Shown here: one piece after another, positions 1-34,606 of the stretch
Layout of the letters: every line of letters begins with the position of its first letter
Numbering within the stretch: position 1 is the first letter of the stretch
Translations under genes and position numbers: made by a program
Notes under the pieces: model-generated
Seen by the model: the letters and a program-made list of their open reading frames with translations, nothing else
The model's database searches: none
Told to the model about the DNA's origin: nothing
Virus record (IMG/VR): IMGVR_UViG_3300002514_000112
Coordinates: 403-35,008 of that record
Length of the DNA stretch: 34,606 nt
Source: a virus
Reading direction: 5' to 3' (one strand)

Positions 1-1122
1 GCGGAAGATAACATTAATAATACCTTCTACGATCTCTTTTGCTTTTTCAATCTTTGTTTTTTCTTCTAATGGAGCAGCAGTAACAGTCGGTTCTGCTTTT
101 GGTTTGGCTTTTTTTGGTGGTTTAAAACTTCGATCGTCCGCTTTTGTAAACATTTCCTGTACGCTAGCAGATGCTTTTGCCGATCTTGTTTTTAATTTAA
201 CCTTCACTCTATCTGACGCGTAATATGTTTTAGGATCTCCGCTTGAGTCTACAGCGGCCCACTCACACGTGACTGGATTACCGTAATTTGTATCACCACT
301 TCCCGTTTCTTTGAAACTAACAGTCTTATCTGCGCGGAGGGCTCGTACACCGTCAAACAACGTAAGGCTATCTAGGTCGATTGCCCTTGCCATAAAAGAT
401 CTTGCTTTTTTATCATATGCTTGAGCTAATGCATTTAGAATTCCCTTCAGATCTATTAATAATTTATTAGTTTCACTTTGATGGGCTGGAATTATCGTGG
501 GTATAACAAAAGAGCTAGCATGGTGGTGATTTTCATCATTCAACATATCAAACATGTTGAGTATAAGACCGGTAGTCAGATCTGTAGATGTTAACATTTT
601 TCCTTTTTTCTTGCTATGAATCGAAACTGTTGACGAATTTCCCTCTCCTTGTTCGAATATATAAAAATCGCAATTTTGTAAACTATTGTGCGCGTAGCTT
701 ATAATGATGCCGATTGCGCGGGTAACATATGTCATTGCCTCTGAAATTATTTTTATGTGTTTTATCGCGTGGCTAGTTAACCCGTGTGTGTTTCCGGCCT
801 TTCTATACGTTTGGTTCTTAGAAAAACCTAAATAATACTTCGCGGACAGATCACCGGTTAATACCCTGCGGCCACGTATGTCCTTCTCGGCGCGGACGTG
901 TGTATTTGGATAGTCTTCGTCTCCGATCGGGTTACTAAATGTTTCGTTAACTATTTTAAGTTTCCCGCCATATTCTTTGAGGCCGTGCTCTTTTGTATCT
1001 AAGCCAAATTCTTGTTCTTCGAATTCAGATTCCTCTTCGGGTTCATCTGGAATATGAGTTTCCGCCTCGGAATCTTTTTCCAAAACTTCTAAAACCAACT
1101 TTTTTAACAATTCTCTATTCAT
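1..1122 (-). CDS. Hypothetical protein, 3'-truncated by window edge
   Basis: An open frame of 374 codons runs from ATG at 1122 to the first base of the window without a stop, so the C-terminus is missing. The start is supported by GGGAGA (1129-1134) six bases upstream and by the TAATG overlap with the primase stop, which suggests translational coupling. Visible parts are a short N-terminal helix rich in Leu, Lys and Glu (1-16), a strongly acidic stretch (17-38), a central region with HGLTSHAIKH (113-122) and a hydrophobic helix, a triple His (199-201), and a basic Lys/Pro/Ala-rich linker (330-350) leading to the cut end. I do not recognise the family. Its place beside primase and resolvase hints at a DNA-metabolism or regulatory role rather than a structural one, but that is only context. 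Confidence 0.85.
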   Translation of the reverse strand, partial: MNRELLKKLVLEVLEKDSEAETHIPDEPEEESEFEEQEFGLDTKEHGLKEYGGKLKIVNETFSNPIGDEDYPNTHVRAEKDIRGRRVLTGDLSAKYYLGFSKNQTYRKAGNTHGLTSHAIKHIKIISEAMTYVTRAIGIIISYAHNSLQNCDFYIFEQGEGNSSTVSIHSKKKGKMLTSTDLTTGLILNMFDMLNDENHHHASSFVIPTIIPAHQSETNKLLIDLKGILNALAQAYDKKARSFMARAIDLDSLTLFDGVRALRADKTVSFKETGSGDTNYGNPVTCEWAAVDSSGDPKTYYASDRVKVKLKTRSAKASASVQEMFTKADDRSFKPPKKAKPKAEPTVTAAPLEEKTKIEKAKEIVEGIINVIFR

Positions 1123-2075
1123 TATATGTCTCCCAAAGCACGATGAACTTTATACTCTAAATAGTCTTCAGACACAATGGGTTGGGCATTTTTCTTTAAT
1201 TTTTCAAACTGTTTTTTTGTAATACTGCCAATATCCTCAATACCGCTAGTATCAATATTATAAACTTCTAATTCATATTTAAGGCATAAATCAATTAGTT
1301 TTTCTCGTTTTGTTTGTGCGTTGTCGTCCAGCGCTAAATACAATACCGGGTCATTAGATAAAATTGTTTGAAACACCACAGATTCCTCTCTAACAGTCGA
1401 GCCCAAAAGAGGTAGGGCATTACCCGCCACTAGTGCATCAAAGACCCCCTCGACCACTACAACGTCTTTGTTCCAGTCTAAAAATAGCTCATTAAACACC
1501 AAGTCCTTAGATAACGGAGGGTTCGTGTATTTTTCGCCATTTGTAAACGTACGGGCAACAAAATAGTTGCAATAACCTTCCATATCAAATGACGGAATTA
1601 TAATTCTATCATGATATCTACCGGTGTTACAAAACCCAATTTTCCATTGCAAAACATCTTCATATGTCAAACCACGGCGTCGTAAATAAGCCATGGCTGG
1701 TTTGGCAAATAAAGGTATTTTCTTCGAAGTTAGTGTTCGAAATTCATCAGGAAGTTTAATTCGTTGAGGTATTTCAAAAACCGGGTTGTCTTTGAAAAGG
1801 TCATCTAGTGACGAAGCTGAATACTCTTCAAAATTGGTTAACTCGTCCCACTTAACTAAGTGCTGAATTTCTCCAAATCGTTTAATGAGTCTACGAACCG
1901 ATTTCCCATGGTAATCACAAATCCAACATTTAAATGCGTTCTTTTCTATATTGACGCTTAATTTTGGTTTGTGGTGATCACAGTCGGGCATGGGACAACC
2001 AAATAGATATTCTTCTCCCACCCTACGCGAATGACCGAGCACTCTACGCAATATGTCATGTTTTTCAGCTAACAC
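1122..2075 (-). CDS. DNA primase (CHC2-type zinc ribbon plus Toprim), T4 gp61-like
   Basis: Primase would synthesise RNA primers for lagging-strand replication at the phage fork, working with a replicative helicase encoded elsewhere. The N-terminus has a zinc-ribbon pattern: Cys27 and Cys32, His34/35, then Cys50 and Cys53 in FKCWICDYHG. The middle part contains LRRRGLTYEDVLQWKIGF (131-148), typical of the primase catalytic core. A Toprim domain follows, with the metal-binding Glu209 in VVVVEGVFDAL and the acidic pair Asp250-Asp251 in YLALDDN. No helicase domain is present, so this is a stand-alone primase, as in T4-like phages. The start is GTG at 2075, directly after the stop of the upstream gene; no strong ribosome binding site is visible, so coupling is likely. 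The stop overlaps the next ATG (TAATG). Confidence 0.87.
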   Translation of the reverse strand: MLAEKHDILRRVLGHSRRVGEEYLFGCPMPDCDHHKPKLSVNIEKNAFKCWICDYHGKSVRRLIKRFGEIQHLVKWDELTNFEEYSASSLDDLFKDNPVFEIPQRIKLPDEFRTLTSKKIPLFAKPAMAYLRRRGLTYEDVLQWKIGFCNTGRYHDRIIIPSFDMEGYCNYFVARTFTNGEKYTNPPLSKDLVFNELFLDWNKDVVVVEGVFDALVAGNALPLLGSTVREESVVFQTILSNDPVLYLALDDNAQTKREKLIDLCLKYELEVYNIDTSGIEDIGSITKKQFEKLKKNAQPIVSEDYLEYKVHRALGDI

Positions 2076-2321
2076 TTATTTAAACAGTTTGTTCTTTGAA
2101 GTGATATAAATTCGCGAAAGTAAGTCTTTCTTAAGTTTTAAAAGTCTACCAAATTTTACAGGATCACGGGAATCGATTAAATGACCCGTTGGCTTACGAA
2201 TTTCGCCATCAATTACTTGGTCACTAAAATCATAAAATTTTGATTTGGTTGATTTGGTTGGGGGTTTGGCAATTGCGCCAAAGGATAGTGCTAACACCAG
2301 CACTACTAATAATTTTCGCAT
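2076..2321 (-). CDS. Small secreted protein, CglF-like (gliding-motility-associated family of deltaproteobacteria) candidate
   Basis: An 81-aa protein with a clear Sec signal peptide: MRK, a hydrophobic core (4-14), then a small-residue cleavage site AIA|K at 18/19. There is no lipobox Cys. The mature protein (about 63 aa) has a short basic, Thr/Ser-rich start and then FYDFSDQVIDGEIRKPTG (29-46), LIDSRDPVKFGRLLKLKKDL (48-67). From memory this matches small periplasmic or outer-membrane proteins beside TonB/ExbB-like and gliding-motility genes in Myxococcota and related bacteria, which share the pattern FD-D-VI-GEL-RPDG...R...KF-LLK-R. The start is well supported by AGGAGT (2327-2332) five bases upstream. 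It sits between resolvase and primase, an odd place for an envelope protein, and may be an acquired cargo gene. Being a real gene is near certain; the family call is moderate. Confidence 0.72.
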   Translation of the reverse strand: MRKLLVVLVLALSFGAIAKPPTKSTKSKFYDFSDQVIDGEIRKPTGHLIDSRDPVKFGRLLKLKKDLLSRIYITSKNKLFK

Positions 2322-2326
2322 GTGGT

Positions 2327-2332
2327 ACTCCT
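2327..2332 (-). promoter_or_regulatory. Ribosome binding site of the secreted-protein gene
   Basis: AGGAGT on the minus strand lies five bases before the ATG at 2321, within the 35-bp gap after the resolvase gene. It fixes the start and shows the small gene has its own translation signal. Just upstream, TTATTCTATATAG is AT-rich and could hold a -10-like element, but no matching -35 is evident. Confidence 0.7.
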
Positions 2333-2356
2333 ACTCGCCTATATAGAATAACACAT

Positions 2357-2917
2357 TTACTTGGATGCGTCAAGATCTTTTTTATAAGCAGCCATGGCGA
2401 CGATGATGGCGTCTGCCATATCATAGTAAATAGTTTTTGGGTTATCGAACCTAGTATATTCAACATTTAAATCTTTATAATTTTTACAGACATGTTCTAA
2501 AACCGTGTTTTTGGTTGCCCGCTTATCACGACTACGTGTGATTTTTAAAGAACAAATCTTTCTAGCAGATGCTGGGCTTAAGTATTCCGGTTCTAAACCA
2601 AAAGTGTTTCTGGCTACGTAGGACACCATTGCGTTATATTTTAACAATCTAGCCATAGTGTGGGCCGAACTCCTTTTCTTTTTGCCGGTACCACCAAAAA
2701 ATTCAAACGGTGCTTCAATACAAATTTTTGTAATTGGTGTACCATTTGCTTTAATTGTTAATAATTTGTCTTTTATAAAATCGACTTTTCTGAATATGTT
2801 GTTGTCGGGAAAATCCTTTGGTTTCATAGGCCATGCGCCGAATCTTATAACGTCGCCGTGACAGTCTACCACAGAATAGCCTACAACACTAGTACTAATG
2901 TCTAGACCTAATATCAT
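2357..2917 (-). CDS. RuvC-like Holliday junction resolvase (RNase H fold)
   Basis: Probable structure-selective endonuclease that cuts four-way junctions in recombining or replicating phage DNA before packaging, taking the role T4 gp49 fills with a different fold. At 186 aa it has the usual size for phage RuvC-like enzymes. The four acidic catalytic positions of the RuvC fold are visible: Asp6 in MILGLDISTSVVGYSVVD, Glu68 in ICIEAPFEF, and Asp166 and Asp169 in YYDMADAIIVA. The middle segment (FFGGTGKKKRSSAHTMARL) is basic, as expected for DNA contact. AAAGGAAA just upstream of ATG 2917 serves as ribosome binding site. The gene follows the last structural gene by 13 bp and begins a small replication/recombination group. 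Confidence 0.85.
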   Translation of the reverse strand: MILGLDISTSVVGYSVVDCHGDVIRFGAWPMKPKDFPDNNIFRKVDFIKDKLLTIKANGTPITKICIEAPFEFFGGTGKKKRSSAHTMARLLKYNAMVSYVARNTFGLEPEYLSPASARKICSLKITRSRDKRATKNTVLEHVCKNYKDLNVEYTRFDNPKTIYYDMADAIIVAMAAYKKDLDASK

Positions 2918-2930
2918 TTTATTTTCCTTT

Positions 2931-4103
2931 TTAAATATCTAACTTAAGTTTAAAAGTGTATTCGTCGGTGAGCTTTTTTCGTACAGGTTTTGCAGTACGT
3001 GCTATACCAATTAAGTTTTTATCTTCATCGTATATACCAATAGAACTAATAAATGTTTGGTGTTCAAAACTGGCTGAGTGTCTGGTGTATGAACTGCTGA
3101 TTGTGTTAAATACATATTTTTGTGGCTCTTGCCAAATTTGACCGGAAGATGTTAAAAAGGCTTGAACCGAGTCCCCACACGCGTCAGCAATAACCGGTGC
3201 GAAGTCTGTATATGTTGGGTTGTCTGAAAAGTTTAATTCGGCCCGGGGAGCGTGGGCTAACATCGTCAGTGTTGGCGTACGAGTTGTACCCTCAAAATCC
3301 ATTTCAAAACTTGAAGATGCGCATGTTACAGAACCAGAAATTGTAGCTCCAAACATAACCCATGTAGGAGCTTCCGAACCGTTATGATAAATCTCAGTAT
3401 GGGTTCCTTCAGATATATCCCAACTACCAGTCAATACCATAAAACCTTCAGTGTATAGTACAACTCCACCGACAGAGCCACTGTTTGTGCCTACTTGCTC
3501 AATTAATTCTCCATTTTTGTTTGCATCGTTTAAATGACCAATCAGCGAGCCGGTGACATAAAACTTAAGATTTACTGTACCCTTACGCATAGACGAACCA
3601 TAAAAAATAGAAGGTATAGATATTAAACCTAATTCTTGAGTCGCCTTTTTTCCAAAAGATCCTGAGTACAAATAGTGCTGACTTAGTTTGGCATAATAAT
3701 CAAGAGTGTTTCTAAGCGCTTGAACGTTTGCTCTATCAACATCTGTGTTATAATAGTCTTTCGAAATACTGGCTGATAACGGATATGAACCAGTAATTTC
3801 ATCACCGTATGCAAAATCTCCACGATAGCTAGCTAAAGCAACCGTTTTAAGATTAGAATGAGTGCCTTCTTTAACAGCAAAAGGATATATTAGCCCACCA
3901 TTAGGACGGTCAACATTGAATTCATATAGGTTTATATCACCCGGGTCGATCCGATTAATGTTTCCGGAATGTGGACCGGTCCGACCAGACATCACATCTT
4001 TATTATAGATTGTCTCTTGGTTATACATAAAGAAGTGACAATATGGATTGGCTTCCATCTGATTAACAAAGACTGAGTTTTCATCAAATTCGTAGAATGA
4101 CAT
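2931..4103 (-). CDS. Virion structural protein, paralogue of the next upstream gene product
   Basis: A 390-aa protein I take to be a tail or adsorption-apparatus component. Its C-terminal third matches the 344-aa neighbour encoded at 4143-5177: both share a KGTVNL/KGSVSL segment, a VVLYTEGFMVLTGS/LVFYQAGVAVFTSS strand pair, a RAELNFSDNPTY/HSEFNYSSNPTY motif, and a final block ISSIGIYDEDKNLIG...TFKLKLDI against ITTIGLYSADNELLA...TLRVRLDY. This ending is one I know from unannotated structural proteins of marine T4-like phages. The N-terminal half differs between the two, suggesting a conserved attachment or assembly domain with a variable partner-binding part. The start follows AGAGG in a 39-bp gap. 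Its exact location in the particle is unknown. Confidence 0.75.
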   Translation of the reverse strand: MSFYEFDENSVFVNQMEANPYCHFFMYNQETIYNKDVMSGRTGPHSGNINRIDPGDINLYEFNVDRPNGGLIYPFAVKEGTHSNLKTVALASYRGDFAYGDEITGSYPLSASISKDYYNTDVDRANVQALRNTLDYYAKLSQHYLYSGSFGKKATQELGLISIPSIFYGSSMRKGTVNLKFYVTGSLIGHLNDANKNGELIEQVGTNSGSVGGVVLYTEGFMVLTGSWDISEGTHTEIYHNGSEAPTWVMFGATISGSVTCASSSFEMDFEGTTRTPTLTMLAHAPRAELNFSDNPTYTDFAPVIADACGDSVQAFLTSSGQIWQEPQKYVFNTISSSYTRHSASFEHQTFISSIGIYDEDKNLIGIARTAKPVRKKLTDEYTFKLKLDI

Positions 4104-4142
4104 TAATCGCTAATAACCTCTTTTGGCCACCCAAGACAGAGT

Positions 4143-5177
4143 TTAATAGTCTAATCGAACGCGCAGTGTAAGCTCGTTTTGGGGGGTTTTTTTCAATGCT
4201 TCGGAAACTTTTGCGACTGCTAGCAATTCATTATCCGCAGAGTATAAACCAATGGTTGTAATATAACTTACCGGTTCATCGAGTGTGTTCTCTTTTACCA
4301 TAATTTTACTTGAAGTACCTGACAAATAAGTTGGGTTTGAACTATAGTTGAATTCGCTATGATTGGCTCTACAGAAATAAATTGTTGAGTTTAACTCTGT
4401 GGTATTATTAAACGAAATATCTCTAATTCTAAATCTTAGATCATCGGCAAAAACACCAATGGTTGCTTCTTGCATAACGGTTTGTGCGTCCTCACTACCT
4501 GTGCCAAAAACAGTGTCGTCGCCGCCACCGCCGAAGCCGTCTGCGGTAATAAAGAGCGAAGATGTGAAAACAGCCACACCGGCTTGATAAAATACCAACC
4601 CAGCATTGTTACCACTCGCGTCGTACATATAACCATATTCACCGGCTGCTGCATCCACGCGATAATTTGTCACAGAACCTGTGTCGGTAACAGTCAACGC
4701 ACCGTTGGGTGTAGCCACAGATGGTGCGGCACCACCGGTCATCCATGTTAATGAAACCGAGCCTTTCTTAATCTCATCTTTGACCAAAAGCCGACTAAAA
4801 TTCATGAAAAAGACACTATCCATAGTAGTACCAGCTTCGTTTGAAAATAGTTTAATCGCGCTGGTTGAATCATAACCCATCAAAACTTGAGCCATTTGAT
4901 TATAAATGTTTTCTTTTTTAGCTTGCTGGCTTGTTATGCCGGTAAAAAGAGACGAAGTAGAGTGTACTCCACATGTAATATCAAATATATGGTTTGCCGA
5001 AGAACTAAGATACGGATAATCATATACTGACTGGAACATACCATGAGTATATTCTTTAATGTTTTCTTCTGCGTACGAACCAGAAACAATAGAGCCGGTA
5101 ATCGGAATTGCTTCATGAAGAAGATTTCGCGTACGCGCTACGTCCCCGTCTAAAAATGTTTTAAAAATGCTAGCCAT
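4143..5177 (-). CDS. Virion structural protein with the same C-terminal domain as the 390-aa protein
   Basis: A 344-aa protein, start supported by AGAGGA upstream of ATG 5177. The C-terminal region carries the NPTY motif (SEFNYSSNPTYLSG) followed by YITTIGLYSADNELLAVAKV and the terminal TLRVRLDY, shared with the downstream 390-aa gene product and with structural proteins of marine T4-like phages. A Gly-rich loop (GFGGGGDDTVFGTGS) sits in the middle. No signal peptide or membrane segment is visible. Tandem placement of the two related genes points to duplication and divergence, and both would act late in tail or fibre assembly. Not assignable to a named T4 protein. Confidence 0.75.
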   Translation of the reverse strand: MASIFKTFLDGDVARTRNLLHEAIPITGSIVSGSYAEENIKEYTHGMFQSVYDYPYLSSSANHIFDITCGVHSTSSLFTGITSQQAKKENIYNQMAQVLMGYDSTSAIKLFSNEAGTTMDSVFFMNFSRLLVKDEIKKGSVSLTWMTGGAAPSVATPNGALTVTDTGSVTNYRVDAAAGEYGYMYDASGNNAGLVFYQAGVAVFTSSLFITADGFGGGGDDTVFGTGSEDAQTVMQEATIGVFADDLRFRIRDISFNNTTELNSTIYFCRANHSEFNYSSNPTYLSGTSSKIMVKENTLDEPVSYITTIGLYSADNELLAVAKVSEALKKTPQNELTLRVRLDY

Positions 5178-5191
5178 AATAATCCTCTATA

Positions 5192-6127
5192 TTATTGTTT
5201 CTTTGCGAACCGTACTGGCACGTCAATTCTATATCCAGTTGTAGCGCCCGTCACTCTAACTGTAGAATCAATGTAATCAATACTAATTGAATCAACAAAG
5301 TTAGTTGCAGAGCCGCCAAATCGACTAAACAATACTGTACTAGTAAATTGTAAGTCTGTTGAAGCTTGAATTTTAAATTCAAGTCTTGTTCCGCGTGGGC
5401 CAGTAATCGGGCCTTGGTATTTATCGGAGGTTTGTAGTTTTGAAACAAACGACCCATCAGCAGTTGATACAAAATACGTTGCAATGTTATCATCATCGAT
5501 AAACGACGGTTTTGGTAATTCTCTACCAAATGGTGACGCCAGCCGACCCAGACGATTATCCATTTCAATGATGTATTGTGTTTCTTTAAGGTCTAGGTCT
5601 AAAGGTGTTTCGGGCGCAATTTCAGTTGTAATGAGGCCTTGGTCAATTCGGACATGATTCGAACCACGAAGGGTAAATCCGTCTAACCAACCATCACTAA
5701 TACTTGCGTCAACAAAACACTCAGTAGTTGTTTTATTACATGTAACCACAAAGTAGTTTGTGGTACCATTGGTACTATTATTCCAAAAACGAGAGTCAGG
5801 CTCTGCGGTATTCAACCGCATTGCTGGCAAAAATAGAAGGTTTGTTCTTGGAATTGTAATAAGCTTTGTTTTCATCAACGATGTGTTGTTAGTAAAAGCT
5901 TCTAAAATGGGTGTTTGTAGAATTTCTAAATCATAATAGGCCGAACCACTAGTGTGTGCGCCGCCATCTGCATTATCGTTCTTAAAATTCGAATAATCGA
6001 TCTCGTCGTCGCCCAAAGCAAATTTGGCAATTTTAAAACTACCATCGCCCTTCGCCATACGAAATCTTCCGGTATCTGTTAATACCGCATCAAGTATAAT
6101 GTCTCCACTATTATCTAAAAATGCCAT
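5192..6127 (-). CDS. Virion structural protein, MAFLDNSGDI family
   Basis: A 311-aa protein whose N-terminus (MAFLDNSGDIILDAVLTD, then TGRFRMAKGDGSFKIAKFAL with GDDEIDY) is one I recognise from many unannotated T4-like marine phages as a structural protein. The N-terminal motif is partly matched by that of the 380-aa protein encoded at 12103-13245. The C-terminal end (TGYRIDVPVRF) resembles the end of the neighbouring 856-aa protein (TGRRVDVNVRF), suggesting a shared beta-strand module. The start is firmly set by AGGAGA at 6138-6143 and the gap upstream is the largest in the window (62 bp). Likely a fibre or baseplate-periphery component; the precise position is unknown. Confidence 0.8.
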   Translation of the reverse strand: MAFLDNSGDIILDAVLTDTGRFRMAKGDGSFKIAKFALGDDEIDYSNFKNDNADGGAHTSGSAYYDLEILQTPILEAFTNNTSLMKTKLITIPRTNLLFLPAMRLNTAEPDSRFWNNSTNGTTNYFVVTCNKTTTECFVDASISDGWLDGFTLRGSNHVRIDQGLITTEIAPETPLDLDLKETQYIIEMDNRLGRLASPFGRELPKPSFIDDDNIATYFVSTADGSFVSKLQTSDKYQGPITGPRGTRLEFKIQASTDLQFTSTVLFSRFGGSATNFVDSISIDYIDSTVRVTGATTGYRIDVPVRFAKKQ

Positions 6128-6189
6128 TTCTCTCTTTTCTCCTATTGTTAACTATAATTAGTACTAATTGCCTTTAATACGCCTTTAAA
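6128..6189 (-). promoter_or_regulatory. Largest intergenic gap: strong ribosome binding site, palindrome and short direct repeats
   Basis: This 62-bp gap contains AGGAGA (6138-6143) ten bases before ATG 6127, a perfect 14-bp palindrome AATTAGTACTAATT (6156-6169), and an 8-bp direct repeat GCCTTTAA (6170-6177 and 6181-6188). The palindrome has no T-run and no loop, so it is a poor rho-independent terminator; a protein-binding site or a weak promoter region is more plausible. No exact T4-type late promoter (TATAAATA) is present. Confidence 0.45.
6156..6169. repeat. 14-bp perfect palindrome
   Basis: AATTAGTACTAATT equals its own reverse complement. The flanking bases (T at 6155, G at 6170) do not extend it. 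It lies in the gap between the 856-aa and 311-aa structural genes. It may be an operator-like site, or a chance event in AT-rich DNA. Confidence 0.6.
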
Positions 6190-8760
6190 TTAGGTCGTCC
6201 TAGGCTTGGGTTTCTGTTGACCACCATTGTGTTTATGTTCAAAACGCACATTAACATCAACTCGGCGGCCTGTCGACTTCGAAGTTAGTCTAATTTTAAA
6301 TCGTTTCTTTTTGTTTGGTTCAAATAAACCCTTTCCAACAATTGGAGTTCGTGCGTTGGGGTTATCAGTCGGTTCTAATTGTTCAAATGCTGGAACTATA
6401 GCCAAATACCTTTTACATTGTTTTATATTCGAAAGACCTCTGTTGCTGGGTTCCGGAACAATAATTCTTATCTGTGGGTATATTATACCAGAATTTGATA
6501 TTAATTTTACCTCATAAATTGGTGAAGGGTTAGACACGTTTCCGTGTTCATCTACCGTTCTCATTGTATAATAATATAGTTTATTCGGTATTAAAGTATC
6601 TTTAAACGAAGGTGTCTCGGCGTTAATACGCATTAATTCGGCATTTTTAAATGCCGAATAGTTATACGGCTTTTCTGTTAATCGTAATATTTGGTAGTGT
6701 GAAGCTGAATCATCACCCCTAAACAAGAGTGTGTTTAACCCTCGTTCAGCATATCCGGTTTTACCTTGGCTAATGAGTTTCTTCCCAAAATTAATTTTAT
6801 CTTCTTCAAATATTGGTACTGCAGGCATGGTAATTTGACCATAATTTGTTGACAAATTGATTAAAATTTTATCCTTAACACCAACATATGGTACGATATT
6901 CACATCCGGAGGCATTGGTGGTTTTTCAGAAATTGCAATATTTGAAAATGTGTAATAATCTGGTATTTCAATTAGTTTTCCACGTAACACAGACGTTCTT
7001 ATAATCGGCAATGTTTCTGTGTGACTTTCGTTAAGATTGGGAGTTTTGGATCCACCAATATGTGACAAATCTGATGGTTCGCCTGTATTTTTTTCGTCTT
7101 CTACTGATTGGCCATCTTCGATCCCATCGAAGTGATAAGTTTCTTCAAGTGCATAAAAATACGCTGTTACTTGATATCGATATTTGCGGTCGGGATAGAT
7201 TTGGGTATCGATTAATTGCAACAAATCTTTATCCTTGGGCGCTGTAATCCAATATGTGCTTCCCACTTTAGCTGTAAGATTGTCTGTTCTTTCAAGAAAC
7301 TGTTCAATCTTATAAAACAGTGGCTCAGTATATTGTGTTTCACCGTTTAATATACGATTATATGATATTACCGAATTTCTTTTAATTTTAGGATAAAGTT
7401 TTTTCAGCATAAACAAACTAAATTTTTTATCTAGTTTATGTGTTTGTTCTCCATGAGATTCAATACTATCTAAAACAAGACCAGATGGCCGTACATTTTG
7501 GTTTTGTAAAGCGAATGCGGATTGAGTTGGTACCACCAACTTACTAAAAGAACTAAGTGATAACCCGTTCATGAATTTATCTATGTCCCATGTACGGTAT
7601 GAATTATTGGTTGTATTTGTTTTTCGTGTTTCGCCGGTAAAAATACCAGATGTTGTATCAATTGTTGTATCAATATAATCAGTAGAATCTGGTTGTTTAA
7701 ACATAACATGTTTTATTAATGCATGTGAAAGACTAGTATCTGATAATAATTTGCCCATGTGCCCTTGGCGTTTGGCAGAAAACTCTAATTCTACAAAACC
7801 CGGGAACAAAAACTTCTTCTTATTAATTTCTTCAATGATATTTGTATCGGTTAAAATAATATTTTCTTGTAATTTTGAATCAGATAACGGAGTAAGAGTA
7901 TTCGTTGCAACAGCACGTGACCACTCGTACATATAAAGAGAAACATCATCAATTCGACGGATATCACTATCATAATTAACTATTTTTCTTGGGTCAATTG
8001 CTGAACCAAACGAAAGCGCTTCCAAAATTAAGTCACTGGCACCGTAGAAGTGGGTATATCCTAACGTATAAATATTTGGGTAAAACCTTTCTTGTACATT
8101 CCCTGCTGCCGGGTAGAAAAACTCGTCATAATAAACCAAATCACATGTTTTTTTGCCATAAAGGGGGTTCATAAAATATGAAGAACCAATGTTCGCACTT
8201 TGCGGGATGGGTAAATCAAATCTATGATATTCGTGTGTGTATAATCCCTTTGGTATCTCGATATTAGCAGGTATACCCGTGGTTGTTCTTGTAAATTCCA
8301 TATACTCAATCATGGTAGTATATAATTGTTCTTGAGGGCTCAACTCAGATTTAATAAAACGAGGAGTCGCGCGGCCTAAATCATCAAGCGGGGCTTCAAC
8401 AAATTCTACCAAACTTGTTACAACAGTGTTCTTTCCGGGTGGATCACTAAAGTTGGCAGAATACTGAGGATTTCCGGAGGCATCGCTAACGGCGTGCCTC
8501 GTCCATCTGAAACCTTTAAAACCTAATAATGGATCATCGGGTTCGGTTAGTTCAATGTTTGCATTAAAACTAAAATTTTGTTTGTATACAGTAAGTTGGT
8601 TTGGTAACAACAAATAACGTTGATGGCCAACGGCTTTTAGATCGGCTGAAACGATTGGGCTTAAAATTTGTGTATTAATACTTTGAAGCTCTTGGAAATT
8701 AACAAAATTGCTATCGGGTTCCATGGTTGCTTTAATTTCGATTGATTCTTTTTTAGCCAT
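6190..8760 (-). CDS. Large virion structural protein with a fibronectin-III-like region
   Basis: An 856-aa protein, probably part of the tail or adsorption apparatus. Around residues 690-754 it has a fibronectin-type-III-like stretch with the typical ending YYYTMRTVDEHGNVSNPSP followed by a beta strand; an earlier segment (RKYRYQVTAYFYAL) looks like a second, weaker one. The C-terminus is basic and contains KKRFKIRLTSKSTGRRVDVN, similar to the end of the next gene's product, then a Lys/Pro/Arg tail. GGAGA precedes ATG 8760. The start overlaps the end of the preceding 1116-aa gene by 8 bp, so the two are probably translationally coupled. I cannot match it to a named T4 protein. Confidence 0.78.
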   Translation of the reverse strand: MAKKESIEIKATMEPDSNFVNFQELQSINTQILSPIVSADLKAVGHQRYLLLPNQLTVYKQNFSFNANIELTEPDDPLLGFKGFRWTRHAVSDASGNPQYSANFSDPPGKNTVVTSLVEFVEAPLDDLGRATPRFIKSELSPQEQLYTTMIEYMEFTRTTTGIPANIEIPKGLYTHEYHRFDLPIPQSANIGSSYFMNPLYGKKTCDLVYYDEFFYPAAGNVQERFYPNIYTLGYTHFYGASDLILEALSFGSAIDPRKIVNYDSDIRRIDDVSLYMYEWSRAVATNTLTPLSDSKLQENIILTDTNIIEEINKKKFLFPGFVELEFSAKRQGHMGKLLSDTSLSHALIKHVMFKQPDSTDYIDTTIDTTSGIFTGETRKTNTTNNSYRTWDIDKFMNGLSLSSFSKLVVPTQSAFALQNQNVRPSGLVLDSIESHGEQTHKLDKKFSLFMLKKLYPKIKRNSVISYNRILNGETQYTEPLFYKIEQFLERTDNLTAKVGSTYWITAPKDKDLLQLIDTQIYPDRKYRYQVTAYFYALEETYHFDGIEDGQSVEDEKNTGEPSDLSHIGGSKTPNLNESHTETLPIIRTSVLRGKLIEIPDYYTFSNIAISEKPPMPPDVNIVPYVGVKDKILINLSTNYGQITMPAVPIFEEDKINFGKKLISQGKTGYAERGLNTLLFRGDDSASHYQILRLTEKPYNYSAFKNAELMRINAETPSFKDTLIPNKLYYYTMRTVDEHGNVSNPSPIYEVKLISNSGIIYPQIRIIVPEPSNRGLSNIKQCKRYLAIVPAFEQLEPTDNPNARTPIVGKGLFEPNKKKRFKIRLTSKSTGRRVDVNVRFEHKHNGGQQKPKPRTT

Positions 8761-11700
8761 CTATGTCTCCGAAAGTCGGTGTTGCGGTGTGTTTAAATAA
8801 TGTTTCTACCACATCAGGATCTGTCTCGTCTTTATTTTCTTTCTTTGCTAAAGCGGCAAATATAGGCGAAATAGCAATAGGTTTGATACCAACAAATGTA
8901 TCTTCCTTATTATTTTCAGCAGCAGCGGCAGCAGCAAGGCCTGCGGCCCCAATAAATTCTATACCTGCAGCGTCTGGAAGACCTTCATTTAATTCTTGCG
9001 CGGTAGTTGTCTCGACAAAACCAGCTTCTTCTAAAGTAGTTGGTTCTGTGACACTGCCAACAAGTGTTTCGATTGCACCAAGGCCAAAATCAATTTCTAA
9101 CAAAAAGTAATCAGCTAATATTGGTAATCTAAACCCCGCTGTGGTTTCTGGAAAGATATCAGAATTCTGGTATTTCTCTAACTTACATAGAATATATCTT
9201 TTCCCGGCGGTGCGGGCTGCGTTAACATCTGAACTGGTAAGATTTTTCCACACAGGATTATTAATTCCCCTCTCATATCCATTGTACATTTTTAATCTAA
9301 CAATATTCATCAAATTCACAACATAATTAGATAACATATCTTTTTGTTGTATACCCGGACTGTACCAACTAACCAAATTAGAATTGGGAACCTCAGAAGA
9401 ACCAGCCATAACAGATTTAATCTGATTTGGTAAAGCGGCGACCGCAAGAGCAGGGTCACCCTCGTATCCACTAGTATATACGAAATCTTCACTCTGAGTG
9501 TTGATATTAGCTAAAAATTTAGGAATGGTGTTTGGTTTTGTTTTATTAACCAAAAACAATGAATCAAACATATTCTCGGCAGCTTGAGTGGTTTCTACAC
9601 CAACTGAATGAGGTGTAACCAAATCTTCTGTTTTTGGTGTTGTCTCGGATGTAAACGTCCCAGTAGCAGTAAATGTTTCACTCGCTGGAACTAAACCACT
9701 AGCCAAGTCAGATTGTGACGCAGCACGATTTGTTGTTCTTTTGGGGTTATTTGCTCTGCTGGCGTTCCCGCTGTTTTTTGGTCGGATCACAATAGAGCGA
9801 TTTTGCATTAATCTTTCTACATCTGATTGATTTTTTCCGCGTGTTCCGCATGGCGTGTCTTTGCTTCTAACACTTCGACGGCGGGCTTTGTTAGATATTC
9901 TTTGTAATCCGGCTGAGTTAAACTTAAAATCAAACTTGGAAATTCCATCTAAATCATAGTCTAACTTTTTAGCTAGAATTATAGTACCGAGTAAACCTCT
10001 ATATTGTTTCATATTAACAAAACTACTAGTATCAACAATAAAGTTAGTTAATTTTAATTCTAATGGTGTAAAATACGTATATGCATTATTAGCCAAAGCT
10101 TCAGAATAATCAGGAAAATTAGAAAGTCTAAACAATGGATTAAAAGTAGAAAAATACTTTGTTGTTTCTTGTTTTACTCGATTTCTATAAGCCGATTCTT
10201 TAATCACCGGCAACCCATCATTAAGATCGATGTTTGTAAAATACGAATACCCAACATTAGGTTCATCATCTAAATTCAAAACCTCATTAAATCCGTGTAC
10301 ATAACGAGTTGTCCGTGTGGGGAATTGTTGTTTCTTTCCCACCTTTTCTAGATTTCCAACTCTAGATTTTGTGTTACTTCCTAATAGGTTTTCGATTTTA
10401 GTAGCAATTAAATTAGCAATTGCTAGTAGTCGGTCATTGCCGGTAGGACTACCAGAGCGAGGGTGAGCTATTTTGGCCAAGGCTTTGATTAATTGAGATC
10501 GATCTAAACCAAACAACATAATGTCGGTTTTTCCGGAAAGAAATTGAACCAATGTTACGATTTCTGAACTGAGTTTATCCCAAATCTTTTTCTCTTCAAT
10601 CTCCTTAAAAGCCTTAATCCAAGACCCGCTTCTATATTTATCTGCTAGATAATTAAAGTTTTCGGGCCGTGCGGCGAGGCACGCGTATTCTTCAAACTCT
10701 GCAATAGAATGTAACAACGCGTTTCTTTTGCCCAACAGGTATCGATGTGCGCCGTCTTCCACATCTAGAGTTAAAAAGTATCGATAAATACCACGAAGGT
10801 CATCTGCTGCAGTTTGGTCTATAGCTGTAAATGAACGTTCTTTTAGTTTGAACGCGTTGGGATCATATGTAAATATGTCATCAGTTATTTCTCTGATTTT
10901 TAGTCCATTCTGGTTCGACGGGTCAATCATTGGAAAATTTCTTTGGTCGGTCGCGTCTAACAGCACTAGTTCATCACCATTATCTTCAAAACTAAAGTCA
11001 TAGTCATACGCCGAGACTCTTTTTTTCACCAACATTAATTTTCTAATCTTAGAAAGCTTTAATATCTCTGCTCTGGCTACCGGGTTTTCGAAAAGCCACG
11101 GCCATTGGCTGGCACTTTTAAGTGCTTCAAAATAATTAATGGAAAAGTACATGCGAGAAGATTCGTCTTCTAACTCGGTCAAAAACAATTTTGAAAATAT
11201 TGCTGGCTTTCTTTTTGGTTCTTGGTGAGTACTCATAGTAAATTTGGACAATTGATTTTCCAAATTAGTAAAATCTACAACCCTGTCTAATATACGTTCA
11301 ATATGACGATTATCAACAATCGTATTGTTTTGTACTTGAGTCGCAATTAACAATTGTTTGTTTGATTTCGGACTGGAACCTGTATAATATTGTCCTTTCA
11401 CACGATCGTAATGAACACCACCGGTCCAAACCTCACCCGTTTCTAATTGAAATACATTGGCCAATGCCACTAGTTTGCCATCAACAAATATATCTTCATA
11501 AAGAAACTCGGCACTCTCACGTAGAAGCTCTTGTCTTTCTATTGGGGTTACTCCAAGTGCGTTCGTTAATTCTTCTGGCATATTGTATGCAGAAATTGCT
11601 GCAATATGTAAATCAGTAATAGGACCGGTTAGTTTAAAACTGACCTCAAAGTTAATTTCATATTCAGTAGCTACAGTACTTGGATCGTCTGTTTGTTCGA

Positions 11701-12103
11701 TTATTGGTTTTGCGTTAACGGCTGTTAATCCAACAAATTTGAGTTTGTGGGCTTGAATATCGTCTGTTTTATACGAACTACTTAGAAAGCTTTTTTCCCA
11801 AATCGGGCTTTTAAAAAAGAAGGCATTACTGCCAACAAATTGGTTTTTCTTAACAGAATCTGTAAATACAAATAGGGCGGCGTTTAACCAATTAAAATCG
11901 CTCTTGTTTTTGCCAGAATTGTCTAGCCAGAATTGTTCTAATCCGGCTTCAACTATATCTTTAAACACAATCTGTACATCCACTTGTGTTTCTTCTTGCT
12001 CTGGTGGGGCAAAACGACCCAATGGTTGAAGGGTACTTAAAGATATTTTTTTTACATATGGGCGCGGGACCACTTCACCAATTAATTCTTGTACGAGACT
12101 CAT
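8753..12103 (-). CDS. Large virion structural protein, 1116 aa
   Basis: Likely a tail or baseplate-associated component. Residues 219-240 (QLETGEVWTGGVHYDRVKGQ) resemble a W-T-G-x-V-H motif seen in large structural proteins of other marine T4-like phages. A very basic, probably disordered segment (NKARRRSVRSKDTPCGTRGK and following) separates the N-terminal two-thirds from a Thr/Ser-rich linker and a C-terminal domain. Near residue 1045 there is an alanine run (GLAAAAAAENN). GGAGGA at 12110-12115 gives a near-ideal ribosome binding site, and the start overlaps the preceding stop as TAATG. No enzymatic motif was seen. The function is inferred from position within the structural block only. Confidence 0.75.
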   Translation of the reverse strand: MSLVQELIGEVVPRPYVKKISLSTLQPLGRFAPPEQEETQVDVQIVFKDIVEAGLEQFWLDNSGKNKSDFNWLNAALFVFTDSVKKNQFVGSNAFFFKSPIWEKSFLSSSYKTDDIQAHKLKFVGLTAVNAKPIIEQTDDPSTVATEYEINFEVSFKLTGPITDLHIAAISAYNMPEELTNALGVTPIERQELLRESAEFLYEDIFVDGKLVALANVFQLETGEVWTGGVHYDRVKGQYYTGSSPKSNKQLLIATQVQNNTIVDNRHIERILDRVVDFTNLENQLSKFTMSTHQEPKRKPAIFSKLFLTELEDESSRMYFSINYFEALKSASQWPWLFENPVARAEILKLSKIRKLMLVKKRVSAYDYDFSFEDNGDELVLLDATDQRNFPMIDPSNQNGLKIREITDDIFTYDPNAFKLKERSFTAIDQTAADDLRGIYRYFLTLDVEDGAHRYLLGKRNALLHSIAEFEEYACLAARPENFNYLADKYRSGSWIKAFKEIEEKKIWDKLSSEIVTLVQFLSGKTDIMLFGLDRSQLIKALAKIAHPRSGSPTGNDRLLAIANLIATKIENLLGSNTKSRVGNLEKVGKKQQFPTRTTRYVHGFNEVLNLDDEPNVGYSYFTNIDLNDGLPVIKESAYRNRVKQETTKYFSTFNPLFRLSNFPDYSEALANNAYTYFTPLELKLTNFIVDTSSFVNMKQYRGLLGTIILAKKLDYDLDGISKFDFKFNSAGLQRISNKARRRSVRSKDTPCGTRGKNQSDVERLMQNRSIVIRPKNSGNASRANNPKRTTNRAASQSDLASGLVPASETFTATGTFTSETTPKTEDLVTPHSVGVETTQAAENMFDSLFLVNKTKPNTIPKFLANINTQSEDFVYTSGYEGDPALAVAALPNQIKSVMAGSSEVPNSNLVSWYSPGIQQKDMLSNYVVNLMNIVRLKMYNGYERGINNPVWKNLTSSDVNAARTAGKRYILCKLEKYQNSDIFPETTAGFRLPILADYFLLEIDFGLGAIETLVGSVTEPTTLEEAGFVETTTAQELNEGLPDAAGIEFIGAAGLAAAAAAENNKEDTFVGIKPIAISPIFAALAKKENKDETDPDVVETLFKHTATPTFGDIDG

Positions 12104-13245
12104 TAACAGTCCTCCAAGTCAAATTCTGCCTTACCATCAATGTTTTTATATACATTCGTATCCGCTCTAACTGTTCCTCGCGACGAATCATTATTGAAAC
12201 GGGATGAACCATTATTACCATAATATTCTTGTTCAGTAAGTTGTCCAGTCAAAAACTTTAGATATTCGCTGTCAATTTCATCATCGACTACAACATTAAA
12301 ATAGTTATCAACAACCCCAGCGTCGTTCTTTTTTTCTCCCATAGCTTCTAAATCTCTAGAATATAATTCATCGTATTCTTTAGAAGATAATAATAAACCA
12401 TCTTTTATAGGACTCGGGGTTGTTAAAAATTTAAGTTGTTTCAAAAATTCATCACCATTTCTTTGTTCAATTTCAAATATTTCAATCTCAAATTCATTTG
12501 ATATATCAACTTGAGACTCACCAATATCAATAATTAAATATTGTGGATCTACAAAAACATAAGACTCATCTTCATTTTCGAAAGCTGAATCTACTAATAC
12601 CAATATATATTCATCCCATTCGATGCCCGGGTGCCAAATTTTTATATCACCAAAGAAATTATCAAAGTATTTTTTAGTTGTATGTGGATACACCTTCATC
12701 GTATTCACTGTTATATCTGCTTCTATTTGTGGTGTTTTAATTGTCGGTCTATTTGATGCCGTCATAAACTGTGTTGAACCAGAAAGTGTACCTTCTAAAA
12801 ACTCTAACGTATATCTTGGTTGTTTTTGATTCTCGTCTTTATTATTAACAGAACGTACACCCAAAGGACTATACAGCCCATAATTGTTCTGTTCTGTATA
12901 TTCACTAGAATGGTTGTCCAGTGTTAAAATTTTGTGAATTGTTCCTTCTATTTCATAATCAAACCTATCAAATCTTTGATTTTCTGGGATGTTTCGTTGA
13001 AAGTTCGATTGAATTCCTAAAAATTCATACTGAGTTTTTAGCCTAGGCGTTTCATCTAGGATTCGTTGTTTAACATCATTTTGTTCTTCTACAGCAGTTG
13101 AATCGATGTGACGTTTATCATATAAAATGTCATCATCATAGAAAGCATAATATTTTGGACGAAGTTTGCCCTTGGCTAACAGGCGTTTACCATGCTGCGT
13201 CAATTGTATGTCTAGTACATCTTCTTTGGGATTAAAAAAACTCAT
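12103..13245 (-). CDS. Virion structural protein, MSFFNPKEDVLDIQLT family
   Basis: A 380-aa acidic protein. The N-terminus (MSFFNPKEDVLDIQLTQHGK, then RLLAKGKLRPKYYAFYDDDI) is one I recognise as a conserved structural protein of marine T4-like phages. It shares a pattern with the 311-aa protein at 5192-6127: L-D-x-x-L-T-x-x-G-(K/R), then AKG, then an A-F/L run and an acidic D-D-(E)-I-x-Y. The rest is rich in Asp, Glu and Asn with no recognised domain, apart from an acidic C-terminus. No clear Shine-Dalgarno sequence precedes ATG 13245 in the 12-bp gap, which is unusual for this operon. It may rely on coupling to the giant gene upstream. Confidence 0.78.
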   Translation of the reverse strand: MSFFNPKEDVLDIQLTQHGKRLLAKGKLRPKYYAFYDDDILYDKRHIDSTAVEEQNDVKQRILDETPRLKTQYEFLGIQSNFQRNIPENQRFDRFDYEIEGTIHKILTLDNHSSEYTEQNNYGLYSPLGVRSVNNKDENQKQPRYTLEFLEGTLSGSTQFMTASNRPTIKTPQIEADITVNTMKVYPHTTKKYFDNFFGDIKIWHPGIEWDEYILVLVDSAFENEDESYVFVDPQYLIIDIGESQVDISNEFEIEIFEIEQRNGDEFLKQLKFLTTPSPIKDGLLLSSKEYDELYSRDLEAMGEKKNDAGVVDNYFNVVVDDEIDSEYLKFLTGQLTEQEYYGNNGSSRFNNDSSRGTVRADTNVYKNIDGKAEFDLEDC

Positions 13246-13257
13246 TATAAGTAATTA

Positions 13258-16200
13258 CTACTTTAGAATATTTCCTTTGATTCCTTTATTCGGGTTTACG
13301 CTAACTGTTCCACCCGGAACATTTGATTTCTTTTTCTTAGATTTCTTTTTTGTTGTAACCGTTGCCGCGATATTACCAACTGTCGAATTTGAAAGTTCGT
13401 TTTGAAACTCTTGTTGCACAGATGGTAGTAACCCGCCAATTGGCGCAGTTGGAAGTGTTTCTATAACACTAGCTAGTGGAACCGGAGTCACTGTATTAAC
13501 CAACGTCGTATCAACAAAATTATTTGTTGGTGGAGTAAGACGTGGCGTAACTCTAGGTTTGGTAGTGGGTGCAGCAGTTTCTGGAGTTGTTACTTCGACA
13601 ACCTCGCCGGTATCGGGATCCTCTTGTAAGCTTTCTTTAGTTGGGCGCAATTCAACCTCTGCTTCTATTTTAGCATATTCTATCAAAGAATAAAAGTCGT
13701 GAGGCCAGTTATATGTAGCCAAATTATCATCGATCTTACCGTCACCGTCAATGTCAAATGTGGTTGCAAATCGATCTTTACTTGGATCAATGATTGCTTC
13801 GTAATTTGTGGCGGCGCGTTTTTTAACTTTGAACACCATCCAACGCACATTGTCTGCAATTTTATTGTTTTTAATGAATTGACCTTTAAGAGTCGAATGC
13901 GAAATAGAAGCTTCAACAAATTCTAAAGTGTCGTGTATTTCTGGAGAACTGTTTTGCCAAATATTTAATAAATCTGTTTGCGTTAGTTTTTGTTCGAATT
14001 CAAACATATACATTACAAACGGAGATATAGTTTTATCTTTTAAGAAGTCCATATGTGGGGGAATAACATACTTTTGCATTTTTTTAACCATATCAACCGT
14101 TGAAGGTTCTGGTCTAAATAATTTAAACGATTCCGGTAATTGATTTCCAACAATCATAACTTCAGCGTTATCAATATATCGTCTGTCGATGTTGATAAAA
14201 CTCTTAGTACGATGTTCTTCAACAAACGGTACAGCCACAATAGCTTCAGCTAAACAACGTTGGCCGTCTTGTGGTACTCGGCCCAAACGGACTGCTGTAT
14301 TTTTCTGGAAACCTACAACGTCGGCTAACGATTCAGAACCGGTTACATCAGCTATAGTAATAAATATACCAGCATTTTCGTCAGCATCGGCTTCATAAAC
14401 ACCTTGTTGGTGCCACATACCAGCATATGCCGAACCAAAATTCGGGACAGTATCTGGTGGGTTAACGTTGGTAATACTGGCAAAATTCAGCATTGGGGTT
14501 TCGAAACGCGGATGGATTGCCCACGCGCGAACGGCTGTGGTAGAATTTTTCGTCACCTCGGGTAACCCGGTGAGCGCATTGTATTCATTTGTGGAAATAT
14601 TTAATGTTTTATCTATCACCAAAGAGCCGGTGATTTGCATAACAGATTTATCACCGGTTGATATACCATAATCGGAAGTGTCGGTCGGGGCGCGGCGGTA
14701 TGTTTTGGTCGAACCATTCAGTATTTGATCTAAAGTATATTTACTAGTACTAGAATCGCTAGTAAATTCAATATCGACATAGCCATAAGAAGGATATATC
14801 GAATCACCAAACTTATTGCCGCCTTGTGACGGGTCTATCATATTATATGTAACCGGTGTGTGACCATGATATCCCAAACCCAAAGCCGCATCAGTTGCAC
14901 CGTATTGAAGTGGAATACCAAAAGCGCCAGCTTGCTTATAAGTTGTAAATCGGTTTGGCCAAGCCGACAAAGCACGCGATGGAGTATTCGCTAAATATAT
15001 TCTAAGTTTGTAAGTCGTAGAAGGCTGTACAATACCAAAATTTGTATCATTTTCTGCTTTTGACACCAATACGGTCGGACGACCTTTGGCTAAAAACATA
15101 TTCATTGTTTCAGCCAAGAAGTTATTAATAGCTAACTTATATTTTTTACTACTAACGTTACCTCTTTGTTCCCAATTAACCGAAGTAAAATATGCCCCTT
15201 GCGCGTTGGGATCTGGCTCATCATCATAAAGCAGATTCGGGATATAATTTTCTGGTGTCAAAAGACTTTCGAATGGAAGTCGGTCGTTATAACGATTGTC
15301 TCCCCACGAAGCTTCGGTGGACGATGTTATCCCCCAAAGATGATAATTACCGGAATCAGTAGGCATTTCCTTAAAACTATCGGTAGGATCTGAAGTAAAG
15401 ACCGGCCAATCTACCGCCATTCCGGCTTTAATAGAATTGTACAATATCCCGGGTGTAAAAAATGGTTTACTAAGTGTTCTCTTTTCGAAACCGTCCCAGT
15501 TAGTTACATCAACACGCGTGGAAAGATAGTCATCATGAAAAAGTTTCGCTAAGTCTAATGTACGTTGCACTGGGTAAAACCCGTGATATGGTATAAATTT
15601 TTTGGTTGCCTTACAACGTAATGTTAATTGGGTTGGTTTAATAATTGAATCTTTGTGATCATCAACAATCTCAGCAATGTGTTTCATAAAATCTGAATTG
15701 GAATACGTATTATAAAACCCGGTTTGGTCACTGGCATCTAAGTCCGCTGCACCTGATAGTGTCAAAAACCCGTCCACATATTTGTTATTATTAGATGCGA
15801 TCATATCATCAACGTGTTTGGACATAATATATTCCGGAATCAAAGATTGATCGACCACCAAACTATCTAGGTGTTCACGATACGTATCGTAATGAACAGT
15901 TGGTGTTCGGGTTAGATCCCAAAACGCGCCGTTCCAAAGCACGTTAGCGCCTGTAGCAACAAACGAGCCTGAAAATGGTCGGCAATATAATGGCCCGGGA
16001 ATCATATCTCCGGGGGTGCCGCCGTGATAAATTGTGTGTATGTTGAGTAACGATCCCGCGCCGTCCTCACCAGCAAACGCGTGTGAGCTAGTTGTTGTAT
16101 AATTTGCGCGGGGGTCAAGAGGCCAGATACTGCTTTTAGTCACTGTCTCTCCAAAACTATTTACCAAATCAATCTCTTGTCTGTCAATTACGCTGGCAGA

Positions 16201-19200
16201 CCACCATGTTACTTCATAGTTTGTGCGGGCTCTTGTATTTTCAAGTCCGACGTTAATTTCTCGCGGATAAATTGTATCACGATAAGTTATTTTTGAAAGC
16301 TGTGGTGTTGTTTCGTCAATTGTTTCATCCAAATATATTTGCTTCAAATCTTCGTATACAGTTTGATCTGGTGAAATATGAGTATTCAATCCATTAACCA
16401 ATTCTGTATTGGCAAATGATTGTAACATATTAGCATACGTGTGATCAATTTCGAAGTCGTTTAATCGACCTTGTTCATCGGCTACTTTCATTTCGTGAGT
16501 CATAACTAAATTGCGGAAAGTTACCGCAGGCTCATCATATAATGAAACCGATTGTTCAACAATACCCTTGGTGTTTTTTGATTGTTTTCCAGTTACTAAG
16601 GCTAATTTGTTGTTTTTACGTAAGTGTCTTACCAACGCGTTGTGTGTCGGACGTATTTGTTTCCAACTTGGCCAACCGTACGGGCCTTGTCTATGACTAA
16701 TCAAACCGTTCAAAAGGTCTTCAGGTGTAGCTTCTAATGTACCAATTGTAGGATTATTAAATTCAGATAAATCCGTTTGTGAACCAGAAGGCCCAGCTAA
16801 AGTAATATTGTCAGTAAGGATTGACTGGTGAACCAAAGTATTCAATCCGACGTAATCTACATGTAACAACCCGTCATTAGTTTCAACATGTGAATGCGAA
16901 CTAAACACAATACCAGAACCTGTGACATAAGCACTTGGTACCGGGTTATTGGTAGAAAATCCTAAGAAGGTTTCTGCGCTAGCAGTAATCCATGCATATT
17001 GAATATCACTAGCTGGAATTGCGTGTTGAATAAACCAATTATCATATTTCTGTACAATTTGAGTGTCTTCTGATAATTCATCAATTAATGACAGTCTATG
17101 TTGTGAGTTACGATTAACTTTATGATAACTGGCCATTCCATCATAATTGGCGGCGGTTGCTGATGCTGAAAACCCATTATATGTTGGGCTCCATGAAGCA
17201 TTTTCGAAATCTTCTGCCGTACGGTAATCTGAATAATAACCAAATTGATTAGCGTGGTCGCCGTGCCAAGAGTTTAAAGCTTCTCTAACTGTTAAATTTC
17301 GCCATGGTAATGCATTGTGAACGGCATACTCACCCGAAATGAAGTCTAGGAAACCTAATGAAAGTACTTCTGCTCCACCGGGTGCTGAAAATCTTTCTAC
17401 GAAAATATGTTGATTTGTGCTGCCGGTACGATCTGGCAATGTAAAATCAATAATGCCAGAAACAAATAGAGATTCTGCTGCTTGATATGTGAACCCTTCG
17501 CTTTTAACAAACGCTCTGTTTTGGAATTTTCTACCGGTTGTTTGGAAAAATTCATACTGGTTTGAATAGTTGCCCATTTCCGGATAAGCTGACTGAACTG
17601 TTTTAATATTTCTGATGTTAACGTGTGTAGACGGTCCATTCCATCTAGTTTTTGCCATTCTGTTGTGTGGTTGTGAAAACGAGCCGGTTCCACCAACTAA
17701 TTCTAAATGCCACGCTTCGATTCTACCATCTAATGGATCACCAGTTACTACTGTTAATCGGGTTTCGTGATCTTGGTTTCTGTGTGTCCAACCGCCATTA
17801 TATTCTCTAGTAAACGGAGACTGCATTGGTACTTCGTTATGGCCTGCGACGTTGTTGTGGAGATTAACAATGTTTGGTATTTGATACGGTCCTATTTCTC
17901 TGTCTTGAGCCAAAGAACCCGAAATTACTTGTTCTGAATATCCGCCAGCGTCGGCTTGAAGCATTGGTTGAATTTTAAATGGCGCTAATATTAAATGCTT
18001 ACCTTGTAAATATTCATCATGGCCAGTTGGATTAATTTGTGCCACCAAAATATCAGGTTTAACCGGTACAGCAAACTTTTTGTTGGGTGCAACACGTTTA
18101 GAATCTTCATCATTATTATCCGAACGTTCTGCCGTATATGCGGGGCTGCTAATTGTTAGTGTTTTACCAGATCTTACTTCATCGATTACTAGATTAGGTT
18201 TTTTGTTTCTATGATAATTTACACCACCGACGAGATTATACATTGTCTCGCCATCTGCAGAATATTTATATGGGGTTGTCCAACTTCGTTCTAATGCGTC
18301 TAAAGAACTACTAAAATATAGTTTTCGATGTGCTTGGTGAATTGCTGTATCTTCAAAAGTTTCGTTATTACGGCGAGCTTGCTGCCACCACCAATAACCA
18401 TTATCGTTTTGTTCACCACTTAAAGGCGCGTGGCCTTCTTTCCAATTATACAAGTGTCTGTTAATACCGACCAAACCACCTTCAGGATCTGACGTTTTAA
18501 GTTCTAGAGTCGGGAATTTATGCACATATTTGCTTCGCTCTAATACGTGACTTTCAATGATATTTCCAATTTTATCAGAAAATCTCGCTGATGCCGGTAC
18601 TAATTCTGTAACCATTTGTGAAACTGCTGAGTCAATCCATCGATAGAATGTAAAGAAGGTTTCCATATCGGGTGTGTTGTTTACGGTTTCGAAGAAGCGG
18701 ACACGAAGTTTTTCCATGGCTTTGTAGCTATGACGATATTTGTTTACAGGCTCACCTATTAGATTACTAAAGTCTTTCACCGTAGCAAACATCTTCATCA
18801 TTTCACGTGAAATTACGCGTTGCATGCTTTTTTCTAAAGAAAAGAAGTAATTGATTGGTAGACTATCTCTTGTAAAAGCTAAATCGTCTTGTTCTAAGAT
18901 TTTAATTAAACTAGTGTTTTGTAATTCTTCCGGAAACGACATACGTAACGCATGCAAATATTCTGTGCTGGCAACATCATCATTTGGTAAGAATAAATCT
19001 CCCTTACCCGGGTATTGTTTACTCACAATATCTCCAACCCAGCCATAACGCGCGCCGGTAGCTACTGAACCAGAAATCATGTCGTCAACAACGAAGGTAG
19101 CATCACTGGTTGTTGGGAGTCCGTCACTGCTCTCACCAGAGCCGGTAATGTTGTTAAAATCCCACAAAAGAGCTATAGTGTCGTTTCGTGGAATATAAAT

Positions 19201-21822
19201 ATCGCCAGTGTTTTCATAGACATACGCGTTTTGATCAGGCTGGCGACGGCCATAATGTGCTGGGTTATATGCGTGATATAACACTGTTCCTGTTGGTATG
19301 TAATCTAACCATGCAGCTACCTGTCCAAGTTTAACATCGGTTTGGTCAATCAAACTGCCGGTAAAGTCTTGGTAATGCGCGCCTGCATATAAACGTTTGT
19401 GCGCAGTCATAAAGGCTGAGCCTGACGCATACGGTACAGAACCGGTTACAAAGAAACTGTTCTGTACAGTGTCTTGTATTACATTGACACCGTAGAATTC
19501 TACAATATAGGGTTGATTTGTATTGTTGTTGGCCTCTGCCGCAAACGGCCATTCTTGAGGACGCATGCTGACAGAAACTGCCCATCGATTATTATCATAT
19601 ACTTCAGCAAACAGGTCACTAGTAAGTGTCGGAATTCCGTTTACGCTAGATGTAAATACAAAGCGTACGTCCCTCTCCGTCAATCCTAGGCCCGAGATTG
19701 GGTCGTGTGTAAGAACATCCCTAGTAACATGTACTTGGAAAGTCGCATCATCGCTAGTGGCCCATTCTAAATCTCCTTCGTCTGCTCTGGCTGTGTGCAT
19801 GCCAAAAAGAGAAGATGTGTGCTGGCGGTAATCTAAATAATTTGTATCAGCAGGACTGCCCTTTTTGGGAAAGATTATGTGTGTTTCTACTGTGAAACTA
19901 GTAGCATCGTCAAACGAGGCAGATAAATAATTTCCTTGGTCTGCATCGCCAGCACTGGATGTTTGTTGATAAATTGTCGAGTCATGACGATCGGCATCGT
20001 TGAAGTTAATAAACTTTGTTTTGTGTGCGTGGGTTGTATATGTATCTTCAATACGAAATTCTGTATTGTTGGGATAAATAACCAAATCAACTACATCACT
20101 ATTAATACCGAAACAACGTAATAAGTTTCTAAAAGCTTTGTCTGTACCTTTAGATTTATAAATATGTGTTAGGTTGTTGTAAATATTCTCATAGATACGA
20201 CGTTTGGCATCTTCTAATTGCGCCTCAAATAATTCTGTTTCTGTACGATTAAGATATCTTTCCAAAGCTGTAGAATCTGCAAACAATTCTTGTGTATTAA
20301 AACCATGGTGCATCAAATTACGGTCGTTAAATGGAGATAGTGCGGCAGACGAGGTAGAATAATCCGCGTTTTTCAAATGAGGCATATCACGTATTTGAAG
20401 CTGCGCAGTGTCGAAATAACTGGCCATAATTTGTACTAGTTTTTTAAGTGATTTACCGTCTAATTCGAATTCGTCTTCAGTAATCCAACTTGGTACCGAG
20501 CCATATAAGCTAGCTGGGTTTTGCATGTCGTGCGCTGTTCCAGATTCATATAGGTTCGCGCGGAGGGTAACAACTTCGTTGTTTGTAGAACGTAATATTG
20601 GATCTAAGAATTCGTTTTCTGCTGCCAGAGAATCGATCATCGCGCTGGCTGTGTGGCGTAACCCATTTGCATAACCTGTCCACGCTCCGTTTGAAACGCG
20701 ACCAGAATAATCTAAAACAACCGCGTCGGTAGTGCTATTCCCGCTTATTCCTTCATTAAATTTGTAATATACACCCAACGCGGTATTAGCTTCATCAATG
20801 TTTGTGCCGCCGCCGACCTGCGTTCTATAATATCTACCAATTTCTTTTGCTGTTCGTTTGGCGGTCCAAAATCGGAACTCGTCCAAAGAACCGGACATTT
20901 TGCCCCAACCCAACCCGGGTGTGGCTGAACCGCTTGGTGCTGCTGCCAATGCGCCGATGGTAGCTACCATGGCTCCACTTAAATAATTGACAACAGATCC
21001 ACTAGTAAAAGAATCGTTGTATTCGCCGTCTACGTAAAGCACTGTTTCAACTGTGCTGCCTGTATTAAACGCTACAATGGCATAATGGTGCCATTCACCA
21101 TCGGTCATGTTTCCACCAATACCGCTGCCCAATTGCGCATCGACAAAGCCCGCGCTACCCGACTCGTATGATATTAGAAACGGTACGGAACCGGAGACTT
21201 CTACTCTAAACCTACCATAATCAGGATTACCCTCTGAACTTCCTGTGTTATACACATCGAATATAACTTCCCTGTTCGTTGTTCCGCCTTCAAGTGTTAC
21301 ATCTTTTTTAAGCCAGAATTCTACAGTATTTCCAGTTGCGCCGTCAAGTTTAAGGTTTGATTCTCTAGAATTACTTTGATCAAAGATATTATCAACGTTC
21401 GGACCACCTTTAATATAGATATATTCTTTGGTTTCTGGATTACCATAGCCATCAGATATAGAAGTTTGATCGCCCCAACCGACACCAGCCCCAAATTGGA
21501 TGTGTCCTGCGGTTCTTGGCCATTTGTTTTCTAGAATCCATAAGTCTAATGCGGATGCGCTAAGTTCCCATTCCAGTCTTTCTGTACGAGAACCGTCATA
21601 TGGATATGTTACTAGAATATGCTCAGTGGCATCTTCATAATATTGGCGGGCTGAGCCATAAAAACTAAAGTTTGCTGGGTTTGAATAATCAACATGAGGG
21701 ATATATTCTTCGAAACTTTGTTCTTTGGCGTCAACAAATCTTTTTGATTCAACTTCGTCCCCAACATCATCGATAGAACTAGCAGGGAGTACTTTTTTTG
21801 AAAACAAATTCTTTAGTGACAT
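13258..21822 (-). CDS. Giant tail/adsorption protein (2854 aa) with LamG-like domains
   Basis: This one gene takes about a quarter of the window. Residues about 160-335 form a LamG/concanavalin-like domain (NTVEFWLKKD; DGEWHHYAIV; VLYVDGEYND; GSLDEFRFWTAKRTAKEIGR). A second, more diverged one is likely at about 640-850 (TSFTVETHIIFPKKGS; NNRWAVSVSMRP). Between them, NLTHIYKSKGTDKAFRNLLR with CFGI (550-573) recalls the K-x-K-G-T...L...FG motif of P2 gpI-type tail proteins. A Ca-binding-like loop DIDGDGKIDDN lies at 2690-2700. The C-terminal 130 residues are Pro/Thr-rich and end in a Lys cluster. A role in receptor or polysaccharide binding at the tail tip is plausible from the LamG folds. The start is weakly marked by AAGAG. 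Confidence 0.82.
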   Translation of the reverse strand: MSLKNLFSKKVLPASSIDDVGDEVESKRFVDAKEQSFEEYIPHVDYSNPANFSFYGSARQYYEDATEHILVTYPYDGSRTERLEWELSASALDLWILENKWPRTAGHIQFGAGVGWGDQTSISDGYGNPETKEYIYIKGGPNVDNIFDQSNSRESNLKLDGATGNTVEFWLKKDVTLEGGTTNREVIFDVYNTGSSEGNPDYGRFRVEVSGSVPFLISYESGSAGFVDAQLGSGIGGNMTDGEWHHYAIVAFNTGSTVETVLYVDGEYNDSFTSGSVVNYLSGAMVATIGALAAAPSGSATPGLGWGKMSGSLDEFRFWTAKRTAKEIGRYYRTQVGGGTNIDEANTALGVYYKFNEGISGNSTTDAVVLDYSGRVSNGAWTGYANGLRHTASAMIDSLAAENEFLDPILRSTNNEVVTLRANLYESGTAHDMQNPASLYGSVPSWITEDEFELDGKSLKKLVQIMASYFDTAQLQIRDMPHLKNADYSTSSAALSPFNDRNLMHHGFNTQELFADSTALERYLNRTETELFEAQLEDAKRRIYENIYNNLTHIYKSKGTDKAFRNLLRCFGINSDVVDLVIYPNNTEFRIEDTYTTHAHKTKFINFNDADRHDSTIYQQTSSAGDADQGNYLSASFDDATSFTVETHIIFPKKGSPADTNYLDYRQHTSSLFGMHTARADEGDLEWATSDDATFQVHVTRDVLTHDPISGLGLTERDVRFVFTSSVNGIPTLTSDLFAEVYDNNRWAVSVSMRPQEWPFAAEANNNTNQPYIVEFYGVNVIQDTVQNSFFVTGSVPYASGSAFMTAHKRLYAGAHYQDFTGSLIDQTDVKLGQVAAWLDYIPTGTVLYHAYNPAHYGRRQPDQNAYVYENTGDIYIPRNDTIALLWDFNNITGSGESSDGLPTTSDATFVVDDMISGSVATGARYGWVGDIVSKQYPGKGDLFLPNDDVASTEYLHALRMSFPEELQNTSLIKILEQDDLAFTRDSLPINYFFSLEKSMQRVISREMMKMFATVKDFSNLIGEPVNKYRHSYKAMEKLRVRFFETVNNTPDMETFFTFYRWIDSAVSQMVTELVPASARFSDKIGNIIESHVLERSKYVHKFPTLELKTSDPEGGLVGINRHLYNWKEGHAPLSGEQNDNGYWWWQQARRNNETFEDTAIHQAHRKLYFSSSLDALERSWTTPYKYSADGETMYNLVGGVNYHRNKKPNLVIDEVRSGKTLTISSPAYTAERSDNNDEDSKRVAPNKKFAVPVKPDILVAQINPTGHDEYLQGKHLILAPFKIQPMLQADAGGYSEQVISGSLAQDREIGPYQIPNIVNLHNNVAGHNEVPMQSPFTREYNGGWTHRNQDHETRLTVVTGDPLDGRIEAWHLELVGGTGSFSQPHNRMAKTRWNGPSTHVNIRNIKTVQSAYPEMGNYSNQYEFFQTTGRKFQNRAFVKSEGFTYQAAESLFVSGIIDFTLPDRTGSTNQHIFVERFSAPGGAEVLSLGFLDFISGEYAVHNALPWRNLTVREALNSWHGDHANQFGYYSDYRTAEDFENASWSPTYNGFSASATAANYDGMASYHKVNRNSQHRLSLIDELSEDTQIVQKYDNWFIQHAIPASDIQYAWITASAETFLGFSTNNPVPSAYVTGSGIVFSSHSHVETNDGLLHVDYVGLNTLVHQSILTDNITLAGPSGSQTDLSEFNNPTIGTLEATPEDLLNGLISHRQGPYGWPSWKQIRPTHNALVRHLRKNNKLALVTGKQSKNTKGIVEQSVSLYDEPAVTFRNLVMTHEMKVADEQGRLNDFEIDHTYANMLQSFANTELVNGLNTHISPDQTVYEDLKQIYLDETIDETTPQLSKITYRDTIYPREINVGLENTRARTNYEVTWWSASVIDRQEIDLVNSFGETVTKSSIWPLDPRANYTTTSSHAFAGEDGAGSLLNIHTIYHGGTPGDMIPGPLYCRPFSGSFVATGANVLWNGAFWDLTRTPTVHYDTYREHLDSLVVDQSLIPEYIMSKHVDDMIASNNNKYVDGFLTLSGAADLDASDQTGFYNTYSNSDFMKHIAEIVDDHKDSIIKPTQLTLRCKATKKFIPYHGFYPVQRTLDLAKLFHDDYLSTRVDVTNWDGFEKRTLSKPFFTPGILYNSIKAGMAVDWPVFTSDPTDSFKEMPTDSGNYHLWGITSSTEASWGDNRYNDRLPFESLLTPENYIPNLLYDDEPDPNAQGAYFTSVNWEQRGNVSSKKYKLAINNFLAETMNMFLAKGRPTVLVSKAENDTNFGIVQPSTTYKLRIYLANTPSRALSAWPNRFTTYKQAGAFGIPLQYGATDAALGLGYHGHTPVTYNMIDPSQGGNKFGDSIYPSYGYVDIEFTSDSSTSKYTLDQILNGSTKTYRRAPTDTSDYGISTGDKSVMQITGSLVIDKTLNISTNEYNALTGLPEVTKNSTTAVRAWAIHPRFETPMLNFASITNVNPPDTVPNFGSAYAGMWHQQGVYEADADENAGIFITIADVTGSESLADVVGFQKNTAVRLGRVPQDGQRCLAEAIVAVPFVEEHRTKSFINIDRRYIDNAEVMIVGNQLPESFKLFRPEPSTVDMVKKMQKYVIPPHMDFLKDKTISPFVMYMFEFEQKLTQTDLLNIWQNSSPEIHDTLEFVEASISHSTLKGQFIKNNKIADNVRWMVFKVKKRAATNYEAIIDPSKDRFATTFDIDGDGKIDDNLATYNWPHDFYSLIEYAKIEAEVELRPTKESLQEDPDTGEVVEVTTPETAAPTTKPRVTPRLTPPTNNFVDTTLVNTVTPVPLASVIETLPTAPIGGLLPSVQQEFQNELSNSTVGNIAATVTTKKKSKKKKSNVPGGTVSVNPNKGIKGNILK
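20818..21345 (-). other. LamG/concanavalin-like lectin domain inside the giant protein
   Basis: Approximate extent of residues 160-335. The order of elements (EFWLKK strand, a bulged beta sheet, D-G-x-W-H-H, LYVDG, then a closing L-D-E-F-R-F-W and short helix) is the hallmark of the LamG-like fold used in carbohydrate binding. Confidence 0.75.
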
Positions 21823-21827
21823 TTAAC

Positions 21828-23285
21828 TTACTCTTTTACTCTAAATTTAAAACGTTCCGGTTGTTGCTCGTTTCTGCCGTTAATATCATACACAAAATCG
21901 ACTTCGTACATGTATCCCGGTTCTAACATTTTCATATCAAAATCAAAATAGCTACCACTGGTATCATATGACAATTTTGTATGAGCCGTTGAACCTGTGC
22001 CATATGCAACAACTGTGCAGTCGTCAATCACGCGTTTAAGTCTGTAATAACCAACTTCAACAAGGTTCCGAGATACATTATTACGGGCCTTTTTATAAAG
22101 AGTCGGGTTCCAATCTTTTTTGCGCGTGTACACACGGAAACGTGCAGTTTCGTGCGCATGGTAATTAGGCTTTAAGTTAGTAATATTGGTTATATATGAT
22201 CGATCTGGATTAGCGTTGCTTGGTTTAGCAAATTTAATATCAATCGTACCGGTATGATAACAAACTGTTTCTGCAGAATTAAACCACCGGTCGTATACTT
22301 GACTAGCTGTTGCTGCCAAAGCTAAAGTAGCAGAGTAAATGCCGGTAGAAACATACCCACCGGTTACCATTGTGGTCAAACTGGCTCCATTTTCTTCTGC
22401 AACATAAAGTCTTACATAAATTGCACCAGTACCAATGTCTGGAATATTAACCAGTGAGTTCCCAAAATAGTTATACATGTAAATTGTATTATCGTTGTAG
22501 GATGCAGGCGCGGCTGAATGACTGCTATAAAAATTACCCCGGTCGTCTAATACTGTCGAATCCCATCGGGCTTCAATTACGGGTCGTTTAAACCAAAACT
22601 CGGTGCCCCGGGAAAAGAACTTTTTAGTATAATAGTTTGTGACAGAACCGGTGGTGTTTATAATTTGAAGTCCGTCTGCAGAACCGGTATAAGCGGCTTC
22701 TTGACTGCCTGACAGTTTAAGAAGTAATCCGTTGTTAGCTATCGATCCAGTTAACCACTCTTCTACCCATTCTGTAATATCAATTTCTAAATCTTCTTCA
22801 CCGGTATCAAATGTATCAAATAACTCTCTATTGTGATCGTAATCTCCACCAATGTCTGTCCATGAAGTGGATGCTTGGCGGCGAAGCCAACTAGCTCCTT
22901 CTGTGTCGTATGTAAGATGAGTATATCCATCAACATCGACGCCATGGCCTTCTTCCCAACTAGCGTTAACCGGGTGTACACCCAAAGTATAACTTTTGGG
23001 CAATGTAAATGGGTGTTTTGCGTTAAAAAGACGAAGATAAAAGTTTACGCTGCCTGACGCTGGGATATCTCCAGCAGTTCGATCTGTTTGAATTTCATTA
23101 TCTTGGAATTGAATTAATCCTCTAGAAAGTTCTGATGAGGTAGCTGATTGCTGGCCATAAATAGAAAATATTTCCATAGAGTCTGCCAAACCCATATTAG
23201 AACCAGTTCCTCGGACCAACATTCCGGGTTTATAGGCATTTGTTATTGTTGTGTCTTTATTCGCTACGTATCTTTTAATAGCCAT
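21828..23285 (-). CDS. Virion protein with N-terminal DNRLRE-like domain
   Basis: A 485-aa protein. Residues 1-195 follow the plan of DNRLRE domains: a DTTITNAY start, RGLIQFQ strand, NFYLRLFNAKH, VNASWEEGHGVDVDG (Trp110), SWLRRQASTSWTDIGGDYD (Trp133, Trp142) and a closing DITEWVEEWLTG...NNGLLLKLSG. These domains are beta sandwiches usually found on secreted bacterial surface proteins. Here the gene sits between the gp6-like wedge gene and the giant LamG protein gene, so the product is probably a fibre- or baseplate-attached virion protein. The C-terminus ends in RFKFRVKE, a beta strand similar in style to the ends of other structural proteins in this block. The start overlaps the preceding stop (TAATG). 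Confidence 0.78.
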   Translation of the reverse strand: MAIKRYVANKDTTITNAYKPGMLVRGTGSNMGLADSMEIFSIYGQQSATSSELSRGLIQFQDNEIQTDRTAGDIPASGSVNFYLRLFNAKHPFTLPKSYTLGVHPVNASWEEGHGVDVDGYTHLTYDTEGASWLRRQASTSWTDIGGDYDHNRELFDTFDTGEEDLEIDITEWVEEWLTGSIANNGLLLKLSGSQEAAYTGSADGLQIINTTGSVTNYYTKKFFSRGTEFWFKRPVIEARWDSTVLDDRGNFYSSHSAAPASYNDNTIYMYNYFGNSLVNIPDIGTGAIYVRLYVAEENGASLTTMVTGGYVSTGIYSATLALAATASQVYDRWFNSAETVCYHTGTIDIKFAKPSNANPDRSYITNITNLKPNYHAHETARFRVYTRKKDWNPTLYKKARNNVSRNLVEVGYYRLKRVIDDCTVVAYGTGSTAHTKLSYDTSGSYFDFDMKMLEPGYMYEVDFVYDINGRNEQQPERFKFRVKE

Positions 23286-25087
23286 TATTTTACTGCCCCT
23301 ATGATATCTGCATCTGGAAATTTAAATTCAAACACGGCGTTTTTGGGACACTGAAGCATACGTCCATCACTAGTAAAATTACTGTCAACATCGAAAAGGT
23401 TTGAAGAATAACTTGTCCCATCCTTTTTAAAGATTCGTACTTTTGTTGTATCAGAAACCCCATCTACTCGATTCAGCGCTTGGTATATATCTGTTATAAC
23501 CAGTGGTTCACCAATATACATTTTTTGAGCTAATTTGTTTTTTAATGTCGCGATTGCCAAATTGTGTACTCTATGTTTGTTATTGTTCTCTTTAGCGATT
23601 AGTTCGAATTCAACACCCAAATTAATTATGTGGCCGTCGAGTATGTCGATTGTATCATTTATCATTTTATACTGTGCGAGCCAAACTTTTAAATTGTTTT
23701 TCAAAGTACTTGTTGACGTTGCAAAAGTAGTGTCAAAATTTTCAGATAATATGTAAATATTTAAGTTACGTTTGAACGAATCTTTATCCTGTACAATCTT
23801 TACGCGTTTGACAGCGCCGTATTCGGGCGGCATATTATAGATTACACTTTCATAGTCTTTATCTGTAACGGCTCGACTTTGAGCGGCAAAAGAATTCTGA
23901 ATTCTGAATTTTAACTCTTGGGGTGTCGGTAAACTTATATCTCCCAAAACCGGGTCTACGTTAGAAACCTCAATTGAGTTAATTATTATAGAAATGTGTC
24001 CCGGGGCGAGTACCGCGCCTTCTACGGCTGCGGGAAAATCTAGTTTGGCATCGGATACCGAGTTAATACTTCCGGCTGCGGCGTTTACATTACCACTAGT
24101 GTTAACTCTATAAGCAATTTCCAATGTCGTACTAGATGGACTTATACCCAATTGTTCTGTCGATAACAAATTCCACGGGTCAAACTCTGCATCTGTAACA
24201 TAATTTTTTCCATGTTTTTGCAACACAACTTCTGATGGATCTTTAATGGTGTCTGTTGTCAGACTGGCTTCCGATCCGTGACCAAACTGTAAATATAAAT
24301 CTCCCAGCTCACGTTTTACTACAAACCTACGAGGTACAACAACTGGTTTAAGTACCGAAGTAACTGTTGATTTATCTGCGCCGCGATTTACTGCGGGCAC
24401 GTACACAACATCTTGCGATAAATATCTTACTTCAAAATAGTCACGGCCATCAGAATCAGAGACAGATAGGATTTCGGCAATATTACTACCGGGAACTCTT
24501 ACTTTTTTGAACCGTTCGAAATCACCAACTGTGATTGAAGCTCTAGCAACTGCGCCGGATACAACCACACCTTTGGCTCGGAGAGCATAATAGGTTGGTG
24601 CGCCGGTTGTGGTAGATACTCGCGCAACAGTTGTCTCGACGCCGACTGCGTTGAAATCAATATCGTTTAACAAAACAAAACTGTTTCCAGTACTAGTTCG
24701 GAAGGTGCTACCCTTTCTCATTATTGGGTAATAATCAATATCAACACCAATTCCATTTGCATTGGCTGGAATTAATACATAGATATCAACAATTCCGTGT
24801 GACGAAGGGTTTGTGGTAAATTTGTGACCCAGTGATTCGCCGTGGCGCACGATGTTATTATATTCGACGCTGGTATCTAGATAACTTTCGTTTGTTTGAT
24901 AATCCATGTAAAAAGATAGGATATCGCCCACATAGGCTACCATGTCTGTCATCAATGCGCCGAAGCCTGCCTCAGAAAAATCTTTATAAGAATCCGGGTA
25001 ATAACGCTTGGCGTACTCTACTAAATCTTGTTTAATAGCATTAAAATCTCTACTAGTATATTTAATCGGGACTAATTTTTTGTCCAT
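23285..25087 (-). CDS. Baseplate wedge protein, T4 gp6-like
   Basis: A 600-aa homologue of the baseplate J/gp6 family, which forms the ring connecting wedges around the baseplate hub. T4 gp6 is somewhat longer. Diagnostic N-terminal motif: YTSRDFNAIKQDLVEYAKRY (10-29), then FSEAGFGALMTDMVAYVGDI (37-56) and LSFYMDYQTNESYLDTS (57-73). The C-terminal part has the J-like segment TPQELKFRIQNSFAAQSRAV with TDKDYESVI, then VDGVSDTTKVRIF. GGAGATTAG precedes ATG 25087, which overlaps the gp25-like stop by one base. Adjacency to gp25 is conserved in T4-like and P2-like baseplate clusters and strengthens the call. Confidence 0.9.
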   Translation of the reverse strand: MDKKLVPIKYTSRDFNAIKQDLVEYAKRYYPDSYKDFSEAGFGALMTDMVAYVGDILSFYMDYQTNESYLDTSVEYNNIVRHGESLGHKFTTNPSSHGIVDIYVLIPANANGIGVDIDYYPIMRKGSTFRTSTGNSFVLLNDIDFNAVGVETTVARVSTTTGAPTYYALRAKGVVVSGAVARASITVGDFERFKKVRVPGSNIAEILSVSDSDGRDYFEVRYLSQDVVYVPAVNRGADKSTVTSVLKPVVVPRRFVVKRELGDLYLQFGHGSEASLTTDTIKDPSEVVLQKHGKNYVTDAEFDPWNLLSTEQLGISPSSTTLEIAYRVNTSGNVNAAAGSINSVSDAKLDFPAAVEGAVLAPGHISIIINSIEVSNVDPVLGDISLPTPQELKFRIQNSFAAQSRAVTDKDYESVIYNMPPEYGAVKRVKIVQDKDSFKRNLNIYILSENFDTTFATSTSTLKNNLKVWLAQYKMINDTIDILDGHIINLGVEFELIAKENNNKHRVHNLAIATLKNKLAQKMYIGEPLVITDIYQALNRVDGVSDTTKVRIFKKDGTSYSSNLFDVDSNFTSDGRMLQCPKNAVFEFKFPDADIIGAVK

Positions 25088-25473
25088 TAGCTAATCTCCA
25101 AATTTAAAATTTCTGTAATATTAAGAGGTTTGACATAAAACCGAATTGATATATAGTATATATACGATTCGGCGTCGTTTATCGATGGATCGCCTGTATC
25201 GATATTAATGTTCAAAACATCGATATAATCCATGTACTTGGAAACCTGACTATTAATTCTACCAGAAATTTCTGCTTTTAACGAGTCTGTATCTTGCTCA
25301 AACAAATAACGTTTTAATCCCACACCAAAATCCGGGTTCATAATACGTTCCCCGGGCACGGTAAGAAGTAACATTCTAAAATTTTGTCTGATCAACGCAA
25401 CGAAGTTCTTATTTAACGAGTATCCGTCATTTGAATCGATCTGAATTGGTAATTTAACTGATAATCCGCTCAT
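25087..25473 (-). CDS. Baseplate wedge protein, gp25/GPW family
   Basis: A 128-aa member of the gp25-like family, a small baseplate subunit that links wedge and sheath. The family signature is plain: LIRQNFRMLLLTVPGERIMN (27-46), then PDFGVGL and KRYLFEQD. The length matches T4 gp25 (about 130 aa). It is sandwiched between the 1591-aa protein gene and the gp6-like gene, the classical gp25-gp6 order. No strong Shine-Dalgarno is visible before ATG 25473 (TAAGTAAGA at best). Some databases label the family lysozyme-like; no lysozyme activity is expected. Confidence 0.92.
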   Translation of the reverse strand: MSGLSVKLPIQIDSNDGYSLNKNFVALIRQNFRMLLLTVPGERIMNPDFGVGLKRYLFEQDTDSLKAEISGRINSQVSKYMDYIDVLNINIDTGDPSINDAESYIYYISIRFYVKPLNITEILNLEIS

Positions 25474-25479
25474 TCTTAC

Positions 25480-28400
25480 TTAATTAGTTTCTTCGGGACA
25501 ATTAAGATCTTTCTTTTTGTCATCTAATGCTTGTTGTTCTTCTGGTGTTTTGTTGTTAAAATCGTTATCCAAAGCTTTAGCTACTAAACCAAATATTGTT
25601 GCTGGGAAAACTTCCCAAAATGGATCAATTAAATCGGCAACACCCTTCATTAACAAAAATGGTGTTTCTTCGTACATACTTTGCAGATCTGGTTTAAGAC
25701 CGTGTACAAAATTCGTTACATCATTCTCTGCAGCCTGCAGCTTGGTTAATAAAGACTCACCCGCGTCCAAGTCACTCCTAATCTCTGAGGAATGTATTAC
25801 AGAGAAAAAGCTTTCCATCAAAAGGCCTTTAGTATTATTAAACACCTTATCATATAACGGCATGGCGTCACCAACATACTCATGTACATTCAAAAGATGC
25901 ATAAACCAAAACAATTCCAAATCAATGTGTTTATAATCCAAGAAATATTCCGAAAAACCCGGTGTGTCGATTAGTTGAGTTAATAATTCTTCTTTTTCTG
26001 CCGGTTTGTTGGGTTGTGTATATTCGAACAATGGTTGTAAGAAAACCGGCCCGTCATTATTAACATCAACAGCGGAAAACTCTGACGTTGTTAACTTTGC
26101 TTTTTGGGCGGCATTTAAATCGTTAACTGTGTAAAGTTTTAATTCTGGTGATGTGGCTGTTTTGGCTGCGTCCATAAAGATTTTTGTAGAATTGGATGCG
26201 TGGTCATCTAAAACCACCATCACTAGTCTGCTTCCATAAGATATTGTCAGCGCAGGATCGAATGTATCTGTGTTGATTCCATATGGATATACCATAATAT
26301 TGCCATCATTATCGATTGTTTGTGTAAAATATTGATACGCAAAAGACGCACCCAAGAACAAATTACTAAATTTCTCATAATATTTGTATGGTTCTTGTAC
26401 ATTAAGACTGTCTTTCAAACCTTTGTGGAACCAATCATACTCATCAATTTCTAAACCAGTGTTACCAACCGAAGTTTTATACAGGTTGATTGCCTTACTT
26501 GTTTTAATTCTCGTTTCTCCAGTCGTTTCTCCGAAAAACCCGGGTACTGTTGCGTTTTTATAATCATAAAAATAACCTTCAGTATTGTCTGTAATAATTG
26601 GAATGTTGTCAAACTGTTCCAACACCGAATGGTTAAAATCTATTGCCACAGGATCATCTTCAAAAACTAATTCAGCTATATCAATAAACTTATCATTAAT
26701 TGTGGCTAATTCTTTTCTAACACGTCTAGTCAAAATCTCAATTGAATCTTCAGACTCATCTTCATCAGTACGAAGAATTCGAACTACTTCTGTAAAATAT
26801 GTTTTTTTACTTAATTCACCCTTGCCGGTAAAAACTTTCTTTTTGGATCGATTAATAAGGTCTGTACGCATATACCCGGTAATCGCTGCGGCAACGTAGT
26901 CGTTGTCGAACATATCTCTAGAATAAGCAAATTTAATAATTGGTAGAGTTCTGAAAACAAAATCTACAATGTATAGACGAATCATAATATCAACATATTT
27001 TTGTTCTACTGAGTTTTCAAAATCATTGTTTTCTGGTGTAGCAAAAGCAGGGTTCGGACAAATTTCAGCAAGGCTGTCGGTTACAGCCTTTTGAACAAGA
27101 AGTGGTGTGTGGTCGATTCGACCAGCTTTTGGATCTAAATTACATTCTTTATCCCAAACTGTTTTTGGAATTAAAAGTTCTACCATCTGCAAAAACGCAG
27201 GACCACTGATAACACCTATATTGTGTTGCAATAATACGCCATGAATGTTTCTTTGGAGCGCTGTGTGTAACTCTCTAATAATATTACTAGGAAGAGTATG
27301 TAAATCCCCGAATGAGCCCCAAAGCGTATTTCTATATTTGTCTAAATAATCATTATTGGGGGAAACTATCCCGGCTTGGATATCTAATTCTGCTTTTTCA
27401 AGCAATTCTTGTGCGACAATTCCATAGCGAGTGAAGACAATACCGTCTGTTGGGCTAATTTCGCACGCCATGACCAAATCTATAGATTCTTCGTTAATAT
27501 CGTTTTGTACAAAAAACAAACTATTGCCATTAGCTAATGGTATCACTTTGTTAACCGTTTTAGTTACGTTTTCAGCTTCTCCACGCGTAATTTCGTATGT
27601 AGAAACAAAATCGTTTTCATTTGTGACCAACGTTGGTTGGTCTAACTTTACAGTGTGGATTTGCGCCATTAATACATCAGCATATGTTGGTTTTATTTTC
27701 AAAGCTGCAAAATCAAATTCACCTTTATTAATTTCAATTGGTGCCTCTTTATTTTCTGGATTGGGCATAACTTGGGATGCGTCAAGTAGTGCAGCTTTGT
27801 TTTTAAATGATTTAATATCTGAGACAAAGGCCACCTCAACCGGTTCTAGGGCTGTGCGAAGAGTTAAATCAAGTAAATCTTTGTGTGGGCCATTTTTTGG
27901 AAATACTGGTTGAGTGGAACCTTTATCACAATATGGATCTGCTAGTTGTTCTCGTAATTCATCAAACAGACTATCAGAATTAACTAAAGTATCAATCATA
28001 CGGCGCATGATATCGTCTTCTTCTTTTTTAAGAGTTGCTTTTAATTCTTCGAATTCTTGTTCACATTCTTCGTCTGTTAATACGTTTTCCAATAGTTTAC
28101 AACGTAGATCCCGGGAGGCTGGGTTTGGGTCTTTGCACAAATCTACCGCAGTACTATAAGAATTAAATGTCGTTGAAAAAATGTCGTTGAAAATTGGTCC
28201 CAACAAACGCCCAACTGTGTCCATCACGGCAAATATTTCTTTGGGCTCACTTAGTTTTTCTGATATCGATGGGTGTCTGGCTTTCAAAACCTTTTCTGTC
28301 ATGAGTCTGCCTGCTCTGGGTAACTCGTTTTTTAACAACATACATAACTCGACCGGCGATAGTATAGCTGCCATGTCTGCCACAAACTCATTTAATAATT

Positions 28401-30255
28401 CAGCATCTAAAGCAACAGCCGAAGCTGCCAAATCCATAGATGATTCGTTTGGAAATTCGTCATCTAGAAAATCTTCTGCTAATGAATCATTTGGTGAGTC
28501 AACTTCATCATCACGGAGGCTACTAATCAAATCATCTTTCAAATCAGTGCATGCTTCCAACAAAGACGATAATAATTGTTCTACTAAAACAAGGATAATT
28601 GCTTCAATAGCGGCTTGAACGGCTTGTTTTACTGCTTTTGTTATAAAGGCATATATATCATCCGTTGGTAATTTGGGTATTTTAGGCATTGTAGGACGTT
28701 CGACTTTTGGTAGTTTAAATTCAAACTCAAAATCAACATCAATATCGGTATTAACATCAACATCAGTCAGACCTTCAAAAGAGGGGGCGGCGTTTAATAT
28801 TGTATCACAAATGTTTTGTCTTAAGTTGGGATCTTCGAGTGCGCCTATAGCACTTTGAAATTGTTCCGATAACTCTTGAAAAGAACCACCCGCATCTTGC
28901 AAAAAATCGGAATTAATAGTCAAAGAAGCCTCAAATTCTATATTCTTAAGCTTTTCAATCTCAGTATCTATTGCGAATGAGCGATTGGTTAGATCGGCAA
29001 ATTCGCCAACTTGTGCCATTATCGCAGTAACTTCAATGGTGGCCAACTCATCGTGTTTGGCCAATTCATAGAGTGAATTACTAATTATTTCGGTTGCCGT
29101 TTCTGCTTTTTCAATAACATCTTGTAATATTACATTACCTTTGATTTCGTCTTTGACATATTCTTGTCTTTTATCAATATCAGCCTTTTCTATTAACAGA
29201 TCTGTAAAACTTTTGCTGCTAATTTGTTTTTTAGCCAATATATTATCTATAGTTTTGGAAAGATCTGCTGATGAGTCTCGTAATTGTTGTAAAATACCAG
29301 ATTCAGTAAATATTTCAAGCATGTGTATGATACCAATTTCTTTGATTGCTTTTTCGCACAACAATTGTAACCAAGTACTTGGTTTGATACAAGCCATCAA
29401 ATCTGTAAACAATGTTTTAATGCCAAATTTATCTAATATTGTGTTGATTCGTTCATCTTCAGTAAATTGAAATTGATCAGGATTTTCGTAATCTTTGTCT
29501 GATACGACTAATCTGCTAGGATCATACGAATCTATCCACGATTTAATTGATTTGATATCATTTGAAACGGCGGATTCTTTACTAACTGTTAGTCGAGATT
29601 TAAGATTACTTTCTTTATTAATTTTTTTAGTTAAATTCTTTTCTAATTTTGCTTCTGGTGTTTTAGCCTCATTTAATTTAATGTTGGGATATTTTGTATA
29701 TTCCTTTAAAAACTGCACATAGTTAAAACCTTTTTTGTTGGCAATTTTAGGATTAAACAAAATTAGATTATGAAGATTACGAATTAATAAATATAGATTT
29801 TTATCATGTATCAAAAAACTATCAATATTACGTTCTTCAATTAGATCTTTTTTACCCGTTTTTGTACCAGATTTTATCAAATGCAAGGGGGTGATTTTAG
29901 TGATGTGTAAATCAGCATCCATTGTAATAATTGGAAGATGATCTAAACGCGTGTTTGGTTTTAAATTCTCTACATGTATTTTTCTAATTTCAATGTGTTC
30001 TTTGTTTTTTGAGTATAAAAACTCTAAAACACTTTTATCATTTAAACCATAGGCTGAATGTTCAAGCGCCTCCATAAATTTAACTAATTTAGAATAATGA
30101 TCTGTAAATGAAAAAGAAGGACTGACAGTCTTTGACTTAGTTTTATCCAAGTCTTTCTGCCAACTAATAAAAGGAGATTTTAGTTCTGCAACAGCGCGTT
30201 GGAACTGGTTGAACGAAATATAATAAGACCCTGAGAATGATTTAATATCTGCCAT
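25480..30255 (-). CDS. Very large baseplate/tail protein (1591 aa), unassigned
   Basis: Encoded between the spike/hub genes and gp25. Residues 330-470 are mostly helical with coiled-coil character (IEKAETATEIISNSLYELAK region). A Pro-rich segment (KLPKVERPTMPKIPKLP, 514-530) leads into a long hydrophobic helix (534-570, AVQAAIEAIILVLVEQLLSS core). An acidic Ser-rich linker (579-605) and further helical regions follow. The C-terminus is acidic and Lys-rich. The combination of coiled coil, hydrophobic segment and place near the hub could suit a tape-measure or hub-associated component, but the downstream part is compact-looking rather than repetitive, and I cannot assign it. The start codon overlaps the preceding stop as TAATG. 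Confidence 0.78.
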   Translation of the reverse strand: MADIKSFSGSYYISFNQFQRAVAELKSPFISWQKDLDKTKSKTVSPSFSFTDHYSKLVKFMEALEHSAYGLNDKSVLEFLYSKNKEHIEIRKIHVENLKPNTRLDHLPIITMDADLHITKITPLHLIKSGTKTGKKDLIEERNIDSFLIHDKNLYLLIRNLHNLILFNPKIANKKGFNYVQFLKEYTKYPNIKLNEAKTPEAKLEKNLTKKINKESNLKSRLTVSKESAVSNDIKSIKSWIDSYDPSRLVVSDKDYENPDQFQFTEDERINTILDKFGIKTLFTDLMACIKPSTWLQLLCEKAIKEIGIIHMLEIFTESGILQQLRDSSADLSKTIDNILAKKQISSKSFTDLLIEKADIDKRQEYVKDEIKGNVILQDVIEKAETATEIISNSLYELAKHDELATIEVTAIMAQVGEFADLTNRSFAIDTEIEKLKNIEFEASLTINSDFLQDAGGSFQELSEQFQSAIGALEDPNLRQNICDTILNAAPSFEGLTDVDVNTDIDVDFEFEFKLPKVERPTMPKIPKLPTDDIYAFITKAVKQAVQAAIEAIILVLVEQLLSSLLEACTDLKDDLISSLRDDEVDSPNDSLAEDFLDDEFPNESSMDLAASAVALDAELLNEFVADMAAILSPVELCMLLKNELPRAGRLMTEKVLKARHPSISEKLSEPKEIFAVMDTVGRLLGPIFNDIFSTTFNSYSTAVDLCKDPNPASRDLRCKLLENVLTDEECEQEFEELKATLKKEEDDIMRRMIDTLVNSDSLFDELREQLADPYCDKGSTQPVFPKNGPHKDLLDLTLRTALEPVEVAFVSDIKSFKNKAALLDASQVMPNPENKEAPIEINKGEFDFAALKIKPTYADVLMAQIHTVKLDQPTLVTNENDFVSTYEITRGEAENVTKTVNKVIPLANGNSLFFVQNDINEESIDLVMACEISPTDGIVFTRYGIVAQELLEKAELDIQAGIVSPNNDYLDKYRNTLWGSFGDLHTLPSNIIRELHTALQRNIHGVLLQHNIGVISGPAFLQMVELLIPKTVWDKECNLDPKAGRIDHTPLLVQKAVTDSLAEICPNPAFATPENNDFENSVEQKYVDIMIRLYIVDFVFRTLPIIKFAYSRDMFDNDYVAAAITGYMRTDLINRSKKKVFTGKGELSKKTYFTEVVRILRTDEDESEDSIEILTRRVRKELATINDKFIDIAELVFEDDPVAIDFNHSVLEQFDNIPIITDNTEGYFYDYKNATVPGFFGETTGETRIKTSKAINLYKTSVGNTGLEIDEYDWFHKGLKDSLNVQEPYKYYEKFSNLFLGASFAYQYFTQTIDNDGNIMVYPYGINTDTFDPALTISYGSRLVMVVLDDHASNSTKIFMDAAKTATSPELKLYTVNDLNAAQKAKLTTSEFSAVDVNNDGPVFLQPLFEYTQPNKPAEKEELLTQLIDTPGFSEYFLDYKHIDLELFWFMHLLNVHEYVGDAMPLYDKVFNNTKGLLMESFFSVIHSSEIRSDLDAGESLLTKLQAAENDVTNFVHGLKPDLQSMYEETPFLLMKGVADLIDPFWEVFPATIFGLVAKALDNDFNNKTPEEQQALDDKKKDLNCPEETN

Positions 30256-31151
30256 TAGTTTGTGTTGTTATACCTGCTAAGTATATATCCCTCGCCGTGC
30301 GAATTTAAATATGCAGATGATAATTGTACTAAATTTTGTTTATGACTCATTAATGAAACATTTGTTTTACTGTATTGACGTGTTAAACATTTGATGCCAC
30401 CTTGTATGGCGTCAACCGATGGTGTGGTTAAATATCCAAAAAACGGACTATTATGCGTATGATAAGCTAATGTTTTGTTGTATTCCATCTGGCTGGATAA
30501 AAATCCACTTACAATACCATTAAGATCGTTTATTGCTTCCACAATTTCCTCCAAACACTCTAGTGTTATTTTACCTTTAACAAGAGGTTCTAATTTGTCT
30601 TTAACTCTTCCACATCCGGCCCATAAATCGATACCAGACACCTTAGATATATCGTTGCCTTGCGAATCTTTTGCATCGATGCCTGTTACTAGTTTAATGC
30701 CTTCCCGGGCGACAAAGCGCAGGCCATCCGCTTTTAATCCAATTGCAGAACGTCTCTTTGCTAACCCAACTGTGCCAGCTTTAAGTCCCATAATATCATC
30801 AATGTCTGATGTCTGGGACATATACAATCGCGAGGCGTCGGTCAGGAAATTTGGATCAGAATAAAGCTCGGCGCCAGAATTGTTTGTTTCTTTAGCTGAG
30901 TATCCTCCCAACCCAGCAATTAAATCAATTCTGGCACATTTGATGTCACCTTTTGCACCGTAACCGGTCGAAACATCTGCGGCTCGGTCGCGGCCCAGAA
31001 CAATTAACGCACCGTTAGGATGGGCGGTGACCTTTTCGCTTTCTCCACGATTATATGTGGGTAGTTCTTCATTTAAATTAGTCTGCGCATAGCCTTTATG
31101 ACTGTATACCGCTGTATCCGATCCAACTTGTTCTTTCTTGTTTTTTGGCAT
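30255..31151 (-). CDS. Beta-rich baseplate hub/spike-associated protein, candidate
   Basis: A 298-aa protein directly after the hub lysozyme gene. Several segments read as short alternating beta strands (GALIVLGRDRAADVSTGYGA; KADGLRFVAREGIKLVTGID), a pattern seen in spike-like or hub-adjacent proteins of other marine T4-like phages. A His-rich turn YHTHNSPFFGYLTTPS lies in the C-terminal third. Because the neighbouring hub protein lacks a C-terminal beta-helix, this protein could supply the needle part of the membrane-piercing device, but that is inference from position. A 13-bp gap with only a weak AAAAG precedes ATG 31151. No enzymatic motif was recognised. Confidence 0.7.
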   Translation of the reverse strand: MPKNKKEQVGSDTAVYSHKGYAQTNLNEELPTYNRGESEKVTAHPNGALIVLGRDRAADVSTGYGAKGDIKCARIDLIAGLGGYSAKETNNSGAELYSDPNFLTDASRLYMSQTSDIDDIMGLKAGTVGLAKRRSAIGLKADGLRFVAREGIKLVTGIDAKDSQGNDISKVSGIDLWAGCGRVKDKLEPLVKGKITLECLEEIVEAINDLNGIVSGFLSSQMEYNKTLAYHTHNSPFFGYLTTPSVDAIQGGIKCLTRQYSKTNVSLMSHKQNLVQLSSAYLNSHGEGYILSRYNNTN

Positions 31152-31164
31152 TTATACTTTTATA

Positions 31165-32664
31165 TCAACGCGTTAAAGAAACACGTTGATAATAATCTTT
31201 CCTCATTAAATTTCTATCAATTTTGTGGAGCCGGTGCTGTGATCGATGACCCGGGAGGTAACCATATCCGGTCCACTGCCAAATGACCGGTTCATTCCAT
31301 GGAAGACCAATGTTAACAGCATGATAAAGATCTTTAAAATCAAAACTAGGTAAAAGAGCTGTATTGTTACTAATACCACGTTTGTCCTTCGCCAGGCCCT
31401 TTTCTCGTACATAGTCTGCCCATACTAAATCAAAATATTCTGGCAATTGTTTTATTAGTTCTCTATCTGCCTTCGTTCCGTAATGACTCCATGAAGGAAG
31501 CGTTGTATAAAGAAGTAATTTTTTTGTAAGACCCAATTCTTTTTTAACTTTTTTTGCCCATCCAATGGCTGCTAATATATTAATATTATGTCCTTTGGCT
31601 CCAGTGTCCCTTTTATGACCTTTTTCAAAGTCTAACATAGGTGGCAAATCTCCAGGTTTTTTTACTTTATTATAACGTTTTAAAAAGTTATTTGCTTCTA
31701 ATTCTCCCCATCTTTCGGGAGAGGGCTTGGTACCATCATCTAGAATTTCAACCCATTCTGGGCGCAAAAAATGATATACACCAGCCAATGTTCCGGAAGC
31801 TCGGATTTGTTCTAATCGATCAGCTATTATGTTTTTTGGCTTTGTTCCCTGACCACCAGTACGGCCGTACGAAATTTTGACAATATGAAATTTTTGTTCT
31901 TTTGCTAAAACCTCATGTTTCAGATGTTTGTTCCATTGGTGACCTGATGTATCAATCCCGTGAATGGTAAATTTAGAATTATCGATTAATTTAACCGGTA
32001 CAACCGCGCCAGAGCCACCCTTATATTTTTCAGTACTAGAAGATGAACCGCCGCCGGCAGAACCTGGTTCTGCCGGGTTACGAAATGCCCGGGCAGCACT
32101 ATTAGCCGCGTTTCCTAAAGCCGAAGTCCCTGCGCCGGTGTCTTCATCTAATCGGCCAATATATATTGGTTCTCGCCACTGGTCATACGTACCAGATTTA
32201 GCTATCCAATCAACCCAGACAATATCACCAGGTGCTGGGGGTTGTGCGTGGGCGTTTTTAGCAGTAAAAAATGTATGTTGTTCTATTAACATTTGAGCTT
32301 CTACGTTAGATTTATCAAACGTTTGCGGAAAAGGCATTGAATCAAATAAATCGACTCTAGCATAAACTCCAAATGTCGCGCCGTCTTTAGCTTTTTCTCC
32401 AATGTTGGCATTAACGAGAGCGCGCTGATTAAAAAAACCTATATTAGTTCGGTCGTCGTTTTCTAATGTGTCCACTCTGAGTACTTGAGCGCGGTATCTT
32501 TTCCTTTCCGCGAAATCAATCAGATTGTCATCACGACCAATAACATCACGGCGTAATCTGGCTAATGGATTTGTTCTAGAACTATCATATGCTGGAAAAA
32601 CTTCCGGACCATTAGGATCGTTTAACTGCCCAAAAGAATATTGTTTATCAATCGGTTTCGGCAT
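31165..32664 (-). CDS. Baseplate hub tail lysozyme: gp5-like N-terminus fused to GH25 muramidase
   Basis: A 499-aa protein likely to sit at the baseplate centre and cut peptidoglycan during DNA injection. Residues about 55-175 look like the OB-fold part of T4 gp5 (RYRAQVLRVD; GDIVWVDWI; EPIYIGRLDED). A Gly/Ser/Ala-rich linker (175-225) follows. Residues 234-490 are a complete GH25 lysozyme: FTIHGIDTSGHQ with Asp238, AGVYHFLRP, PPMLDFEKG with Asp345 and Glu347, LVWADY, PVIWQWTGYGYLPG and IDRNLM. The acidic residues expected for GH25 catalysis are all present. T4 gp5 carries a different lysozyme family in its middle and a C-terminal beta-helix that is missing here. GAGGAA precedes the start, which lies inside the end of the 107-aa gene (17-bp overlap). 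Confidence 0.88.
   Translation of the reverse strand: MPKPIDKQYSFGQLNDPNGPEVFPAYDSSRTNPLARLRRDVIGRDDNLIDFAERKRYRAQVLRVDTLENDDRTNIGFFNQRALVNANIGEKAKDGATFGVYARVDLFDSMPFPQTFDKSNVEAQMLIEQHTFFTAKNAHAQPPAPGDIVWVDWIAKSGTYDQWREPIYIGRLDEDTGAGTSALGNAANSAARAFRNPAEPGSAGGGSSSSTEKYKGGSGAVVPVKLIDNSKFTIHGIDTSGHQWNKHLKHEVLAKEQKFHIVKISYGRTGGQGTKPKNIIADRLEQIRASGTLAGVYHFLRPEWVEILDDGTKPSPERWGELEANNFLKRYNKVKKPGDLPPMLDFEKGHKRDTGAKGHNINILAAIGWAKKVKKELGLTKKLLLYTTLPSWSHYGTKADRELIKQLPEYFDLVWADYVREKGLAKDKRGISNNTALLPSFDFKDLYHAVNIGLPWNEPVIWQWTGYGYLPGHRSQHRLHKIDRNLMRKDYYQRVSLTR
31195..31965 (-). other. GH25 muramidase domain
   Basis: Approximate extent of residues 234-490 of the hub protein. The N-terminal HGIDTS, the central LDFE and the C-terminal IWQW...ID motifs mark the GH25 (Chalaropsis-type) fold, with Asp238, Asp345 and Glu347 as expected active-site acids. 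Confidence 0.87.
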
Positions 32665-32971
32665 CGTCTTGAGATTCCTCGTTTGAAGAGGTTATCTCTT
32701 GAATTTCTTCAAACATAGCCTCTTTTTCGTCGTCATCAAAACCATCAAATTCTTTATCACTCTTTTTCATAATGGCTAAAACTTTAATTAATTGATCGTT
32801 TGATTTTTGGGAAATTTCAGTATACTTTGTAAATTGCTGGCCTAAGTCTCTGTGACTATGCTCCGTTTTCATCAAATATTTCATGATATCAACCAAGGCA
32901 ACATTTGCGTTACCTCGATCTGTACGGATGTTTTTAAGAGCTTCTTCTATTAGGTCTTCTATGTTATCCAT
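32648..32971 (-). CDS. Small acidic helical protein, conserved between gp55- and gp5-like genes
   Basis: A 107-aa, highly charged, predicted all-helical protein. The N-terminal part MDNIEDLIEEALKNIRTDRG and the middle part HRDLGQQFTKYTEISQKSND with QLIKVLAIMKK resemble a small conserved protein I recall from marine T4-like phages, where it is usually unannotated. The C-terminus is very acidic (DDDEKEAMFEEIQEITSSNE). It overlaps the sigma gene by 8 bp upstream and the hub gene by 17 bp downstream, so it is part of a tightly coupled unit. A regulatory partner of the sigma factor or an assembly factor are both possible; nothing in the sequence decides. Confidence 0.72.
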   Translation of the reverse strand: MDNIEDLIEEALKNIRTDRGNANVALVDIMKYLMKTEHSHRDLGQQFTKYTEISQKSNDQLIKVLAIMKKSDKEFDGFDDDEKEAMFEEIQEITSSNEESQDDAETD

Positions 32972-33653
32972 TTTCTACCCAACCCTTTTTGAAATCTCGA
33001 TACCTTGCACGGATTTTTGTTAAGCTATTCACAATCTGTTTTGTATTCAAACCAGAAATTTCTCTCATATACAAATAAATAGCCTTCTTATTGAAAATTT
33101 CAATGTCATCAACGTTCTCAATGAGTACTCTTATTGTCTCTACAACCTTTTTTTCGTTGTCTCTGAGTTTTAGTTGGGACCATCCATCGATTTCTTTTTG
33201 AAGCGCTTGCCAAAACTCTGCTTGTTCTCGACGTTCGTGATAATTGTTGTGTACAGTTATCTTAAGGGCGTCCTTTTTAACTTGTGCGATCCCTTCTAGA
33301 CTTAATTCTCTATCAAAACGCTTTCGCGTCTTTTTAACTTGGTGAATAAACCAGTTTTTTACCACAACACTAAAGTATGTAAAAGCTTTTGATCCCTTGT
33401 CGGGATCAAATTTGGTCAATACTGTTGTTGTATAAGCTTTGCAGTCTTCTCTTAAAATATCGACATTGGGTAAAGAAGTGAATTTATAGGTGAAAATAAT
33501 CTTTTCAATTAATTCATTTAATACCGGGTCAATAATATTTTTGTATATCTTATCCTTTTCTTTCTGATCAGAAGATTTACACCACTCTACAATAGCGTCT
33601 TCATGAACTTGAGTGAAATAGTAATTCTTTTTCCATTTACGTTTTTTGGCCAT
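32964..33653 (-). CDS. Late-transcription sigma factor, T4 gp55-like
   Basis: A 229-aa protein that would direct host RNA polymerase to phage late promoters. The N-terminus KKNYYFTQVHEDAIVEWCKS and the core EKIIFTYKFTSLPNVDILRE (50-69), KFDPDKGSKAFTYFSVVVKN (81-100) and WFIHQVKKTRKR (101-112) match the sigma region 2-like core of gp55 proteins in marine T4-like phages. T4 gp55 is shorter (about 185 aa). The C-terminal part is basic and helical. CGGAGTAAG precedes ATG 33653, which lies inside the end of the membrane-protein gene (17-bp overlap). Its place directly upstream of the baseplate genes, with no gap, fits late-gene control. Confidence 0.88.
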   Translation of the reverse strand: MAKKRKWKKNYYFTQVHEDAIVEWCKSSDQKEKDKIYKNIIDPVLNELIEKIIFTYKFTSLPNVDILREDCKAYTTTVLTKFDPDKGSKAFTYFSVVVKNWFIHQVKKTRKRFDRELSLEGIAQVKKDALKITVHNNYHERREQAEFWQALQKEIDGWSQLKLRDNEKKVVETIRVLIENVDDIEIFNKKAIYLYMREISGLNTKQIVNSLTKIRARYRDFKKGWVENG

Positions 33654-34023
33654 GTGTACTTACTCCGTTATTTCTTAATAGGCCTAACGATTCGGTACGT
33701 TTTTCCTTACTAGCTGCTCTTTGAGCTTCTAGTTCGTCTAATTCTTCATTTGAAATATAACCAAATATCGTATTGTTCTCTGTTATGAAAGCATCAACTT
33801 CATCCGTGACATCTGCAGAATGTTCTAGCAGTGCTTGAATCGTTGGTTCGCCATGATAGACTTGCATTTCAAACAGACTATCCACGTGGTTCCGATAGTT
33901 CTCCAAATTTGTAAACAAGACCGCAGTATCATCAAAAAAGTTATGATGCCATGATGTAAATCTATAGATATACCATAAAAATATCACATTAAATACTGCA
34001 GAAACCGTTAGTAAAGTTGTCAT
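33637..34023 (-). CDS. Membrane-anchored small protein with N-terminal TM helix
   Basis: A 128-aa protein. Residues 3-22 (TLLTVSAVFNVIFLWYIYRF) form a single hydrophobic helix followed by a soluble, acidic, helical region (DDTAVLFTNLENYRNHVDSL, EHSADVTDEVDAFITEN) and a basic Ser/Gly-rich tail. The segment is probably a signal anchor, since no cleavage site is evident. The short N-terminus and positive Arg21 after the helix favour a cytoplasmic C-terminal domain. AAAGGAAA precedes the start, which overlaps the zinc-ribbon gene's stop by 4 bp (ATGA). I recognise the arrangement from marine T4-like phages but know no function. Confidence 0.75.
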   Translation of the reverse strand: MTTLLTVSAVFNVIFLWYIYRFTSWHHNFFDDTAVLFTNLENYRNHVDSLFEMQVYHGEPTIQALLEHSADVTDEVDAFITENNTIFGYISNEELDELEAQRAASKEKRTESLGLLRNNGVSTHGQKT

Positions 34024-34277
34024 TTTGTTTTCCTTTCTTCCGCTTTAAAACTTTCCAGTTCTTCCTTGTGCATATCAATTTTATTACGTATACGTCGTTC
34101 ACGTTTTGTGACTTCATCTACATTTGATTGATCTGGTTTATTAAACAGGAAGGTGGAAAGATCGCGTTCTAGTGCGGGAGAATGGCAGACTTTACAATCG
34201 GTCTTCGTTTCTGTCGAACTATGCATAAATTTGCTAGTCTCTCCGCAGGCCTTACATATATAGTAATATAAGGCCAT
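34020..34277 (-). CDS. Zinc-ribbon protein, FmdB-like
   Basis: An 85-aa protein with a compact zinc ribbon of the FmdB regulatory-protein type: YYYICKACGETSKF with Cys8 and Cys11, then TDCKVCHSPALERDLS with Cys28 and Cys31. A charged helical tail follows (TKRERRIRNKIDMHKEELES). Such proteins are common in phages and are thought to bind nucleic acid or act in transcription. ATG 34277 directly follows the upstream stop, with only a weak AAGAA before it, so coupled translation is likely. Confidence 0.82.
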   Translation of the reverse strand: MALYYYICKACGETSKFMHSSTETKTDCKVCHSPALERDLSTFLFNKPDQSNVDEVTKRERRIRNKIDMHKEELESFKAEERKTK

Positions 34278-34520
34278 TTATTCTTCATCTAGTACTAAAC
34301 CCGGTGTTATGTTCGCCATGTCATCAAATTTAACTTTGAGTAGCGGTGGATTTAGTACAAAAAGGCCTTCTTCTGTCATACGCATTTTTAAGCCTCTTAA
34401 TACATCTGTGATATCGCATTGTTCTGCCATACCCTTTGTGAGAGCCATCATTACACATCCTACAGCCTGATCACTCAGGCTCATGTCATGGCTGCTCATT
34501 TTAATTGTTTGTTTTTCCAT
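34278..34520 (-). CDS. Conserved hypothetical protein, 80 aa
   Basis: A small protein with a clear start set by AGGAGA (34527-34532), six bases before ATG 34520. It reads MEKQTIKMSSHDMSLSDQAV, GCVMMALTKGMAEQCDITDV, then an acidic C-terminus with FVLNPPLLKVKFDDM. I recall similar proteins in the same place in other marine T4-like phages, next to the zinc-ribbon and gp55-like genes, but know no function. No membrane segment or catalytic motif is present. Confidence 0.72.
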   Translation of the reverse strand: MEKQTIKMSSHDMSLSDQAVGCVMMALTKGMAEQCDITDVLRGLKMRMTEEGLFVLNPPLLKVKFDDMANITPGLVLDEE

Positions 34521-34526
34521 TTAGTT

Positions 34527-34532
34527 TCTCCT
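34527..34532 (-). promoter_or_regulatory. Ribosome binding site overlapping the upstream stop codon
   Basis: AGGAGA lies six bases before ATG 34520. It overlaps the TAG stop (34531-34533) of the partial upstream frame, a common sign of translational coupling. Confidence 0.72.
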
Positions 34533-34605
34533 ATCGTTCGTCGGACGGGCCGACTGGTTTATTTCTATACATAGGTCGCCATTGTACGACGAGTGTGTTA
34601 TCTTT
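34531..34605 (-). CDS. 3' end of an upstream gene, 5'-truncated by window edge
   Basis: One minus-strand frame is open from the window edge to TAG at 34533-34531 and encodes KDNTLVVQWRPMYRNKPVGP followed by SDER. One of the other frames has a stop close to the edge (TAAAGATAA). The stop overlaps the next gene's Shine-Dalgarno, as expected in this compact operon. Too little is seen to name the product. Confidence 0.5.
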   Translation of the reverse strand, partial: KDNTLVVQWRPMYRNKPVGPSDER

Positions 34606-34606
34606 A

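Follow-up and report, generated by a model that had tools for sequence, protein, structure and literature searches.

Why does a T4-like phage carry, between the genes for a resolvase and a primase, a small gene for a predicted secreted protein whose relatives belong to bacterial envelope machines? The window analysed here is a stretch of 34,606 nucleotides (positions 403 to 35,008 of IMG/VR record IMGVR_UViG_3300002514_000112, a record of 35,008 bases), and its baseplate wedge proteins and gp25-like protein mark it as a fragment of a T4-like phage. Little is known of phages that infect Myxococcota, and of the Glt-like gene clusters of these bacteria only those for gliding and sporulation have a known function. 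Two questions are therefore raised by the locus: (i) which bacterial protein the gene derives from; and (ii) what it might do during infection.

The gene and its predicted product

The gene, here called F′, is an 81-aa open reading frame with an ATG start (Table 1). Its position, its ribosome binding site and its two neighbours are exactly as first described from the bare sequence, and so are the motifs quoted at that time. The GTG of the primase abuts the stop codon of F′ (TAA GTG, window positions 2073-2078, minus strand), and because the primase has no Shine-Dalgarno sequence of its own, this junction suggests that the two genes are translationally coupled. A promoter scan gave a result at chance level. 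The search for relatives of the window's own primase had a single find, in a contig nearly identical to the window.

Table 1. Features of the F′ locus in window coordinates
Feature	Position	Strand	Evidence
F′ gene for a predicted secreted protein of group B in the CglF/GltF family, homologous to the F subunit of Glt-like envelope clusters	2076..2321	-	NCBIfam NF033764 E 1.5e-8; tree and HMM
Predicted Sec signal peptide, residues 1-18 (AIA/K)	2268..2321	-	Sequence reading; hydrophobic start of relatives; predicted helix 2-13
Core motif KFYDFSDQVIDGEIRKPT, residues 28-45	2187..2240	-	Column comparison; phage and bacterial alignments
C-terminal helix, about residues 54/58-75, with FGRLLKLKK motif	2097..2162	-	AlphaFold2 models
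Shine-Dalgarno AGGAG, 6 nt 5′ of the F′ ATG	2328..2332	-	Sequence
RuvC-like Holliday junction resolvase, upstream neighbour of F′, 35 bp gap	2357..2917	-	phrog_159 E 8e-9
DnaG-like primase, downstream neighbour of F′, gap 0	1122..2075	-	phrog_47 E 6e-37

Read by eye, the N-terminus of F′, MRKLLVVLVLALSFGAIA/KPP, resembles a Sec signal peptide, and in nearly all of about 100 relatives the start is as hydrophobic, though its sequence differs. Conservation across phages and bacteria peaks, column by column, at the core motif. In the alignments and the column table the window protein matches the core of the bacterial branch described below as group B, KFYDFSDQ(L/V)IDGE(I)(K/R)KPT ... KF.RLL.LKK, with a C-terminal FK; it contains no cysteine. 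Two AlphaFold2 models have a hairpin and a C-terminal helix, with pLDDT of about 85 in the helix and a whole-chain pTM of 0.25-0.26. The low pTM (0.25) is as expected for a small subunit that would fold on its partners, a fit that is no proof of such folding. A search of PDB sequences returned nothing credible (best E 0.07). The window copy is itself divergent, with an end branch of 0.62 and changes in columns conserved elsewhere (24 Y to L, 42 S to D, 43 F to L); having lost some conserved residues, this particular copy may be drifting.

Assignment to a second branch of the F family

In NCBIfam the sole family found was CglF (NF033764, E 1.5e-8). The match scores 34.5 bits and falls short of the curated cut-off of 90, as do the 22 phage records that were tested. 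Pfam gave no match to F′, and PHROGs no significant one. A chance match is ruled out by 1000 shuffles of the mature part, the best of which reaches 7.5 bits on the bacterial group B profile, 72 bits lower than the 79.4 bits of F′ itself.

The F family of Myxococcota consists of two branches, separated by a split with SH-aLRT 99, which emerge when members with high and with low scores are taken from Myxococcota genomes. Group A (YDFEDD.V.G.LVRPDGE...SSLI.IR..FIPEMLKSVEDL) adjoins GltE and GltG and is the true CglF/GltF, whereas group B, or F′ (FYDFSDQLIDGEIKKPT...KF.RLL.LKKSF), lies downstream of genes for an OMP, GltC′, GltD′ and GltE′. The groups, which split anciently, are homologous by profile-profile comparison (probability 98.3%, E 1.6e-14). 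The window protein falls in a 99-supported group of 61 rows on the group B side of the tree, opposite the clade that adjoins GltG and GltH, and it scores 49.6 bits higher on the group B HMM than on that of group A. All 94 distinct phage copies likewise score higher on the group B HMM, by a margin of at least 43 bits.

F′ is thus not CglF/GltF itself, because it lies far below the family cut-off and across a supported split; the group B HMM argues against that identity too. The original prediction of a CglF-type protein holds for homology and fails for the paralog, and the gene tree nests F′ with its bacterial counterparts, apart from CglF/GltF. A bacterial family match does exist, and the relatives are not confined to unrelated phage proteins. 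CglF/GltF (MXAN_4868, NF033764), which in Myxococcus xanthus belongs to the Agl-Glt gliding machinery, is small and secreted, as F′ is predicted to be, and its core likewise has an acidic aromatic motif, a G, a basic-P motif and a C-terminal helix, but it differs in branch and in having GltG beside it. The operon from which F′ derives is without the FHA-type GltG that adjoins GltF; in some genomes a GltJ-like gene is present instead.

A further F protein to be considered is NfsF of the Nfs sporulation complex, which occupies the paralogous position in an A-H operon (PMC2875238, PMC3858216). The Nfs genes are the closest Glt paralogs in M. xanthus (PMC3169522), and for this reason NfsF, unlike phage F′, would be expected in group A. 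Membership of F′ in the Nfs system was judged unlikely on these grounds (PMC3169522).

In most of the MAGs examined, group B F′ closes an OMP-GltC′-GltD′-GltE′ operon, and in some genomes it is followed by a GltJ-like protein whose tail is TonB-like. M. xanthus has two further Glt-like clusters, G4 and G5, which are uncharacterised (PMC3169522). We infer from their resemblance that the group B clusters are probably of this G4/G5 type. Phage F′ stands without the partners that were searched for.

The bacterial loci offered several side observations. Myxococcota have a conserved, uncharacterised Glt-like operon that is parallel to the gliding operon (e.g., L126:363-11686, with a 430-aa protein, OMP, GltC′, GltD′, GltE′, F′ and a GltJ-like protein). 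In several Myxococcota MAGs a second, diverged F′ lies just downstream of the first (L044:3593-3838, L045:8338-8571, L046:8355-8588, L047:8289-8522, L050:8265-8498 and L038:8949-9188). One MAG has a 1030-aa open frame that contains the F′ core motif (L054:6027-9119).

Distribution, host group and origin

When IMG/VR was scanned with the window protein, 25 loci were found, and with the alignment 110, 80 of which were retained; the scans use exact peptide patterns, which distant relatives may escape. Once contigs found more than once had been dropped, together with the near-copy of the window's own phage, 94 phage copies with 75 distinct cores were left. Many phages and bacteria encode relatives at 38-64% identity. 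The near-copy is 99.88% identical over 8.3 kb and differs in F′ by one synonymous base. Two queries of the isolated phages in INPHARED found no F′, the one weak match covering the signal peptide and adjoining residues alone. The literature search found no paper on a phage-borne CglF, and within the literature searched the phage-borne F′ family is unreported in phages.

Among 84,980 bacterial genomes, every relative is from Myxococcota or from a MAG that bears the label Deltaproteobacteria, Proteobacteria or uncultured bacterium; one of the last kind (G023) belongs to the same phylum as a Myxococcota MAG, since a sample of that phylum came back for it. The phage motif has the SDQ form common to uncultured MAG lineages, unlike that of the Myxococcus-like genome G147, and the host is therefore very likely a Myxococcota bacterium akin to those lineages, as gene kinship would have it. 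The early view of the gene as host-derived cargo that points to the host group agrees with this distribution, and F′ can serve as a marker linking uncultured phages to Myxococcota hosts.

The phage copies occupy about 20 neighbour contexts, 11 of them common to at least two loci. In the largest (n=31) the genes run UvsX, exonuclease, protease-like, F′, DnaB helicase and ribonucleotide reductase. The window's own context (RuvC, F′, DnaG) is unique among the F′ loci compared, bar the near-identical contig of the same phage; the check for related phages with F′ at the same locus thus found none that shares the window's neighbours. Phage copies stand among phage genes, whereas bacterial copies follow GltE′. 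OMP_myx_plus and GltC were searched for in 23 phage records and neither was found, a result for these two partner families that argues against transfer of the whole machine to phages. Absent partner genes are weak evidence because most viral records are fragments. In one F′ phage context there is also a GroEL chaperonin gene (L010:2195-3769; phrog_5725, E 9e-139), and this cluster recurs in ten loci.

Viral and bacterial copies interleave in the tree, with seven changes by parsimony, at least two of them forced by supported branches. The 57 columns are too few to reject one viral clade (p-AU 0.34). Repeated capture of F′ by phages is thus likely, as far as the tree can be read. Phage F′ is under strong purifying selection: median dN/dS is 0.04 (Nei-Gojobori) over 96 viral pairs of 54 codons that are not independent of each other, and between several contigs dN is 0 at a dS of 0.42-0.55. 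Derived from the host and kept by selection in many phages, F′ fits the description of a host-derived auxiliary phage gene. Its retention under strong selection in at least 94 phage contigs implies that this subunit matters to infection.

A comparable case is psbA of cyanophages, a single host subunit that many phages keep under purifying selection. F′ likewise is a lone host subunit found in many phages and under purifying selection, but it is part of an envelope machine rather than of photosynthesis or metabolism, and its role is putative.

Possible roles during infection

We suggest that F′ would be made alongside the replication proteins, exported through Sec into the periplasm and docked into the Glt-like complex that the host itself makes, at the position of its F subunit, where an intact, functional copy could keep or reset an energised envelope machine during infection, much as photosystem genes serve cyanophages. 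Whether phage F′ in fact supplies that complex with an intact, functional subunit is a question on which we hold the chances to be about even. As to the outcome, the machine may be sustained or the surface changed. A functional subunit is favoured over a crippled decoy because the viral and bacterial consensus sequences, compared column by column, agree in nearly every conserved column. Homology, the group B membership of all 94 copies, the bacterial operon context, the lack of OMP_myx_plus and GltC matches in the 23 phage records, the signal-like start, purifying selection and placement in replication clusters all speak for such a subunit. In M. xanthus the sister protein GltF is needed for gliding and lies in focal adhesions, and GltD depends on it for localisation (PMC3169522); GltF is reported in both periplasm and membrane of the gliding system (PMC3169522, PMC4488436). 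The divergence of the window copy and its changed conserved columns fit functional replacement less well, and F′ may bind some other target.

The main rival is superinfection exclusion or receptor inactivation, in which F′ would jam an outer-membrane or periplasmic part of the Glt-like complex and so change an exposed receptor, as T5 Llp does with FhuA. We consider this doubtful. In its favour, F′ is small and predicted to be secreted, comes from T4-like phages and is located in replication clusters; the target machine combines a barrel in the outer membrane with a TonB-like partner; and one subunit alone is found in phages. Llp, which acts on the TonB-dependent receptor FhuA, is a precedent, and Llp and Cor are, as F′ would be, small phage-encoded periplasmic proteins, directed at energised outer-membrane systems (PMC9586334). 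They are, however, exclusion lipoproteins, whereas F′ has no lipobox cysteine, indeed no cysteine at all, and hence is no lipoprotein; no sequence relation to them is claimed, and exclusion by F′ is hypothetical. There is also no sign that the Glt-like complex serves as a phage receptor, nor any of the systematic loss of conserved columns that a crippled decoy might show.

Other readings fare worse than a functional subunit or exclusion. Phage lysis cassettes contain small secreted proteins, and the divergence of the window copy could be taken to mean that the phage has turned F′ to an internal use of its own, e.g., as a lysis accessory or virion part that retains the family shape. We think this unlikely, given that F′ lies among replication genes rather than lysis or virion genes and that the host consensus is kept under purifying selection. 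Slightly less probable still is the original prediction's version, in which F′ acts as a working CglF/GltF and alters gliding. There is a CglF match at the family level, but the score is below the curated cut-off and the paralog branch is the other one. Moreover, polar mutants of the gltD homologues in G4 and G5 glide normally, with no motility defect (PMC3169522), and for that reason an effect of F′ on gliding is not implied. The last reading, that F′ is functionless passenger host DNA or that the contigs are bacterial and miscalled as viral, could appeal to the host origin of the gene and to the fragmentary state of most records. It is already contradicted by the median dN/dS, by the 31 contigs with one conserved phage context (UvsX, DnaB, RNR), by terminases in four of the long F′-bearing records and by the T4-like baseplate region of the window.

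If a functional or interfering subunit is indeed the phage's lever, many phages of Myxococcota might control a Tol/TonB-like energised envelope machine through one small subunit, whether by sustaining or by jamming it, a generalisation that we put forward tentatively and at somewhat less than even chances. Such control would represent a new class of phage interference against Glt-type machines and give a handle on the uncharacterised clusters, for which F′ is in any case a small, single-gene probe.

A few further observations concern the phage genomes themselves. On the minus strand of the window, positions 32964-33653 have a weak match to a T4-type late sigma factor (phrog_234, E 1e-4), and a 2854-aa protein of the tail region (13258-21822) has zero PHROG matches. 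Near the baseplate genes, a 499-aa protein (31165-32664, minus strand) has an endolysin-like C-terminal half (phrog_291, E 1.6e-11) and an unmatched N-terminal half, and is perhaps a tail-hub lysozyme. In two F′-bearing records the terminase matches cross stop codons (G016:C1:79078-80685, with three TGA, one TAG and one TAA; G004:C1:58427-60160, with one TAG), for which an intron, a frameshift or recoding is a possible explanation.
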